Below are positions 1 to 64,000 of a stretch of DNA of 64,000 nucleotides, one piece after another (the stretch's first letter is position 1; each line of letters opens with the position of its first letter). Below the pieces are notes generated by a model. That model was not told where the DNA came from, did not search any database, and saw nothing but the letters and a program-made list of their open reading frames with translations. Position numbers and translations under genes: made by a program. The stretch spans positions 1,245,501 to 1,309,500 of the forward strand of contig NC_007722.1 in NCBI RefSeq assembly GCF_000013005.1. The letters run 5' to 3'. Origin of the DNA: Erythrobacter litoralis HTCC2594. GTDB taxonomy: Bacteria; Pseudomonadota; Alphaproteobacteria; Sphingomonadales; Sphingomonadaceae.

Positions 1-1
1 C

Positions 2-439
2 GAGGCGGCCAAGCAGGAAACGCTCTACGCCAAGGCCGAGACGCAAAACGTCCGGCGCCGGATGGAGAAGGACATCCAGGACGCGCGCACCTATGCCGCG
101 ACCGGTTTTGCGCGCGATATCCTGTCCATCGCAGACAACCTGGCGCGCGCGATCGATGCCATTCCGCAGGAGCTGCGCGAAGACGAGAAGTTCAAGGGAC
201 TGGTCGCCGGTATCGAGGCCACGCAGCGCGAACTCGACAAGGTCTTTGCGCAGCACGGCGTCAGCCGCATCGCCGCCATGGGCCTGCCGCTCGACCCCAA
301 CCAGCATCAGGCGATGATGGAAGTCCCGACCGACGAAGTCGAACCGGGCACCATCGTGCAGGAAATGCAGGCGGGCTACATGATCCGCGACCGCCTGCTG
401 CGCCCGTCCATGGTGGGTGTCGCAAAGAAGCCGGACTGA
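2..439 (+). CDS. grpE: Nucleotide exchange factor GrpE (5' truncated by window edge)
   Basis: This is the C-terminal 145 residues of GrpE, the ADP-release factor for DnaK; the start lies before the window. The visible part begins in the long helix (reading EAAKQETLYAKAET) and continues through the four-helix region. It ends in the typical beta-wing, with MMEVPTDEVEPG and the terminal block MIRDRLLRPSMVGVAKK. An internal ATG at 62 is not the start, because the reading frame and GrpE-like helix continue upstream to the edge. Its partners dnaK and dnaJ lie 5.5 kb downstream on the same strand, separated by unrelated genes, so it is probably transcribed separately from them. Confidence 0.95.
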   Translation, partial: EAAKQETLYAKAETQNVRRRMEKDIQDARTYAATGFARDILSIADNLARAIDAIPQELREDEKFKGLVAGIEATQRELDKVFAQHGVSRIAAMGLPLDPNQHQAMMEVPTDEVEPGTIVQEMQAGYMIRDRLLRPSMVGVAKKPD

Positions 440-448
440 TCGGGGCGG

Positions 449-1114
449 TTAGAGCTTAGGTAGCTCCGTTGCCTCGATGGCCGCGATGACCTCCGCATTC
501 ACCTGCGCCTTGTTACCGGCGAAGGCGGGCAGCTTCATGCCTTCGAAAAAGGCCGGAAGCGCAGCGCGTTCGGCGTCGAGATCGCCGGGATCGACCAGTT
601 TGTCGAGATAGCCGACGCGCAGGGCTTCTTCGGGATCGAACATCATGCCCGTGCCGATCGCCTTGCGACCCGAAGGCGCGAGCCGGCGCGTGGCGAGCGC
701 GATGCTGTAAGCAGGCAAAACAAGCCCGATCATCGTTTCGTTCATGCCGATTTTAAAGTCGCCGCGGATGCCTATCGCGCGGTCGGATGCCATCATTAGG
801 AACGCGCCCGCCGGGAAGGCATTGCCGGTGCAGATCGTCACGACCGGTGCGGGATGCCGCAAGATGGCAAGGATAGCATCCTGTCCCGCCTGCAGAAGCT
901 TCAATGCCGCGTCTGCACCCTTTGCGAAAGTCTTGAGATCGAAGCCGGCCGAGAAGAGCCCCGGTTTGCCTTCAAGAACGACTGGCTGTTGCTTTGCCGC
1001 TGCCTTACCGAGCACCTCCTGCAGCCGGTCGAGCATTGGCATGGAGATGTCGTTGACCTTTCCATCGTCCATCCGTGCATGAATTGCCGCGCCAAGTTCG
1101 GTTGTTTCGATCAT
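449..1114 (-). CDS. Enoyl-CoA hydratase/isomerase (crotonase) family protein
   Basis: A 221-residue crotonase-fold protein. The family acts on acyl-CoA thioesters with an oxyanion hole made by two backbone amides. The first oxyanion segment (GLFSAGFDLKTF, about residue 52) and the second (GNAFPAGAFLMMASD, about residue 97) are both visible. In place of the usual glutamate and glycine-rich catalytic segment it has NETMIGLVLPAYSIALA, and it is shorter than classical hydratases (about 260 residues), so the reaction cannot be assigned. It is convergent with grpE and divergent from the DUF885 gene. The ATG at 1114 gives a normal crotonase N terminus. Confidence 0.85.
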   Translation of the reverse strand: MIETTELGAAIHARMDDGKVNDISMPMLDRLQEVLGKAAAKQQPVVLEGKPGLFSAGFDLKTFAKGADAALKLLQAGQDAILAILRHPAPVVTICTGNAFPAGAFLMMASDRAIGIRGDFKIGMNETMIGLVLPAYSIALATRRLAPSGRKAIGTGMMFDPEEALRVGYLDKLVDPGDLDAERAALPAFFEGMKLPAFAGNKAQVNAEVIAAIEATELPKL

Positions 1115-1191
1115 CGGGAGCTCTCTTGTGGCAGGTGCTTTGGCGAGGTGTTAGGGAACCACTGGCGCGGAGGAAAGCCGCCGCGCTCGAA

Positions 1192-2958
1192 ATGAAGGAA
1201 TGCCCGTTGAAAACACTCCGCCTCGCCATAATCGCATGTGCACTGGCCTATGGTGCGCCCGCCGTCGCATCGCCTTCAACCGACGAGGCGCTTCGTGCCC
1301 TGACCGACAGCTATTTCGAATACCGTGTCGAGCAATCGGGGCGCGTGCTCAACGAAGATGGCAGCACGGAGGATGGGGCGAAGCTTCCCTCGGTTACGGC
1401 ACAGTCGCAGACGGTTCAGGCAGAGCGCGCTGAAGCGTTCCTTCGCGAACTGGACGGTCTCGATGGCGAGGCGATGGGCGATGCGGCAAAGATCGATGCT
1501 GCGGTTTTCCGCACGCTTCTCAACGCAGAGATCGGCGATGCGCGCTTCCGCGAGTGGGAGATGCCATTCGATAGCGACAACAATTTCTGGAGCTATCTGG
1601 CGGGGCGAAGCGGCTTTCGCACGGTCGAGGAATATGAGCGCTACATCGCCAGAATGCGCGACCTCCCGCGCTATTTTTCGGAGCACATTGCCAATGCCCG
1701 AGCCGGGCTGGCGCGTGGTTTTTCGGTGCCGCGAGTAACGCTGGAAGGACGTGATGCCTCGCTAGCTGCCTATGTCGTCGAGGATCCGCAGAGCAGCCCC
1801 TTCTGGGTGCCTTTCGCACAAATGCCGGAGAGCTTTTCCGCCAGCGATACCAACCGGTTGAATGCGGCGGGACGCGCTGCAATCGAAGAGGCGGTGACCC
1901 CGGCCTATGCAGAGGTGCTCACTTTCTTGCGCGATACATATCTGTCCAACACACGGACGACACTCGCGGCCAACGAGATGCCCGATGGCCCTGCCTATTA
2001 CGCGCAGCAGATCAGGCAATACACGACCCTCGATCTGAGCGCCGAAGAGATTCACCAGATCGGCCTGTCCGAAGTGACTCGTATCACTGCCGAAATGGAG
2101 AGGGTGAAAGAGGACGCAGGGTTCGAGGGCTCGCTTGAAGAATTCGTGCAGTTCCTCCGTACCGATCCGCAATTCGTCGCTAAAACACCCGATGAGTTGA
2201 TGGGTGTCTCGGCCTATGTCGCGAAGCGAACCGACATGAAGCTCGGTGACTATTTCGGTTTCCTCCCGCGCCACCGCTTCGGCATCGTCGAAGTCGATCC
2301 GGCTATCGCGCCGTTCTACACGGCTGGCCGTGGCGGCTACGAGGCATGCCAGATGAACACTTACGACCTGCCGTCGCGCCCGCTCTACAACATCCCCGCG
2401 CTGACGTTGCACGAATGCGCGCCGGGTCACAGTTTCCAGGCGGCGATCGCCGACGAACAACCTGAAGCGTCGCCCTTCCGCCGCCGGACATATTTCTCAG
2501 GCTTCGGCGAGGGCTGGGGGCTTTACGTCGAGTATCTCGGCAACGAGATGGGCATCTATCGCACCCCCTACGAGAAATTCGGCCAGCTGAGCTACGAGAT
2601 GTGGCGCGCCGTGCGGCTCGTGGTCGACACCGGTATCCACCACTACGGCTGGAGCCGCGAGCAGGCGATCGACTATCTGGCGTCGCGAACTGCACTATCG
2701 ACCCACGAGGTCAACACCGAGATCGATCGCTACATCAGCTGGCCCGGCCAGGCGCTGGCCTACAAGCTCGGCGAAATGACCATGCGCCGTGTCCGCGCCA
2801 AGGCTGAGCGGGAGCTTGGCGAGGCTTTCGACATCCGCAAATTTCACGACGTGGTGCTGTCGCTCGGTTCGGTGCCATTGCCCGTTCTCGAACAGCGCAT
2901 CGACGCGTTCATCGCAGATGGTGGGCAGGGTTTGGAAGGTGTTGAATACAGACAATAA
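1192..2958 (+). CDS. DUF885 family secreted metallopeptidase-like protein
   Basis: A protein of about 588 residues with an N-terminal hydrophobic signal segment (LAIIACALAYGAPAVAS). The frame is open further upstream, but the ATG at 1192 or the TTG at 1207 gives a proper signal peptide and avoids overlapping the divergent crotonase gene. It carries the DUF885 zinc motif HECAPGH at about residues 407-413, with a downstream EGWGLYVEYLGNE segment that would supply the third ligand. DUF885 proteins are predicted gluzincin-like peptidases; the substrate is unknown. It ends one base before the stop of the convergent small gene. Catalytic activity is inferred from the motif only. Confidence 0.88.
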   Translation: MKECPLKTLRLAIIACALAYGAPAVASPSTDEALRALTDSYFEYRVEQSGRVLNEDGSTEDGAKLPSVTAQSQTVQAERAEAFLRELDGLDGEAMGDAAKIDAAVFRTLLNAEIGDARFREWEMPFDSDNNFWSYLAGRSGFRTVEEYERYIARMRDLPRYFSEHIANARAGLARGFSVPRVTLEGRDASLAAYVVEDPQSSPFWVPFAQMPESFSASDTNRLNAAGRAAIEEAVTPAYAEVLTFLRDTYLSNTRTTLAANEMPDGPAYYAQQIRQYTTLDLSAEEIHQIGLSEVTRITAEMERVKEDAGFEGSLEEFVQFLRTDPQFVAKTPDELMGVSAYVAKRTDMKLGDYFGFLPRHRFGIVEVDPAIAPFYTAGRGGYEACQMNTYDLPSRPLYNIPALTLHECAPGHSFQAAIADEQPEASPFRRRTYFSGFGEGWGLYVEYLGNEMGIYRTPYEKFGQLSYEMWRAVRLVVDTGIHHYGWSREQAIDYLASRTALSTHEVNTEIDRYISWPGQALAYKLGEMTMRRVRAKAERELGEAFDIRKFHDVVLSLGSVPLPVLEQRIDAFIADGGQGLEGVEYRQ

Positions 2959-2959
2959 G

Positions 2960-3421
2960 TCAGGCGGCGGCTTGCCGAGCCAATTGGGGCACCTTGTTCT
3001 GAACGACCAATTTCCGCTCGATGCGGGAGATTTCTTCTGTGACCGCTTGCAGATCGGAAAGCGAAAGAATCAGGCCTTTGCGGCCGAACCGTGGTTGGCT
3101 CTGCACATTTGAAAAACAAGCATGCAGATTGGCGTGCACACTGATCAGTTCCATGCGGCTGTGAACAATACCGCAGCGGATGCTGCCCAGATTTTTTAGC
3201 TCTTTAAGCAAGCCTTCGATTCGAGCCTTTTCAGCCTTGGGATACTGCGGTGCGGCGGGAGCCTTAAGCATGGCCTCTATGTTTGCAGACAGCATTACCG
3301 CAGGCGATTTTCCAATCGAAGCAAGTAACCGACGCACAGCAATGTCAGCGGCATTGTGCGCGTCGATAAACTCACTGCGAGCGACGGCGAAATCTTTTCT
3401 GGCAGAATAAATGCGCTCCAT
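2960..3421 (-). CDS. Hypothetical protein, possible HEPN-like helical domain
   Basis: A 153-residue, mostly helical protein that I do not recognise by family. It contains SIRCGIVHSRMEL at about residues 80-92, an R-x4-H arrangement embedded in helices that resembles the active motif of HEPN RNases and nucleotidyltransferase partners, although the residue after Arg is Cys rather than the usual polar Asn. It lies 39 bp downstream of the indoleamine dioxygenase gene on the same strand and could be co-transcribed. Base composition is visibly less GC-rich than that of the flanking genes, which hints at acquisition. No signal peptide or membrane segment is seen. Confidence 0.6.
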   Translation of the reverse strand: MERIYSARKDFAVARSEFIDAHNAADIAVRRLLASIGKSPAVMLSANIEAMLKAPAAPQYPKAEKARIEGLLKELKNLGSIRCGIVHSRMELISVHANLHACFSNVQSQPRFGRKGLILSLSDLQAVTEEISRIERKLVVQNKVPQLARQAAA

Positions 3422-3460
3422 TTCCTGGATAATGCGCAGTTTTTCCTGCCAAACAGTAAA

Positions 3461-4624
3461 TCACACCAATTGCGCCGCGTTCTCGTCGCGGTGCTTCTTC
3501 AGGTATCTCATGAACGGTGTGCCACCTGTTCCAACGTCCGGGTCATTGCCCGCGATGCTGCCTGCCTGCTTGTTGATGTAGCTCGCCGCATACTCGAGAT
3601 GCCGCGTGCGGAAGCGCGCAGATTGGTTGAGGCAGGCGTTGAACGCGTCTTTCAGGCTTTGGCTCGACGAACCTTCGACAAAGCTCCGCAATGTCGACTG
3701 CGCTGTCAGATCCTCGATAAACCTGCGGTGCTGGACCGGGCGGTAGCGATGCAGTTCGTCGAGGAAGCTCTTCAGCGGATCGTCGCTGTGGCCGACCTGG
3801 AAGACGGCATCCATCGCTGGGACGATGCTGGATTGCGAACCGGTCTGCCCGCGCAGCGCCTGCGGTTTTCCGCCAAGCTGGTCGACGCCTTCGTAAATCA
3901 GGCCGCCGCCTTTCAGCGCCGGATTGTTCGCCCAGCCGTGGATGTATGGCCGCACGCGATGAAAATAGATGTAGGGATCGCAGCGCTCGGGCATGCGCGC
4001 GAAGTGGGCGTAGATACGCTCCCATGCCGCGTCCATTTCAACGAGGAGCCGCTCTGCCTCTGATTCATCTCCGGTCTTCGCGGCGGTCACCAGCTTCGCC
4101 GCATTGTCGAGAAGCACGCCGGCTTCGGCCTCTATTGCGACGTGAATCATCACGAACCAGTTCTCGTCGTCTCCCCCGACGAAGTTCTGGTACATGTAGA
4201 TGTTGTCGAGCGAGATAGGGCCCGATTTGTCGAGACGCGCCCAATTGTCGAGCACATAGCCCGAATACGGCAGCAGCGGCGATTGTCCGAGACGATCGGC
4301 CACGGCGACGATGGGGCGGGCAAGATTGGCGGGCAAATGCTGTGACGGAACGTCTTCTCCCCAAACGTAGGCCTGCACGAGGAAGGAGAGATGCACCATC
4401 GCGGTGCGGACCTGCGCTTCCGGGGCTTCACGAGCCCATTCCTCGATTTCGGGATCGGGCAACCGGTCGAGCCAGTGGCGGACCCTGCCGGTCGAAAGCA
4501 GTCCGGAAAGGTTGTTTGCCGCGCCGACGATGTCGGCAAGTTCGGCGGGCAGCGTGATCTCGTCGATCTCGTAATGCGAAAGATAGCCGCGCTCGCGGCT
4601 CAAACCGTAGTCTTTAAGCTCCAT
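3461..4624 (-). CDS. Indoleamine 2,3-dioxygenase-family heme protein
   Basis: A 387-residue protein of the IDO/PrnB-like superfamily, whose founding members use heme to insert O2 into tryptophan (giving N-formylkynurenine) or to rearrange it. The distal part has the FLVQAYVWGED and LPANLARP segments. The C-terminal part has the proximal-heme-ligand region RTRHLEYAASYI (His at about 342) followed by the IDO signature GTGGTPFMRYLKKHRDE. Length and both motifs match full-length IDO. No kynurenine-pathway gene is adjacent, so the physiological substrate is unproven. The leader contains a strong hairpin (4635-4673) that ends about ten bases before the ATG. Confidence 0.85.
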   Translation of the reverse strand: MELKDYGLSRERGYLSHYEIDEITLPAELADIVGAANNLSGLLSTGRVRHWLDRLPDPEIEEWAREAPEAQVRTAMVHLSFLVQAYVWGEDVPSQHLPANLARPIVAVADRLGQSPLLPYSGYVLDNWARLDKSGPISLDNIYMYQNFVGGDDENWFVMIHVAIEAEAGVLLDNAAKLVTAAKTGDESEAERLLVEMDAAWERIYAHFARMPERCDPYIYFHRVRPYIHGWANNPALKGGGLIYEGVDQLGGKPQALRGQTGSQSSIVPAMDAVFQVGHSDDPLKSFLDELHRYRPVQHRRFIEDLTAQSTLRSFVEGSSSQSLKDAFNACLNQSARFRTRHLEYAASYINKQAGSIAGNDPDVGTGGTPFMRYLKKHRDENAAQLV

Positions 4625-4634
4625 TGTTGAGACT

Positions 4635-4673
4635 CTTTGGCCGGGCGCGGGTTGGGCCGCCCGGACGCCAAAG
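4635..4673 (-). terminator. GC-rich hairpin between the HExxH gene and the IDO-like gene
   Basis: The outer arms CTTTGGC and GCCAAAG are perfect complements, and an inner CGGGCG/CGCCCGG pairing extends the stem around a short G-rich loop. On the minus strand it follows the PCuAC/HExxH pair and sits directly before the IDO start codon, with no T-run. It may be a terminator for the upstream pair, or a leader structure that controls initiation of the dioxygenase. Confidence 0.45.
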
Positions 4674-4714
4674 CGGTATCAAATGCAACCTTTTCGCTCA
4701 AGCGGGTACAGACT

Positions 4715-5242
4715 TTATGCGGTATGAGTTCCTGGAAAATTCACAAGGACATCGAACGCTGCCGCATCGCCGATCCCCGCGATCTTTATGCCGGACCGGA
4801 GCCAGAATGCGTGTTTCACGATTTCCGCCTGTTGTTCGATCCCGTATTGCTCGAGCCGCCATCCGGGTTTGAGACTGTAATCGTATCGGCAGAACGGATG
4901 GCGGTGCAGCGGCAGGTACCATTTGCCTTTGGTCTGGCTCTGCCAAACATGTGTCATCTCGTGGATGAAATGTCCTTTGCCGCGCCAGTCTGCCGTCGCG
5001 AAGTCATCGCAATAGTTCGGGCCTTCGGGGTGGAAATGCAGGTGGCCGAGCGGCGCCATGGTGATGTGGCGCGGCTGAAACAGAAACCATTTCTTGCGCC
5101 GGATCCTAACCGCATCGTAGGCGATCGCCTGCCCGAAGACCGAGCGTGCGAGCTCGATCTCGCCATCGGTAAGCGGGCGTTCGCCCCCGACGGGGCAGGG
5201 GGCAGGCGGCGCATCATTCTCCGGTCGGCCGAGACCTTGCAA
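4715..5242 (-). CDS. HExxH-containing protein (often annotated Vgr-related)
   Basis: A 175-residue protein with HFIHEMTHVWQSQ around residues 91-103, a zincin-type HExxH motif, preceded by a His-rich stretch (HITMAPLGHLHFHPEG). Related sphingomonad proteins are, as I recall, labelled vgr-related, but nothing here resembles a type VI spike. No signal peptide is seen. The only credible start is the TTG at 5242, two bases after the stop of the copper chaperone gene, which indicates translation coupled to it. A soluble zinc-binding or peptidase-like role is an inference. Confidence 0.7.
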   Translation of the reverse strand: MQGLGRPENDAPPAPCPVGGERPLTDGEIELARSVFGQAIAYDAVRIRRKKWFLFQPRHITMAPLGHLHFHPEGPNYCDDFATADWRGKGHFIHEMTHVWQSQTKGKWYLPLHRHPFCRYDYSLKPGWRLEQYGIEQQAEIVKHAFWLRSGIKIAGIGDAAAFDVLVNFPGTHTA

Positions 5243-5244
5243 AC

Positions 5245-5721
5245 CTACCGATCCTCACCCGCCGCGCGCACTTCGGCGGGGAAAGTATAGGTCCCACCGC
5301 CGGAGACCGTGAGCGTGACATTCGTAGTGTCGCCTGGCTTCAGGTCGGGAGAAACGCCCATCGCCATGACATGCAGGTCTCCCGGCTTGAACTCGACCGT
5401 GGTCCCCTGCGTCAGCGCGATCGGGAGCGCTTCCATCATCTGGACCTTGAAATCGTACTCGCCGAACTGGTGCATCACAGCGCTTTCGGCCGCAGCGACA
5501 TCGGCCTTGCGGATCGTCAGTCCACGCTCGCCTTCATAGGAGAGATCGAAATAGACGGCGGCGGGATTGCCCTCGACCGGTGCCAGCACCATGCGCGCAT
5601 TCGTTACGCTCATGCCCGGGATGCCGGTTTCCTCCACAGCCGGTGCCTCGGCCGTTTCGCCGCATGCGGCGAGCGAAATGCCCGCTAATCCCAAAGCGAG
5701 CGCTGCAATACCCTGTTTCAC
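5245..5721 (-). CDS. PCuAC-type periplasmic copper chaperone lipoprotein
   Basis: A 158-residue lipoprotein: hydrophobic leader followed by LAAC with Cys20 as the lipidation site. The mature domain carries the exact PCuAC (DUF461) copper motif, His84-x10-Met95-x21-His117-x-Met119. In the family this domain delivers Cu(I) to the CuA centre of cytochrome c oxidase. It is the first gene of a two-gene unit with the HExxH protein and is divergent from dnaK across a 169-bp gap. A near-perfect palindrome lies 20 bp upstream of its start. Confidence 0.92.
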   Translation of the reverse strand: MKQGIAALALGLAGISLAACGETAEAPAVEETGIPGMSVTNARMVLAPVEGNPAAVYFDLSYEGERGLTIRKADVAAAESAVMHQFGEYDFKVQMMEALPIALTQGTTVEFKPGDLHVMAMGVSPDLKPGDTTNVTLTVSGGGTYTFPAEVRAAGEDR

Positions 5722-5740
5722 CGCGAATTCTCCCGTGTTG

Positions 5741-5753
5741 CGTGAAATTCACG
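5741..5753. promoter_or_regulatory. Short perfect inverted repeat in the pcuAC-dnaK divergent region
   Basis: CGTGAA and TTCACG flank a single central base. It lies about 20 bp upstream of the copper-chaperone start and 18 bp before the dnaK -35 element, so it could be an operator for the minus-strand pair. It is short, so chance is possible. Confidence 0.3.
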
Positions 5754-5770
5754 AGTAGTCCGTCCGATCC

Positions 5771-5798
5771 CTTGTGCCAAGGCAAAGCGCACCTATAT
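5771..5798 (+). promoter_or_regulatory. RpoH (sigma-32) type promoter for dnaK
   Basis: CTTG at 5771-5774 and CCTATAT at 5792-5798 are separated by 17 bases, matching the alphaproteobacterial heat-shock consensus (CTTG, 17-18 bases, CYTATnT). It lies about 90 bp upstream of the dnaK ATG. No CIRCE (HrcA) inverted repeat is visible in this gap. Confidence 0.75.
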
Positions 5799-5890
5799 CC
5801 GCCACATAATCGAGCTGCCGAGCGGCCTTGCCGACAGATGCGGGAGGCCCACCGCGCAGCGTCCAACACTATGTATGAGATGGGGTAGTA

Positions 5891-7822
5891 ATGACCAAAG
5901 TTATCGGGATCGACCTCGGCACCACCAACAGCTGTGTCGCGGTCATGGATGGCGGCAAGCCGAAAGTCATCGAGAACTCCGAAGGTGCGCGCACGACGCC
6001 GTCGATTGTGGCCTTCACGAAGGATAACGAGCGCCTGATCGGCCAGCCTGCCAAGCGCCAGGCTGTGACCAATCCGGACAATACGCTGTTCGCGATCAAG
6101 CGCCTGATCGGTCGCCGGTTCGACGATCCGACCACCAAGAAAGACATGGACATTGTCCCTTACGACATCGTCAAGGGCAAGAACGGCGATGCCTGGGTCG
6201 AAGCGGGCGGCGAGGAATATTCGCCCAGCCAGATTTCCGCCTTCATCCTGCAGAAGATGAAGGAAACCGCCGAGAGCTATCTCGGCGAGGACGTGAAGCA
6301 GGCGGTCATCACCGTTCCGGCCTACTTCAACGACGCGCAGCGCCAGGCGACCAAGGACGCCGGCCAGATCGCGGGCCTCGAAGTCTTGCGCATCATCAAC
6401 GAGCCGACCGCGGCCGCACTCGCTTACGGCATGGACAAGGACGAAGGTAAGACCATCGCTGTCTACGACCTCGGTGGCGGTACCTTCGACGTCTCGATTC
6501 TCGAAATCGGCGACGGCGTGTTCGAAGTGAAGTCGACCAACGGCGACACCTTCCTTGGCGGTGAAGACTTCGACAATGCAATCGTCGAATATCTCGCCGA
6601 CCAGTTCAAGTCGAAGGAGAACATGGATCTCCGCACCGACAAGCTGGCCCTGCAACGCTTGAAGGAAGCAGCCGAGAAGGCGAAGATCGAGCTTTCGAGC
6701 TCGCAGTCGACCGAAGTCAATCTGCCCTTCATCACTGCACGCATGGAAGGCGGCAGCTCCACGCCGCTGCACCTCGTCGAAACCATCAGCCGCTCGAAGC
6801 TGGAACAGCTCGTCGGCGACCTTATCGAGCGCACGCTCGAGCCGTGCAAGAAGGCGCTGGCCGATGCCGGCCTCGAAAAGGGTGGCATCGACGAAGTGAT
6901 CCTGGTCGGCGGCATGACTCGCATGCCCAAGGTCCGCGAAGTCGTTGAAAAGTTCTTCGGCAAGGAACCGCACACCGGCGTGAACCCGGATGAAGTCGTG
7001 GCCATGGGCGCTGCGATCCAGGCCGGCGTCCTGCAGGGCGACGTCAAGGACGTGCTGCTGCTCGACGTGACCCCGCTGTCGCTGGGTATCGAAACGCTGG
7101 GCGGTGTTTTCACGCGCATGATCGATCGTAACACGACGATCCCGAGCAAGAAGACGCAGACCTATTCGACCGCGGAAGACAACCAGAATGCGGTTACTAT
7201 CCGCGTCTTCCAGGGCGAGCGCGAAATGGCGGCGGACAACAAACTGCTCGGCCAGTTCGATCTGGTCGGCATCCCGGCTGCACCGCGCGGCGTTCCGCAG
7301 ATCGAAGTGACTTTCGATATCGACGCCAACGGCATCGTGAATGTCAGCGCCAAGGACAAGGGCACGGGCAAGGAACAGCAGATCCGCATCCAGGCATCGG
7401 GCGGTCTCAACGAGAGCGACATCGAGCAGATGGTTCAGGATGCCGAGAAGTTCGCCGAGGAAGACAAGAAGCGCCGTGAAGGTGCCGAAGCGCGCAACCA
7501 GGCCGACAGCCTTGTCCATGCAACGCAGAAGCAGCTCGACGAGCATGGCGACAAGATCGACGCCGATACCAAGTCTTCGGTCGAGGCAGCGCTTGCCGAA
7601 GCGAAGACTGCGCTCGAAGGCGACGATATCGACGCCATCAACGCTAAGGCGCAGGCGCTCACCGAAGTCGCCATGAAGATGGGCCAGCAAATCTACGAGC
7701 AGGAGCAGGCCAATGCCGCCTCTGAAGGTGGCGATGCAGGCGATGCTTCGGGCGATGCCAAGGAAGAAGAAGTCGTCGATGCCGAATTTTCGGAAGTCGA
7801 CGAAGACGAAAACAAGGGCTGA
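5891..7822 (+). CDS. dnaK: Chaperone DnaK (Hsp70)
   Basis: A 643-residue, full-length Hsp70. It opens with the phosphate-1 motif [17 protein letters not shown]. The ATPase domain carries [14 protein letters not shown] and [10 protein letters not shown], and then come the [14 protein letters not shown] linker region and the substrate-binding domain. It ends in the acidic tail [19 protein letters not shown], typical of proteobacterial DnaK. It folds client proteins with DnaJ and GrpE using ATP. It is preceded by a sigma-32-type promoter and followed 73 bp later by dnaJ, with a hairpin in between. Confidence 0.99.
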
Positions 7823-7845
7823 TGTCCTGATGACAACCCCCTCTG

Positions 7846-7870
7846 CCACCGGTGCCGCGTGCATCGGTGG
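7846..7870 (+). terminator. Intercistronic hairpin between dnaK and dnaJ
   Basis: CCACCGGTGC and GCATCGGTGG pair with one mismatch around a five-base loop. There is no following T-run, so it is more likely an mRNA-processing or attenuating stem that sets the dnaK:dnaJ ratio than a full terminator. Confidence 0.45.
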
Positions 7871-7895
7871 CGGAGCGGTTTGGACGGGGTAGGAA

Positions 7896-9005
7896 ATGTC
7901 GCCCGAGACCGATCTTTATAAATTGCTGGGTGTCGATCGCGGGGCCGATGCCGCCGCAATCAAGTCCGCCTATCGCAAGCTCGCGATGAAGTATCACCCG
8001 GACCGCAATCCGGGCGATGCCGACGCGGAGACCCACTTCAAGGCCGTAGGCGCAGCCTATGAGGTTTTGAAGGACCCACAAAAGCGCGCTGCCTATGATC
8101 GCTACGGCCATGCCGCGTTCCAGAATGGCGGCGGCGGCGCGGGCCAGCCTGATTTTGGCGATATTGGCGATATTTTCGAAACCATTTTCGGCAGCGCCTT
8201 CGGTGGCGGTGGACGCCAGCGCCAGCGGCGCGGGGCGGACTTGCGCTACGACATGCAAATTACCCTCGACGAGGCGTTCCATGGCAAGGACACGCAGATC
8301 GAAATCGAAGTCTCGGCCACCTGCGACACCTGCAGCGGTTCCGGCGCCGAACCCGGCACCGGCACGCGTGGCTGCAACCTGTGCAACGGCTATGGCAAGG
8401 TCCGCGCGCAGCAGGGCTTCTTCATGGTCGAGCGGCCGTGCCCCAACTGCCACGGACGCGGCGAAGTCCTCGAAGAAGCCTGCCATTCCTGTCGCGGCGA
8501 GGGCCGGGTCGACAAGGAGCAAGCGCTCAAGGTGGAAGTGCCGCCAGGCGTGGATACCGGCACGCGCATCCGCCTATCGGGCAAGGGCGAGGCCGGCCCG
8601 CGGGGTGCGCCTCCGGGCGATCTCTACATCTTCCTGCATGTGAAGCCGCACGAAGTCTTCGAACGCGATGGTACCTCGCTGGTGACGCGCGTTCCGGTCA
8701 GCTTCACCACGGCCGCGCTGGGTGGTTGCGTGACCATTCCCGACCTCGATGGCTCGACCAACGCAATCGATATTCCGGCCGGCATCCAGTCGGGCAAGCA
8801 GCTCCGCAAGCGCGGCGCGGGAATGCCCGTCTTGCAGGGACGGGGCAGGGGCGATCTTGTCGTCGAAGTGCTCGTGGAAACGCCGACCAGGCTCAGCAAG
8901 GACCAGAAGGCAATCCTCGAGCAATTCCGGGAGACCGAGACGGGCGATGAATGCCCGCAAAGCCGCGGCTTCTTTGACAAGATCAAGGAAGCCTTCGGCG
9001 CTTAG
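7896..9005 (+). CDS. dnaJ: Co-chaperone DnaJ (Hsp40, type I)
   Basis: A 369-residue class A J-protein. The J domain (residues 1-70) has YHPDRNPGD with the HPD motif that stimulates DnaK ATPase. A Gly/Phe-rich linker with a GGGG run follows. The zinc domain has four CxxCxGxG repeats (CDTCSGSG, CNLCNGYG, CPNCHGRG, CHSCRGEG), and the C-terminal client-binding domains complete it. A GGAA ribosome-binding site precedes the ATG. It is read from the dnaK side and probably shares the heat-shock promoter. Confidence 0.98.
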   Translation: MSPETDLYKLLGVDRGADAAAIKSAYRKLAMKYHPDRNPGDADAETHFKAVGAAYEVLKDPQKRAAYDRYGHAAFQNGGGGAGQPDFGDIGDIFETIFGSAFGGGGRQRQRRGADLRYDMQITLDEAFHGKDTQIEIEVSATCDTCSGSGAEPGTGTRGCNLCNGYGKVRAQQGFFMVERPCPNCHGRGEVLEEACHSCRGEGRVDKEQALKVEVPPGVDTGTRIRLSGKGEAGPRGAPPGDLYIFLHVKPHEVFERDGTSLVTRVPVSFTTAALGGCVTIPDLDGSTNAIDIPAGIQSGKQLRKRGAGMPVLQGRGRGDLVVEVLVETPTRLSKDQKAILEQFRETETGDECPQSRGFFDKIKEAFGA

Positions 9006-9076
9006 GCACTGCACGCTTTGGCAAATGCCCTCAAGGTGTTAGAGACGCCCCTTCGGATTTCACCGAGGGGATTGCC

Positions 9077-9958
9077 ATGAAACTTGCCGCCACTTTCGCC
9101 AGCCTGTCGCTGCTCGCACTCGCTACTTCCGCCAGCGCACAGCGCAATTTTGACGATGTCGAAGTCACCTCGGAACAGATCGCGCCCGGCATTGCTGTGC
9201 TGTTCGGCGCGGGCGGCAATATCGGTGTCAGCTATGGCGAGGACGGTACGATCCTGATCGACGACCAGTTCGCCCCGCTGACGGCCAAGATCGAAACGGC
9301 CGTCGCAAACCTTGGCGCCAGCCCGGTGAAGTTCCTGATCAACACGCATTATCACGGCGATCACACCGGCGGGAACGAGAACTTCGGCAAGAAAGGCGCG
9401 CTGATCTTCGCGCAAAAGAACGTGCGGATGCGCCTGCGTGACGGGCGGGGCGAACCCAGTCCGATCGCACCCGCGCCGAAGGAAGCGCTGCCGGTGGTGA
9501 CCTACGAGCAGGGCCTGACTCTCAACGTCAATGGCGACACGGTAGACGTGATGTTCCTCGGCGGCGGTCACACCGATGGCGACAGCGTAATCTTCTGGCA
9601 CGAGGACAATGTCGTCCACATGGGCGACCTCTATTTCAAGATCCCGGGCTTCCCCTTCATCGACGTGCGTTCGGGTGGAAACGTGTTTAGCGCGATGAAC
9701 TCCCTCGATACCGTCATCCGCATGATCGACGGCGAGACCAGGGTGATCCCCGGCCACGGCCCGATGTCCAACAAGGCCGAATTGGTCGCCTATCGGGCGA
9801 TGATCGGCGATGCCGTGAGCCGTGTGCAGGAGCTCAAGGATGCGGGCAACTCCTTGGAGGATGCCGTGGCCGCAAAGCCGCTCGAAGGTTTCGACCGCGG
9901 CGAGGGTTTCATCGATGCCGATGGCTTTGTGACCGCAATTTATCGCAGCATGGAATGA
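9077..9958 (+). CDS. Secreted metallo-beta-lactamase-fold hydrolase
   Basis: A 293-residue protein with a clear signal peptide (ATFASLSLLALATSASA) and the metal motif NTHYHGDHTGG at about residue 91. Later ligand segments are GGGHTDGDSVIFW, MGDLYF and VIPGHGPMS. The pattern fits the periplasmic cyclase or SoxH-like branch of the MBL superfamily rather than a proven beta-lactamase; the substrate is unknown. It stands alone after dnaJ and converges on the patatin gene with a gap of only seven bases. Confidence 0.88.
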   Translation: MKLAATFASLSLLALATSASAQRNFDDVEVTSEQIAPGIAVLFGAGGNIGVSYGEDGTILIDDQFAPLTAKIETAVANLGASPVKFLINTHYHGDHTGGNENFGKKGALIFAQKNVRMRLRDGRGEPSPIAPAPKEALPVVTYEQGLTLNVNGDTVDVMFLGGGHTDGDSVIFWHEDNVVHMGDLYFKIPGFPFIDVRSGGNVFSAMNSLDTVIRMIDGETRVIPGHGPMSNKAELVAYRAMIGDAVSRVQELKDAGNSLEDAVAAKPLEGFDRGEGFIDADGFVTAIYRSME

Positions 9959-9965
9959 AGCGGCG

Positions 9966-12278
9966 CTAGCCCAGCTTTTCGATCACTTCACCGCGCAGCC
10001 GATCAAGCAGGCTGCGCGCACAGCGACCGGCTTCGATTTCCGCGTCGAGGATCGCCAGGAAAGCTTCGCGCTTGAGCGATCTGCAGTCGTTCTCGTCGGG
10101 CGATGATTCGAGTGTCGAGCAGACCAGATCGATCATGCGCTCGGCCCCGTGGAGCCGGCCCCACAGGTAATCGTTCTCGCGATAATTGCGGCTGAAAAAC
10201 GCGCCGAAATTGTAGAATTCTGTGCCGCGCAAGGTGTCGCGTGTTCCCCCTTCGCGGATGGAGCGCGCATCGTCCGGGCTGATCCGATCGACCTTGATCG
10301 GATCGAATTCGGTCAGTCCCTCGGCCCCCAGGAGCGGGAGCGTCGCGACGTCGTAGAAGGGGAAGCCAAGATAGGTCAGCAGCATCCGCCGCTTGAGGTT
10401 CTTGGGCATCACCTCGAGCGCAGCGGATAGCATTTCCTCGGCGCGATCGTCCACTTCGGGCAGCAGGTACCGCTCGGCAAAGGCGTCGATCACCGCGCCG
10501 GGATCGGCAAAGATATTGGCGGCAAGGAGACTGAAATCTCCGCCTAAATGCTCCGGCCCTTCGCGATCGAAATAGAGCGAGAGGATTTCGTAGATGGCCT
10601 CGCGCGCTTCATCCAGCGCGACATCGTCCAGCTCCGGATCGGCGTCCCAATCCCGCGACAGGCGGCGCGCGAGCAAGCGCAGGCGGCGAATGCGAAACCC
10701 GAGATCATGTGCGCGGAAGAAAGCAATGGCGTCGGCGCTGGCGCCGCCATTGTCGCCCGCCAGCGATCCGAGGCCCCGGCGTTCGAGTTCGGCCCGCAGC
10801 GCCCCTACGATCGGCAGCGCGTCGGGCAGCATCAGCTGCGGCGCGCAATCGTGAACCAGCTCGGCCAGGCGCTCGACGATACCGTTGAATTTGGCTTGGG
10901 CGTATGCCTGGAACGCGTAACCCGCGCGTTCCGCCGCCGCCTGCTGCGCCTTGTTGCGCCAGGCCACCAGTCGCTTCGGAGTGGGGCTATTGAGGAACAG
11001 CGTCCGCCCGAACAGCTTTTCGACCGCGGCCTCGATCTCGGGCCGCATACCCGCGACGATACGCCGCAGCCGCTCGGCTTCGCGCGACTGCGCTTCCAAT
11101 TCTTCGAGATTGTCGCGGATCGGCTGCTCGCGCGGAATGGTTGATAGCGATCCCAGGATGGCGGCGAAGAAGCCGACGTCCTTGTCTTCCTGTTCCTTCA
11201 GTGAACCGAAGCGGTCTGGACGCGGATCTATGTAAATGAAGCGGCGATCGACTTCCCGATGCGCCGGGCGACCGCGCAGCCCCGCGATGGCCCCGGCAAA
11301 AGGTGCGTTCACGAGCACCGACCCGTCGATCAGCGATACGCTCTCGGTGGTGCCTTGCTCGACATGGACCGGCATGACCCGTTCGAGAAAGGCGTCGCGC
11401 CCCGTCCATTCGACATCGGCTTTGGCCGCCAGGGCATCGATTTCTTCGAACTTTAGCGGCGGAAACGCACCGGGGAAGCTGGACGTAGCTCGCGCCGCAA
11501 GCGTCAGCTCAAGTGGATGCGCCATCTGTCCGCCGAGCCTGCTCGCATGTGCCCGAAAAGCGATCGGCATGCGATGCTCGCTCTCCTCGACGACCGGAGG
11601 CGAGTTCAGCCGCAGCATCTCCAGATAACCGCGAAAATCGGTCGCGGTGACATAGAGATCGATGGGGTGGCCCGGCGGCAATAGCGGCGGATTGGCCGCT
11701 TCCTCGCGCATCGCTAACAAGGCTTCGTAGAGCAGGGTCGACATGCCGAGCCCCGAAAACGGCGGCTGAAACCAGCGGCCGCGCATGAAGTGCGAAACCT
11801 TGCGCCGCACCTCGGCGCGCGTTTCCGGCGCGACACTTTCGCTCACCACATTGCCTGGTCGGCGCAGCACCCATTCCACGAAAGGTTGCGCCCAGATCTT
11901 GCCGAAGCGCCAGACGATCTGTGCGTCGGGATCGATCAGCCGGTCGACATCGGCATTCTTTAGCCACAGTTCGGTCAGCGGCTCGAGCGAGCTGCCCGAA
12001 TGGATGGCTTGGGCGAGAAAAACGGCATTGATGCCGCCCGCGCTCGCACCGGTCAGAATATCGGGCAGCACCCGCAACCGCAGCTGCTCACGTTCCTCGA
12101 TTCGTCGGAGCAGCTCTCCGTAAATCCTGGCGCTGCCGGAAGGCGCGTCTTCGCCGGAATGATAAGCCCGGCTGGCCCGCGCAAGGTTCCATATCTCCTT
12201 GGTAACACCGTGCATGTAGACGGCCAGGCTGACCCCGCCGTAGCATACCAAGGCAATGCGAAGTTCCTTCTGCCGCAT
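9966..12278 (-). CDS. Patatin-like phospholipase domain protein (large, about 770 aa)
   Basis: A 770-residue protein with an N-terminal patatin domain. The oxyanion segment CYGGVSLAVYMHG is at residues 13-25, the nucleophile elbow LTGASAGGINAVF (GxSxG) is near residue 75, and the catalytic Asp lies in SLIDGSVLVNAPF near residue 315. The second half (about 350 residues) is an uncharacterised helical extension, seen in the long patatin proteins that carry a DUF3376-type region. Patatins hydrolyse acyl esters of lipids. No signal peptide is present, so it is likely cytosolic or membrane-peripheral. It is divergent from radA with a 70-bp gap. Confidence 0.88.
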   Translation of the reverse strand: MRQKELRIALVCYGGVSLAVYMHGVTKEIWNLARASRAYHSGEDAPSGSARIYGELLRRIEEREQLRLRVLPDILTGASAGGINAVFLAQAIHSGSSLEPLTELWLKNADVDRLIDPDAQIVWRFGKIWAQPFVEWVLRRPGNVVSESVAPETRAEVRRKVSHFMRGRWFQPPFSGLGMSTLLYEALLAMREEAANPPLLPPGHPIDLYVTATDFRGYLEMLRLNSPPVVEESEHRMPIAFRAHASRLGGQMAHPLELTLAARATSSFPGAFPPLKFEEIDALAAKADVEWTGRDAFLERVMPVHVEQGTTESVSLIDGSVLVNAPFAGAIAGLRGRPAHREVDRRFIYIDPRPDRFGSLKEQEDKDVGFFAAILGSLSTIPREQPIRDNLEELEAQSREAERLRRIVAGMRPEIEAAVEKLFGRTLFLNSPTPKRLVAWRNKAQQAAAERAGYAFQAYAQAKFNGIVERLAELVHDCAPQLMLPDALPIVGALRAELERRGLGSLAGDNGGASADAIAFFRAHDLGFRIRRLRLLARRLSRDWDADPELDDVALDEAREAIYEILSLYFDREGPEHLGGDFSLLAANIFADPGAVIDAFAERYLLPEVDDRAEEMLSAALEVMPKNLKRRMLLTYLGFPFYDVATLPLLGAEGLTEFDPIKVDRISPDDARSIREGGTRDTLRGTEFYNFGAFFSRNYRENDYLWGRLHGAERMIDLVCSTLESSPDENDCRSLKREAFLAILDAEIEAGRCARSLLDRLRGEVIEKLG

Positions 12279-12348
12279 CCGGGGATTGTGCCGATTGCTT
12301 CACCCATTGGCAATTGCGTTCTCTTAATGTTCCGACTACTTGTCCGCC

Positions 12349-13716
<1,368 letters not shown>

Positions 13717-13729
13717 TTCACCGGTCGTC

Positions 13730-14245
13730 ATGACCATGTTCGATATCCTCGTCCTTCTGGTAGTCGGAGTTGCGGCGGTCGGCGGCTTCCTGCGCGGGTT
13801 TGTGCAGGAAGTGCTTTCGCTTGCGGCCTGGATCCTGGCCGTATTTGCCATCCGCTACATGCACACCCCGCTGCACCAGGCGATCGAACCCTATATCGGC
13901 ACGCCGACAGCCTCATCCATTCTCGCGTTCGCATTGCTCCTGCTCATTCCCTACGCCGCGATGAAGCTGATCGCCGGGCGCGCGGGCGAGGGGACGCGAA
14001 ACTCCATACTCGGACCGATCGACCGAGTACTCGGGTTCGGTTTCGGCGCGATCAAGGGCGCTATCGTGGTAGTGCTGGCCTTCTCGCTGCTCGTGATCGG
14101 TTACGACACGGTGTGGGGATACCAAGGACGTCCGACCTGGATCACAACTGCGCGGACCTATCCGGTCGTTAACGCGAGCACCGAGGCCATGGTCGAATAC
14201 ATATCCGAACGCCGCGCCAGGTTGCGGCAGCAGTCGGAAGAGTAA
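13730..14245 (+). CDS. cvpA: CvpA family inner-membrane protein
   Basis: A 171-residue membrane protein with four hydrophobic segments: residues 1-20, then LSLAAWILAVFAI, SILAFALLLLIPYAAM and GAIVVVLAFSLLVIGY. It also has the CvpA hallmark GFLRGFVQEVLSL. Family members are linked to colicin V production, envelope stress and purine-related phenotypes, but the molecular role is unsettled. It is the middle gene of radA-cvpA-NifU-like; its TAA overlaps the next ATG by one base. Confidence 0.88.
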   Translation: MTMFDILVLLVVGVAAVGGFLRGFVQEVLSLAAWILAVFAIRYMHTPLHQAIEPYIGTPTASSILAFALLLLIPYAAMKLIAGRAGEGTRNSILGPIDRVLGFGFGAIKGAIVVVLAFSLLVIGYDTVWGYQGRPTWITTARTYPVVNASTEAMVEYISERRARLRQQSEE

Positions 14246-14676
14246 TGGCGCAGGCAGGCAGTGCCGAACGGCTCTATACTGCGGATGTGCTGGGGCTCGC
14301 CGTGGAACTTGCGCGATACCCTTTGACCGGCGAATTTTTTGTTGTCGGGGAGGCACGTTCGCCGAGTTGCGGCAGCACGCTCCAGATAGGCCTCGACCTT
14401 ACATCGCAATCGGGCGTCGAACGCATCGGGCTACAGGTCTCGGCCTGTGCAATAGGGCAGGCAAGCGCCGCCCTCTTCGCTCGCGATGCCAAGGGCCATA
14501 CCCGCGTTTCGCTGGAGAACGGAATGCAGCGCGTCGCAAACTGGCTTGCCCGCGAAAGCGAGGAAGAGCCATGGGCCGGGCTCGATCGCGTCAGGGCCGC
14601 GCGGGAATATCCCGCCCGCCATGGTGCGATCCTGCTGCCGTGGAGAGCCGCGCTGGACGCGCTTTCCAAGGCGTGA
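14245..14676 (+). CDS. NifU-like iron-sulfur cluster scaffold family protein
   Basis: A 143-residue protein resembling the NifU/IscU N-terminal domain: LARYPLTGEF, SPSCGSTLQIGLDL and VSACAIGQASAALF place two conserved cysteines (about 36 and 74) in IscU-like contexts. The usual third cysteine is not evident, so cluster assembly is uncertain. Proteins of this kind are common next to cvpA in sphingomonads as far as I recall. The start overlaps the cvpA stop (TAATG), showing translational coupling. Confidence 0.75.
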   Translation: MAQAGSAERLYTADVLGLAVELARYPLTGEFFVVGEARSPSCGSTLQIGLDLTSQSGVERIGLQVSACAIGQASAALFARDAKGHTRVSLENGMQRVANWLARESEEEPWAGLDRVRAAREYPARHGAILLPWRAALDALSKA

Positions 14677-14725
14677 CGCTCCGGCTAGGACCGCCGATCT
14701 GACGCAACGGGGAGAGAGCGGGGCC

Positions 14726-16366
14726 ATGAGAGACGCAGCAGCATCGAAGGGACGCGAGCCGAGCGAGAACGAGATCAAACTCGTCATCGGTGCCTCGTCC
14801 GCCGGGACCATCTTCGAATGGTACGATTTCTTCATCTACGGGACGCTCGCCTATATCCTCAAGGATGCGTTCTACGACGTCGACAACGAAACGCTGGGCT
14901 TGTTGCTGGTCTGGTCGACTTTTGCCGTGGGATTCGCCTTCCGCCCGATCGGCGCCGTGCTGTTCGGTTTCCTTGGAGACAAGTTGGGGCGCAAATATAC
15001 CTTCCTCGTCACAGTGACCCTGATGGGTATAGCAACCGCAGGGGTCGGCCTGATACCGACCGTCGCGACGATCGGAATCGCGGCTCCGATCATCGTTATC
15101 CTGTTGCGCGTGATTCAGGGCCTGGCGCTGGGCGGGGAATACGGTGGCGCTGCCATCTATGTTGCCGAGCATGCCCCGCCGGAAAAGCGCGGCTTCTACA
15201 CCAGCTTCATCCAGGCCAGTGTGGCCGGCGGCTTCGTCCTTTCTATTGCTGTCGTATTGGCGTGCCGCTTTCTTATTCCCGAGGATGATTTCGTGGCATG
15301 GGGCTGGCGCGTGCCGTTCCTGCTGTCGATCATTCTGCTTGGCATTTCGCTATGGATGCGGCTCAAACTGTCGGAAAGTCCGGTCTTTCAGGCGATGAAG
15401 GCAGAAGGCCAGATCGCCGGCAATCCCTTCGTCGAAAGTTTCACATATCCCGGCAACAAGAAGCGCATCTTCGTCGCCCTGTTCGGCGTGACCGGCATCC
15501 TGACCACGATCTGGTACACGGCCTTCTTCAGCGGGATGAGCTTCTTGCGCGGGCCGATGCATGTGGCCGACCTGACCGTGGAATTGATCCTGTTCGTGTC
15601 CGGCCTGATCGCCATGACTTTCTACGTCATGATCGGCAAATGGTCCGACACCATAGGACGCAAGAAACCAATCATGATCGGTGCAGTGTTGACGCTCCTG
15701 CTGCTGTTTCCGGCCTTCTGGGGCCTCGGTAGTCTTGCCAATCCCGGGCTTGAGCGAGCTGCGGCGGAAACGCCGATCACGGTCAGCGGGCCGCAATGCA
15801 CGACCGATCCCTTCGCCGACCTCTTCGACCGCGAACAAACCGATTGCGGCAAGGTTCTCGAAACTCTGACCGCGTCGGGCGTGCCATATACTCTGGAAGC
15901 CGGCGAAACGCTGACGCTGAGTGCAGGCGGTCAGGCCATCGCGATCGATCCTGCATGGTTCGAAGACGGCACCGCTCGGCGCGAGGGAATCCGCGCGGCG
16001 CTGGGCGAATACGGATTCGACTTTTCGAAGCAGCAGCCCGGCATGGGCAATATCCTCGGCATCGTGGCAATTCTGCTCGGTCTGGGCATGCTTTCCGCGC
16101 TGACCTACGGCTCGGTCGCGGCACTGCTGTCGGAGATGTTCCCGCCGCGCATCCGCTACAGTTCCATGTCGATACCCTATCACATCGGGGCCGGCTATCT
16201 CGGCGGTTTCCTGCCGCTCATCGCGGGCGTGATCGTTGCCAGTACAGGTAATATCTATTCGGGGCTGTGGTACACCTGGATCGTGGTCGCCATCGGTATC
16301 GTCGTCTTGTGGTGGGGCGTTCCCGACGGACCGCCGCGCGACTTCGAAGACGCGCCGGCGACCTGA
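14726..16366 (+). CDS. MHS-family MFS transporter with an extracytoplasmic insert
   Basis: A 546-residue metabolite:H+ symporter-type MFS protein. The N-terminal motif ASSAGTIFEWYDFFIYGTLA, the loop GDKLGRKYTF and RVIQGLALGGEYGGAAIYVAEHAP are standard for the family (ProP, KgtP, ShiA). Between two late transmembrane helices there is an unusual hydrophilic stretch, about residues 342-436. It holds two cysteines (QCTTDP and TDCGK) that could form a disulfide in the periplasm, and it makes the protein about 100 residues longer than typical members. The chosen ATG follows a GGGGAGA-type RBS. Alanine racemase begins eight bases downstream, suggesting co-transcription. The substrate is unknown. Confidence 0.9.
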   Translation: MRDAAASKGREPSENEIKLVIGASSAGTIFEWYDFFIYGTLAYILKDAFYDVDNETLGLLLVWSTFAVGFAFRPIGAVLFGFLGDKLGRKYTFLVTVTLMGIATAGVGLIPTVATIGIAAPIIVILLRVIQGLALGGEYGGAAIYVAEHAPPEKRGFYTSFIQASVAGGFVLSIAVVLACRFLIPEDDFVAWGWRVPFLLSIILLGISLWMRLKLSESPVFQAMKAEGQIAGNPFVESFTYPGNKKRIFVALFGVTGILTTIWYTAFFSGMSFLRGPMHVADLTVELILFVSGLIAMTFYVMIGKWSDTIGRKKPIMIGAVLTLLLLFPAFWGLGSLANPGLERAAAETPITVSGPQCTTDPFADLFDREQTDCGKVLETLTASGVPYTLEAGETLTLSAGGQAIAIDPAWFEDGTARREGIRAALGEYGFDFSKQQPGMGNILGIVAILLGLGMLSALTYGSVAALLSEMFPPRIRYSSMSIPYHIGAGYLGGFLPLIAGVIVASTGNIYSGLWYTWIVVAIGIVVLWWGVPDGPPRDFEDAPAT

Positions 16367-16373
16367 CCGAGCG

Positions 16374-17420
16374 GTGGCGATCGAGTCTCCGCCCAGAACC
16401 CTGCGTCTCGATATCGATCGCGAGGCGCTGGAGGCCAATTGGCGGGCACTCGATCGCTTGTCCGGCAAGGCTAGGGCAGGGGCTGCGGTCAAGGCCGACT
16501 GCTACGGGTTGGGTGTCGACACATGCGTCCCCGTCTTGCGCGATGCGGGCGCGAGAGACTTCTTCGTAGCGCACTGGAGCGAGGTGGCCGACGTCGCGCG
16601 GCACGTACTGCCCGAACAAATCGCGGTATTGCACGGCGCCAACACTGCCGAGGAAGCAGAGTACGCGCGCAGCATCGGCGCGCGCCCGGTAGTCAATTCG
16701 CTGCACCAGGCAAATGTCTGGATCGATAGCGGTGGCGGCCCCTGCCACATGATGGTCGATACGGGCATTCACCGGCTCGGGATCGCGCCGTCCGAAGTCG
16801 CTGCCAACGTCATCCGGCAACTCGATGTCCAAGTGCTTATGTCGCATCTCTCCAGCGCTGACGAGGACACCCCTGTCAACGCAGCACAGCTCGAAGCCTT
16901 CCGCGCTCTGAAAGGTCAGTTGGGCGCACAGGAACTGAGCCTCGCCAACAGTGCAGGCATAGGCTTGAACGACGACTTCGCCTTCGATCTGACCCGGCCG
17001 GGTCTGTCGCTTTACGGCGGTGTGCAAAGGCCGGAACTGGCGGAGCATATCCGGCAAGTCGCCTATCCCAAGGCCGCGATCATTCAGGTCGCTGAACTGC
17101 GCGCGGGCGATCACGTGGGATACAACGGCGAGTTCACCGCGCCCGACGCGATGCGGGTCGGAACGGTCTCGCTCGGCTACGCAGACGGTTTCCTGAGAGC
17201 TTGGGGCGGCAAGGGCCTGGCGCTGTACCACGAAGGGCGATCCCTCCCGCTGCTGGGCAAGGTTTCGATGGACATGGTGGTGGTCGACCTTGCAGCCGAG
17301 CCGGACCTGAGCGTCGGCACCTGGCTCGATGTTCCATACGACCTCCCGCGCGCTTCCGAGGCGACCGGCCTCTCGCAATACGAACTCCTCACCATTCTGG
17401 GACAACGGTTCGCGCGCTGA
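16374..17420 (+). CDS. alr: Alanine racemase
   Basis: A 348-residue PLP enzyme that interconverts L- and D-alanine for peptidoglycan. The PLP lysine is in AAVKADCYGLG near residue 42, and the second catalytic Tyr is in VGYNGEFTAPD, followed by VGTVSLGYADGFLR and GKVSMDMVVVDL. No ATG is available near the true N terminus; the GTG at 16374, seven bases after the transporter stop, gives the expected start (product AIESPPRTLRLD). The conserved signature HGHG-type end of the Lys motif is replaced by YGLG. Its 3' end abuts the phaR operator region. Confidence 0.95.
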   Translation: MAIESPPRTLRLDIDREALEANWRALDRLSGKARAGAAVKADCYGLGVDTCVPVLRDAGARDFFVAHWSEVADVARHVLPEQIAVLHGANTAEEAEYARSIGARPVVNSLHQANVWIDSGGGPCHMMVDTGIHRLGIAPSEVAANVIRQLDVQVLMSHLSSADEDTPVNAAQLEAFRALKGQLGAQELSLANSAGIGLNDDFAFDLTRPGLSLYGGVQRPELAEHIRQVAYPKAAIIQVAELRAGDHVGYNGEFTAPDAMRVGTVSLGYADGFLRAWGGKGLALYHEGRSLPLLGKVSMDMVVVDLAAEPDLSVGTWLDVPYDLPRASEATGLSQYELLTILGQRFAR

Positions 17421-17489
17421 TTGCTGCACGTTGCACTGCACATATTGCAGATGCTAAGGCTCTGCTTTCTGCAGCATATTGCGCAGCAT
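17421..17489 (+). promoter_or_regulatory. Putative PhaR operator: cluster of CTGC/GCAG half-sites
   Basis: Within 69 bases there are repeated TTGCTGCA, GCACTGCA, TTGCAGATGC, TCTGC, CTGCAGCA and GCGCAGCA motifs, including pairs of CTGC and GCAG spaced as described for PhaR binding in Paracoccus. It lies just upstream of the phaR ATG (17514), so autoregulation is likely. The binding itself is inferred. Confidence 0.6.
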
Positions 17490-17513
17490 AAACTCGAGGC
17501 GGTACTCTTCTCC

Positions 17514-18065
17514 ATGGCGAAAAAAGGCAGCAAGGACGGCGACCTCGTCGTCATCAAGAAATACGCCAATCGGCGGCTCTACAATACGCAAAGCTCGAGC
17601 TACATCACGCTGGATGACCTCTCGCAGATGACCCGCGAAGGTATCGATTTCCAGGTCGTCGACGCCAAGTCGGGCGACGACATCACGCACACGATCCTGA
17701 CCCAGATCATCATGGAAGAGGAAACCGGTGGCCGACAGATGCTGCCCGTCAGTTTCCTGCGCGATATCATCTCGATGTACGGCAATTCGATGCAGGCGAT
17801 GATGCCGAGCTATCTTGAAGCGAGCATGCAGAATTTTCGCCAGAACCAGGCGAAGATCCGCGAAGCCTTCGAGAAGGGCATTTCCGGCACGCCGCTGGCC
17901 GCCATTCACGAGACCAATCTGGCGATGATGAAGGCCGTCGGCGATGCCGTGTTCCCGGGCAGCAAAAGCAACGGCTCCAGACCGGTTGCGCAGGACGCCG
18001 AACTGGCTGCCCTCAAGAAGCAAATGGCTGAGATGCAGAAGAAGCTGGACGAGCTCGGCAAGTAA
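17514..18065 (+). CDS. phaR: Polyhydroxyalkanoate synthesis repressor PhaR
   Basis: A 183-residue PhaR. The N-terminal DNA-binding domain has VIKKYANRRLYNTQSSSYI and the phasin/PHB-accumulation domain begins with SYITLDDLSQM. A helical second half (MQAMMPSYLEASMQNF) and a short coiled tail (LAALKKQMAEMQKKL) follow. PhaR represses phasin and PHA genes and binds nascent PHB granules. The ATG at 17514 matches the family N terminus; the frame extends upstream only through the putative operator. No pha synthase gene is in the window. Confidence 0.95.
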   Translation: MAKKGSKDGDLVVIKKYANRRLYNTQSSSYITLDDLSQMTREGIDFQVVDAKSGDDITHTILTQIIMEEETGGRQMLPVSFLRDIISMYGNSMQAMMPSYLEASMQNFRQNQAKIREAFEKGISGTPLAAIHETNLAMMKAVGDAVFPGSKSNGSRPVAQDAELAALKKQMAEMQKKLDELGK

Positions 18066-18117
18066 GGCCAAGCGTCCGCGCAATCTACCACCCATCATTC
18101 ACAGGACAGGCGCACCC

Positions 18118-19662
18118 GTGTCGAACATCCGCCACGCCCTAACCGTAAAGCGAGAAGACGATTTCGCTGCCTGGTATCAGGCAGTCATCGCCGAGGCCGA
18201 CCTTGCCGAAGAATCCGGCGTCCGCGGCTGCATGGTCATCAAGCCATGGGGCTACGGCATATGGGAACGCATCCAGCGCCTGCTCGACGACCGTATCAAG
18301 GCCACGGGCCATGAAAACGTTTACTTCCCGATCTTCATCCCGCTTTCCAATTTCGAGCGGGAGGCCGAGCATGTCGAGGGCTTTGCCAAGGAAATGGCAG
18401 TTGTCACTCACCACCGGCTGATCGGTGATGGCGAGGGCGGGTTGATCCCCGATCCCGAAGCCAAGCTGGAAGAGCCGCTCGTGGTGCGCCCCACATCGGA
18501 AACGATCTTCGGCGATGCCATGGCGCGCTGGATCCAAAGCTGGCGCGACCTGCCGTTGCTCACAAACCAATGGGCGAACGTCGTGCGCTGGGAAATGCGC
18601 ACCCGCATGTTTCTGCGCACCAGCGAGTTCCTCTGGCAGGAAGGGCATACCGCGCACGCCACCGCAGAGGAGGCCAAGGAACACACCCTGACGATGCTAG
18701 AGGTCTATCGTGCGCATGCCGAGGAAGATCTGGCACTTCCGGTTATCGCCGGCGAGAAACCCGAGAACGAGCGCTTCCCGGGAGCGGTCGAGACATGGTC
18801 GATCGAAGCCATGATGCAGGATGGCAAGGCGCTGCAGGCCGGGACCAGCCACTATCTCGGGACCAACTTTTCCGAAGCGGCAAACATCAAATTCCAGGAC
18901 CGAGAAGGCGGCGAAAAATATTGCCATACGACAAGCTGGGGCGTGTCGACCCGCATGATCGGCGGCGTCATCATGACCCATGGCGACGACGACGGGCTCA
19001 AGGTTCCGCCCAGGATCGCTCCGTACCAGGTCGTGATCCTGCCGATGCTCCGGGACAAGCCCGAAGACGACGCGCTGCTCGCCTATTGCGAAGACCTGCG
19101 CGGCAAACTCATCACTGAATCCGCGATGGGCGAACCCGTGCGCGTGCTGTTGGACAAGAAGCCGGGCAAGGCCGCTGCCAAGCGCTGGAACTGGGTGCGC
19201 AAGGGCGCGCCGATCGTAATCGAGGTCGGCGGCCGCGATATGGAGAATGGCGTTGTCAGCCTGCTGCGCCGCGACGAACTGTGGAACGAGGAAACCGGCA
19301 AGCCGGCGTTCCAGGCCCCCACACCGGCGCAATTGACGGATGAAATCGCTTCGATGCTGGATTCGATCCAGGCGGGCATGTTCGGCACGGCACAAACGTG
19401 GCGAAACGCCAATGTCATGAGCGGGTGCACATCTTTCGAGCAATTGCGCGACCATTATTCCGACGGCAAAAAACACGTCGGCTGGGTCGAGGTCCAGTGG
19501 TCGAAGCCTACCGGTCAGGAGCTCGAGAAAGTCGTCGAGAAGCTCAAGGACCTGAAGCTGACGATCCGCAACGTGCCGATGGATACTCCCGCGCCGACGG
19601 GCTCCTGCATCTTCACCGGCAAACCGGCGGTCGAGTGGATATACGTCGCAAAGGCATATTGA
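18118..19662 (+). CDS. proS: Prolyl-tRNA synthetase
   Basis: A 514-residue class II synthetase that charges tRNA-Pro. The N terminus reads SNIRHALTVKREDDF from the GTG at 18118. Motif 2 is in VVRWEMRTRMFLRTSEFLWQEGHT and motif 3 is represented by GGVIMTHGDDDGLKVPP. It lacks the YbaK-type editing insertion, as in the short eukaryote/archaeal-like ProS form, and the C terminus has CIFTGKPAVEWIYVAKAY. It follows phaR by 52 bp. Confidence 0.96.
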   Translation: MSNIRHALTVKREDDFAAWYQAVIAEADLAEESGVRGCMVIKPWGYGIWERIQRLLDDRIKATGHENVYFPIFIPLSNFEREAEHVEGFAKEMAVVTHHRLIGDGEGGLIPDPEAKLEEPLVVRPTSETIFGDAMARWIQSWRDLPLLTNQWANVVRWEMRTRMFLRTSEFLWQEGHTAHATAEEAKEHTLTMLEVYRAHAEEDLALPVIAGEKPENERFPGAVETWSIEAMMQDGKALQAGTSHYLGTNFSEAANIKFQDREGGEKYCHTTSWGVSTRMIGGVIMTHGDDDGLKVPPRIAPYQVVILPMLRDKPEDDALLAYCEDLRGKLITESAMGEPVRVLLDKKPGKAAAKRWNWVRKGAPIVIEVGGRDMENGVVSLLRRDELWNEETGKPAFQAPTPAQLTDEIASMLDSIQAGMFGTAQTWRNANVMSGCTSFEQLRDHYSDGKKHVGWVEVQWSKPTGQELEKVVEKLKDLKLTIRNVPMDTPAPTGSCIFTGKPAVEWIYVAKAY

Positions 19663-19694
19663 CCGCGGGCGTGGTGCGCGCCCATGATGCCGCC

Positions 19695-21113
19695 ATGCGC
19701 AAATTCCTGATTGTTACCACTTTCCTCGCCGCCCCGCTCGCGGCGCAGGACCATCCTGCCGATAAGGTCTCCGCCGAAAGGCTGCAGGCCGATGTGGAGA
19801 AGCTCGTCTCCTTCGGCACGCGGCACACCTTGTCGGAGCAGAACAATCCCGAGCGCGGGATCGGCGCAGCGGTCGACTGGGGTGCGGAAACATTTCGCGA
19901 GATCTCGGCGGAATGCGACGGCTGTCTCGAGGTGGTTCTGCCTGAAACTACCGTAGAGGGTCGACGCATCCCGACCCCGACGCGTTTGCGCAATGCGGTT
20001 GCGATCCAGAAAGGCACCGAGCGACCGGACGAGGTCGTCATCGTACAGGGCCATATCGACAGCCGCGTGACCGACCCGCTGGATTGGGAGAGCGATGCTC
20101 CGGGAGCGAACGACGATGGCTCTGGCACAGCGCTGGTGATCGAAGCCGCGCGCGTTCTGAGCGAGCGGCGCTATCCGACCACCATCATCTACGCGCTGCT
20201 TTCGGGTGAAGAGCAGGGCCTCTATGGCGGACGACTGATGGCCGATTGGGTCGAAAGCCAAGGATATACGGTCAAGGCTGTGCTCAATAACGACGTGGTG
20301 GGCAACAGTTGCGGCAGCGATGGTTTTTGCGATGCCGACAACGTCCGGGTTTTCTCCGAAGGGCCGCGGGCAGATCTCACCGAATCGATCCGCGCCGCGC
20401 AACGGCGTGAAGGCGGGGAGAACGACAGCCCGAGCCGCAACCTGTCGCGCTGGCTCGACGGCACGGCCGACGAAACCGAAGGTGGGCTCGATGTCCGGCA
20501 AATCTGGCGTGTCGACAGGATGGGGCGGGGCGGAGATCAGATACCCTTCCTCGAGAAGGGCTATCCCGCAGTGCGTATCACCGTTGCGGTCGAGGATTAC
20601 GAGCACCAGCACCAAGACCTGCGTGTCGAGGACGGTACCACCTACGGCGACACCGTGGACGAGATGGATTTCGATTATCTCGCCAAGGTCACGCAGCTCA
20701 ATGTGCGGGCTCTCGATCGACTTGCTCGAACACCGATGCCGCCCGCTCCTGTTGCGCGTGCCGCAGTGCAGACTTTCACCGAGATCGAATGGGCCCCGGT
20801 CAAAGGCGCGGATAGCTATCGCGTTGTCATGCGTCGCACCGATGCACCCTATTGGGACCCTGAGCAGGAGGTCGTGGTCGCGCAGGGCGGCGCGGAGGGC
20901 GCCAAGCCCATCGCGGGCAGTTTCGATCTCGATGGCAACATTCGCACGATGAGCGATTCCCAAACCAATGTCGTCACCTTCGGCGGTATTCGGGGGGACG
21001 ACTGGATTTTCGGCGTCAGCGCCTGCTCGGGCGACATGTGCAGCCCCGTTGCAAGCGCGGTGCCTGCCGGTTCGTTCGTGCCGATCGCTGAGGAAGGGGA
21101 TGACACCGCCTAG
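19695..21113 (+). CDS. Secreted M28-family zinc aminopeptidase
   Basis: A 472-residue exported protein (KFLIVTTFLAAPLAAQ signal). The co-catalytic zinc ligands of family M28 are visible: QGHIDSR, GANDDGSGT, LLSGEEQGLYGG, LNNDVVGNS and EHQHQDLR, with the catalytic Glu in GEEQG. A C-terminal beta-rich extension (about residues 350-470) resembles a fibronectin-type add-on (TFTEIEWAPVKGADSYRV). It likely removes N-terminal residues from peptides in the periplasm or medium. The specificity is unknown. Confidence 0.9.
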   Translation: MRKFLIVTTFLAAPLAAQDHPADKVSAERLQADVEKLVSFGTRHTLSEQNNPERGIGAAVDWGAETFREISAECDGCLEVVLPETTVEGRRIPTPTRLRNAVAIQKGTERPDEVVIVQGHIDSRVTDPLDWESDAPGANDDGSGTALVIEAARVLSERRYPTTIIYALLSGEEQGLYGGRLMADWVESQGYTVKAVLNNDVVGNSCGSDGFCDADNVRVFSEGPRADLTESIRAAQRREGGENDSPSRNLSRWLDGTADETEGGLDVRQIWRVDRMGRGGDQIPFLEKGYPAVRITVAVEDYEHQHQDLRVEDGTTYGDTVDEMDFDYLAKVTQLNVRALDRLARTPMPPAPVARAAVQTFTEIEWAPVKGADSYRVVMRRTDAPYWDPEQEVVVAQGGAEGAKPIAGSFDLDGNIRTMSDSQTNVVTFGGIRGDDWIFGVSACSGDMCSPVASAVPAGSFVPIAEEGDDTA

Positions 21114-21136
21114 GTCCGACCCCATATGGTCGGCAT

Positions 21137-23422
21137 ATGAACCAGAAGAAAAATAGAAAACCGCGCGCGCATGGAATGCCCTCGCGCGAGCAAGTCCTCG
21201 AATTCATCCAGTCCTCCGACACTCCCGCCGGCAAGCGCGAAATCGCCAAAGCGTTCGGGCTGAAAGGGCAGGAAAAGATCGGGCTCAAGCGCCTGCTCAA
21301 GGATATGGCCGAAGAAGGCCTCATCGACGGCAAGAAAACCGCCTATCATCGCATGGGCGGCGTGCCGAAAGTCACTGTCCTGCGCATTGTCGAAATCGAC
21401 GATGGCGAATCCGTCGCCGAGCCGGAAAACTGGAACCCCGATAGCGGCGAAAAGCCGCCGCGCCTGACTATAGTCGAAAGCAAGGGGGGTCGCGGCGGGA
21501 AGCGCATGCCCGCGCTGAAACGCGGAGACCGGGTCCTCGCCCGAACCGAAGAAAGCGGGAAGGGCTGGCGCGCCTATCCGATGAAAAAACTGCCGGCCCG
21601 AACCGAAGGGCTGATGGGCGTCGTCGAGATCGACAAGGCGGGCAAGGCATGGCTCGCCCCGATCGACAAGAAAGTGCGCAACTCGTCGCCCATAAGCGAC
21701 CTCAATGGTTCCGAGGATGGCGAGCTGGTGCTGGCCGAACCGGCTGGCAAGGGCCCGCGCTCGGGCGTCAACGTAACCGAAGTCGTCGGCGATCCCCTCG
21801 CGCCCAAGAGCTTCAGCCTGATCGCTATTGCCAAGCACGGCATCCCCCATGTCTTCCCCGAAGCTGCGCTGGAAGAAGCCCAACGCGCCGCGACGCTTCC
21901 GCTGAGCGAAGACAGGCGCGAGGACCTGCGCGATGTCCCGATTCTCGCGATCGATCCGGCCGATGCGCGCGATCATGACGATGCCATCTGGGCAGAGCCC
22001 GACGGCGAGGGCGGCTTCGACACCATCGTCGCGATTGCAGATGTGAGCTATTACGTCCGCCCGGGCGGCGCACTCGACCGCGAAGCGCGCAAGCGCGGCA
22101 ACTCGGTCTATTTCCCCGACCGCGTCGTCCCAATGCTGCCCGAGGTGCTGAGCGCCGATGCCTGCTCGCTCAAGCACGGGCAGGATCGCGCCGCGATGGC
22201 CTGTCACCTGAGGGTATCGGCTGAAGGGAAAGTCACCTCGTGGCGCTTCACCCGGGCGATCGTACGGCTCACGCACAATATCGCTTATGAGGACGCACAA
22301 GCGGCCATCGACAGCGGCGATGCTAGCACGGAATTGCAGAACCTCTGGGCCTGCTGGCGCGCGCTCGAGAAGGCGCGTCATGCGCGCGACCCGCTCGAGC
22401 TGGAATTGCCCGAGCGCCGCGTGGTGCTCGACGACGAGGGCCAGATCGCGGACATCGCAGTGCGCGAACGGCTCGATGCGCATCGTGTGGTCGAGGATTT
22501 CATGATCGCGGCCAATGTCGCGGCGGCTAAGGCGCTCGAGGCCAAGACCGCGCCGGTGGTCTATCGCATTCATGAACCGCCCAGTCGGGAGAAGCTGATC
22601 GCACTGCGAGACTACCTCGCGACGCAGGACCGCAAGCTCGCCCTGGGTCAAGTGGTGACGCCGACCCTTTTCAACCGGTTTCTCAAAGACGTGTCGGACG
22701 AGACAGAGCGGGCGCTGCTCATGGAAGCTGTGCTGCGCAGCCAGACACAGGCCTATTACGGGCCGAACAATGCCGGCCATTTCGGCCTCGCGCTCGGCTC
22801 CTATGCGCATTTCACCTCGCCGATCCGGCGCTATTCCGATTTGCTGGTGCATCGCGCGCTGGTCGACGCTTACGGGCTGGAGCAACCCAAGCCCGCGAAG
22901 GGCCTGCCGGATGCCTCTGGCCTGTCGGACCGGGACCGGCAGGATCTCCAGCAGATTACCGATGCCATAAGCACCACCGAGCGGCGCGCGATGGAAGCCG
23001 AGCGCGACACGATCGACCGCTATGTCGCAGCGTATCTCGCGCAGCACGTCGGCAAGACATTTCAGACCCGCATCACCGGGGTGCAAAACTTTGGTTTTTT
23101 TGCGACGATTCTGAATCTCGGTGGTGACGGACTGGTGCCCGTTTCGACGCTCGGGCGCGAGTATTATCGCTACGACGAGGCGGCACAGGCGCTGGTCGGC
23201 GAAGACAGCGGCAAACGCTACGACGTCGCGCAAAAACTGGAGCTGAAACTGGCGGAAGCCAATCCGCTCACGGGTGCCCTCAAGTTCGAACCGCTGGATG
23301 ACGAGAGCGGGAATGCGGAAAGACGCGGCCAACAAGCTGCGCCGCGCGAGAAGGGCAAGTCTAAGCAGGGAAACCGTGGCCGCCCCAAAAATATTCGTCA
23401 TCAGGGCAGGCGCCGCAAATAG
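21137..23422 (+). CDS. rnr: Ribonuclease R (RNB/S1 3'-5' exoribonuclease)
   Basis: A 761-residue protein with an N-terminal winged-helix/OB region, then the RNB catalytic domain starting at LAIDPADARDHDDAIWAE, whose aspartates bind Mg2+. The downstream FGLALGSYAHFTSPIRRYSDLLVHRAL and the S1 domain near residue 640 (TRITGVQNFGFFATIL) are also present. The tail is lysine/arginine-rich (KSKQGNRGRPKNIRHQGRRRK region). RNase R degrades structured RNA in quality control and cold shock. It is preceded by the M28 gene with 23 bp between and is probably independent. Confidence 0.97.
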   Translation: MNQKKNRKPRAHGMPSREQVLEFIQSSDTPAGKREIAKAFGLKGQEKIGLKRLLKDMAEEGLIDGKKTAYHRMGGVPKVTVLRIVEIDDGESVAEPENWNPDSGEKPPRLTIVESKGGRGGKRMPALKRGDRVLARTEESGKGWRAYPMKKLPARTEGLMGVVEIDKAGKAWLAPIDKKVRNSSPISDLNGSEDGELVLAEPAGKGPRSGVNVTEVVGDPLAPKSFSLIAIAKHGIPHVFPEAALEEAQRAATLPLSEDRREDLRDVPILAIDPADARDHDDAIWAEPDGEGGFDTIVAIADVSYYVRPGGALDREARKRGNSVYFPDRVVPMLPEVLSADACSLKHGQDRAAMACHLRVSAEGKVTSWRFTRAIVRLTHNIAYEDAQAAIDSGDASTELQNLWACWRALEKARHARDPLELELPERRVVLDDEGQIADIAVRERLDAHRVVEDFMIAANVAAAKALEAKTAPVVYRIHEPPSREKLIALRDYLATQDRKLALGQVVTPTLFNRFLKDVSDETERALLMEAVLRSQTQAYYGPNNAGHFGLALGSYAHFTSPIRRYSDLLVHRALVDAYGLEQPKPAKGLPDASGLSDRDRQDLQQITDAISTTERRAMEAERDTIDRYVAAYLAQHVGKTFQTRITGVQNFGFFATILNLGGDGLVPVSTLGREYYRYDEAAQALVGEDSGKRYDVAQKLELKLAEANPLTGALKFEPLDDESGNAERRGQQAAPREKGKSKQGNRGRPKNIRHQGRRRK

Positions 23423-23476
23423 GTCGGAACAGCACAGGCGCGGGGGCCGTTATCCGAGCAAAGGAGAAATATACCG

Positions 23477-23992
23477 ATGCTCAAGCCAGGCCAGAAAGTC
23501 CCCGATCTCGAATTGCCCCTCACCATCGATGCGAAGTTTCAGCTCTCGGCACAAAGTCCAGATGCCTTCACAATGCTGGTTTTCTATCGCGGCAAGCATT
23601 GCCCGATCTGCAAAAAGTATCTGACCGAACTGAGCGGCAAGCTCGACGACTTCACGAAGCGAGGTGTGAACGTCTTCGCGGTGTCCATGGACAACGAAGA
23701 GCGCGCGCAGGTCGTCCACCGGAAGTGGGAGACCGGCGATGTCCCGCTGGCATGGAACCTCTCCGAAGAGCAGGCTCGCGAATGGGGCCTCTACATATCG
23801 GAAAAGCGTCCCGACAGCGACGAACCCGAGATGTTTTCGGAACCTGGCCTGTTCCTGGTCCGCCCCGACATGACGCTGTATTTCGCCGAAACGCAGAGCG
23901 CGCCGTTCACGCGTCCGCCGCTCGACGAATTGCTCCAAGCCGTCGCTTTCATCCAGGAGAAAAATTATCCGGCGCGCGGTACACTGACCTGA
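23477..23992 (+). CDS. Peroxiredoxin-like (AhpC/TSA) thioredoxin-fold protein
   Basis: A 171-residue thioredoxin-fold protein. It has the peroxiredoxin-like FYRGKHCPICKKYLTEL motif, with a CxxC pair at about residues 41-44 where classical peroxiredoxins have a single Thr-x-x-Cys. This subgroup is expected to reduce thiols or peroxides; the exact substrate is unknown. Further marks are VFAVSMDNEERA and PGLFLVRPDMTLYF. An AAGGAG ribosome-binding site lies ten bases before the ATG. It converges on the universal stress protein gene. Confidence 0.88.
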   Translation: MLKPGQKVPDLELPLTIDAKFQLSAQSPDAFTMLVFYRGKHCPICKKYLTELSGKLDDFTKRGVNVFAVSMDNEERAQVVHRKWETGDVPLAWNLSEEQAREWGLYISEKRPDSDEPEMFSEPGLFLVRPDMTLYFAETQSAPFTRPPLDELLQAVAFIQEKNYPARGTLT

Positions 23993-23996
23993 TGGA

Positions 23997-24446
23997 TCAG
24001 GCCATGCGGTCGATATCGTCCATGCCGAAGATGCCCGGAATGATATAGAGCGGGCAGGGCAGGTCGCAGGATGCGGCGCTGAAATGTGTCACCAGCGGGC
24101 CGGGGGTGTTTTCGCCCGAGGCGAGCACGAGCGCGGCCACCTCCGGATGGTCCGCGAGGTATTCCTTGATCACCGCCTGCCCTTCGCCGACGCGCACCGA
24201 AATCGTCGGCATTTTGCCGCTTTCGCTGAAGAGATTGCCGGCGGCACTGGCGGCGACAGCCTCCGCACGATCGCGCGCCTCTTGCTCGATCGTTGCTTGC
24301 ACGCCGCCAAAGGCATTGAAGTTCTGCGGCTGGACCAGGGCCAGGATATGAACGGCACTGCCCGTCGCAGCCGCGCGGCGCGAGGCGAAGCGGAGCGCTT
24401 TGCGCGCTTCGTCGGTCTCGTCCATGATCACCATGTAAACGCGCAT
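23997..24446 (-). CDS. Universal stress protein (UspA family)
   Basis: A 149-residue Usp: [20 protein letters not shown] at the start, a central [14 protein letters not shown], and [20 protein letters not shown], which corresponds to the ATP-binding loop of the family in altered form (the typical G-x2-G-x9-G-S/T is only partly kept). It ends in [11 protein letters not shown]. The ATG at 24446 was preferred over an upstream frame extension because it gives the family N terminus. The gene is divergent from pdhC. Confidence 0.82.
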
Positions 24447-24609
24447 CGGGTTCCCCTCTCGACGGTTTCTATCCGTTGAAATCGTATGCATTTCAAGATG
24501 CGGCGCAGTTTGTCCGAAGAACCTTGCCGTGCCCGCCCAAATTGGCCAAAGCGTAGCGGAATTCGCGCTTCAGAGCGCGCAGCCCAGCGAAGGACCTGCA
24601 GACCCGCCT

Positions 24610-25923
24610 ATGCCGACACCGATCAAGATGCCCGCGCTTTCGCCGACGATGGAGGAAGGCACGCTCGCCAAATGGCTGGTCAAGGTCGGCGATACAATCG
24701 GTGCGGGCGACATCATGGCCGAGATCGAAACCGACAAGGCCACGATGGAGTTCGAGGCTGTCGACGAAGGTACTGTAGCCGAAATCCTGATCGACGAAGG
24801 CAGCGAGAACGTGAAGGTCGGCGAGGTCATCATGATCCTCGCGGAAGAGGGCGAGGACATCGAGGAGGCCAAGGCGGCGGCACCGCAAAAGTCCGATGCG
24901 ACCTCAGAGACCGTTCGGGCTGAGCCAGTCGAGGCCCTGTCCTCCACTTCCGCCCCGCCTGCAACGAAAAAGGACGACCCTTCGACAGGCTCAGGGCGAA
25001 CGGAAAGTGGCGGGTCTGCCAGTTCCTCGGGCGATCGCATCATCGCCTCACCGCTGGCCAAGCGGATTGCCGAGCAGAAAGGTCTCGATCTTTCGACCGT
25101 CACCGGCAGCGGCCCGAATGGCCGGATCATCAAAGCCGATGTCGAAGGAGCGGAAGCGGGCGAGGCTCCCGACAAGGCTGATGCTCCGGCTCCAGCACAG
25201 GCCAAGCAACCGTCCCTGGGCGGCGATCTCGATGCGCCCTACGAGGCCGAAAAGCTCAACAACGTCCGCAAGGTCATTGCGCGCCGCCTGACCGAAGCGA
25301 AGCAGACCATTCCGCATATCTACTTGACCGTGGACGTGCGGCTGGATGCGCTGCTGGACCTGCGCAAGCAGTTGAACGCCTCACTCGAAGCCGATGGGGT
25401 CAAGCTCTCAGTCAACGACCTGCTGATCAAAGCGCTCGCTCGCGCGCTCCAGCGCGTGCCCAAGTGCAACGTCAGCTTCCAGGGCGACGAGCTCTATCAA
25501 TACACCCGCGAGGACATCTCCGTGGCGGTGGCCGCGCCTTCTGGTCTCATCACGCCGATCATCCGCGATGCCGGTCGCAAGGGCCTCGCGCAGATCAGTA
25601 CCGAAATGAAAGAACTCGCCGGCAAGGCGAAGGACGGCAAGCTGCAGCCGCAGGAATACCAGGGCGGCACCGCCTCGCTGTCCAATCTCGGCATGTTCGG
25701 CACCAAGCAGTTCGATGCAGTGATCAATCCGCCACAGGCCATGATCCTCGCCGTGGGCGCAGGCGAGCAGCGCCCGCATGTCATCGACGGCGCACTCGGC
25801 GTCGCCATGGTGATGAGCGCCACCGGCAGCTTCGACCACCGCGCCATCGACGGCGCAGACGGCGCGCAACTGATGGAGGCGTTCCAGCAGCTGTGCGAGA
25901 ACCCGATGGGGCTGGTGGTTTAA
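24610..25923 (+). CDS. pdhC: Pyruvate dehydrogenase E2 (dihydrolipoyl acetyltransferase)
   Basis: A 437-residue E2. The lipoyl domain (residues 1-80) has [16 protein letters not shown] with the lipoylated Lys. A peripheral subunit-binding domain ([15 protein letters not shown], then [16 protein letters not shown]) follows. The catalytic domain ends with [16 protein letters not shown] carrying the active His. It transfers acetyl from E1 to CoA, and E3 (lpdA) is encoded 1.4 kb downstream. The Pro/Ala-rich hinge between domains 1 and 2 contains the translation of a palindromic repeat (24911-25003). The ATG at 24610 gives the canonical [17 protein letters not shown] start. Confidence 0.96.
24911..25003 (+). 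repeat. Imperfect palindromic repeat inside the pdhC hinge
   Basis: Two 26-base arms (24911-24936 and 24978-25003) are inverted copies with 20 of 26 positions matching, the cores being GCTGAGCC and GGCTCAGG. They flank 41 bases and are read in frame as [10 protein letters not shown] and [10 protein letters not shown]. The arms resemble the dispersed extragenic palindromes of sphingomonads, here inside a gene. Confidence 0.75.
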
Positions 25924-25926
25924 CTA

Positions 25927-26508
25927 GTGGACCTCGTCCCCTTAATTGCCGCAGGAATTGGGTTTTCCGGCTTGCTGTTAGGCCTGATCCTCAGACCTTG
26001 GGTAGAGGAATGGTTCGCTCGCCGAAAAAAGACAATTCATGTCAGAATTAGCGAGCCGAGTGTCTTTCGAGCTCCACATGAGAAGGTACTTCTCAAATGG
26101 GAAAACGAAACCCTCTCAAAGATTCATCAGACAGGTTTCACAGTAAGCAACCTCACTGGCCGCACACTTCGCGGTGTAAGTTTAGAGGTCCAAGCGCCCA
26201 ATCCAATTGGCAAAAAGGATTTCTATTCGGTCTATCTAAGTGAGGGCTCCGGATGTCGATGGGAAGAAGTTGATTACGACGCTGCGGGATCGCTCTTTGA
26301 GTTTGAATACCTCCAGCCGAAAGCCGAAGTGCAAGGATCAATGATTTCAACTTACACAGACCAAATTGAATTCGTGTCTCACGACGATTTCGAAGTGCGG
26401 GTCATTCCATACAAGCTTGGGACAGGTTGGTATCGATACTTTGCCGGCGCAGCATCCGCTGCTGCCTTAGCATCTTTCTCAACAGCGTTGGTTGCTGCAC
26501 TATCATGA
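25927..26508 (+). CDS. Hypothetical membrane-anchored protein, lower-GC orphan
   Basis: A 193-residue protein that I do not recognise. An N-terminal hydrophobic segment (LIAAGIGFSGLLLGLIL) is followed by a basic patch (ARRKK), a soluble beta-rich middle, and a second hydrophobic stretch at the C terminus (YFAGAASAAALASFSTALVAALS). The start GTG is three bases after the pdhC stop. Base composition is roughly half GC in lines I counted, well below its neighbours. Its TGA overlaps the next ATG (ATGA). It therefore sits as an inserted gene in the pdhC-lpdA interval. Confidence 0.65.
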   Translation: MDLVPLIAAGIGFSGLLLGLILRPWVEEWFARRKKTIHVRISEPSVFRAPHEKVLLKWENETLSKIHQTGFTVSNLTGRTLRGVSLEVQAPNPIGKKDFYSVYLSEGSGCRWEEVDYDAAGSLFEFEYLQPKAEVQGSMISTYTDQIEFVSHDDFEVRVIPYKLGTGWYRYFAGAASAAALASFSTALVAALS

Positions 26509-26894
26509 AAATGACTACTCGCGACCCACTTATCCGTAGCACCGCCATGCCTGCCGATACCAATCCGTACGGCGGAATCTTCGGCGGCTGGCTCATGAGC
26601 CAGATGGCGCTGGGCGCAGGCGCGCTGGCTTCTCGCGAGGGGCGGGGCAAGGCAGTGGTCGTGTCGGCCACGGATTTTGCTTTCCCGGGCGCTATGGCCG
26701 TCGGGGACGAATTGTCGGTCTATTGTGGTGTCCTCGCCACCGGCACCACCTCGCTGACCATCGCTGCCGAAGCCATCGCCCGCGAGCGCAATGGCGAAGC
26801 TACCACCAAAGTTGCGCAGGGAACCTTCAAGTTCGTGCTGCTCGATGAGAATGACCGGCCGCGCAATGTAGCGGCATTGGAGATCGAGAAGTGA
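26505..26894 (+). CDS. Hotdog-fold acyl-CoA thioesterase (YciA-like)
   Basis: A 129-residue single hotdog protein of the acyl-CoA hydrolase type, hydrolysing acyl-CoA to free acid and CoA. It has the N-terminal TNPYGGIFGGWLMSQMALGAG and the later VVVSATDFAFPGAMAVGDEL. The ATG at 26505 overlaps the preceding stop by four bases, and its own stop overlaps the next GTG, so the three genes 25927-27289 are translationally linked. The substrate is unknown. Confidence 0.88.
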   Translation: MKMTTRDPLIRSTAMPADTNPYGGIFGGWLMSQMALGAGALASREGRGKAVVVSATDFAFPGAMAVGDELSVYCGVLATGTTSLTIAAEAIARERNGEATTKVAQGTFKFVLLDENDRPRNVAALEIEK

Positions 26895-27289
26895 TCGCCG
26901 CGCTTGTTCTCGCCCTCAGTCCGGTTGCCGGGCCACCCGCGCCGGAGGCAGAAACGTTTCCGGAAGCACGAGCACCGATGATCGGGCTCGACGGACCGGA
27001 ATTCGATGCGTGCGGCGGTCTGGGTCGAATTGGCGGGGCCTATCGCAAGCAGGCGATCCGCAACGCGCCTAGCGAAAGAGCCAAGACCAGCGAGACGCTC
27101 GAAGCGAGCACCATGGTCTGGCTCTGCGAAGCCAAGGGCGACTGGCAAGGCATCGTCTATGCCAGCGGCGAGTTCCAGGACACCGCCGATTGCCGCGTCA
27201 GCAACCCGGTCGCCGAGCCGCGCCCCTATGATGGGCCGTGCCGCATGGGCTGGGTGCTGGCGAAGGATGTGGACTTTCTTGCCGGGTGA
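26891..27289 (+). CDS. Exported SH3-type domain protein
   Basis: A 132-residue protein with a hydrophobic leader (LVLALSPVAGPPAPEAE) and an SH3-like beta domain: EASTMVWLCEAKGDWQGIVY and CRMGWVLAKDVDFLAG. Four cysteines (CGG, LCE, DCR, PCR) suggest disulfides in the periplasm. The start is a GTG in a GTGA overlap with the thioesterase. The function is unknown; bacterial SH3 domains often bind cell-wall peptides. Confidence 0.68.
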   Translation: MIAALVLALSPVAGPPAPEAETFPEARAPMIGLDGPEFDACGGLGRIGGAYRKQAIRNAPSERAKTSETLEASTMVWLCEAKGDWQGIVYASGEFQDTADCRVSNPVAEPRPYDGPCRMGWVLAKDVDFLAG

Positions 27290-27316
27290 ACGGCGACACA
27301 CGCGTTTGGAGTGAGA

Positions 27317-28729
27317 ATGGCTGAGAATTACGACGTTATCGTGCTTGGCAGCGGCCCGGGCGGCTATGTCGCGGCGATCCGCTGCGCGCAGCTTGGTTTG
27401 AAGACCGCAATCGTTGAGCGCGAGCTGCTGGGCGGTATATGCCTCAACTGGGGCTGCATCCCGACCAAGGCGCTGCTACGCTCGGCCGAAATCAAGCACT
27501 ACATGGAACACGCGAAGGATTACGGGCTCAAGGTCGCCGGTGAAATCGAGGCCGACCTCGAAGCCGTCGTGAAGCGCAGCCGCGGCGTCGCCAAGCAGCT
27601 CAATCAGGGCGTCACGCACCTGATGAAGAAGAACAAGATCGCCGTGCATATGGGCGAGGGCACGCTGACCGGCCCGACATCGCTGACGGTGAAAGGCGAG
27701 AAGGGAGAGGAGAAACTCTCCGCCAAGCATGTGATCGTGGCCACCGGTGCCCGTGCACGCGACCTTCCCTTTGCGCCCGCCGATGGGAAACGCGTGTGGA
27801 CCTACCGCACCGCCATGACTCCGCCCGAAATGCCCAAGAAACTGCTCGTCATCGGCTCTGGCGCAATCGGCATCGAGTTCGCGAGCTTTTACAACGATAT
27901 GGGCGCGGAAGTTACCGTTGTCGAAATGCTCGACCGGATCGTGCCGGTGGAGGATCACGAGGTCTCCGCGTTCCTCGAGAAGTCACTAGGCAAGCAGGGC
28001 ATGACCATCCTCACCGGCGCGGGGGTCGAGGATCTGAAGGTGAGCGCCAAGGGCGTGAAGGCCAAGATCAAGACCAAGGACGGCAAGACGGGTGAGCATG
28101 ACTTCACTCATGCTATCGTCGCTATCGGTATTCAGCCGAACACCGAAAACATCGGCCTCGAGAAGCTCGCCGATATGGATCGCGGCTTCATCCAGATCGA
28201 TCCCTACGGGCGAACCAAGTCCAAGGGCCTGTGGGCCATTGGCGACTGTACGCCGGGTCCGTGGCTGGCCCACAAGGCGAGCCACGAAGGCGTAACTGCC
28301 GCAGAGGCTATCGCGCAGGAGCTCGGCAAAGATGGCCTCCACCCGCACCCGCTCAATCGCGATGCGATTCCGGGCTGCACCTATTGCCATCCGCAAATCG
28401 CCAGCGTTGGGCTGACGGAGGCGAAGGCCAAGGAAGCAGGCTACGAAGTGAAGGTCGGCAATTTCCCCTTCATCGGAAACGGCAAGGCGATCGCATTGGG
28501 CGAGGCCGAGGGCTTCACCAAGACCGTCTTCGACGCCGAGACGGGCGAATTGCTCGGCGCGCATATGGTGGGTGCAGAAGTAACCGAGATGATCCAGGGT
28601 TACACCATCGGCAAGACGCTGGAGACGACCGAAACCGAGCTGATGCAGACCGTGTTCCCGCACCCCACCATTTCGGAATCGATGCACGAAAGCGTCCTTG
28701 GCGCCTATGGGCGCGCCTTGCACATCTGA
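27317..28729 (+). CDS. lpdA: Dihydrolipoyl dehydrogenase (E3)
   Basis: A 470-residue flavoprotein disulfide reductase. It has the FAD-binding VIVLGSGPGGYVAAIRCAQLG and the redox-active GGICLNWGCIPTKALL (C-x4-C). The NAD-binding KLLVIGSGAIGIEFASFYNDMGAEV and the C-terminal catalytic His-Glu pair in FPHPTISESMHE are also present. It reoxidises lipoyl groups of the E2 made by pdhC upstream. The ATG at 27317 follows a GTG that lies six bases earlier in the same frame; MAENYDVIVLG is the family start. Confidence 0.96.
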   Translation: MAENYDVIVLGSGPGGYVAAIRCAQLGLKTAIVERELLGGICLNWGCIPTKALLRSAEIKHYMEHAKDYGLKVAGEIEADLEAVVKRSRGVAKQLNQGVTHLMKKNKIAVHMGEGTLTGPTSLTVKGEKGEEKLSAKHVIVATGARARDLPFAPADGKRVWTYRTAMTPPEMPKKLLVIGSGAIGIEFASFYNDMGAEVTVVEMLDRIVPVEDHEVSAFLEKSLGKQGMTILTGAGVEDLKVSAKGVKAKIKTKDGKTGEHDFTHAIVAIGIQPNTENIGLEKLADMDRGFIQIDPYGRTKSKGLWAIGDCTPGPWLAHKASHEGVTAAEAIAQELGKDGLHPHPLNRDAIPGCTYCHPQIASVGLTEAKAKEAGYEVKVGNFPFIGNGKAIALGEAEGFTKTVFDAETGELLGAHMVGAEVTEMIQGYTIGKTLETTETELMQTVFPHPTISESMHESVLGAYGRALHI

Positions 28730-28753
28730 TCGCACCGCAGTGGAGATATCGCC

Positions 28754-30010
28754 ATGTTGAAACGCACCTTTCTCACCATGGCGGCGCTCGCATCGTCTTC
28801 GGCAGCGCTGGCGGAGCCGACCTATGTTGTGGCCGATCGGATGCTGGAGGTCGAAACCGGGCGCTATGTCGCCAATCCAGTGATTGCAGTCGAAGACGGC
28901 AGGATCACCGCCATCACGACCGGCAGTGCACCCGACAGCGCCACAGTCATCGACCTCAGCGGGCATACGATCCTGCCTGGCCTGATCGATATGCATGTCC
29001 ATCTCGATGGGCGACCGGAATATGGCGGCTATTCGAACCTCCAGTTCACCGATCGCTTCTGGACGCATATCGCATCGGCTAATGCCAAGCGCATGCTGGA
29101 GGCGGGGTTCACGACGGTCCGCAATCTCGGTGACGATGATTACAACGTCATCGGTCTGGATCAGGCGATTGAGGAAGGCTGGCTCGTCGGGCCGCGCATC
29201 GTCACCGCGAACCATGCTCTGGGCGCGACCGGCGGACATTGCGATCGGACATTCCTGCCGCCCAGCTACGACGCGAAGAGCCCGGCGGTGGGCGACAGCC
29301 CCGACGAGCTCCGTAAGCGCGTGCGTGAGCAGCGCAAGTACGGGGCAGAAGTCATCAAGGCTTGCGCCACTGGCGGCGTCTTCAGCCGCAACACCGCACC
29401 CGGCATCCAGCAGCTGACGCTGGAAGAACTCACCGCCATTGCCGACGAAGCGCATTTCTGGGGCCTCAAGGCAGCGGCGCACGCGCACGGTGCGGCTGGG
29501 ATCAAGGCGGCCATCCGCGCCGGCTTCGATACGATCGAGCACGCGAGCTTCATCGACGAAGAAGGCATCCGCCTCGCCAAGGAGCGCGGCACGTTTCTGT
29601 CGATGGATATTTTCAACACCGAATACACGCTCAGCCAGGGCGAAGCGAATGGCGTGCTGGAAGAAAACCTGGCCAAGGAACGACTGGTCTCCAAGGCGCA
29701 GCGCGACAATTTCACCAAGGCGCACCGTGCCGGGGTAAAAATGGTCTTCGCCAGCGACGCGGGTGTCATGCCCCACGAGGATGTCGGCGGCCAGTTCGCG
29801 GTCATGGTGCGCCTGGGAATGAGTCCGTTGGAGGCAATCCGCGCGGCGACGGTCAATGCTGCGGATGCGCTCGGTCAGTCCGGCGAGGTCGGCACTCTCA
29901 AGGTGGACGCGTGGGCGGACATCGTCGCCGTCGATGGCGATCCGCTAGCGGATGTCGGCGAACTTGCCGATGTCGACGCCGTGGTGAAGGGCGGGGTGCT
30001 GGTCGAATAG
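28754..30010 (+). CDS. Secreted metal-dependent amidohydrolase
   Basis: A 418-residue amidohydrolase-superfamily protein with a signal peptide (FLTMAALASSSAALA). Metal-binding DMHVHLDG is at about residue 80, followed by VIKACATGGVFS (candidate bridging Lys), AAHAHGAAGIKAAI, DTIEHASFI and the catalytic VFASDAGVMPHED. It closely resembles imidazolonepropionase-like or Xaa-Pro dipeptidase-type enzymes of Alphaproteobacteria. The substrate is not determinable. It stands 24 bp after lpdA. Confidence 0.88.
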   Translation: MLKRTFLTMAALASSSAALAEPTYVVADRMLEVETGRYVANPVIAVEDGRITAITTGSAPDSATVIDLSGHTILPGLIDMHVHLDGRPEYGGYSNLQFTDRFWTHIASANAKRMLEAGFTTVRNLGDDDYNVIGLDQAIEEGWLVGPRIVTANHALGATGGHCDRTFLPPSYDAKSPAVGDSPDELRKRVREQRKYGAEVIKACATGGVFSRNTAPGIQQLTLEELTAIADEAHFWGLKAAAHAHGAAGIKAAIRAGFDTIEHASFIDEEGIRLAKERGTFLSMDIFNTEYTLSQGEANGVLEENLAKERLVSKAQRDNFTKAHRAGVKMVFASDAGVMPHEDVGGQFAVMVRLGMSPLEAIRAATVNAADALGQSGEVGTLKVDAWADIVAVDGDPLADVGELADVDAVVKGGVLVE

Positions 30011-30066
30011 TCGGTAGCTCGGAACAGCTTGTACAGCGCATCGGTTACTTCGTTAAAGGAGACTCC

Positions 30067-30294
30067 ATGAGCCACGATGACGACCCCAAGTCCAAGCCCG
30101 ACAAATATCCCGATACCGACGACAATAGCCGCGTCACCAAGGAACATCGCGCGCTGAAGAACCAGTCATCGGTGAAGGCCGTCGATTATCCCAAGGAACA
30201 GCGCGACGGCCAGTCTCTGGTCGACAAGAGTAAGGATGCCGCCGGCAGCGTCGTCAATCCCGGCCCCAAAAACAGCGACGCTTCCGACGATTGA
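30067..30294 (+). CDS. Small acidic, hydrophilic protein
   Basis: A 75-residue, very hydrophilic protein rich in Asp, Lys, Ser and Pro (DDDPKSKPDKYPDTDDN), with almost no hydrophobic core. It is predicted disordered, in the manner of stress hydrophilins, but unrecognised. The GGAG RBS followed by ACTCC and the ATG supports translation. It lies between the amidohydrolase and the antiporter gene, with 30 bp to the latter. Confidence 0.55.
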   Translation: MSHDDDPKSKPDKYPDTDDNSRVTKEHRALKNQSSVKAVDYPKEQRDGQSLVDKSKDAAGSVVNPGPKNSDASDD

Positions 30295-30324
30295 CCAAAG
30301 CCCGTGAGCCGCTAAGCCGGATTC

Positions 30325-32178
30325 ATGGGCGACTTCCTGATGTTGGCATTCAGCCTGCTCGTCGCAGGCGTGATCGCCGTGCCGCTGGCGACGCGGTTCG
30401 GGCTGGGCACCGTCCTAGGCTATTTGCTCGCCGGCATGGCACTCAGCCCGCTGCTGGGCATTCTCGAAGTCAATGTCGAGCAGATGCAGCAGTTTGCCGA
30501 ATTCGGCGTCGTCATGATGCTTTTCATCATCGGCCTCGAGCTGGAGCCTCGGCGTCTGTGGGACATGCGCAGGCGGCTCATCGGGTTCGGAGGCGGGCAG
30601 GTCGTCATCACGACGGTCCTGCTGGCCGGGATTGCCTATTTCAGCGGTAATGCATGGCAAACGGCGGTGGCGATCGGCATGATCCTCGCGCTTTCGTCGA
30701 CAGCGATCGTGTTGCAGACGCTGGAAGAAAAGAAGCTGATGCGCACGCAAGGTGGCGAAGCGAGCTTCTCCGTGTTGCTGGTCCAGGATGTTGCGGTCAT
30801 TCCCATGCTGGCTCTATTGCCGTTGCTGGCGATACCGGAGCTGACCGGGGCCGGAGCACACGGCGGGGAGGGAGTCCACGGGCACGGCGGGCTCAATCTG
30901 CTGGCAGGCCTGCCGGCCTGGCTTGCGGGGCTGGCAACGGTTGGGGCGGTGGGGCTTGTCGTCTTTATCGGCGTCTTTCTCACCCGACCGGTATTCCGGA
31001 TGATCGCCGATCTGCGGCTGCGCGAGATGTTTACTGCCGCAGCCCTCATGTTCGTCATCGGGATCGCCTTGTTGATGACGCTGGTCGGGCTCTCACCCGC
31101 CCTCGGCGCGTTTATCGCGGGCGTGGTCTTAGCCAACAGCGAGTTCCGCCACGAGCTCGAAGCCGACATCAACCCCTTCAAGAGCCTGCTGCTCGGCTTG
31201 TTTTTCATAACAGTGGGCGCGGGGATCGACTTTGCCCTCGTCTCCGAACGCTTCGGCGAAGTGCTGTTCTGGACCGCGCTCGTCATCGGCGCGAAAATGC
31301 TGGTGCTGTTTGGTATCGGCAAGGCGTTCCACCTGATGGGGCAGGATCGCTGGCTGTTCTCGCTCGGGTTGGCGCAGGCCGGTGAGTTCGGCTTCGTGCT
31401 GATCGCTTTCGCGACGGGAAATGCCGTTTTGAGCAGAGAATTGGCCGATTTGCTGCTGCTCGTCGTCGCCTTCTCGATGTTGGTCACGCCGCTGCTGTTT
31501 ATATTCTACGAGAAAGTCATCGTGCCGCGATATTCCGCAGGCGAAGAGCGCGAGGCGGACGCGATCGAGGAAAACAACAGTATTATCCTCGCCGGGCGCG
31601 GGCGCATCGGTGGTATCATCGATCGCATGCTCGATGCCGCCGGCTACAAGACGACCGTTATCGACTACGATTCCCGGCACATCGCCAACATGGAGAAGTT
31701 CGGCAACAAGGCCTATTTCGGCGATGCGACGCGGCCGGACTTGCTCGCTAGCGCAGGAATCGCGCAGGCGAAGTTGCTGATCGTCGCGCTGGACGAAAAA
31801 GACCAGATCGACCGATTGGTTTCGCACGTCTTGGAGAATTATCCAGATGTCCACGTGCTGGCCCGCGCGATCGACCGCGACCATGTGTTCAAGCTGTGGG
31901 CGCTGGGCTGCCGCGACATTATCCGCGAAACCTATGACGGGGCCGTGCGTATGGGCCGCTCGGCATTCGAGGCTATGGGTCACGACCGGCAGGCGGCGCA
32001 GGCCATGGCCGATGCCTGGGAGGAAATGGACCGCAGTTCGATGATCGAAGTGGCGGACGTCTACAAGGTCGACGTGCCGGCATGGGAGAACGACGAACTT
32101 ATCGCGCGCGTGCGGAAGCTGCGCGAAGAGTGGGACCCCAAACTCAGCGATCAGATGGACCAGATCATGAAGCGTTAA
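30325..32178 (+). CDS. CPA2-family K+/cation:proton antiporter with RCK domain (KefB/KefC-like)
   Basis: A 617-residue antiporter. The first about 390 residues form many transmembrane segments with the CPA2 marks FGLGTVLGYLLAGMALSP, ALSSTAIVLQTLEEKKLM and LAQAGEFGFVLIAFATG. This is followed by an RCK/TrkA-N domain (NNSIILAGRGRIGGIIDRMLDAAGYK) that binds NAD(H) or similar. Kef systems expel K+ in exchange for H+ to protect against electrophiles. A His/Gly-rich loop (GAHGGEGVHGHGG) interrupts the region near residue 180 and could sense metal or pH. The gene is convergent with the DUF11 cluster. Confidence 0.92.
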   Translation: MGDFLMLAFSLLVAGVIAVPLATRFGLGTVLGYLLAGMALSPLLGILEVNVEQMQQFAEFGVVMMLFIIGLELEPRRLWDMRRRLIGFGGGQVVITTVLLAGIAYFSGNAWQTAVAIGMILALSSTAIVLQTLEEKKLMRTQGGEASFSVLLVQDVAVIPMLALLPLLAIPELTGAGAHGGEGVHGHGGLNLLAGLPAWLAGLATVGAVGLVVFIGVFLTRPVFRMIADLRLREMFTAAALMFVIGIALLMTLVGLSPALGAFIAGVVLANSEFRHELEADINPFKSLLLGLFFITVGAGIDFALVSERFGEVLFWTALVIGAKMLVLFGIGKAFHLMGQDRWLFSLGLAQAGEFGFVLIAFATGNAVLSRELADLLLLVVAFSMLVTPLLFIFYEKVIVPRYSAGEEREADAIEENNSIILAGRGRIGGIIDRMLDAAGYKTTVIDYDSRHIANMEKFGNKAYFGDATRPDLLASAGIAQAKLLIVALDEKDQIDRLVSHVLENYPDVHVLARAIDRDHVFKLWALGCRDIIRETYDGAVRMGRSAFEAMGHDRQAAQAMADAWEEMDRSSMIEVADVYKVDVPAWENDELIARVRKLREEWDPKLSDQMDQIMKR

Positions 32179-32327
32179 AGACGCGCTGTGGCGGACAGGG
32201 TATTTCCAACCGAGTTCCCCCAGGAAGCCGCGCTTGCCTTGAAACAGACCGCGATCAAGTCGCTCACTCCCACGCATGCTCCGTCATTCGACGATGATGC
32301 GGCGTAGGATCGAGAAATGGGGTCGGC

Positions 32328-34016
32328 TTACCTGATACGAGCACGAAACTGGATCGTGATGGTGGGGGCCGGACTGCCAAAACCAAGAGATTGCTTGGGA
32401 TTGATACAGATATGCCGGACTGCCGGGTCGTAGGCGCCCGAGACCGTCGGAGTGTAGGTGCAGGCCGCGAAGCTTGTCGGTGTTGCCGCAAGGTTCGAAT
32501 ATCGCAGGTCCGTTGCCTGTGTATAGGTCATCGCGGCTCCGTTAGACTGAGTGAAAAGCACGGTTCCGGTAGACGGTCCTGCACCATCGAAGTCCCCGAT
32601 ATATGCTTCGACCTGGGATGGCAGTGAGTCGATGATCACCACGGATCCGCTGTCTGTGGCAGCCGATCCGGTGTTTGAAGAAGTGATGGTGTAAATCACG
32701 TCGTTGCCCGGCACATTGAAGCCGTTCGGACTCGTGGATGCATACACGACACTGGTCTTCGACATCGTGAGAACCGGGGCGCCGAGAATGGTGACCTGGT
32801 AATCTTCCACTTCACCATCGCGACCGACGATTGTCGTCGCATCGAGATCGCTTTGACTTGACCAGCGGAAGCGAGCAAAAGTCTGGCCGACCACGGCGTT
32901 TAAGGGAACGGTGATCGACAGCCCGATTGTCCCGACCGCCGAGTTGCTATCGCCTGCACCGTTATCGGTTACGTTGATCGCAATCTGCTCTCCTGCGTCG
33001 AAGAAATCTCCGTCCCGGTTCCAGTCGAACCACGCCTGAAGTCGACCGGAAGCCCCAGTAACGCTGACGGTTACTGCCGCTGTGTTGTTTGGGCGTAGCG
33101 TTCCGAAGGTAACGCCGTCGTCGCCCACATCGGCGCTGGCATTCGCGCTGTTATAGGGGGCTGTCTCGGCTGTAACTGTTGCGCCGAGCCGGAAGCCGGT
33201 GACGATATCGTGACGTGGATTGCCATAGGAATTCGGTGCATCGCCGAAATCCTGCGGTGTCGGCGTCACGATCACCGGTGCAGGTAGGTTGGGGCAAGTG
33301 AACTGTAGCGAGGTCAGGCGGACGGTCGAGCCTGATCCCAACGTGCCGATGCGATAGTTGAAACCGCTTTTCTTGGTGTAGAATGTGGCGACGATGTTCT
33401 GGTTGGCCGAGGGGTCGATACCCGGCGCGGTGAAGCTTGTGATCGACTCGAAGCGGGTGTTCCCCGCCGAGGGAGTCGAGGCGTTCACGGCAAGATTGGT
33501 CGGGCTATTGAGCAGGTATTCGGCGAAGTTGTTCTGGAATTCGGCGTATTCGCGGAGCGAGCCGCTATCGCCGTCGACGTCGATTGCCGTCGATACGAAA
33601 TCGAAAATGATCGGCGTGTTTGTCCCGGAAATCACAAAGGTGAACTGGAAATCGACGCTACGGGCGTTGCTGCCGCCAAGCTCCGGATTGAAGAACGGCC
33701 GCAGGTCCGATTGCCCGGGTGCGGGTGCGCCGTTGTCGTCGATCGTGACCAGCGAAGCGCCGTTATTGAACGCCACAACTCTGACCAGCGCATCGATACC
33801 GGTGTTGACGTTGGAGTAGCGGTATACAGCGCCCGGCTGCAGCGCCGTTCCCGATACGAGTGTCGGGGTGGCGCTGAAGTTCATCGTGGTCACGACGCGC
33901 CCGAGACAAATCTCGGTCGTCTGCGCACTAACCGGTGCGGCGGTGAAGACCGTCATTGCCGTGGCGATCACGCAAACCGCCAGCGCGCAGACATAACGGA
34001 GGATCATCCCCATCAC
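32328..34016 (-). CDS. GEVED- and DUF11-domain secreted protein (cluster gene 5)
   Basis: A 562-residue secreted protein (signal to about residue 32, VFTAAPVSAQ). Residues 33-245 are a cysteine-containing beta region of unknown type. Residues 256-410 form a GEVED domain, opening with DFGDAP, with AWFDWNRDGDFFDAGEQ as the acidic calcium-type loop and GRDGEVEDYQV as its hallmark. Residues 417-562 are a DUF11-type domain ending in TITIQFRARIR at the very C terminus. No anchor or sorting signal is seen. Its ATG overlaps the stop of the 1693-residue gene upstream (ATGA). The function is unknown; a surface or extracellular structural role is inferred. Confidence 0.8.
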   Translation of the reverse strand: MMGMILRYVCALAVCVIATAMTVFTAAPVSAQTTEICLGRVVTTMNFSATPTLVSGTALQPGAVYRYSNVNTGIDALVRVVAFNNGASLVTIDDNGAPAPGQSDLRPFFNPELGGSNARSVDFQFTFVISGTNTPIIFDFVSTAIDVDGDSGSLREYAEFQNNFAEYLLNSPTNLAVNASTPSAGNTRFESITSFTAPGIDPSANQNIVATFYTKKSGFNYRIGTLGSGSTVRLTSLQFTCPNLPAPVIVTPTPQDFGDAPNSYGNPRHDIVTGFRLGATVTAETAPYNSANASADVGDDGVTFGTLRPNNTAAVTVSVTGASGRLQAWFDWNRDGDFFDAGEQIAINVTDNGAGDSNSAVGTIGLSITVPLNAVVGQTFARFRWSSQSDLDATTIVGRDGEVEDYQVTILGAPVLTMSKTSVVYASTSPNGFNVPGNDVIYTITSSNTGSAATDSGSVVIIDSLPSQVEAYIGDFDGAGPSTGTVLFTQSNGAAMTYTQATDLRYSNLAATPTSFAACTYTPTVSGAYDPAVRHICINPKQSLGFGSPAPTITIQFRARIR

Positions 34017-37000
34017 CGGTTCAGTCCCAGGAAGGAGAAGGTGTCGGCATCAAACTTGACGCGCACCGACGCGAACAGGCCCTTGTCGGTATTGCGCGCT
34101 TCGGAAAAATCGCGGTCGCGGAAACCGGCAATGTTGTAGCCAACAATCACCAGAGTATCCTGGGTGGGTACGAAACCGATCTGCGGTCCGACCGCGAAGC
34201 TGGTGAAGCCATCGGTTAGGTTGGTGCGCACGGTTGCGGTGCCGCCGATTTCAAGACGGTCGCCGATGCCGATCCGCAAATCGAGGCCGCCGAGCACGGT
34301 CGTTCCGGCAAGATCGAAGTCCCCCACACGGTCAAAATTGTACCGACCGCCGAGAAAAATTCCGATCTCCGACCGTCGCACCAAGTGTTCGACTCCGTCG
34401 ATCTCGTCAACACCGTGCGGCGACCAGTTCGCCGACAGGCTGCCGACGAGCCTGCGCGATTTCGCGTCGCCATCCACTGTGAGAGCCGTGCGACCGGCGG
34501 GACCCACTTCTCCGGCCACCGCGCCCGTGACGCTATCGCTGCGATAGGCAAGCTTTCCGAGGAACGCGAAGCTCGATTCCGCCGGGCGGTAAGCGGTCGA
34601 AAGCGCTGCATCGAAGATTTCGGTTTCGACTCCGCCATCACCCGTCGCACGGGTCCAGGTCAGACCGGAGCCGACGACTATGCCGTCGTCGAGCTGCCGG
34701 ATGATGCCTGCGGTCAGACCGACCCGGTCCGCGAATTCTCCGTCGCGAATTTCGCCGCGCGCAGTAGCCGACCAGCGATCCTTTCGCCAGGATGCTCCGA
34801 GTGTGGCGGCGGTGAAGTCCTCGAACAGCGCGCCGTCCTGCGAGAGGTGGCCGCCCGATGCGACCGGATGCAGCGGGTTGAGCACGTCGAATGCATCCGC
34901 ACCGCCGAGCTCGCGATTTCCGTCGAGCGTGGCGTCGATTGAAAGTTCCGACGTGACCGTGAAGGACTGCGACAGGCCGAATGCGGCGAAGGTCCGCTTG
35001 CCCTGCTCGGCAATGTCCTGCTGACCCAGCGAAGTGACAATGCGCGATCCCTGCCATGGTGTAAGCTCGAATCCGGCGTTGAACGTGCGGGCGTCGATGA
35101 TTTCGCCGTCGGCGATTTCATATACGCCAACAACACGCAGCCAATCGGTGACCGAATAGCGGGCGCGCAGCCGGTGGCGCGCCGGCAAGTCGAGCGACTC
35201 CGCGTCGTCCAGCGCAACGCTGGTGGTTGCGCTCAATTCGAGTTTATCGTCGAGCAGGCGCTGCGATACCGCGCCTTCGAGCACCGTCGATTTCGCCTTG
35301 GTACCGTCTGCCAGCCGGTCGTCGAGACGCGCGATGCCGAGGCGCAGTTCGGTGTCTCCGGTGCGATAGGTTCCCGCAACCTGCACGGCCCGGCGATCCG
35401 AATCGTCGGTCAGGCTTTCGTCGTACCAGGCGCTGCCGACGAGCGAGAAATGCTCTTCGAGGGAATAGCGCGCGTCGACGCCGAACTTGCGACGCCCAAG
35501 CTCCGCGCCGGTCTGCTGACCGGTCCCGTAGTCCGCATCGGTCGACCGGGCATAGGCAAGGATATCGAGCGAGCCGGTGCGATGTTCGGCCTCGACGAGC
35601 CATGCTGATGCATTTGCACCTTCGCGCCGGCTCGTGCCGGCTTCGGCACGGATTTCGGTCCCGGAAGCGATGCGAGCACGCAGGTCGATCGCACCCAGAT
35701 CGGTCCGCGCCCCATCACCCTTGTCGGTGATGCCGGTGACGCCGACGCGCAGAACATCGTCTCCGAACGTGTAATCGGCGCGCGCACCTGCATTCCAGTT
35801 CGCTTTGCCGTCACCGTCGAAGACCTCGTAGTCGATCACGATGAATTGCGGGTTGAGGTCGAAATCGCGGCTGAGAACCGGTTCCTTGAAACTGATCGTG
35901 CCGGAAAGCGGATCGATATCGTAGTCGATGAAGCGAATGAGTTCGCGGCGTTCGACGACAATTTCGGAGCGCAGCCGGTCGCGCGTCTCGATGGCGACGA
36001 TTTCACTGTTGGATACGATGTCGCGACTGCCGAGACGATACGGCCCGCTGAGTCCGTTGCCCTGGATTTCGTCGCGGCGAAACCGGCTCGCGATCTTTGC
36101 GGCGAAGCCCTGCGCATGGAGCGCGCCGAAGCGGCCTTCGGCCTTCACACCGGTTGCGGTGCGCTCGTAACGGCCGAGCAGGGTCTGGTCGAAGCCGGTG
36201 ACGAAGTCTCCATAAAGGGCATAGAAGGTGCTGGTTTCGATCCGCACGTAGAGCTTTTCGCGGCTTGCAGCATCGAAACGCCGGTCGCTGCCATCGGCGA
36301 AGACGGTGTAATAGGCGTTGGGATCGATGGTCCCTAGAAGACGCTGGTCGTCTTCCTGCTTGGCGCTGTCGTAGGCGATCGTCGCAATGAACTTACCCAG
36401 GACGTGACCCTTGGCATACAGCGCGACCCGCGCCTTGTTACCGAGGTCGCTGTCGAAATTGCCAGTCCGCTCCATGTTGTCGGCGATCGTCTTGGCGCCG
36501 ATCGAGCCTTCCGCAAGGCCTACGACTGTCCATTCGAGGTCACCCGGCACGATCCAGCTCTCGATCTGCTGCTCGCGCGTTGCTTCGCGGTCGGCAAAAG
36601 AGAACGAGAGATGCAATGGACCGCTGACCATCGTCGGGGCGAGTTCGACGAGCGCGATGCCGTCGTCGCCAGCGATAGTCCATGTGGGCGTGGCCGAACC
36701 CTGGCCGGCCAGTTGGCGCAACTGCAGCTGGTCGAGTAGCGCAGCGCTTTCATATGGTGCACTGACGGTGACCGAACCGGTTACGCCGTCATGGACCGGC
36801 CGCCCGCGGCGATCGGTCAGGCGGACCGCTATGACCGGACGCGTCCGGCCGTCGGCGATGAGGTGCGACCTGTCTCGCACGATCTCCGCATGCCACGGGG
36901 TCGCGACGAACTCGACGTTGCGCGTGAGATCGTCGGCTACACTGCCGTCCTCGTTACGGATAATCGCGCGAAGGCGAGTGGTGCCATCGTCGATGCTCAC

Positions 37001-39094
37001 GCCGCGCCAGATACTGACCGAATAGAATCCACCTTCCGACGTTTGCACGGCGTCGAGCGCGCGCTCGCTGACGGGCTTGCCATTGGCCGAAAGCTCCACG
37101 CTCTGTCCCGGACGGTGCCGGATCACGACGCGCACTGCGGGCGCGCGCGGATTGTGATCGACCTCCGGGAACAGGAAAGCGTTCGGACCATCGCCCTCCG
37201 CCAGCCAGTCGCGGTCGTTGCCGGCTGCCTCGCGCGCGGTGGCAATTTCGGCGGTCGGCGCCTGCGCTACGCCAGAATCGGCGGGAGCAGCCTCGCCTGG
37301 AAGTGATGGGGTCTCGACCGGAGCAGGGGCTATCCATCCCGGCACGTCGGCTGTGAAATCGACGACCGCGAGGCTGCCACCCTGACCGGTCACGAAATGT
37401 GAGGACGCATTGCCCGCCGACCGGCTCGAGCGGTCGCAATCCACAAAGCGGCCACCCTCCGGCAATGTCTGGCGCTGTGCCTGCACCACGTGGGTTCCCG
37501 GCACTACGCCTTCGAAATGGTAACGCCCCTCGTGGTCGGTAAGGGCGAAGCTGCCGTCTTCCAGCATCACGCGCACACCGGGAATGCCGACACGATTGCG
37601 GACAACATCGCATGTCCCCGAAGTGACCCGACCAATGATCGTCATCCGCGAGGCGATGGTATCGCGCTCGATGCGGACCGATGCTTCGGCTACTGCGCGA
37701 CCGCCGAACGGGTCGCTTGCTTCCGCGCGATTGACCGCCTGGCCCGGAGGTGCGTCCGGCCGCACCACCATGGCGTAAGTTACCTTGACGGTTCCACCTG
37801 CCTCGATCGAGGCGATATCGATAGCCAGCCGACGTCCGTCCGGCGCGATCGTGACTGCACTTGCAGCGTCGCGGCCGTCGACCCGCACGGAGTCCGCACG
37901 CAGACGCAGCCACGGCGAGGGAAGGTCGACCAGCGTAACTCCGCGCTTTGTGCGCGCCGGATCGGGATTGCGAAGGGTGACGGTGTAGAAAATTGCATCG
38001 CCGGGCTGTGCGCGCGCACGCGACGCCGATTTCATTATCGTGACCGAAACATTGGGCCGATCGACCGGAATGTCGACCCGCACCGGGTCAATTGAGACAA
38101 GAGCGAAAGATGCTCCGTACGACGCGTCCGAAATCACGAAGGCGCTACCGTCGGGTCGGGTCAGCCCAGCCAGTTGCGGCGGCTGCACGACCGAGGGCGC
38201 GGTGTATGGGCCAGGTGGCGTTACGACAAGCCGGTAGGAGCCTAGCGGCGCCAGCGGGAAGCGAAACTCGCCGGGCTGCATCGGATAAACATTGTCGGCC
38301 GCATCGCGGATCGGTTCGCCGGAAACGACCGTCGAGGGCCAGGGGGTGACGCCATCATCGGCGAAGACAGTGGCCGGCAAACCCGTGGCGGCGTCGACGA
38401 GGGTGACCGTCGCGCCGGAAACGGGCGAGCCGTCCTCGCTGTCAAACACGAAACCGTAAGGGTCGGCGAGAACACCGACCAGCGTCGTGACCAGGGGAGG
38501 GGCACCGTTCGCTCCGCCAAGAGCAACGGTGATCTGTTCACCCGAGCTCACGCTGAGCTGGCAGTCCTGCTGCGTCGGCGACGGCGGGGTGGCGCGCGTC
38601 CGGATCGCACCCGTAAAGATGCCCGTATCGGGACCGGTTTCGAAAATCTCGAGAACCTCGCGGTCTCCGCCGGGGGTGGTGATGGTGGTCGTCAGAGTGT
38701 CGACCGCGTCGGGGCTGCGATTGGCCAGCGGCGCGGATGCCCGGATGACCAGCACTTCACCGATCCGGAGTTCGGCTGTCGCAGCGGATGCGATCCCCAC
38801 GCCTCCATCAGCAGAGCCGGGGAAAATCACGAGCGGTGAATTGTTGCAGGTCGAAGCGCGGACGGGGAGGCTCGATCCGGCGCTTGGAAGCGGTCGGAAA
38901 GTCTCGAGCGTGAGGGGATTAACCGCGCGTTCGATCGTGACCGTATTGGATGTCGTCGATCTCGCGACCGAGTCTTCGGTCCAGTCCGCGCGGGCTGTGT
39001 TGGTGATGGTCTGGGCTGCGGCAGGCGCAACGAACAGCAGCAGCGCCCAAACGAGCGCTGCTGCCATTGCGTAGCAAGGATTAAGAAGCCGCAT
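34013..39094 (-). CDS. Giant surface protein: DUF11/CNA-B/Ig-like domains plus predicted outer-membrane beta barrel (cluster gene 4)
   Basis: A 1693-residue protein. The signal peptide ends near residue 28. Residues 29-60 carry the same ITNTA...SNTVTI module as two neighbours. Residues 212-300 and 500-545 are CNA-B/SdrD-like (SPVSGATVTLVDAATG; IPGVRVMLEDGSFALTDHEGRYHF). Residues 349-445 form one DUF11 domain, and residues 745-840 are Ig/invasin-like. From about residue 885 to the end the sequence is alternating-hydrophobic beta-strand with short turns, and SVRVKF may form a final strand with C-terminal aromatic. The barrel is predicted, not shown. It is the only obvious membrane anchor in the five-gene unit. 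Confidence 0.78.
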   Translation of the reverse strand: MRLLNPCYAMAAALVWALLLFVAPAAAQTITNTARADWTEDSVARSTTSNTVTIERAVNPLTLETFRPLPSAGSSLPVRASTCNNSPLVIFPGSADGGVGIASAATAELRIGEVLVIRASAPLANRSPDAVDTLTTTITTPGGDREVLEIFETGPDTGIFTGAIRTRATPPSPTQQDCQLSVSSGEQITVALGGANGAPPLVTTLVGVLADPYGFVFDSEDGSPVSGATVTLVDAATGLPATVFADDGVTPWPSTVVSGEPIRDAADNVYPMQPGEFRFPLAPLGSYRLVVTPPGPYTAPSVVQPPQLAGLTRPDGSAFVISDASYGASFALVSIDPVRVDIPVDRPNVSVTIMKSASRARAQPGDAIFYTVTLRNPDPARTKRGVTLVDLPSPWLRLRADSVRVDGRDAASAVTIAPDGRRLAIDIASIEAGGTVKVTYAMVVRPDAPPGQAVNRAEASDPFGGRAVAEASVRIERDTIASRMTIIGRVTSGTCDVVRNRVGIPGVRVMLEDGSFALTDHEGRYHFEGVVPGTHVVQAQRQTLPEGGRFVDCDRSSRSAGNASSHFVTGQGGSLAVVDFTADVPGWIAPAPVETPSLPGEAAPADSGVAQAPTAEIATAREAAGNDRDWLAEGDGPNAFLFPEVDHNPRAPAVRVVIRHRPGQSVELSANGKPVSERALDAVQTSEGGFYSVSIWRGVSIDDGTTRLRAIIRNEDGSVADDLTRNVEFVATPWHAEIVRDRSHLIADGRTRPVIAVRLTDRRGRPVHDGVTGSVTVSAPYESAALLDQLQLRQLAGQGSATPTWTIAGDDGIALVELAPTMVSGPLHLSFSFADREATREQQIESWIVPGDLEWTVVGLAEGSIGAKTIADNMERTGNFDSDLGNKARVALYAKGHVLGKFIATIAYDSAKQEDDQRLLGTIDPNAYYTVFADGSDRRFDAASREKLYVRIETSTFYALYGDFVTGFDQTLLGRYERTATGVKAEGRFGALHAQGFAAKIASRFRRDEIQGNGLSGPYRLGSRDIVSNSEIVAIETRDRLRSEIVVERRELIRFIDYDIDPLSGTISFKEPVLSRDFDLNPQFIVIDYEVFDGDGKANWNAGARADYTFGDDVLRVGVTGITDKGDGARTDLGAIDLRARIASGTEIRAEAGTSRREGANASAWLVEAEHRTGSLDILAYARSTDADYGTGQQTGAELGRRKFGVDARYSLEEHFSLVGSAWYDESLTDDSDRRAVQVAGTYRTGDTELRLGIARLDDRLADGTKAKSTVLEGAVSQRLLDDKLELSATTSVALDDAESLDLPARHRLRARYSVTDWLRVVGVYEIADGEIIDARTFNAGFELTPWQGSRIVTSLGQQDIAEQGKRTFAAFGLSQSFTVTSELSIDATLDGNRELGGADAFDVLNPLHPVASGGHLSQDGALFEDFTAATLGASWRKDRWSATARGEIRDGEFADRVGLTAGIIRQLDDGIVVGSGLTWTRATGDGGVETEIFDAALSTAYRPAESSFAFLGKLAYRSDSVTGAVAGEVGPAGRTALTVDGDAKSRRLVGSLSANWSPHGVDEIDGVEHLVRRSEIGIFLGGRYNFDRVGDFDLAGTTVLGGLDLRIGIGDRLEIGGTATVRTNLTDGFTSFAVGPQIGFVPTQDTLVIVGYNIAGFRDRDFSEARNTDKGLFASVRVKFDADTFSFLGLNR

Positions 39095-39129
39095 ACAACC
39101 TGCCGGCCGAAGACCGGCGTCCTTTCAGG

Positions 39130-40266
39130 TTACCTGATGGTCGCCTGAAACCGCAGCGTCCGCGTTTCGGAGGCAGCGATACTGGCAAAGGTGTTGCTCA
39201 CGGTCGTGGTCCCGGCATTGTAGTTCGCGCCATCACTGCCGGCGGTACCGCCCGTCGCCGCACACCCGTTGGTGCCGTTGAACGCACCGTTCAGGTATAC
39301 GCTGTTGGCGACGTAGGTCATCGTCGCGGGTACGACGTCGCTGACCGCAACAGTCGTGGCGGTCGAGCCACCCGAGCCGTTGGCGACCACGATGCAGTAC
39401 TCGACAACCGCACCCGGCAGGGCGAAGAGCGTGCCGGTTTGGCCGGCGGGCCCCTGCACGACGCGGCTGTACTTGTTTACTGCTAGCCGGGCAGCCGTGA
39501 CCGCGTAATCGCTGCGCGCGGCGTGCTTGCCGTTGAACTGCGCATCGAAGGTCAGATAGCTGGCGTCGGAGAAGACCGTCTCCATGCCGTTCTTGGTGTT
39601 GGTGGCATCCTGCGTCACCGCGGTACCGCCCGAACCGGCGCTCGCGCCGGTCACGCCGGTAATGGCTGTTCCGGCGGTAGCGCCGCTGGCCGCCGTCGCT
39701 GTCAGCATGACGGTCGCGACGGCATTATCCGCCGGGAAACCGCCACCGGAGAGGACGATATCGGACAGAATGAAGACATTGACCCTGTCGCCCGAGGCCA
39801 GCCCGGCAATCGTGGTCGACTGCACGTCCGTTCCCGGATCGTAGACGCCGTTGTTGTTGGTATCGATGAAAACGCGCAGGTTCGTCGGATCGAACGTATC
39901 GTTGATCGCACCGTTGAAGTTCGATGCACCGCCGTTCTGATTCGAGCCCACGAGCGTGAAATCAAGGGTCGCGTTCGAATTGTTGGTCACGCTGAACTTG
40001 GTCACGGCGCTGGTCTGGCCGGGAGTTACCGCGACCGCCTGCGAATCGAGCGTCGCCACGGTCACGTTGACCTTGCGGTCGACCTTGAACGTGTCGGTGG
40101 CCTGGACCTGCGCCTGGCTCACCCCGCCGACTTGGTAGTTGACGGTGACGGTATTGGTGATGTCGGTATTTGCGGCCGTCCCCACCGGGGCGGCCATCAC
40201 GATTGTCGGTACGGAGATCAGCGCTATCGCGCTGGTTCCCGCGACCAGTCTCTTGATGCGGTTCAT
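39130..40266 (-). CDS. Secreted DUF11-type protein with calcium-type loop (cluster gene 3)
   Basis: A 378-residue secreted protein (signal ISVPTIVMAAP, cut near residue 26). Residues 36-72 carry the shared module ITNTVTVNYQVGGVSQAQV. Residues 75-200 form a beta domain with FIDTNNNGVYDPGTD at 133-147, which resembles a calcium-binding acidic loop. Residues 270-378 are a DUF11 domain with LPGAVVEYCIVVANGSGGS, VSDVVPATMTYVANSVYL and the C-terminal strand TLRFQATIR. There is no anchor. It is 35 bp upstream of the giant barrel protein gene on the same strand. Confidence 0.8.
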   Translation of the reverse strand: MNRIKRLVAGTSAIALISVPTIVMAAPVGTAANTDITNTVTVNYQVGGVSQAQVQATDTFKVDRKVNVTVATLDSQAVAVTPGQTSAVTKFSVTNNSNATLDFTLVGSNQNGGASNFNGAINDTFDPTNLRVFIDTNNNGVYDPGTDVQSTTIAGLASGDRVNVFILSDIVLSGGGFPADNAVATVMLTATAASGATAGTAITGVTGASAGSGGTAVTQDATNTKNGMETVFSDASYLTFDAQFNGKHAARSDYAVTAARLAVNKYSRVVQGPAGQTGTLFALPGAVVEYCIVVANGSGGSTATTVAVSDVVPATMTYVANSVYLNGAFNGTNGCAATGGTAGSDGANYNAGTTTVSNTFASIAASETRTLRFQATIR

Positions 40267-40336
40267 ATCGTTTTATCCTTGCTAAGGTGGATCTGTTTTT
40301 CGCCCGGATCCATAAGGCGGTCCTGGTCTCCGGCCG

Positions 40337-40804
40337 CTATCGGACGGAGGCGAAGTAGGTGACTTGCCCGGAGGCCCCGGGCGCGATCGAGGCGATCGTC
40401 CAGCGAACCTGCTCGACATCGGCGAGCATGGCCGGCCGCGAGCCGCCCTCGGGAAGTGAAACGGTACGAGATTCGAGCGGACCAAAGGTTTCTCCGCCAT
40501 CGACGGACACTTCGAAATCGCCCGCGTCAGTCAGCAAGACCGCTTTCGGAAGCGGGTTGGTTATGACGAAGTTCTCGACCAGCTCGCTCGTCCCATTGCG
40601 ATAGCTGGTTGTGAACTTCAGCCGATCGCCCGGAACGACCTGCGTCGGTTCGGCGTAGGTTTCGACGCGCTTTCCGGCCTCCTCGACGATGCGGACGACC
40701 TTTACATCGCCCTGCAATTCCACGGTGGTTTGGGCAAACGACGGCGTGCTGAACGCGACGCTCGCAGCGAACATCGAGGCGATGACAAATTTGTGATCAA
40801 ACAT
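40337..40804 (-). CDS. Small secreted single-DUF11-domain protein (cluster gene 2)
   Basis: A 155-residue secreted protein (signal MFAASVAFSTPSFA, cut after residue 24). The mature part is essentially one DUF11-like domain: VVPGDRLKFTTSYRNGTSELV, NFVITNPLPKAVLL, then FEVSVDGGETF and the final IASIAPGASGQVTYFASVR. It lacks the N-terminal module of its neighbours. It is 14 bp downstream of gene 1 and 70 bp upstream of gene 3. Confidence 0.78.
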   Translation of the reverse strand: MFDHKFVIASMFAASVAFSTPSFAQTTVELQGDVKVVRIVEEAGKRVETYAEPTQVVPGDRLKFTTSYRNGTSELVENFVITNPLPKAVLLTDAGDFEVSVDGGETFGPLESRTVSLPEGGSRPAMLADVEQVRWTIASIAPGASGQVTYFASVR

Positions 40805-40818
40805 GATAATTTTCCGAT

Positions 40819-41787
40819 TTAATTCACGATGACATCGAAGGTGACAGCACGGCTTGTTCCAGCCGCCGTAGTCCCAAGGGTGACCGAGATTCCGGAGGAG
40901 GATGCCGTGCCGGCATCGCTGTCGGCGAGGTCGGTGAGCGGGGCGTCGTCGAGCGTGAGCGAATCGGCCGCATAGGTGGTCGATGCCGGGATGGCGTCGG
41001 TGATGACCAGATCGTTCACCGAACCTGACCCGCTCGCGCTTGCGACGATGCGGAAAGTGATGCGTGCGCCTGGCACCGGCTGGGTTCCACCGAACGGATC
41101 GCTCACGGTGGCGGTTTTGACCAGCGAGACCGAAACCGCGCTCGATACAAGCGACCCGAGTGCCTCGTCGTCGGCGCCCGTGCTGCCGACGACAGCAGCG
41201 CCGCCGCCTTCACCGGCACCGGCGAAGACAGTGCCGGGTGCACCCGTGCCGGTCGCGGCTTGGGCGAGAAGGTTGACCTGGCTTGTCGCGCCGTCGACCG
41301 CACCGGGCGACTCCACCAGAACGAACACCGTCAGCGGCGCGTCGGGATCGATCGAAGGTGAAGTGCCGCCATTTGCCAGCAATGCATCGATACCGGCGTC
41401 GTAAACGCCGTTGCCGTTCGAATCGATTGCGAGCGAATTGACAGTCGCGTTGAAATCGTTGCCCGCTACGTTGGGATCGGCGGTAAGGACAAAAGCTTCG
41501 GGTCCGTTCCCGGTATTGGTCACCGTGTACGAGAGCACGGCCGATGCGGAGATCGGGATCGCGCTCGCATCCCTGGAAGCGACCGCGACATCGAGCAGTT
41601 CGTCGACCATGATCGTTACGGTGTTGGAATCGAGCGACTGCGTGGGCCCACCGGTGTTGTAGCTGGCGGTCGCCGTGTTCTCGATCAGCGTACCCGCGGG
41701 CACTCCTTCAGCGAGCGCGACGGAGGGCACCACCAATAACGCAATCGAGGCGAGGCCGTGGCGGCGAAAGGAAGAGGCAAAAGTCAT
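40819..41787 (-). CDS. Secreted DUF11-type protein, first gene of the cluster (cluster gene 1)
   Basis: A 322-residue secreted protein (signal to residue 26, VVPSVALA). The shared N-terminal module is LIENTATASYNTGGPTQSL (34-52) and SNTVTIMVDELLDVAV. The beta domain at 70-180 contains the loop IDSNGNGVYDAGID (121-134), almost identical to that of gene 3. Residues 222-322 are DUF11 with PVPGARITFRIVAS and ITDAIPASTTYAADSLTL, ending in AVTFDVIVN. It heads the five-gene unit; a CtrA-like half-site lies about 20 bp upstream of its ATG. Confidence 0.8.
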   Translation of the reverse strand: MTFASSFRRHGLASIALLVVPSVALAEGVPAGTLIENTATASYNTGGPTQSLDSNTVTIMVDELLDVAVASRDASAIPISASAVLSYTVTNTGNGPEAFVLTADPNVAGNDFNATVNSLAIDSNGNGVYDAGIDALLANGGTSPSIDPDAPLTVFVLVESPGAVDGATSQVNLLAQAATGTGAPGTVFAGAGEGGGAAVVGSTGADDEALGSLVSSAVSVSLVKTATVSDPFGGTQPVPGARITFRIVASASGSGSVNDLVITDAIPASTTYAADSLTLDDAPLTDLADSDAGTASSSGISVTLGTTAAGTSRAVTFDVIVN

Positions 41788-41807
41788 GCGCCTCTGCCTA
41801 GAGAGTA

Positions 41808-41827
41808 ATGGTTAATAACCCACTTAA
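41808..41827 (-). promoter_or_regulatory. CtrA-like site upstream of the DUF11 cluster
   Basis: On the minus strand the half-site TTAACCAT (41815-41808) is preceded by a second TTAA at 41827-41824, giving TTAA-N8-TTAACCAT. The known CtrA motif has seven bases between the halves, so the match is near rather than exact. It lies 20-40 bp before the ATG at 41787. Confidence 0.3.
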
Positions 41828-41962
41828 GGAAGAGCTAATTTTACGATCAGAATCATTGCCTAAAGGGCTAGCACCGAAGGGGTCCATTTCACGCCATCGG
41901 TCGACCTGGTGGATTGCGTATTGCTCACACGAAAGTAATCGAGGGTTCATGAATTCCTGCAT

Positions 41963-41976
41963 TGCATTCGAATGCA
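41963..41976. promoter_or_regulatory. Perfect 14-bp palindrome between tRNA-Ser and the DUF11 cluster
   Basis: TGCATTCGAATGCA is its own reverse complement. A nearby CTGCATTGCATTCGAATGCAG arrangement repeats the arm. No T-run follows, so it is an unlikely terminator; a transcription-factor site is possible. Confidence 0.3.
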
Positions 41977-42016
41977 GAAACCGGCGGTCATTCTCGGATC
42001 TCAAAGATGGGATCGA

Positions 42017-42106
42017 TGGCGGACAGGGTGGGATTCGAACCCACGAAGGGCTTGCACCCTTGCCGGTTTTCAAGACCGGTGCATTCAACCGCTCTGCCAC
42101 CTGTCC
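42017..42106 (-). tRNA. tRNA-Ser (anticodon UGA)
   Basis: Read on the minus strand, the acceptor stem GGACAGG (42106-42100) pairs with CCTGTCC (42027-42021). The D arm region is GCAGAGCGGTTGAATGC. The anticodon stem-loop holds TGA at 42072-42070. A long variable arm GGGTGCAAGCCC marks it as class II serine. The T arm is GTGGGTTCGAATCCCAC. G73 and an encoded CCA (42019-42017) are present. Total length is 90 nt. Confidence 0.97.
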
Positions 42107-42173
42107 GCTCGCTAAGCCCGCTAGCGAGGCTGATCGCTATTGTCACCCGCATTCAGCACCCTAGAACCTCCTC

Positions 42174-43091
42174 ATGGCTCACGGCTCTCACGATTTCGCA
42201 CCCGATCCCCGTAATGAGGACATCCTCATAAGCGTCAACGGAACGATGGTGCCTCGCACGGAAGCGACCGTCTCCGTATTCGACAGCGGTTTCATGCTCG
42301 GTGATGGCGTTTGGGAGGGGCTGCGCTTGCACAAAGGCAGGATTGCTTTCCTCGATGCCCACCTCGATCGGCTCTACGAAGGCGCGAAGGCGATCGCGAT
42401 GGATATCGGCCTGTCGCGTGAGGAGCTCATTGCGAGGCTGGAAGAAACGATAGATTCCAATGCCATGCGGGGCGAAGCTGGAGTTCATATCCGCCTGATG
42501 GTCACGCGCGGCATTCGCTCGACGCCGTATCAGGATCCACGCGTCGTGATCTCACCGGCCACAATCGTGATAATTCCAGAGTACAAAGCGCCGCTGCCCT
42601 CTACGATCGAAACCGGCATTCGCCTCTTCACCGTTCATGTCCGCCGCGGGGACCCGGCCGTGCAGGACCAGAAGCTTAATTCGCACTCCAAGCTCAACTG
42701 CATCACCGCATGTATTCAGGCGACGCAGGCGAGCGCTGACGAGGCGCTGATGCTCGATCCGCACGGCTTCGTCGCGACCTGCAATTCGACCCACTTCTTC
42801 ATCGTCCGCAAGGGCGAGGTGTGGACCTCGAGTGGCGATTATTGCTTGGGCGGGATTACGCGCTCGAATGTCATTCAGGTTTGCCGCGAGGAAGGCATAC
42901 CGGTGTTCGAGAAGAACTTTTCCCTGACCGACGTCTATGGCGCCGACGAAGCCTTCGTTACCGGAACCTTCGCTGGCGTCGTGCCGGTAACCGAGATCGA
43001 CGGGCGCAAGATGACTGAGGGGAGGGGGCCGATGGTCGAACGATTGCAGGACCTCTACAAGGCTCTCATGGATCGGGATGTGACGTCATGA
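42174..43091 (+). CDS. PLP-dependent aminotransferase class IV (D-amino-acid/branched-chain-like)
   Basis: A 305-residue fold-type IV aminotransferase. It has VFDSGFMLGDGVWEGLRLHKG, HIRLMVTRGIRSTP and the PLP-Lys region QDQKLNSHSKLNCI. The downstream segment is HGFVATCNSTHFFIV, where the family has a conserved Glu (as in VAEGSTSN-type) that contacts the PLP pyridine nitrogen; here it is Thr. It ends with VTGTFAGVVPVTEIDGRKM. Which amino acid it uses is unclear. Its stop overlaps the start of the sulfotransferase-like gene by four bases. Confidence 0.88.
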   Translation: MAHGSHDFAPDPRNEDILISVNGTMVPRTEATVSVFDSGFMLGDGVWEGLRLHKGRIAFLDAHLDRLYEGAKAIAMDIGLSREELIARLEETIDSNAMRGEAGVHIRLMVTRGIRSTPYQDPRVVISPATIVIIPEYKAPLPSTIETGIRLFTVHVRRGDPAVQDQKLNSHSKLNCITACIQATQASADEALMLDPHGFVATCNSTHFFIVRKGEVWTSSGDYCLGGITRSNVIQVCREEGIPVFEKNFSLTDVYGADEAFVTGTFAGVVPVTEIDGRKMTEGRGPMVERLQDLYKALMDRDVTS

Positions 43092-43837
43092 CGTCAGCGC
43101 AACCCACTGAAACTATTCGGATTGCTATGTGGAGCGGGCCGCGCAACATTTCCACCGCGATGATGCGCAGTTTCGGTGCCCGCAGCGACTGCGCCGTGAG
43201 CGACGAGCCGTTTTATGGCGCCTTTCTCCTGGACAGCGGCGAGCCTCATCCGTTCGCCAAAGAGACCATCGCCGACATGGATTGCGATTGGGCAAACGTG
43301 GTGGCCACTCAGTCCGGCCCAGCACCCCATGGCAAGCCGATCTGGTATCAGAAGCACATGCCGCACCACATGGTCGGCCCGGTGTCGATCGCAGATTTCC
43401 CGCACCACCGACACGCCTTCCTCATCCGCGCACCGGAGCGGGTGGTGGCGAGCTATCGCGACAAGAACGAATTGCGCCAACCCGAAGCGCTGGGTTTTGC
43501 AAAGCTTAGGCAATATTTCGACTTCGAGTGCAGGCGCACAGGGTGCACACCGCCCGTCGTGGACTCCGACGAAATTCTTTCGGACCCTCGAGGTGTTCTG
43601 AGTAAGCTCTGCGAAGTTCTTGAAATAGAATGGAATGAGCAGATGCTAGCTTGGCAGCAGGGACCGCAACCGGAAGACGGAGTCTGGGGCAAGCATTGGT
43701 ACGACAAGGTCAATGCATCGACCGGCTTCGGCCCACCTCCGGGAGCACTGCCTGAGCTCGACGGCGCCTACCGCGACGTCACCGATGCCTGTCGGGACGA
43801 CTACGAGGCACTCAAGAAATTCGCGATAAGCGCCTGA
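43088..43837 (+). CDS. Sulfotransferase-like P-loop protein
   Basis: A 249-residue P-loop fold protein. The PAPS-phosphate loop is IAMWSGPRNISTAMMRSF near residue 13, and the 3'-phosphate region is HAFLIRAPERVVASY near residue 108. These features match sulfotransferase-like domains, although no acceptor is known. It starts with ATGA overlap on the aminotransferase, so the two are co-translated. As I recall, plant branched-chain aminotransferase-like proteins fuse two such domains, which supports a shared role. Confidence 0.75.
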   Translation: MTSAQPTETIRIAMWSGPRNISTAMMRSFGARSDCAVSDEPFYGAFLLDSGEPHPFAKETIADMDCDWANVVATQSGPAPHGKPIWYQKHMPHHMVGPVSIADFPHHRHAFLIRAPERVVASYRDKNELRQPEALGFAKLRQYFDFECRRTGCTPPVVDSDEILSDPRGVLSKLCEVLEIEWNEQMLAWQQGPQPEDGVWGKHWYDKVNASTGFGPPPGALPELDGAYRDVTDACRDDYEALKKFAISA

Positions 43838-43932
43838 CTCTCCATCGTTTCAGGCCTCACTGCAGAACGTTTCGTCGAAAAGCTTCGCTTCGGTCATTGG
43901 CCTTTCATCTTGGCGGTGACATGCTGCAAATC

Positions 43933-44952
43933 ATGTCCCTCAAGCGCCTCCTTCTCGCCCTCTCGGCCATGGCACTCGCCACGCCGCTCGCCCCCGTGTC
44001 CGCACAGAATCTCTCTTTCGACGCCTACATGCAATTGGTGATGGCGAAGGCGAGGGCGCAAGGCGTCAGCGAGGCAACTATTCAGCGCATGACGTCAGGG
44101 CTCACACCCAACCAACGGGTCATCGACCTCGATCGCGGCCAACCCGGTAGCCCGACGCGCCGCGGCTATCCCGCGATGCGCCCCTATCTCGATACCCATG
44201 TGAACCCGATCCGTATCAGCCGCGGGCGCGACATGTATGCCGCAACGCGCGGTCTCCATGGCCGGATCGAGCGCGAATACGGGGTGCCGATCGAGATGCT
44301 GATGGCGATCTGGGGGCACGAGACCAATTATGGCGCGATCAAGGGAAACTTCGATCTGGCCCGCTCTCTCGCCACACTCGCGTGGGAAGGCCGCCGTCGC
44401 GACCTGTTCGAAGGCGAACTGATCGCGCTGATGAAGATTGCGGACCGGGGTTTTCCTCGTTCGCAACTCGTCGGCAGCTATGCCGGCGCCTTCGGCAATC
44501 CGCAATTCCTGCCGAGCGTCTACTTGCGCCTTGCCACCGATGGCGACGGGGACGGGCGGGCCGACATCTTCAACAATCGCGCCGATACGCTTGCTTCGAT
44601 CGCGCGCTATTTCCAAGATTCGGGCTGGCGACAGGGCCAGCCATGGGGCGTGCGCGCCTCTCTTCCCGGCGGCTTCGACGTCGATGCCTACAGGACCAAG
44701 ATCAATGCTCCGGTCTGCTCGCGCGTCCACGAGAGACATAGCGAGTACAAGACCGTGCGCGAATGGCGCGAACTCGGCGTTCAGCCGCAGAAATATTTGG
44801 CGGATGACGTCCTGGTGACGCTGTTCCAGCCCGACGGTCCGGGCACACCGGCTTGGCTCTTAACCTCAAATTATCGAGTTATCCTCGAATATAACTGCTC
44901 CAATTACTACGCGATGAGTGTGGGGCTGTTAGCCGATGAGATTGCTCAATGA
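43933..44952 (+). CDS. Lytic murein transglycosylase, MltB family
   Basis: A 339-residue protein with a signal peptide (SLKRLLLALSAMALATPLAPVSAQ) starting from the ATG at 43933; an ATG at 43921 (MLQIM) is an alternative. It carries the MltB signature with the catalytic Glu in AIWGHETNYGAIKG. Then come SLATLAWEGRRRDLF and the SYAGAFGNPQFLPSVY motif with the calcium-type DGDGDGRADIF loop. It cleaves the glycan backbone to 1,6-anhydromuropeptides. It has no obvious lipobox, unlike E. coli MltB. Its last 17 bases overlap the rlpA-like start. Confidence 0.92.
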   Translation: MSLKRLLLALSAMALATPLAPVSAQNLSFDAYMQLVMAKARAQGVSEATIQRMTSGLTPNQRVIDLDRGQPGSPTRRGYPAMRPYLDTHVNPIRISRGRDMYAATRGLHGRIEREYGVPIEMLMAIWGHETNYGAIKGNFDLARSLATLAWEGRRRDLFEGELIALMKIADRGFPRSQLVGSYAGAFGNPQFLPSVYLRLATDGDGDGRADIFNNRADTLASIARYFQDSGWRQGQPWGVRASLPGGFDVDAYRTKINAPVCSRVHERHSEYKTVREWRELGVQPQKYLADDVLVTLFQPDGPGTPAWLLTSNYRVILEYNCSNYYAMSVGLLADEIAQ

Positions 44953-46141
44953 TGTTCGCAAGCTTGGCCTTTTTTTCGGTCTAGGCGTTCTGCTGTCCGC
45001 TTGCGGTGGCGGTGCTTCGCTTCCGGAGTTGGCCAGCACGGAAACTTCTGCTCGCGCGGCTTTCGGCCCCGAAGCGGACTATCCGCAGGTTCTGGGCGAG
45101 CCGTTTACCGTGGACGGCGAGCTTTTCACGCCCGAAGACGTTTTCAGCTACGATTCGGTAGGTTTCGCAACGCTCGACAGCGAAGGCGGGCAGGGCGTAA
45201 GCGTTGCGCACAAGACGCAGCCGTACCCGAGCTATGTCGAAGTCACTTCGTTGGAAACCGGCAAGACCATTCTCGCGCGAGTAGAGCGGCGCGGCCCGAT
45301 GACGGCATCGCGCATCGTCGCCCTGTCCCCGGGCGCTCAAGCACAACTCGGCGCAGGGGAGGGAACACCGGTGCGCGTCCGCCGAGTCAATCCGCCTGAA
45401 TACGAACGCGCGGAATTGCGGGCAGGGAAGCCTGTTCCGCCGCGCCTCTCGACCCCCGACAGCCTGCTTGCCGTGCTGAAGGAAAAGCTGCCGATCAAGG
45501 GATCGGCTAGCCTCGCAGGTCCCGCGATCCCCGCTGCGGCGCAGGCAGCCGCGATCCAGCAGGCCAGCGTCGCGCCTTCCAGCGCTTCTCGTGCGGCAGA
45601 GCTTGCGCCTGTTGCGGCCGCCGCCCCGGCTTCGGTCGAGAAAGATTTCGACAAGGCTTTCACCGAGAAGCCCGTCACGACCGTTGCGGCACGCAGTCAC
45701 AACGGCAAATATCCGCTACCGCCGATGGCCGCAGGCGCGGGCCCTGCCGTTCGGGCACCGACCGTCGCTGCGTCGCCCATGTCGCGTTCCGCTGCACCGG
45801 TGGTGGTCGCGTCAACTCCCGAAACGCGAAGCTTCTCGCTGCCCGGACAGCAATCCGCTACCCCGAATACCGAACCGGTATCACGCTCGCCCGTACGCCG
45901 TGCGGCGCCAGTCGCCATTGCGGCAACTGCCGATGGCAAGTTCATCGTCCAGGCCGCTGCGTTCTCCAGCAAGACCAATGCCGATCGCGCCGCCGACAAG
46001 CTCGACGGGTTTGTCATGCCTGCCGGTCGCTTCTTCCGCGTCCGCACCGGCCCTTACGCTACCCGTGGACAGGCCGAGGCAGCGCTCGCCAAGGTACGGG
46101 CGGCGGGCTATAGCGACGCTCGCGTCTTTTCAGCAGGATAG
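44936..46141 (+). CDS. rlpA: RlpA-like lipoprotein with SPOR domain
   Basis: A 401-residue lipoprotein: LLSACGGG gives Cys23 as the lipidation site. The RlpA double-psi beta-barrel (residues 45-140) is recognisable by GVSVAHKTQPYPSYVEV and the region around RVERRGPMTASRIVAL. In active RlpA this last motif is NDRGP, with an Asp important for transglycosylase action; here the Asp is Arg. A long Ala/Pro-rich linker follows, and a SPOR domain (GKFIVQAAAFSSKTNADRA and FFRVRTGPYATRGQAEAAL) closes it. SPOR targets denuded septal glycan. Likely a septal binding protein with reduced or no hydrolase activity (inference). Confidence 0.88.
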   Translation: MRLLNDVRKLGLFFGLGVLLSACGGGASLPELASTETSARAAFGPEADYPQVLGEPFTVDGELFTPEDVFSYDSVGFATLDSEGGQGVSVAHKTQPYPSYVEVTSLETGKTILARVERRGPMTASRIVALSPGAQAQLGAGEGTPVRVRRVNPPEYERAELRAGKPVPPRLSTPDSLLAVLKEKLPIKGSASLAGPAIPAAAQAAAIQQASVAPSSASRAAELAPVAAAAPASVEKDFDKAFTEKPVTTVAARSHNGKYPLPPMAAGAGPAVRAPTVAASPMSRSAAPVVVASTPETRSFSLPGQQSATPNTEPVSRSPVRRAAPVAIAATADGKFIVQAAAFSSKTNADRAADKLDGFVMPAGRFFRVRTGPYATRGQAEAALAKVRAAGYSDARVFSAG

Positions 46142-46142
46142 A

Positions 46143-46162
46143 CCGCCGGATCCCGCCGGCGG
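46143..46162 (+). terminator. GC-rich hairpin between rlpA-like and dacA-like genes
   Basis: CCGCCGG and CCGGCGG form a seven-base stem with a six-base loop directly after the rlpA stop. It has no T-run, so it may act only as a weak terminator or transcript stabiliser. Confidence 0.35.
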
Positions 46163-46174
46163 GCGGGAGTTCGG

Positions 46175-47314
46175 GTGAGGATCGATTTCAGGAGTGCATT
46201 GGCTGTGTGCGGGCTTGCAATTGCGAGCCCTGCCCATGGCGCACCGGTTCCCGGCGAAGTCCCTATTGCGATGCTGGTCGATATGGCCAGCGGGCAGACA
46301 CTCTATGCGCGCAACCCCGACCGCCGCTTCGTCCCTGCTTCGATTACGAAGGTGATGACGGCCTACACGGCGTTCGAGCTGATGAAGCAGGGCAAGCTCG
46401 CACCGGGTACCCGCTTCACATTCTCCGAAGCGGCAGCCGACGAATGGTATCGCACCGGGTCCACGATGTTTCTCGACCGGGGCAGCGAAACTGCCGTAAC
46501 CGACCTCCTGATGGGTATTACTACGGTTTCGGCGAACGATGGGAGCATCGTGCTTGCCGAGGGTGCTGCCGGCTCGGTCGACAACTGGCTCGACCTGATG
46601 AACGCGCACGCCGACGCGCTCGGCATGCACCAAAGTCATTTCGGCACGCCGAATGGATGGCCGGACGAAGGGCGAACTTTCACCACGGCGCGCGACCTCG
46701 TGACCTTGGCCAAGGCCCTGATTACCGAACATCCGGGGTTGTATGCACGCTACTTTGGCCATCGCGGCCTGCGGACCAATGGGATTGCCCAGGATAATTA
46801 CGACCCGATTACCGGCCGTATCGAGGGCGCAGACGGGATCAAGACAGGCTTCACCAACCAGGCAGGCTGGGGATTTCTCGGCAGCGCCGAACGCGACGGT
46901 CGGCGCCTGGTCATGGTCGTCGCCGCCAGTCCGGGAATGCGCAGTCGTGACGAGACTGCACGGGCCCTGATGGAATGGGGCTTCGGTGCTTTCGACAGCC
47001 GTATGCTGTTCCGTTCGGGCGACACTGTGGGGCACGCGAGGGTGCAGGACGGCGCGGAAGCAGCGGTCCCGTTGATGGCGGACCGAGACATCCCGGTTGC
47101 GCTACCAGAGAATGCGAACGCTGAAATCACCTTGCGCATCGCTTACGAAGGGCCTTTGAGGGCACCTGTCGAGCAAGGGGAGAAGGTGGCGCAACTGGCG
47201 ATATTTGTAGACGGGCGCGAAGCCGCACGGGTGCCCCTGGCGGCCAAAAAGGCCGTAGCGAAAGCCGGGCCTCTTCAGCGGATTGCCAATGCCGTGCGAG
47301 CCTTGTGGACATGA
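46175..47314 (+). CDS. dacA: D-alanyl-D-alanine carboxypeptidase (PBP5/6 family)
   Basis: A 379-residue low-molecular-mass PBP with a signal peptide (ALAVCGLAIASPAHG). The motifs are SITKVMTAYT with the nucleophilic Ser in SxxK, then SANDGS (SxN) and GIKTGFTNQAG (KTG). A C-terminal PBP5-type beta domain and a terminal amphipathic segment (GPLQRIANAVRALW) for membrane association are present. It trims the terminal D-Ala of pentapeptides. The start is the GTG at 46175. Its stop overlaps the tmk start (ATGA). Confidence 0.93.
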   Translation: MRIDFRSALAVCGLAIASPAHGAPVPGEVPIAMLVDMASGQTLYARNPDRRFVPASITKVMTAYTAFELMKQGKLAPGTRFTFSEAAADEWYRTGSTMFLDRGSETAVTDLLMGITTVSANDGSIVLAEGAAGSVDNWLDLMNAHADALGMHQSHFGTPNGWPDEGRTFTTARDLVTLAKALITEHPGLYARYFGHRGLRTNGIAQDNYDPITGRIEGADGIKTGFTNQAGWGFLGSAERDGRRLVMVVAASPGMRSRDETARALMEWGFGAFDSRMLFRSGDTVGHARVQDGAEAAVPLMADRDIPVALPENANAEITLRIAYEGPLRAPVEQGEKVAQLAIFVDGREAARVPLAAKKAVAKAGPLQRIANAVRALWT

Positions 47315-47949
47315 CGCGAGGGCGGTTCATCGCGCTCGAAGGCGGGGAGGGCACGGGCAAGTCCACCCAGGCGCGCTTACTCGCCGAGGCCTTGAGCACG
47401 CGTGGTATCGAATGCGTCGTCACGCGTGAACCCGGCGGCACGGAAGGGGCCGAAGCGATCCGCCGATTGCTGCTCGATCCGCCAGGAGATGGCTGGGGAC
47501 CGCGAGCCGAAGCCCTGCTGTTCGCCGCTGCGCGGTCGGACCATGTCGAAAAGCTGATATTGCCAGCACTCGAGCGCGGCGCGTGGGTCGTTTCGGATCG
47601 CTTTCTCGATTCCAGTCGCGCTTACCAGGGCGGGGCAGGGGGCATCGGCGATCAAGCGGTGCGCACCTTGCACGATATCGGCAGTGGCGGGCTTCGCCCG
47701 GATCTGACCGTCCTGATCGAAGTCGAACCCGCGACAATCGCCGAACGCTTGGCTGATCGCGACGGAAATCGCTCGGACGCGATCGGGGGGCGGAGCGCGC
47801 AATATCACGCCGACGTTGCTGCGTCGTTCAAGCGGTTTGCAGCGGAAGACCCGGGAGGCTTTGCCGTAGTCGATGGTGAGGGCACGCCCGATGAGGTCCA
47901 CTCGCGGATTCTAGAAGCAATTGAGCCCCTTATCGGAGGCGAACTCTGA
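47311..47949 (+). CDS. tmk: Thymidylate kinase
   Basis: A 212-residue dTMP kinase making dTDP. The P-loop FIALEGGEGTGKSTQ is at residues 6-20, DR(F/Y) motif DRFLDSSRAYQG at about 96, and the LID region has DRDGNRSDAIGGRS. The ATG at 47311 overlaps the dacA stop; a GTG six bases upstream is in frame but less likely. Its stop overlaps holB (TGATG). Confidence 0.95.
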   Translation: MTRGRFIALEGGEGTGKSTQARLLAEALSTRGIECVVTREPGGTEGAEAIRRLLLDPPGDGWGPRAEALLFAAARSDHVEKLILPALERGAWVVSDRFLDSSRAYQGGAGGIGDQAVRTLHDIGSGGLRPDLTVLIEVEPATIAERLADRDGNRSDAIGGRSAQYHADVAASFKRFAAEDPGGFAVVDGEGTPDEVHSRILEAIEPLIGGEL

Positions 47950-48911
47950 TGCGGCTCACGCATGCCGAAATCCAGCGCGAGTGGGATGCGGCACTGGCTG
48001 GCCCGCGAATGCATCACGGATGGATTCTTGCCGGGCGGCAGGGGCTTGGCAAATCGGAATTTGCGCTCGACGCCGCGCGGCAGCTTGTTGCGCGGGGAGC
48101 TACCGCGCCACAGCCCGATGGCGAACATCCCGATATCCACCTGCTTTCGCGTCCGCCGAAGGACGACAAGGAAGTTCGCAAGCGCGCCGAAGGCAAGCCG
48201 TTCGAGCGCAAACGCAACATCTCGGTCGACCAAATCCGTGCGATGCAGCGGCGCTTGACGACCCGCCCGACGCTGGGAAGAAATCGCGCGATCATTATCG
48301 ATCCCGCGGATGATCTGGAAAAGGGCGCGTCCAATGCGCTGCTCAAGAGCCTCGAGGAACCACCGGTAGGTACCTTCTTCATCCTCGTGACCCATCGCCT
48401 GGCGCGTTTGTTGCCCACAATCCGGTCGCGGTGCCGGGTGCTGCGGTTCAATCCCTTGCCCGATGCGCAGGTCGAGAAGCTCCTAAAGGAAGAATCGCCG
48501 TCGAGCGATGCTGCGGTGCGCGAGGCGGCCGTTGCGGCGGCAAAGGGGTCACCGGGCGCGGCGATCAAGTTTATAGAGCAGGACCTCGCGCCGCTGGCGG
48601 CGATCATGCGGGACATCGTAGCGCAAGGCGATCGGGCGTTCGAACTGCGCGGCGCGCTTTCGGCTGCGATCGGAGCGCGCCCCAACCGGGAGCGGGTCCA
48701 GGCGACATTCGACCTCGCACGGACGATTCTGGCCGAGCAGATGGCCACGGTTCCGAGCGCACAATTGATGCAACTGGCCGATGCCCATGCCGACATGGTG
48801 GCCCTCGCCGGCCAGGCCCCGACCTACAATTTCGATCCCGGATTTCTCGCGATGGAAATCGGCAGCTTGCTAGCCTCGGCTGCGCCCCATACAGAGCGCG
48901 CCAATGTCTGA
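47949..48911 (+). CDS. holB: DNA polymerase III delta-prime subunit
   Basis: A 320-residue clamp-loader subunit. It has an AAA+ fold with HGWILAGRQGLGKSEFALDAAR near residue 27, ISVDQIRAMQRRL and EPPVGTFFILVTHRLARLLPTIRSRC, typical of delta-prime. Delta-prime is the non-hydrolysing wrench subunit of the loader. It is placed between tmk and metG, the usual arrangement in proteobacteria. It overlaps metG by eight bases. Confidence 0.93.
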   Translation: MRLTHAEIQREWDAALAGPRMHHGWILAGRQGLGKSEFALDAARQLVARGATAPQPDGEHPDIHLLSRPPKDDKEVRKRAEGKPFERKRNISVDQIRAMQRRLTTRPTLGRNRAIIIDPADDLEKGASNALLKSLEEPPVGTFFILVTHRLARLLPTIRSRCRVLRFNPLPDAQVEKLLKEESPSSDAAVREAAVAAAKGSPGAAIKFIEQDLAPLAAIMRDIVAQGDRAFELRGALSAAIGARPNRERVQATFDLARTILAEQMATVPSAQLMQLADAHADMVALAGQAPTYNFDPGFLAMEIGSLLASAAPHTERANV

Positions 48912-50463
48912 GCCATTCTATATTACCACCGCGATCAGCTACCCCAACGGGCGGCCGCACATCGGCCATGCTTACGAAGCGATCGCTGCCGATGTCATTG
49001 CGCGATTCCAGCGCCAGAGGGGCCTCGACGTACGGTTCCAGACCGGGACCGACGAGCACGGCCTCAAAATGGCGCGCAAGGCGGAGGAGCAGGGTAAGTC
49101 GCCGCGCGACCTGGCGGACGAAATGTCGGGATATTTCAAAGCCATGTGCGACGCTTTGAATGTTTCCTGCGACCGCTTCATCCGCACCGTCGATGACGAC
49201 CACCACCGCGCGAGCCAGGCGATCTGGCGGGCAATGGAGGCTGCGGGCGACCTCTATCTCGACCGTTACGAAGGCTGGTACTCGGTCCGCGACGAAGCCT
49301 ATTATGACGAGAGCGAGCTGGTAGACGGCGAGGGCGACGAGAAGCTCTCGCCGCAGGGTACGCCGGTCGAATGGACGGTCGAGGAAAGCTGGTTCTTCCG
49401 CCTGTCGAAATACGAAGACAAGCTGCTCAAGCTGCTGGAAAGCCCGGGCTTTCTCGAGCCCGCCAGTCGCCGCAACGAAATGGTCGCCTTCGTCAAGCAA
49501 GGCCTGCGCGATCTCTCGGTCAGCCGAACCAGCTTCGACTGGGGCGTAAAGGTCCCCGGCAGCGAAGATCATGTGATGTACGTCTGGGTCGATGCCCTGA
49601 CCAATTACATCACCGGCCTCGGCTATCCCGATGATACCGAGCTGTGGCGCAAGCATTGGCCCGCCGATCTGCACCTGATCGGCAAGGATATCGTTCGCTT
49701 CCACACCATCTACTGGCCGGCGTTTCTGATGAGCGCCGGGCTGCCGGTGCCGAAGCAGGTGTTCGGGCACGGTTTCGTGCTGAAGGACGGGCGCAAGGAA
49801 TCGAAATCGCTCGGCAACGTCACCGATCCGCATGACCTCGCCGATTTCTACGGCGTCGATGCGCTGCGCTATTTCCTGATGCGCGAGGTCTCGTTCGGAT
49901 CGGACGGCAACTGGTCGCACGAAGCGATCGTGACCCGCGTCAATGCCGAGCTTGCCAACAGTTTCGGAAACCTTGCGCAGCGGACATTGTCGATGATCCA
50001 CAAGAACATGGACGGCTCGCTGGAGAAATTCGAAGCGCGCGGTGAGGACAAGGCGCTGCTGCAGACTGTGCTCACCGCCTGCCGCGAAAGCTTGCCGCGC
50101 GAGTTCGAGAAGCTCGCTTTTTCGGTCGGCATCGATGAGTGGATCAAGGCGGTCTATGCCTGCAACCAGTATGTCGACGAACAGGCGCCGTGGGCGCTCA
50201 GGAAGACCGATCCCGAGCGGATGAAGGCGGTGCTCCAGACCTTGCTGATGGCAATCCACGATCTCGCCATCGCGATCCAGCCCGTCATTCCGGAGAAGGC
50301 TGGTGCCTTGCTAGACGACCTCGGCGTGCCAACCGACCGCCGGACGTACGATCACATTTCCGGGGAAGGGTGGTTCAACCAGCTCGTCGCCGAAGGCTTT
50401 ACCGTGCCCAAGCCGACCCCCGCCTTCCCGCGCCTCGAAATGCCAGAGAGCGAGGATGCCTGA
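48904..50463 (+). CDS. metG: Methionyl-tRNA synthetase
   Basis: A 519-residue class I synthetase. The HIGH motif is PHIGHAYE near residue 20, and the KMSKS loop is KESKSLGN near residue 298, where Met is replaced by Glu. The TGTDEHGLKM segment and the anticodon-binding helical domain are visible. It lacks the C-terminal dimerisation EMAP-like domain of E. coli MetG, as do many alphaproteobacterial forms. It is read in a block with holB and tatD. Confidence 0.96.
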   Translation: MSEPFYITTAISYPNGRPHIGHAYEAIAADVIARFQRQRGLDVRFQTGTDEHGLKMARKAEEQGKSPRDLADEMSGYFKAMCDALNVSCDRFIRTVDDDHHRASQAIWRAMEAAGDLYLDRYEGWYSVRDEAYYDESELVDGEGDEKLSPQGTPVEWTVEESWFFRLSKYEDKLLKLLESPGFLEPASRRNEMVAFVKQGLRDLSVSRTSFDWGVKVPGSEDHVMYVWVDALTNYITGLGYPDDTELWRKHWPADLHLIGKDIVRFHTIYWPAFLMSAGLPVPKQVFGHGFVLKDGRKESKSLGNVTDPHDLADFYGVDALRYFLMREVSFGSDGNWSHEAIVTRVNAELANSFGNLAQRTLSMIHKNMDGSLEKFEARGEDKALLQTVLTACRESLPREFEKLAFSVGIDEWIKAVYACNQYVDEQAPWALRKTDPERMKAVLQTLLMAIHDLAIAIQPVIPEKAGALLDDLGVPTDRRTYDHISGEGWFNQLVAEGFTVPKPTPAFPRLEMPESEDA

Positions 50464-51239
50464 TGCTGGTCGATAGCCATTGCCACCTGCAGTACAAAGG
50501 CCTGGTCGAAGATCAGCAGGCCGTGCTCGAACGCGCGCGGGCAGCAGGCGTGCAGGGCATGCTCAATATCTCGACCAAGAGCGCCGAGTGGGACGATGTG
50601 GTCGGCACTGCGCAGCGCGAGCCCGATGTCTGGGCAAGCGTCGGCATTCATCCGCACGAGGCCGATGCGCACGAGGATCTCGGCCGCGACAAACTGCTCG
50701 CCGCGACGAAACAGGACAAGGTCGTCGGCATCGGCGAAACCGGGCTCGATTATTATTACGACCGCTCCGACCGCGACGTTCAGAAGGCGCTGTTCCGCAT
50801 GCATATCGGCGTCGCGCGCGAGACGCAGTTGCCGGTCATCATCCACACGCGTGATGCCGAGGACGACACGGCGCAGATCCTGACGGAAGAAATGGAGCAG
50901 GGCGCGTTTCCGGCGCTGATCCACTGCTTTACCGCCTCGGCAGATTTCGGGCGCACGGTGCTCGATCTCGGCCTTTCGATCTCGCTCTCGGGTATCGTCA
51001 CGTTCAAGAATGCCAGGGACTTGCAGGCTGTAGCCAAGAATGTGCCGAAGGAGCGGCTGCTGGTCGAAACCGACAGCCCCTTCCTCGCGCCCGTGCCGCA
51101 TCGCGGCAAGCCGTGCGAACCGGCCTTCGTCCGCAATACGGCGGAATTCCTGGCCGACCTGCGCGGCGAAACGCTGGAACATCTCGCCGAAACCACGACC
51201 CGCAACTTCTTCGAACTGTTTGACAGAGCGGCCGCGTGA
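50463..51239 (+). CDS. TatD-family metal-dependent deoxyribonuclease
   Basis: A 258-residue TIM-barrel hydrolase of the TatD family (YcfH/TatD). The metal ligands are LVDSHCHL at the start, VGIGETGLDYYYDRSD, VIIHTRDAEDDT, IHCFTAS and LVETDSPFLAPVPHRGK. Members remove nucleotides from DNA ends. The ATG overlaps the metG stop (TGATG), and its own stop overlaps the next GTG. This context (metG-tatD-MBL) is common in proteobacteria. Confidence 0.93.
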   Translation: MLVDSHCHLQYKGLVEDQQAVLERARAAGVQGMLNISTKSAEWDDVVGTAQREPDVWASVGIHPHEADAHEDLGRDKLLAATKQDKVVGIGETGLDYYYDRSDRDVQKALFRMHIGVARETQLPVIIHTRDAEDDTAQILTEEMEQGAFPALIHCFTASADFGRTVLDLGLSISLSGIVTFKNARDLQAVAKNVPKERLLVETDSPFLAPVPHRGKPCEPAFVRNTAEFLADLRGETLEHLAETTTRNFFELFDRAAA

Positions 51240-52003
51240 AAGTCGTGATGCTCGGAACGGGTACGTCGACCGGCGTGCCGCGCATCAATGGCGACTGGGG
51301 CGATTGCGATCCGAACGAGCCGCGCAACCGCCGCAGCCGTGTTTCGATTTTGCTGGAAAACAAGCAAGGTCAACGGGTTCTGGTCGATACTTCGACCGAT
51401 TTACGCGCCCAGTTTCTCGCCAACGGCATCACCAGCCTCGATGGCGTGTTTTGGACCCACGACCACGCCGATCACTGCCACGGCATCGATGACCTGCGCT
51501 CGTTTCGCTACGGCCGCTCGGCACCGCTGCCGGGCTTTGCCAGCGAAAGAACCTGCGCCAACCTGCGCAAGCGCTTCTCTTTCGTTTTCGCCGGCGAGCA
51601 TGGCTATCCAACTATCGTTTCGCTGCAGGAACTCGATCGACAGGCGATGCATGCCGGGTTCGGTCTGTCATGGGTGGAAATGCCACACGGGCCGACTTAT
51701 TCGACCGGTTTCGTCTTCGAAAGCGACGGAAAGACAATTGGATACGCGACGGATTTCAGCGAGATCACCGATGCCATGCTCGATACCTTCAAGGGTATCG
51801 ACATCCTGGTCTGCGACTGCCTGCGCCGCGAACCGCATCCGACGCATGCGCATCTCGGCATGGCGCTGCAGTTCAAGCAGCGCACCAAGGCCAAGCGCAT
51901 GATCCTGACCCATATGGACAAGAGTATGGATTATCGCAGCCTGTGCGATGAAGTTCCCAAGGATGTGATCGTCGGGTACGATGGGCTTGAGGTAGAAGCA
52001 TGA
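51236..52003 (+). CDS. MBL-fold hydrolase, PhnP-like
   Basis: A 255-residue MBL-fold protein with MLGTGTSTGVPRINGDWGDCD and the metal motif TRDH-like FWTHDHADHCHGIDDLR. Further ligands are YATDFSE, LVCDCLRREPHPTHAHLG and MILTHMDKSMDY. This set matches phosphodiesterase-type PhnP-like proteins that hydrolyse cyclic phosphates. The start is GTG in a GTGA overlap with tatD. The role may be nucleotide metabolism, given the neighbours (inference). Confidence 0.88.
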   Translation: MKVVMLGTGTSTGVPRINGDWGDCDPNEPRNRRSRVSILLENKQGQRVLVDTSTDLRAQFLANGITSLDGVFWTHDHADHCHGIDDLRSFRYGRSAPLPGFASERTCANLRKRFSFVFAGEHGYPTIVSLQELDRQAMHAGFGLSWVEMPHGPTYSTGFVFESDGKTIGYATDFSEITDAMLDTFKGIDILVCDCLRREPHPTHAHLGMALQFKQRTKAKRMILTHMDKSMDYRSLCDEVPKDVIVGYDGLEVEA

Positions 52004-52167
52004 ATCAGTTCGACACCGTGCAGATCATCGCCTTGCTGGGCTGGCTCGTTTTGGCTGGCGGCGCTCTGGCATCCTACCGACTGAGCTGGAAAAGCGGCCT
52101 GCGCCTGGCGCTGATCTGGGCGACGATCTTCCTCAGCGTTTATCTCTTCATTTCGCTGGTGACGTAG
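52000..52167 (+). CDS. Small membrane protein (55 aa)
   Basis: Starting at an ATG that overlaps the previous TGA, this encodes 55 residues with two hydrophobic segments (IIALLGWLVLAGGALA and LRLALIWATIFLSVYLFISL) separated by a short SYRLSWKSG loop. Tight coupling to the PhnP-like gene argues that it is real. I do not recognise a function. Confidence 0.6.
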   Translation: MNQFDTVQIIALLGWLVLAGGALASYRLSWKSGLRLALIWATIFLSVYLFISLVT

Positions 52168-52171
52168 CGAG

Positions 52172-52189
52172 AGGGGGCCATACCCCCCT
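52172..52189 (+). terminator. Weak hairpin after the metG-tatD block
   Basis: AGGGGG and CCCCCCT form a six-base stem around a short loop, five bases after the small-protein stop codon, and a T-rich stretch (CTTTTATTTTA) begins about 13 bases later. It is a plausible end for the transcript from the tmk-metG unit. Confidence 0.4.
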
Positions 52190-52214
52190 GAGGTCACGTG
52201 ATCTTTTATTTTAC

Positions 52215-52228
52215 ATAATATATATTAT
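52215..52228. promoter_or_regulatory. AT-rich perfect palindrome upstream of argE
   Basis: ATAATATATATTAT is a perfect 14-bp palindrome inside a roughly 30-bp A/T run (52201-52230), about 75 bp before the argE-type start. In a high-GC genome this likely marks the promoter -10 region or a protein-binding site. Confidence 0.4.
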
Positions 52229-52302
52229 CATTCCGGCGTATCGATCCAGAACGATCTATCCGAGGCTTCCCCTATCGCTCCAATGAGGCCAGAAAAGCGT
52301 CC

Positions 52303-53454
52303 ATGAGCGAAGCACTCCCGTATCGTCCGATCCTCGAAACCCTGATCGGGTTCGACACGACCTCTCGGAACAGCAATCTCGACCTGATTGCCTGGGTCGA
52401 AAACTTTCTGGTGGATCACGGCGTTTCATCGAAGCGTGTTGCAAACGAGGATGGTTCCAAAGCCAATCTCTACGCCACTGTCGGTCCGGGCGCTCCCGGC
52501 GGGATCATCCTGTCCGGCCATACCGATGTCGTGCCGGTAGACGGCCAACCGTGGACCAGCGATCCGTGGCAAGTCGTCGAGGATGGCGACAAGCTGGTCG
52601 GGCGCGGCGTGGCCGATATGAAAGGTTTCATCGCGTTGGCGCTGGCGCATGTGCCACTGTTCAAGACCTGCACGACACCGGTCCACCTCGCTTTCAGCTA
52701 CGACGAGGAAATCGGCTGCTTGGGCGCGCCGTCGATGATCGATGCGATGCGCGCCGAGCTTCCCGAACCCAGCATGGCCATCATCGGCGAGCCGACCAGC
52801 ATGCGGCCGGTCGTGGGGCATAAAGGCATCGCCGTGTTCGATGTCGAGGTCACCGGCCACGAGGCGCATTCCTCGCTGGTCGACCACGGCGTCTCGGCCA
52901 ATATGGTGGCCGCGGACCTGATGGCCGACCTGCTCAGGCTGTCGGCAGAACTCAAGGAGCGAGCCGATCCCGAGAACGGTTTCGATCCCCCGCAGGCAAC
53001 GCTGACCATCGGCCTGATGCAGGGTGGTACCGCCGCCAATATCCTCGCGCGAAAAGCCAGTTTCACTTTCGACCTGCGCTGCCCGCCGGGCGAAGATCCT
53101 CTAGCCATCATCGCCCCTTTCAAAAAGCGTTGCGAGGCACTGGACCGCGCCCTCGCCTCCCGCTTCCCCGAATGCGGCGTTCGCTTCCATCAGCACAGCA
53201 ATGCCCCTCCCCTCGTGCCAGAAGGCAGCGACGACGCGGTTTCCTTCGTGCGCAAGCTGACGGGCGACAACGGCGCAGCAACGCAAGTCGCCTATGCCGC
53301 CGAGGCCGGGCAATTCCAGCGTGCCGGGTTCACATCCATTATCTGCGGCCCGGGTTCGATCGAGCAGGCCCACCAACCCGATGAGTGGATCGCCCTCGAA
53401 CAGCTCGGAAGGGGTGCCCGCTTCATGCAGAATCTGGCACGGGAGCTGGCATGA
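52303..53454 (+). CDS. argE: Acetylornithine deacetylase (M20 family)
   Basis: A 383-residue M20 peptidase-like enzyme. Zinc motifs are SGHTDVVPVDG near residue 69 with the following DKLVGRGVADMKGFIAL, FSYDEEIGCLGA for the catalytic Glu, and IIGEPTSMRPVVGHKG. It probably removes acetyl from N-acetylornithine in arginine synthesis; close homologues can act on other N-acyl substrates. It is preceded by an AT-rich promoter region and followed directly by mazG (ATGA overlap). Confidence 0.9.
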   Translation: MSEALPYRPILETLIGFDTTSRNSNLDLIAWVENFLVDHGVSSKRVANEDGSKANLYATVGPGAPGGIILSGHTDVVPVDGQPWTSDPWQVVEDGDKLVGRGVADMKGFIALALAHVPLFKTCTTPVHLAFSYDEEIGCLGAPSMIDAMRAELPEPSMAIIGEPTSMRPVVGHKGIAVFDVEVTGHEAHSSLVDHGVSANMVAADLMADLLRLSAELKERADPENGFDPPQATLTIGLMQGGTAANILARKASFTFDLRCPPGEDPLAIIAPFKKRCEALDRALASRFPECGVRFHQHSNAPPLVPEGSDDAVSFVRKLTGDNGAATQVAYAAEAGQFQRAGFTSIICGPGSIEQAHQPDEWIALEQLGRGARFMQNLARELA

Positions 53455-54200
53455 CGACCCAGCTCGACCGCCTGCTTTCGATCATGGCCACCCTGCGCGA
53501 TCCCGAGCGCGGCTGCGAATGGGATCTGGCGCAGGATTTCAGCACCATCGCGCCCTATACGATCGAGGAAGCCTACGAAGTGGCTGACGCGATCGAGCGC
53601 GAGGCGATGGACGAATTGCGCGATGAACTGGGCGATCTCCTGCTGCAGGTCGTCTTTCACGCGCGCATGGCGGAGGAAGCCGGGCACTTCGTTTTCGAGG
53701 ATGTCGCGCGGTCGATTGCCGACAAGATGGAAGCGCGCCACCCGCACATTTTCGGCGGCGCGGACGGGCAGATGACAGAGCGGCGCTGGGAAGAGCTCAA
53801 AGCCAAGGAACGCGACGCCAAGGGCGCGACAAGCGCAATGGACGGGGTCGCGCGTGCCCTGCCCGCCCTGCTCCGCGCCGAGAAACTGCAGAAACGCGCC
53901 GCGCGCACCGGCTTCGACTGGCCCGACACCGAAGGGCCCGCCGACAAGCTGCGTGAAGAAATGCAGGAACTGGCAGAAGCCCCCGCAGACAAGCGTGAGG
54001 AAGAGGCGGGCGACCTGCTGTTCGCGGCGGTCAACCTCGTGCGTGCTTATGGCATCGCACCCGAAGACGCATTGCGCGCCGCTAATGGCAAGTTCGAACG
54101 GCGCTTTCGCGGAATGGAGGGGAAAGCCGGCTCCACCTTCCCGCAGCTTTCGCTCGAGGAACAGGAAGCGCTCTGGCAGGCGGTCAAGGCCGATGAATAG
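53451..54200 (+). CDS. mazG: Nucleoside triphosphate pyrophosphohydrolase MazG
   Basis: A 249-residue MazG. The first MazG domain has MATLRDPERGCEWDLAQDF, TIEEAYEVADAIE and ELGDLLLQVVFHARMAEE, with the metal EExxE-type cluster. A second domain shows KLREEMQEL and EEEAGDLLFAAVNLVRAYG. It hydrolyses non-canonical NTPs to NMP and PPi. The start ATG overlaps the argE stop, and it converges on hflX. Confidence 0.95.
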   Translation: MTTQLDRLLSIMATLRDPERGCEWDLAQDFSTIAPYTIEEAYEVADAIEREAMDELRDELGDLLLQVVFHARMAEEAGHFVFEDVARSIADKMEARHPHIFGGADGQMTERRWEELKAKERDAKGATSAMDGVARALPALLRAEKLQKRAARTGFDWPDTEGPADKLREEMQELAEAPADKREEEAGDLLFAAVNLVRAYGIAPEDALRAANGKFERRFRGMEGKAGSTFPQLSLEEQEALWQAVKADE

Positions 54201-54206
54201 CGCGCG

Positions 54207-55508
54207 CTAAAGCGTCTCGTACTGGCCCAGTTCCTTGGGATTGAGCCGCACAGTCAGCTTGCGCATCGGGCCTTCGTCGCCCTCGCCCCCATCCTCGTCC
54301 GCCAGCACGTCGCCGTGCTGATGCAGCCATGCGATTTTGCGACCTTCGGAGACCGATAGCAGGAATTCGCGCGTCTGCGCCTGCGCCGTCAGCACCTGGC
54401 CGAGCCGTTCCTGCAACACATCGACATGCCAACCGGTGGCTGCTGAGACGGGAATAACGCTATCGTCGCCCTCGGCCACGCCGGACAATTCCTCCGCGCT
54501 GTCCTGATCGAGCAGGTCCCATTTGTTCCAGACCTCGAGAATCGGAATGCTGCTCTCACCGTCCTCGCCGTCGATCACGCCGAGATCCTGCAGGACCTCG
54601 AGTACCTGCGACTTCTGCGCCGCGCTCGAGGAATTGGCGATATCGCGCACATGCAGGATTAGGTCGGCAGCCGTCACCTCTTCCAGCGTCGCGCGGAAGG
54701 CGGCGACCAGCTGCGTCGGCAGGTCGGAGATGAAGCCGACCGTATCGGACAGGATCGCTTTCTCGACGCCCGGCAACGCAATCGCGCGCATGGTCGGGTC
54801 GAGCGTTGCGAACAGCAGGTCTTCCGCCATCACTTCCGCGCCGGTCAGGCGGTTGAACAGCGTCGACTTGCCGGCATTGGTGTAACCGACCAGCGCGATG
54901 ACGGGCCACGGAGCCCTCCCCCGCCGCTCGCGATGCAGGCCGCGGGTCTTGCGCACCTGCTCCAGCTCCTTGCGCAAGCGGCCCATGCGCTGGCGGATCA
55001 TCCGGCGGTCGGCCTCGATCTGGGTCTCCCCCGGCCCGCCGAGGAAGCCGAAGCCGCCGCGCTGGCGTTCCAGGTGGGTCCAGCTGCGCACCAGGCGGCT
55101 CTGTTGGTAGTCGAGATGCGCCAGCTCGACCTGAAGGCGGCCTTCCGCCGTCGCCGCGCGTTCGCCGAAAATCTCCAAAATCAGCCCGGTGCGGTCGATG
55201 ACCTTGCGTTTGAATTTCTCTTCGAGGTTGCGCTGCTGGATCGGGCTGAGCGCGCCATCGATGACGACGAGCTCGATCTCGTGCAATTCGCAATCGGTTG
55301 AAACGCGCTCGACCTGGCCGGAGCCCAGCAGCGTATTGGGCTGCACCTGCCGGATCGGCAGGATGTAGCTCTCGATAACCTCGATACCGATCGCCAGCGT
55401 CAGCCCGGTGATCTCCTCCAGGCGCGCGTCCGGATCGAGATCGTAGCTCTCGCGCCTGATGTCCGGGCACACGACGAGCGCCCGCGCCCCGCGCGAGACT
55501 TCGCCCAT
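54207..55508 (-). CDS. hflX: Ribosome-associated GTPase HflX
   Basis: A 433-residue GTPase. The N-terminal HflX domain shows LTLAIGIEVIESYILPIRQ. A coiled linker carries GFGFLGGPGETQIEADRR. The G domain has G1 LVGYTNAGKSTLFN, G3 DTVGFISDLP and G4 NKWD. HflX dissociates stalled or stressed 70S ribosomes. It lies just after hfq, the common hfq-hflX arrangement, and is the last gene of the minus-strand cluster. Confidence 0.96.
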   Translation of the reverse strand: MGEVSRGARALVVCPDIRRESYDLDPDARLEEITGLTLAIGIEVIESYILPIRQVQPNTLLGSGQVERVSTDCELHEIELVVIDGALSPIQQRNLEEKFKRKVIDRTGLILEIFGERAATAEGRLQVELAHLDYQQSRLVRSWTHLERQRGGFGFLGGPGETQIEADRRMIRQRMGRLRKELEQVRKTRGLHRERRGRAPWPVIALVGYTNAGKSTLFNRLTGAEVMAEDLLFATLDPTMRAIALPGVEKAILSDTVGFISDLPTQLVAAFRATLEEVTAADLILHVRDIANSSSAAQKSQVLEVLQDLGVIDGEDGESSIPILEVWNKWDLLDQDSAEELSGVAEGDDSVIPVSAATGWHVDVLQERLGQVLTAQAQTREFLLSVSEGRKIAWLHQHGDVLADEDGGEGDEGPMRKLTVRLNPKELGQYETL

Positions 55509-55525
55509 CAGATCATCATCGAAGC

Positions 55526-56053
55526 TCAGTCTTCTTCGTCCTCTTCCCAGTCGGTCAGGTCGACCGCACTGGCAGGCTGCACCGTCGAAACGGCGTGTTT
55601 GTAAGCGAGCTGGACATAGCCGTCACGCTCCAGCAGCACGCAGAAGAGATCATACGCACCGATCCGGCCCTGCAGCATGACGCCGTTGATGAGGAACATC
55701 GTCACCTGCACCCCGGCATCGCGCACGCGGCTGAGGAAAACATCCTGCAGCAACCGCTGCTTCTTGTTGCCGTCCTGACTGGCGAACTGGCTGGCGTCGA
55801 TCGGCTGACCCGGCATGATCGTGCTGATTGCATGCTTGTAGACCAGCTGCGACTGGCCATCGCGGCGCAGCAGCATGGAGAAATTGTCGAACCATGTCAC
55901 GATGCCTTGCAGCTTGACGCCCTTGACTAGAAACACGGTCACAGGGGTCTTGTTGCGCCGCAACATGTTGAGAAAAGCGTCCTGCAGGTTCGGCTGCTTG
56001 CCGCCCTTGCTATCGTCTTTCGGACGCGTGGAGAGGGTGTTTCCAGCGGACAT
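55526..56053 (-). CDS. hfq: Hfq with two tandem Sm domains in one chain
   Basis: A 175-residue protein carrying two Hfq folds. Domain 1 (about residues 20-87) has [36 protein letters not shown] and [10 protein letters not shown], all near canonical. Domain 2 (about 98-160) has [36 protein letters not shown] and YKHAVSTV, but the Lys before LQG is Met and the arginines are rearranged. A single Hfq is about 80 residues and forms a hexamer; this form probably makes a trimer of two-domain chains. The start ATG at 56053 follows GGAG. It uses its own promoter (56138-56166). Confidence 0.93.
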
Positions 56054-56073
56054 TATTGTCTCCGTTTTTGTTG

Positions 56074-56091
56074 GCGGGCCCACCAGCCCGC
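56074..56091 (-). promoter_or_regulatory. Hairpin in the hfq leader
   Basis: GCGGGC and GCCCGC pair over a six-base loop, 21 bases before the hfq ATG and just before the GGAG RBS on the transcript. It could be a target of Hfq autoregulation or an attenuator for read-through from ntrX. Confidence 0.4.
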
Positions 56092-56137
56092 AATCAGGAT
56101 CGACCGCCCGGAGACGCCCGTCCGAAATCTGGCTTTA

Positions 56138-56166
56138 ATTATGTGCGCAAGATCGCATCAATTCAA
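56138..56166 (-). promoter_or_regulatory. Sigma-70-type promoter for hfq
   Basis: Reading the minus strand, TTGAAT (56166-56161) and CATAAT (56143-56138) are separated by 17 bases. It lies about 85 bp before the hfq ATG, giving hfq a promoter independent of ntrYX. Confidence 0.55.
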
Positions 56167-56211
56167 TGCGATATTTTGCAATCATTTGTGAGCCGTTGGT
56201 GACGGTGCGTT

Positions 56212-57588
<1,377 letters not shown>

Positions 57589-57628
57589 TACAGCGTCTCC
57601 TCATTTTCAAGCTCGGGATATGTGCGCA

Positions 57629-59848
57629 TCATTCGGCGGCCTCGCTTTCCGGCACGGAGGGACGGCGCGCGAAGCGCAGCGTGACGCAGGTCCCGCCGTT
57701 TTCGGCGGCCGCGAAACTCATGTCGCCCCCATGCTCCTCGACGATCTTGTTGACGATCGCCAGGCCGAGCCCTGTGCCCTGCTCGCGCGTGGTCATATAG
57801 GGTTCGACGATCCGCTCGCGGTCCTGCGGCAGGCCGACCCCGTTGTCCTCGACAGCGATTTCGATACCTTCATCGTCTGCCGAGATCGTGACGGCGATGC
57901 GGCCGCGAAAGTCAACATCGGCCATCTTCGCCCGCGCATCTACCGCTTCGGCGGCATTCTTGAGCACATTGGTCAGCGCCTGTCCGAACTGGTGGCGATC
58001 GCACTCGATTACGAGCGGCCCTTCGACCTGCTGGTTGAGCGCGAAGTCGATCGAGGGATGGCCGACTTCCTGCAAAAACAGGGATTGCCGCAACAGGTCG
58101 AGCGCATCTTCGGGCCGGAACACCGGTTTCGGCAACCGCGCGAAGGACGAAAATTCGTCGACCATGGTCCGCAGGGCCCCGACCTGCCGGACAATGGTGG
58201 ATGTGAGTTCGTCGAACAATTCGCCATCGGCCTCGATCTGCTTGCGATAGCGACGCTTCAAGCGCTCCGTGGCAAGCTGGATCGGCGTGAGCGGGTTCTT
58301 GATTTCGTGCGCAATGCGGCGCGCCACGTCGGACCATGCCGCCTGACGCTGATCGAGCAACTGGCGGGTGATGTCCTCGAACGTGATCACGTGGCCGCCG
58401 GATGCGGGCGCGAGCTTGACGGCCAGCGTCAAAAGCTCGGCACCGTTCGACACGTTAATGATGCCCTTTTCGACACCGGCCTGCGCCAGCTTGGCCATCT
58501 CAGGCGCAAATTCCTCCAGCGCCTCGCCGCGGACGGCGGTGTCCGGGTCCTCCAGCAAAAGGCTCTGCGCCGACGAGTTCATCAGCAGGACCTTGCCACT
58601 GGCGTCGGTCGAGATGACGCCCGCCGTCACGGATTCGAGCACCGTTTCGATGAAGGCGCGCCGGTCGCCGAGCTGCTGGTTCGCAGACACGAGTGCATCG
58701 GTCTGCTTTTCGAGCTGAGCCGTCATTCGGTTGAAGGCCCGATTGAGCAGGCCGATTTCGTCCGCCCCGGTACGCCCTTCGACACGCAGCGCGAAATTCC
58801 CCGCGCCGACCTTGCGTGCAGCGGCAACAAGGTCCGTCAACGGCTCGACCTGACGGTCCGCGAAGCGCAGCGCAAACCACACTGCCAGCCCGACCAGCGA
58901 CAGCGAAACGAAGAACAGCGCCAGGTTGAACCGCAATTGCAACGCGCGCGCCCGCGTCGTCAGTTGCTGATACGATGCGACCACGTCGCTCGCCTGCTCC
59001 CACTGGCTGAACGCCGCCGATTCCGACGTCCGCGCGTTGTAGAGATAGACACCCGCCTGCCGGTCGATCGGGAATACCGCTTCTATCCGCTGGCCATTGG
59101 CGAACACCGCCTGCGTTTCACCGCGGCGATAGATCTCCAGCGCATCTGCCGTCGCTTCGGCAGGATCGTTGCCTTCGACCAGGCCGTACGCAAACGCGGT
59201 GTTGATGCGTCCGTCGGAAAATACCTGCATGATCGCGGACTCGTTCAGCTCGCGCGCCTGCATATGGTAGGTGTAATCCTCCAGAAACTCCTCGCTCGTC
59301 AGGTCTTCTGCATCGCGCCCTTCGAGCAGGAACAGCATGTCGCTCGCCATCGCCTGCGTTTGCTGCGCGACGTCGAGCTGGTTCTGCTCGAAATAGCCTT
59401 CGGCGAGACTGTTGACGTTATCCATCATCCCGCGCGACTGGCCGGAGAACCAGAAATCCACGCCCGACTGGAACAGGAAGGCCGCGAAGCCTGCCACCAT
59501 AAGCGTCGGCACGGCGGCGATGATCGAGAACAGCGCCACCAGTCGCACGTGCAACCGTGCGGTACTGCCCGCCGCGCGGCGCAATGCTAGCCGCCTGCCC
59601 AGAAGGACCAGCAATGCGATCGATGGCACCAGCGTACCCACCAGCAGGCTCGTGACCTGCTGGGTCGGCAGCAACTGCCCGTCGGGCGGAGCACCGGTGA
59701 ACGTGGCATAGGTCAGCGCGATCATGCCGATCACGCCCAGCAGGCAGGCTAGTTCGAGATAGCGGAACAGGTTGGCGCGGCGCGACGCGACGACGAATTG
59801 TCGCCACCAGCGCGGGCTGCGCTGAACTGTCTGGTCCCCGTCCTGCAT
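57629..59848 (-). CDS. ntrY: NtrY-type membrane sensor histidine kinase
   Basis: A 739-residue kinase. Three or four N-terminal transmembrane segments, a large periplasmic sensor loop, and another membrane span precede a HAMP region (FADRQVEPLTDLVAAARKVGAGNFALRV). A PAS domain follows. The H-box is [20 protein letters not shown], and the catalytic domain has N and G boxes near VEDNGVGLPQD and TGLGLAIVNKIV. Its partner is the downstream ntrX (40 bp gap). Confidence 0.95.
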   Translation of the reverse strand: MQDGDQTVQRSPRWWRQFVVASRRANLFRYLELACLLGVIGMIALTYATFTGAPPDGQLLPTQQVTSLLVGTLVPSIALLVLLGRRLALRRAAGSTARLHVRLVALFSIIAAVPTLMVAGFAAFLFQSGVDFWFSGQSRGMMDNVNSLAEGYFEQNQLDVAQQTQAMASDMLFLLEGRDAEDLTSEEFLEDYTYHMQARELNESAIMQVFSDGRINTAFAYGLVEGNDPAEATADALEIYRRGETQAVFANGQRIEAVFPIDRQAGVYLYNARTSESAAFSQWEQASDVVASYQQLTTRARALQLRFNLALFFVSLSLVGLAVWFALRFADRQVEPLTDLVAAARKVGAGNFALRVEGRTGADEIGLLNRAFNRMTAQLEKQTDALVSANQQLGDRRAFIETVLESVTAGVISTDASGKVLLMNSSAQSLLLEDPDTAVRGEALEEFAPEMAKLAQAGVEKGIINVSNGAELLTLAVKLAPASGGHVITFEDITRQLLDQRQAAWSDVARRIAHEIKNPLTPIQLATERLKRRYRKQIEADGELFDELTSTIVRQVGALRTMVDEFSSFARLPKPVFRPEDALDLLRQSLFLQEVGHPSIDFALNQQVEGPLVIECDRHQFGQALTNVLKNAAEAVDARAKMADVDFRGRIAVTISADDEGIEIAVEDNGVGLPQDRERIVEPYMTTREQGTGLGLAIVNKIVEEHGGDMSFAAAENGGTCVTLRFARRPSVPESEAAE

Positions 59849-59910
59849 CGTTGCGCAGTTACAACGACGGTGTTGCCCATATGCAAGCGAAATTTGTTGC
59901 TTTTCTGCAA

Positions 59911-61323
59911 CTAGCCCCGTGGAGAGAACGTCTCGGCGACGATACCGAGTTCGCCCAGTCTCTTGCGCAGCGTGTTGCGGTTGATCCCGAGCAATTCCGC
60001 TGCCCGCAGCTGGTTTCCGGCGGTGGCGCGCAGCGCATGCTCGAACAGCGGTTTCTCGAACGCCGCCGACGCCGCGCGATAGAGTGCCCCGGGCGCGGGC
60101 CGGTTTTCTTCGATCCAGTCGAGCATGGCGCGATCGACCGACGAAGGCCCCTCCATGGTCGAGGGCCCGCCTTCGTGATCGAGCACCTCTTCCGCCAGTT
60201 CCGCATCGATCACGTCGTTGCGGGCCAGCAGGGCAAGCCGATAGACGAGGTTGCGCAATTCCCTGACATTGCCCCGCCAGGGCTGACGCTCCAGCACTGC
60301 AATGGCAGCTTCGTCGATCGTGCGTAGCGGAAGGCCTTCGTCGGCTGCAAGCGCGAGGAAATGCCGCGTCAGAGCCCCGATATCGTCACGCCGCGCGCGC
60401 AGCGGCGGCAGTTCGATCGGCACTACGTTGAGACGGTAGTACAGATCCTCGCGGAATTGCCCGCTGGCAATCATGGGTGCGAGGTCGCGATTGGTTGCAG
60501 CCACGATGCGCACATTGACCGCAACATCCTGCCGCCCGCCAACTCGGCGGATGCGGCCCGATTGGAGCGCACGCAGCAACCGCGTCTGCGCTTCGATGGG
60601 CATGTCGCCGATTTCGTCGAGAAACAGCGTCCCGCCGTTGGCCTGTTCGAACTTGCCGATGGCCTGATTGACCGCGCCGGTGAATGCGCCCTTCTCGTGC
60701 CCGAACAATTCGCTCTCGATCAGTTCGCGAGGGATCGCGGCGGCGTTGACAGCCACGAACGGTCCGGTCTTGCGTGCGCCAAGCTGGTGGATAGCCTCGG
60801 CCACCAATTCCTTGCCGGTCCCGGATTCCCCCAGCACCAAGACTGTGAGATCGTTGCGCAGGACGCGGGTTATCATCCGGAAAACGCCCTGCATCGCCTT
60901 GCTCCGACCGACCAGCGGCAGCGCGCTGGCATCGTCGATTTCGAGCGGTCGTTCCTGCTTGCCCGCCCCGGCCGCCTGGCGGACCGCGCGGATCAGTTCT
61001 TCGAGGTCGAAAGGCTTGGGAAAATATTCAAAGGCATCGTTTTCGCTCGCCCGCACAGCCGTATCGAGCGTGTTCTGCGCCGACAGGATGATGATCGGCA
61101 TGGCGGAATGCGCCGCCCGCACCCGGTCGAGCGAAGCAATGCCGTCGCCATCCTCCAGGATCACGTCGGTGAGCATCGCCGCGTAGTTTCGCGCGGCGAG
61201 CAAGTCGTCGCGCCGGGCGATCGAGGCGCACTGGTCGACGGCATAGCCCTCGCCCTCGAGCGCACTGACGATGACGGTGGCGATGCTTTCGTCGTCTTCG
61301 ACCACGAGAATGGGATCGCTCAT
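59911..61323 (-). CDS. ntrC: NtrC nitrogen regulatory response regulator
   Basis: A 470-residue sigma-54 activator: receiver domain (DPILVVEDDESIATVIVSAL), AAA+ domain with Walker A VLGESGTGKELVAEAI, an intact GAFTGA loop in GHEKGAFTGAVNQA, Walker B TLFLDEIGDMP, and a Fis-type HTH in GNQLRAAELLGINRNTLRKRL. It activates nitrogen-assimilation promoters after phosphorylation by NtrB. Its start overlaps the stop of ntrB by four bases. Confidence 0.96.
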   Translation of the reverse strand: MSDPILVVEDDESIATVIVSALEGEGYAVDQCASIARRDDLLAARNYAAMLTDVILEDGDGIASLDRVRAAHSAMPIIILSAQNTLDTAVRASENDAFEYFPKPFDLEELIRAVRQAAGAGKQERPLEIDDASALPLVGRSKAMQGVFRMITRVLRNDLTVLVLGESGTGKELVAEAIHQLGARKTGPFVAVNAAAIPRELIESELFGHEKGAFTGAVNQAIGKFEQANGGTLFLDEIGDMPIEAQTRLLRALQSGRIRRVGGRQDVAVNVRIVAATNRDLAPMIASGQFREDLYYRLNVVPIELPPLRARRDDIGALTRHFLALAADEGLPLRTIDEAAIAVLERQPWRGNVRELRNLVYRLALLARNDVIDAELAEEVLDHEGGPSTMEGPSSVDRAMLDWIEENRPAPGALYRAASAAFEKPLFEHALRATAGNQLRAAELLGINRNTLRKRLGELGIVAETFSPRG

Positions 61324-62393
61324 GTCGGCTCCTTCGGTGCCATGGCGAGGTTGATGCGGAAATTGGTCAGTTCGGCGACGCGGTCGCGCTCGTAAGCGAT
61401 ACGACCATCCATGTCGGCCACCAGCTTGCGGACGAGGGCAAGCCCCAGGCCCTGCCCGCCCTTCTTCGAGGTCACGAAGGGTTCGAACACGCGATCGCCC
61501 AGGTGCGGATCGATCCCCGGCCCGTTGTCGATCACCGTCAGCTCGATCGGCAAGCGCACCGAGCGTCCGGGTCTCAGCATGTTCATCACCAGCCCACTGA
61601 CGAACCGGGTGCGGACTGTCACCGTCCCCCCTTCATCCCCGTCTGCGCAGGCATCGCGGGCATTGCTGAGCAGATTGATCAGTACCTGCTGGAGCGTATC
61701 CGGGCTGGCCCATACCTTGGGCAGCGAGGGATCGAACTCTTCCTCGAACTGCACGCCGCGATCGTCGGCAGAACGGACGACTGTGAGCGCCGCGCGGACT
61801 ATCTCGTGCAGATTGACTTCCTCCATCGGATCCGAACTGCGGCTGCCGAGCGCCTGCATCCGGTCGACGAGCCGCGCGATGCGATCGACTTCCTTGGCGA
61901 TCAGGAGCGCAAAGGGCCGCTCGCTTTCCGGCAGTTTGCGCACAAGCAGCTGCCCGGCCCCGCGAATGGCGGACAGCGGGTTCTTGATCTCGTGCGCCAG
62001 CACCGAGGGGGCGGCGAAAGCGGTCTCGTCATAGCCGCGATCCATATCGGCCTGGCCGATCTCGGATAGCGTGACGATCCTCCAGCCCGGATGGGTCGAG
62101 AGCGGCGACATGGTGAGATTGACCTGCCGCGCCCCGCCGGGCGTACCGATCGGGAGGCCGCGCGCGGTGAGCATGGAATCGCCCGTCGCCATCCGCTCCG
62201 AAACGCGCTCGTCGGTAATTTCGATGGCATCGAACAGGTTTGCGCCGAGCAGCTTGCGCGCGCTGCGCCCGAGCAGGTCCTCTGCGGCAGGGTTCACTTC
62301 GGCGATGACGGCGTCCGGGTCGATCAGCAACACGGCAAAGACCATCCCGGCGATTTGCGCGCGCGGATCGGGCCGCGCGGGCGCGTCGCTCAC
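61320..62393 (-). CDS. ntrB: NtrB nitrogen sensor kinase/phosphatase
   Basis: A 357-residue soluble kinase: an N-terminal PAS domain ([21 protein letters not shown]), H-box [21 protein letters not shown]-box [15 protein letters not shown] and the ATP-binding [20 protein letters not shown] and [13 protein letters not shown]. It controls NtrC phosphorylation, normally through GlnB. Start and stop overlap dusB and ntrC by four bases each, showing one translational unit. Confidence 0.95.
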
Positions 62394-63406
62394 GCCGCCC
62401 GCCGCTGCAGGAAGGGCGTGTAGAACCGCTCGATCTCGCCCAGAACCTGGTCGGGATCGTCGATGAAATTGACGAAATTGCGGAATTCGGCCGAGCCGTG
62501 CATGCCCTTGGTGTACCAGCCCAGATGCTTGCGGGCGATCTTGGTGCCGACTTCACGGCCATAGTGATCGAGCATGCGCCCGTAATGTTCGACCAGCGTT
62601 TCGTATTGCAAGTCGAAATCCGGACTTTCGAGCCTGTCGCCGGTCTTCCACCAATGCATGACCTGCGCGAGCAGCCACGGCTTGCCATAGGCTCCGCGCC
62701 CGATCATCAACCCGTCGGCGCCAGACTGTTCCAGCGCGTTGGCCGCGTCCTCGATCCCGCAGATATCGCCGTTCACGATGACGGGGATCGAGACCGCGTC
62801 CTTGACCTTGCGAATGAAGGACCAGTCGGCGCTTCCCTTGTACATCTGGTTGCGGGTGCGACCGTGAACGGTGATCATCTGGACGCCCAGATCCTCAGCG
62901 ATGCGCGCGAGCTCGGGCGCATTGAGGCTGGCGTGATCCCAGCCCATCCGCATCTTGACCGTGACCGGAACGTCGACAGCATTGACGGTCGCTTCCATCA
63001 GCCTTGTCGCAAGCGGGACTTCGCGCATCAAGGCGCTGCCCGCGAGCTGGCCGACCACCTTGCGCACCGGACAGCCGAAATTGATGTCGATGATCGCTGC
63101 GCCGTTGTCTTCCTGCAGCTTGGCGGCCTCTCCCATCGAGACCGGGTCGCAGCCGACGAGCTGCATCGAGACAGGGTCTTCGGTCTTGTCCCACGCGGCC
63201 TTCTGCACCGACTGGCGCGTCTCGCGAATGGCCGCTTCGCTGGCGATCATCTCGGTGACGTTGAGGCCCGAGCCAAAGCGACGAACGAGCGTGCGGAACG
63301 GCAGGTCGGTCACGCCCGTCATCGGCGCAAGCACGACCGGCGTGTCGATCGTGACCGGGCCGACCTGGATCGGCTTCAGGGCCGGAGGGGAAGGAAGTTC
63401 GCTCAT
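62390..63406 (-). CDS. dusB: tRNA-dihydrouridine synthase (DusB, NifR3-type)
   Basis: A 338-residue FMN-dependent Dus enzyme. It has [42 protein letters not shown] with the catalytic Cys, [12 protein letters not shown], and [17 protein letters not shown]. The frame runs further upstream, but the ATG at 63406 ([12 protein letters not shown]) fits the family. The nifR3/dus-ntrBC arrangement is classic for Alphaproteobacteria. It heads the minus-strand regulatory cluster. Confidence 0.96.
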
Positions 63407-63487
63407 GCTGCGCTGCGATATGCCTAAAATTTGGGCAGCATCTAGTGGATTGCGAGCGCAGGCGCAAGGCGGTAGCGCGCATGGCAC

Positions 63488-64000
63488 ATGGCCACGCCGA
63501 GTCCCCTCCCCTCCTTCGCTGCAATCGTCGTCGCCGCGGGCAAGGGACTGCGTGCGGGGCAGCCTGTGCCGAAGCAGTTTGCGACCTGGCGTGGAAAGCC
63601 CGTGCTGCGGCACTCGGTCGAGAGTTTGCGCGCGGCAGGCGCCGACCCTATCGTGGTGGCCATTCCAGACCACGCCGGGGACGTCGCGGCAAAAGCTCTC
63701 GACGGCATCACCGAAGTCGTATTCGTGACCGGAGGGCAAACGCGACAGGACTCGGTCCGGGCAGCGCTGGAAAGGCTGAGTTCCGTCCCGCCAGAACGGG
63801 TTCTGATCCATGACGCGGCCAGAGCCATCCTGCCGACACCGGTCATAGAGCGAGTGCTGCATGGCCTAGACGAAAGCGGCGGGGCCATTCCCGTACTCCC
63901 TGTCGTCGACAGCCTCGCCGTGGCAGCGGGAGAGCGCATGGCTGACAAGGCCGATCGCGAGAGCCTGCGCCGGGTGCAGACCCCGCAAGGCTTTCGCTTT
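63488..64000 (+). CDS. ispD: 2-C-methyl-D-erythritol 4-phosphate cytidylyltransferase (IspD or IspDF), 3' cut by window edge
   Basis: The N-terminal 171 codons of a MEP-pathway cytidylyltransferase, divergent from dusB. It opens [22 protein letters not shown], which matches the CTP-binding loop. [27 protein letters not shown] and [11 protein letters not shown] follow, all IspD hallmarks. In many sphingomonads the gene is fused to IspF; the window ends before this can be checked. The start is the ATG at 63488 ([10 protein letters not shown]), in preference to one seven bases upstream in a different frame. Confidence 0.92.

Follow-up and report, generated by a model that had tools for sequence, protein, structure and literature searches.

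Five consecutive genes on the minus strand of the Erythrobacter litoralis HTCC2594 genome encode putatively secreted proteins that match DUF11, and the question that they raise is what such a set, arranged around one very large protein, might build. The genes, here labelled A, B, C, D and E, occupy positions 32328..41787 of the window, that is, the whole stretch of 64,000 nt that was analysed (positions 1,245,501-1,309,500, forward strand, of NC_007722.1, assembly GCF_000013005.1; Table 1). An earlier note on this DNA had pictured protein D, by far the largest, at the centre of a self-contained surface fibre or adhesin, and this broad idea is supported by the conservation of A-B-C-D, the partly barrel-like features of D and the adhesin-like domains of E-type proteins. 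The same note had described one DUF11-like domain in each protein and overlooked the cut of the domain between subunits. The answer that we consider probable is a surface fibre assembled through donor hairpins, with E as the tip, A and C as links and D as the anchor, probably locked by isopeptide bonds that would require no sortase.

Table 1. Genes and domain features of the locus (positions in the window; residues numbered within each protein)
Feature	Position	Strand	Description
Gene A	40819-41787	-	322 aa; signal peptide, N-terminal donor hairpin, Ig-like middle domain, C-terminal half-DUF11 acceptor
A donor hairpin	41596..41709	-	Residues 27-64; Asn37 in first strand; matches last two strands of complete DUF11
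A acceptor half-DUF11	40822..41139	-	Residues 217-322; Lys224, Asp264; without last two strands
Gene B	40337-40804	-	155 aa; half-DUF11 alone (acceptor part 40340-40732), without donor hairpin
Gene C	39130-40266	-	378 aa; plan as in A (donor, Ig-like, acceptor)
C donor hairpin	40072..40191	-	Residues 26-65; Asn38
C acceptor half-DUF11	39133..39501	-	Residues 256-378; Lys265, Asp310
Gene D	34013-39094	-	1693 aa; donor hairpin, complete DUF11, CarboxypepD_reg-like domain, barrel-like C-terminal half
D donor hairpin	38915..39013	-	Residues 28-60; Asn32
D complete DUF11/CLIPPER	37661..38062	-	Residues 345-478; Lys355, Asp390, Asn455; internal control
D CarboxypepD_reg-like domain	37469..37591	-	Residues 502-542; Pfam PF13620, 50 bits
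D barrel-like C-terminal half	34016..36547	-	Residues 850-1693; by periodicity and C-terminal motif
Gene E	32328-34016	-	562 aa, GTG start; adhesin-like N-terminal part, GEVED, C-terminal half-DUF11 acceptor, without donor
E acceptor half-DUF11	32331..32786	-	Residues 411-562; Lys in TMSKTS, Asp in VIIDSLP

Layout and conservation of the gene run

The ORF coordinates agree with the previously described succession of five genes separated by gaps of 14, 70, 35 and -4 bp, and the N-termini, judged by eye, bear out a Sec-type signal peptide on each of the five proteins. Scans for promoters (1 vs 2.0 in shuffles) and terminators (11 vs 8.7 +/- 3.4 in shuffles) showed no enrichment. To the eye, the genes directly flanking the operon do not resemble export genes.

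Among relatives, the order A-B-C-D is kept in 67/67 loci, all of them selected for holding a D (56/56 in a first set and 11/11 in a further one), and this gene run is not due to chance. The 56 loci represent 55 genomes, one of which (G014) carries two copies; they include a locus with an over-extended C ORF (L050) and some in which the D or A gene is cut or interrupted (L075, L084, L095 and L096). Seven genomes matching only part of D (mostly residues 850-1160), and one that is fragmented, were left out as operon carriers. The note had named a lack of joint conservation in relatives as grounds for refutation: A-D do stay together, but E is variable in place, though the presence of E-type proteins goes with that of the operon from genome to genome. 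Related sequences are numerous in databases, with at least 1,915 matches to the barrel and at least 2,474 to A. In other loci, a barrel family related to D occurs as a separate gene beside giant DUF11 proteins.

Evidence for a cut in DUF11 at proposed subunit junctions

DUF11 is the CLIPPER isopeptide domain, with a Lys-Asp-Asn triad, and the structure PDB 9IFR, described in section 2.4 of PMC12617251, has nine strands and a Lys715-Asn806 bond with Asp748 nearby. Two other papers retrieved for DUF11 (PMC12282271 and PMC8343143) were set aside, nearly all hits in their available parts being to DUF1194 or DUF1137.

The claim of one DUF11-like domain per protein holds insofar as all five proteins give matches, but a complete copy is present in D only. 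The Pfam DUF11 hits in A, B and D all fall slightly under the gathering score, and NCBIfam TIGR01451, in a protein search, matches A and C over its cut-off and B, D and E under it (D scored 18.4 bits there and 24.2 bits, above the cut-off, in a genome search). When cut out, the acceptors of A and C reach 25.4 and 28.0 bits against the Pfam DUF11 cut-off of 24.6; the DUF11/CLIPPER profile matches of B and E are weak. By profile, all nine strands are covered in one chain in D alone: its Pfam match spans positions 3-97 of 114, whereas A and B hit the protein end at profile position 84, and on a DUF11 template of 134 positions the acceptors of A (5-100), C (16-101) and B (14-101) stop at 100-101, where the protein ends. 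This C-terminal position is nearly constant among 57 sequences of each protein, being exact in 48 for A (with one extra residue in another 8), 57 for B and 54 for C, and in the E-type proteins read the end of the C-terminal domain is likewise the end of the protein.

On the same template, hhalign places the N-termini of A and C at 102-128 and that of D at 108-128, with P values of 0.0044 for A, 0.044 for D and 0.13 for C, the last not significant alone; the probabilities of all donors are <8%, and two control segments gave P 0.026-0.027 at other template positions. When the hairpin of A, C or D was appended to the acceptor of A or C, the Pfam DUF11 score rose by 3.1-6.2 bits, with coverage reaching 98-114 of 114, compared with gains of 0.7-1.0 bits when the N-terminus of B or E was appended to acceptor A (six additions and two controls overall). 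The DUF7927 profile was non-discriminating, the B N-terminus adding 4.4 bits and the A hairpin 4.3. A sliding-window scan was also run, first with a broad profile of DUF11. Leaving aside D's own complete domain, the A donor was the best window for each of the acceptors A, B and C; the C and D donors were absent from the best windows listed, and for E the scan gave no information. With a narrower profile, an unrelated amidohydrolase window exceeded every listed donor for the same three acceptors, and a DUF11-tail profile from D relatives alone, which was too narrow, did not find the donors. Positions 10-62 of the A-family profile match the N-terminus of a D relative in another genome (G096, E 7e-4). 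A rough motif count with a loose pattern (A 52/56, C 54/55, D 54/56, B 8/56) carries no evidential weight. The giant DUF11 proteins of other loci (L057, L059 and L060) likewise begin with such a hairpin, which might thus be a generic N-terminal element.

An incomplete Ig-like domain and an N-terminal donor segment are combined in one subunit in A and C by sequence, and in A also by model. The AF2 model of A (pLDDT 90.4) contains a confident N-terminal hairpin (strands 34-43 and 50-60) that includes Asn37 and, from residue 217 on, an acceptor of seven strands, two of them three residues long, with Lys224 in the first strand and Asp264 in the third; the hairpin may pack onto A's own middle domain. 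Overall, a split of DUF11 between subunits is well supported.

D as a candidate outer-membrane anchor

The barrel-like half of D has 42 amphipathic strand peaks vs 23.6 +/- 3.8 in shuffles; the N-terminal half also lies above its shuffles (19 peaks vs 9.8 +/- 2.6), at a density of 3.1 per 100 residues compared with 5.0 in the barrel half. The C-terminal motif of D resembles that of relatives of 1,200-1,500 aa, 9/10 of those read ending in F or Y, and D itself extends ~12 residues past this terminal motif. A sequence search of the barrel half returned no match among solved structures, ushers and translocons included. As indirect pointers to a barrel, the strand peaks and the terminal motif are weak to moderate; the C-terminal half may form an outer-membrane barrel, and we propose that D anchors the fibre in the outer membrane.

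Several assignments of D to known families were rejected. No usher, two-partner or inverse-autotransporter family scored above cut-off, in addition to the missing structural match; Invasin_D3 matched residues 737-802 far under its cut-off, and Pfam gives no match to TonB-dependent receptors, the name that one source gives to a relative. Among all five operon proteins, no usher or PapD-chaperone family was above cut-off, and the match of B to one fimbrial model was negligible (13.9 bits vs a cut-off of 400).

D could nevertheless be a pore of the usher or two-partner kind, through whose barrel the other subunits are exported and the fibre passes. The separate barrel genes beside giant DUF11 proteins recall two-partner arrangements, and the neighbours of the operon, unlike export genes by eye, are in keeping with this role; yet the barrel half has no sequence match to a solved usher or translocon, and an N-terminal passenger followed by a C-terminal barrel marks an autotransporter rather than an usher. 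We consider such a pore somewhat unlikely, and it would be compatible with the donor-hairpin fibre.

Conservation of a putative isopeptide triad divided between proteins

In a weak sequence match of D's complete DUF11 to 9IFR (E 0.078), the Lys, Asp and Asn positions coincide, and this internal triad is conserved in 118/118 and 57/57 sequences of two alignments. At the proposed junctions, the corresponding residues would be distributed over two proteins. In A, the donor Asn37 is present in 54/57 sequences and the acceptor Lys and Asp each in 56/56 non-gap rows, and the three residues are invariant across 87 aligned A sequences. C has Asn38 in 57/57, Lys in 57/57 and Asp in 56/57, with one Glu, and D has its donor Asn32 in 57/57. 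Acceptor domains retain Lys and Asp though they have no Asn strand of their own; in E acceptors, both are kept in 44/49. In B, the Asp position is N in 52/57 and the Lys is variable. We infer from these patterns that an isopeptide bond could form between subunits. No sortase sorting-signal family is found among the matches of the five proteins, and the chains of A, B and C do not extend beyond their final strand.

In three genomes of one genus, the A donor Asn is replaced by Ser and the operon-adjacent E acceptors are without Lys and Asp. As strong proof that E pairs with A, however, this co-loss is weakened by exceptions in further loci, which leave it no more than suggestive: in L149, of the same genus, a distant E-type protein retains Lys and Asp; in L162, A has lost Asn and E retains both residues; and in L050, E has Arg and Glu and A retains Asn. 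Loci of another family (L163, L164, L167 and L168) have Ser in place of the expected Asn in the D donor.

The fibre might also be built from the split domain and held non-covalently, as ordinary donor-strand pili are, with the triad residues kept for packing. Such a fibre would accommodate B, which shares the cut domain without the chemistry, and the few lineages that lose the donor Asn or the acceptor Lys/Asp yet keep the operon, but it sits poorly with a triad that is invariant in A and near-invariant in C and the D donor, and with the bond that the equivalent residues do form in 9IFR; we judge it unlikely.

E-type proteins across genomes

The E protein, which gives a strong match to Pfam GEVED, varies in location, its gene adjoining the operon or lying elsewhere in the genome. 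By profile, E was found beside the operon at 32/56 loci; the 24 loci without a profile-found E include two (L048 and L050) with a short E after D, recognised by eye. In one genome (G171), an E-type gene lies ~6 kb from D. Whole-genome searches of the 22 operon-bearing genomes without a recognised E beside an operon copy detected E-type proteins outside A-D in 21: all 20 genomes of a first group, plus G073. The first group includes G171 and also G014, in which one of the two operon copies does have an adjoining E. The search of the remaining genome, G037, in which D sits at a contig end, did not find an E-type protein. In 30 operon-negative relatives, genome searches found E-type proteins in 0/30 and A in 0/30; A was recovered in both positive controls. 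The comparison of 20/20 with 0/30 gives a Fisher p of 2e-14, in a test that ignores relatedness.

This distribution bears on the possibility that A and C are self-closing monomers, in which the hairpin folds onto the protein's own C-terminal half-DUF11 and polymerisation does not occur. Both halves are indeed present in A and in C, and the single-chain model of A predicts the hairpin confidently. D, however, is a donor without an acceptor, and E and B are acceptors without a donor, so that a partner in another protein is required at least for these; moreover, among the genomes tested, E-type acceptors occur only in those bearing the operon. Self-closure is therefore very unlikely. A further reading takes the hairpin as a commonplace start of these proteins and the C-terminal domains as short DUF11 variants, stable by themselves, of separate secreted adhesins held loosely on D. 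It draws on the hairpin that starts the giant DUF11 proteins of another system, the looseness of the DUF11 family and the weak donor-to-tail similarity. This reading is highly improbable given that the cut position is fixed in A, B and C and coincides with the protein end in those E-type proteins that were read, that Lys and Asp are retained where the domain has no Asn strand, and that E-type proteins co-occur with A-D in the tested genomes, with one exception.

A proposed model of the donor-hairpin fibre

The donor-hairpin fibre would work as a donor-strand-complemented pilus in which the CLIPPER domain is cut between strands 7 and 8 at each junction. The C-termini of A, C, E and B would be acceptors missing strands 8-9, and the mature N-terminal hairpin of A, C and D would be given to the preceding subunit. 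With Lys and Asp on the acceptor side and Asn supplied by the donor, hairpin insertion should complete the triad, and a Lys-Asn bond would then link the subunits without a sortase. E is proposed as an exchangeable tip adhesin, an acceptor only, with a variable adhesin-like N-terminus and also encoded elsewhere in the genome. A and C, each with a donor and an acceptor, would be links, A next to the tip and C in the shaft or as a further link, and D, a donor only and fused to the barrel, would form the outer-membrane base. The most likely role of B, whose acceptor does not have the chemistry, is to cap donors ahead of assembly; B may be a donor-capping chaperone or else a minor subunit. The most likely order from tip to base, E-A-C-D, is weakly supported, and C and/or A are perhaps repeated. 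The computed parts of this model are gene conservation, the cut position, the donor and acceptor families, residue conservation and E-type co-occurrence; to these we add, by inference, subunit pairing, the covalent bond, the order, the barrel, the export route, adhesion and the role of B.

More tentatively, and with slightly less than even confidence, we suggest that these systems form a new class of Gram-negative fibre, barrel-anchored and self-sealing through isopeptide bonds, in which CLIPPER is naturally split in tag-catcher fashion and the C-terminal half-domain serves as a portable tag that covalently fixes adhesins from across the genome to the tip. If so, bacteria have long used as glue a split self-sealing domain of the kind later engineered as SpyTag/SpyCatcher, and Gram-negatives possess a covalent fibre that is sortase-free. 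The model would also explain a large family of proteins named merely 'DUF11 domain-containing', 'hypothetical' or 'TonB-dependent receptor', provide a sequence rule for tip proteins, namely a C-terminal half-DUF11, and offer a source of new natural tag-catcher pairs.

Comparison with known systems

In chaperone-usher pili, the tip subunit has no donor and the outer membrane holds a large barrel protein, as is proposed for the five-gene system. Such pili (type 1, FimA/FimD) also resemble that system in the incomplete Ig-like C-terminal domain of a subunit, completed by the N-terminal extension of the next, as set out in PMC9715654. In the five-gene system, by contrast, the donor would be a two-strand DUF11 hairpin, the isopeptide triad is divided between subunits, and the barrel protein D itself has a donor.

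In Type V pili, subunits exchange strands, and they are lipoproteins matured by proteases. These pili (Bacteroidota, Mfa1/FimA) are thus similar in being Gram-negative fibres with strand exchange between subunits, but differ in their protease-matured lipoprotein subunits, neither property being apparent by eye in the present proteins. An isopeptide bond in a Gram-negative pilin, said to be Mfa5, was reportedly described by Heidler in 2021.

The archaeal thread filament Saci_0406 combines donor-strand complementation with a proposed inter-subunit isopeptide bond and is not known to use a sortase (PMC9715654), features that the fibre proposed here would share. In Saci_0406, that bond would link the N-terminal amino group of a subunit to an Asn in the next subunit but one, and the available part of PMC9715654 describes no comparable barrel anchor; here a Lys-Asn bond would form within one reconstituted CLIPPER domain.

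The CLIPPER adhesin B9T28_05395 of Acinetobacter silvestris (9IFR; PMC12617251) has the same domain, with Lys, Asp and Asn at corresponding positions. CLIPPER fibrillar adhesins also have adhesin heads with CshA_NR2 or GEVED domains, but their CLIPPER domains are repeated along a single chain with an OmpA-like anchor at its end, whereas here the domain is cut between separate proteins. SpyTag/SpyCatcher and other tag-catcher pairs are split isopeptide domains whose halves join spontaneously; they were engineered from intact domains, whereas the present system would be a natural split used for building a fibre.

Gene boundaries that cross DUF11 domains

The earlier note had described five consecutive minus-strand genes, and ORF reading confirmed them, with intergenic gaps of 14, 70, 35 and -4 bp. 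We designate them A to E in transcription order; the source genome (G000) is a single contig of 3.05 Mb.

Features of the operon and its upstream neighbour (window coordinates)
Feature	Position	Strand	Remark
A	40819-41787	minus	ORF reading
B	40337-40804	minus	ORF reading
C	39130-40266	minus	ORF reading
D	34013-39094	minus	ORF reading
E	32328-34016	minus	ORF reading
tRNA-Ser (TGA)	42017-42106	minus	same strand as operon, ~230 bp upstream of A

A, B, C and E end in a half-DUF11 domain (the acceptor), and A, C and D begin with a two-strand hairpin (the donor). On the 114-position Pfam DUF11 profile, A and B end at position 84, and the internal copy in D extends to 97. On a 134-position DUF11 template, built from relatives of D and giant DUF11 proteins from other loci, the acceptors of A, C and B occupy positions 5-100, 16-101 and 14-101, and the N-terminal segments of A, C and D map to 102-128 (P 0.0044), 102-128 (P 0.13) and 108-128 (P 0.044). 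The alignment probabilities of the donors are all below 8%, and two control segments reach P 0.026-0.027 elsewhere on the template; these scores are modest, and the register of the alignment is the telling part. The cut is sharply placed in the family alignments: the C-terminus falls at an identical residue in 57/57 B and 54/57 C proteins and at one residue in 48/57 A proteins, with 8 more being one residue longer.

When donors were fused to acceptors in silico, the Pfam DUF11 score rose by 4.9, 3.1 and 6.1 bits for acceptor A with the hairpins of A, C and D, respectively, and by 6.2, 4.2 and 4.5 bits for acceptor C; control N-termini of B and E added only 0.7 and 1.0 bits to acceptor A. The related DUF7927 profile does not separate donors in this way (4.4 bits for the B N-terminus vs 4.3 for the A hairpin). 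In addition, an A-family profile matches the N-terminus of a D relative across the hairpin (E 7e-4). At the sequence level, a split DUF11 architecture is well supported: the gene boundaries fall inside the domains, much as they would if a tandem DUF11 stalk had been severed at its strand 7-8 loops.

An AlphaFold2 model of A, computed with 86 relatives (pLDDT 90.4, pTM 0.68), contains a two-strand hairpin at residues 34-60, followed by a middle domain; its C-terminal domain, counted from residue 217, has seven strands, two of them just three residues long. Acceptor and hairpin strands add up to nine, the complete DUF11 strand count.

Conservation of the isopeptide triad

DUF11 was given the name CLIPPER in 2025, and PMC12617251 describes it as a domain that forms an intramolecular isopeptide bond in fibrillar adhesins. 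The internal DUF11 of D matches the reference structure 9IFR weakly (E 0.078), with Lys aligned to Lys, Asn to Asn, and Asp to an Asp numbered one residue beyond that given in the paper. This triad (Lys355, Asp390, Asn455) is kept in 118/118 and 57/57 sequences in two alignments. In the split domains, Lys and Asp lie in the acceptor and Asn in the hairpin. A retains acceptor Lys and Asp in 56/56 non-gap rows and hairpin Asn in 54/57; for C, the counts are 57/57 (Lys), 56/57 (Asp) and 57/57 (Asn), and the hairpin Asn of D is kept in 57/57. Both acceptor residues are present in 44 of the 49 E proteins examined; of two additional E acceptors, one has both and the other neither.

Retention of Lys and Asp in a domain that lacks the Asn strand makes sense if Asn is supplied from elsewhere. 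For D, with a donor but no acceptor, and for E, with an acceptor but no donor, the partner has to lie in a different protein. Covalent sealing between subunits is likely, as judged from these residues. B is cut at the same point, but its Asp is replaced by Asn in 52/57 and its Lys is variable; we suggest, with low confidence, that B could be a non-covalent donor cap. Separately, at L054 and in genome G035 (contig 3, 231668-235933), D is followed on the opposite strand by a tandem run of three E-type genes (genes for proteins ending in an acceptor), none of which keeps the Lys and Asp of the triad.

A conserved A-D block with a variable E

D was matched by sequence search in 72/199 genomes of the family, 7 of which match only part of D and 1 of which is fragmented. 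The expectation of a conserved five-gene set held for A-B-C-D, which keep that order on a single strand in 56/56 loci, all selected around a D match, but not for E, whose position varies. The scripted count was 55, L050 being skipped since its C ORF was over-extended; the order recurred in 11/11 further loci. The unit seems to travel as a block, because the genes flanking it fall into several distinct neighbourhoods among the 12 loci listed. Stops or split frames within D at L084, L096 and loci of G148, G121 and G315 suggest decay or sequencing errors.

E adjoins the operon in 32/56 loci (profile search), usually following D, in one locus (L051) preceding A, and on the opposite strand in two loci of one genus; two additional loci carry a short E scarcely longer than its acceptor. 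Whole genomes were searched with the acceptor alignment for the 22 operon-bearing genomes that had a locus without a recognised adjacent E, and 21 of the 22 yielded an E-type match outside A-D (20/20, plus G073 of two more). The remaining genome, G037, in which D sits at a contig end, gave no such match. The identical query found no E-type protein in 30 operon-negative genomes of the family, spanning 24 genera, several with operon-bearing members too; A was likewise not found in those 30 and was matched in both positive controls.

Four of these E-type proteins from outside A-D, those whose loci were read (L134-L137), terminate exactly with the acceptor. G000 itself encodes a second E-type protein of 638 aa (match at contig 1, 1996917-1997336; L113, L139), comprising CshA_NR2, two SpaA_3 stretches and a C-terminal half-DUF11. 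The heads of E-type proteins vary, carrying GEVED (as in E of the operon), P_proprotein, DUF7933, a sub-cut-off Laminin_G_3 or no known domain. Together, the search results and varied heads form the pattern that exchangeable tip adhesins sharing a docking tag would produce.

Proposed anchor and subunit order

D likely serves as a predicted barrel anchor. Its C-terminal half (residues 850-1693) has 42 amphipathic strand peaks vs 23.6 +/- 3.8 in shuffles at the middle threshold, which is a weak sign of a barrel, because the Ig-rich N-terminal half also exceeds shuffles (19 vs 9.8 +/- 2.6); peak densities per 100 residues are 5.0 and 3.1, respectively. The end of D resembles 1,200-1,500-aa relatives at other loci, with F or Y as the last residue in 9/10 and L in one, and a loose last-strand pattern is present in 44/56 D proteins. 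Sequence search matched no solved structure to the barrel half.

The simplest tip-to-base order would be E-A-C-D, since E lacks a donor and D an acceptor. Three genomes of a single genus have Ser in place of the A donor Asn, and their operon-adjacent E acceptors no longer carry Lys and Asp, a change that insertion of A into E would predict. The order is only a proposal, because this joint loss has exceptions: one of those genomes also has an intact E-type protein at a distant locus (L149), A has lost Asn while E is intact at the distant locus L162, and E is altered with A Asn kept at L050. The gene order E-A-B-C-D, found in L162 (another class), L051, L122, L124 and L126, matches the proposed physical order.

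Spread beyond the family

At the order level, 75/296 genomes matched, all in this family among the matches listed; class- and phylum-level searches matched 11/385 and 54/398, many covering only part of D. L161 and L162 contain all five genes; L165 has B-like, A-like, D and acceptor-type genes (profile reading only), L114 has B, C and D, with A not found at the locus, L115 has A-like, B, D and E-like genes, and L169 has D-like, B-like and acceptor-ended genes. L163, L164 and L166-L168 represent a variant in which D is large and the donor-acceptor subunits are different ones (the L168 locus is truncated at a contig end). In L163, L164, L167 and L168, from another family, these subunits resemble A and C only weakly and the D donor has Ser at the expected Asn; the acceptors read in L163 retain Lys and Asp.

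In a separate two-gene kind (several of L055-L064; L170), a 740-2,450-aa DUF11/SdrD_B-type giant adjoins a 1,100-1,500-aa barrel protein matching D residues about 850-1160. The giants at L057, L059 and L060 also begin with an orphan DUF11-tail hairpin, and by eye the ends of L057, L062 and L064 look OmpA-like.

Relation to known fibres

Among the entries listed by searches of the open-access journal literature, most of them covered as title and abstract opening, none describes a split-DUF11 operon; nothing relevant was found in the accessible parts of PMC9723273, PMC12282271 and PMC8343143, and PMC11952670, as far as its accessible text goes, concerns other appendages. In archaeal threads, donor-strand complementation goes together with an isopeptide bond proposed to link subunits (PMC9715654). 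We class the five-gene operon as not a member of the chaperone-usher pathway and file it as a probable variant of the donor-strand fibres.
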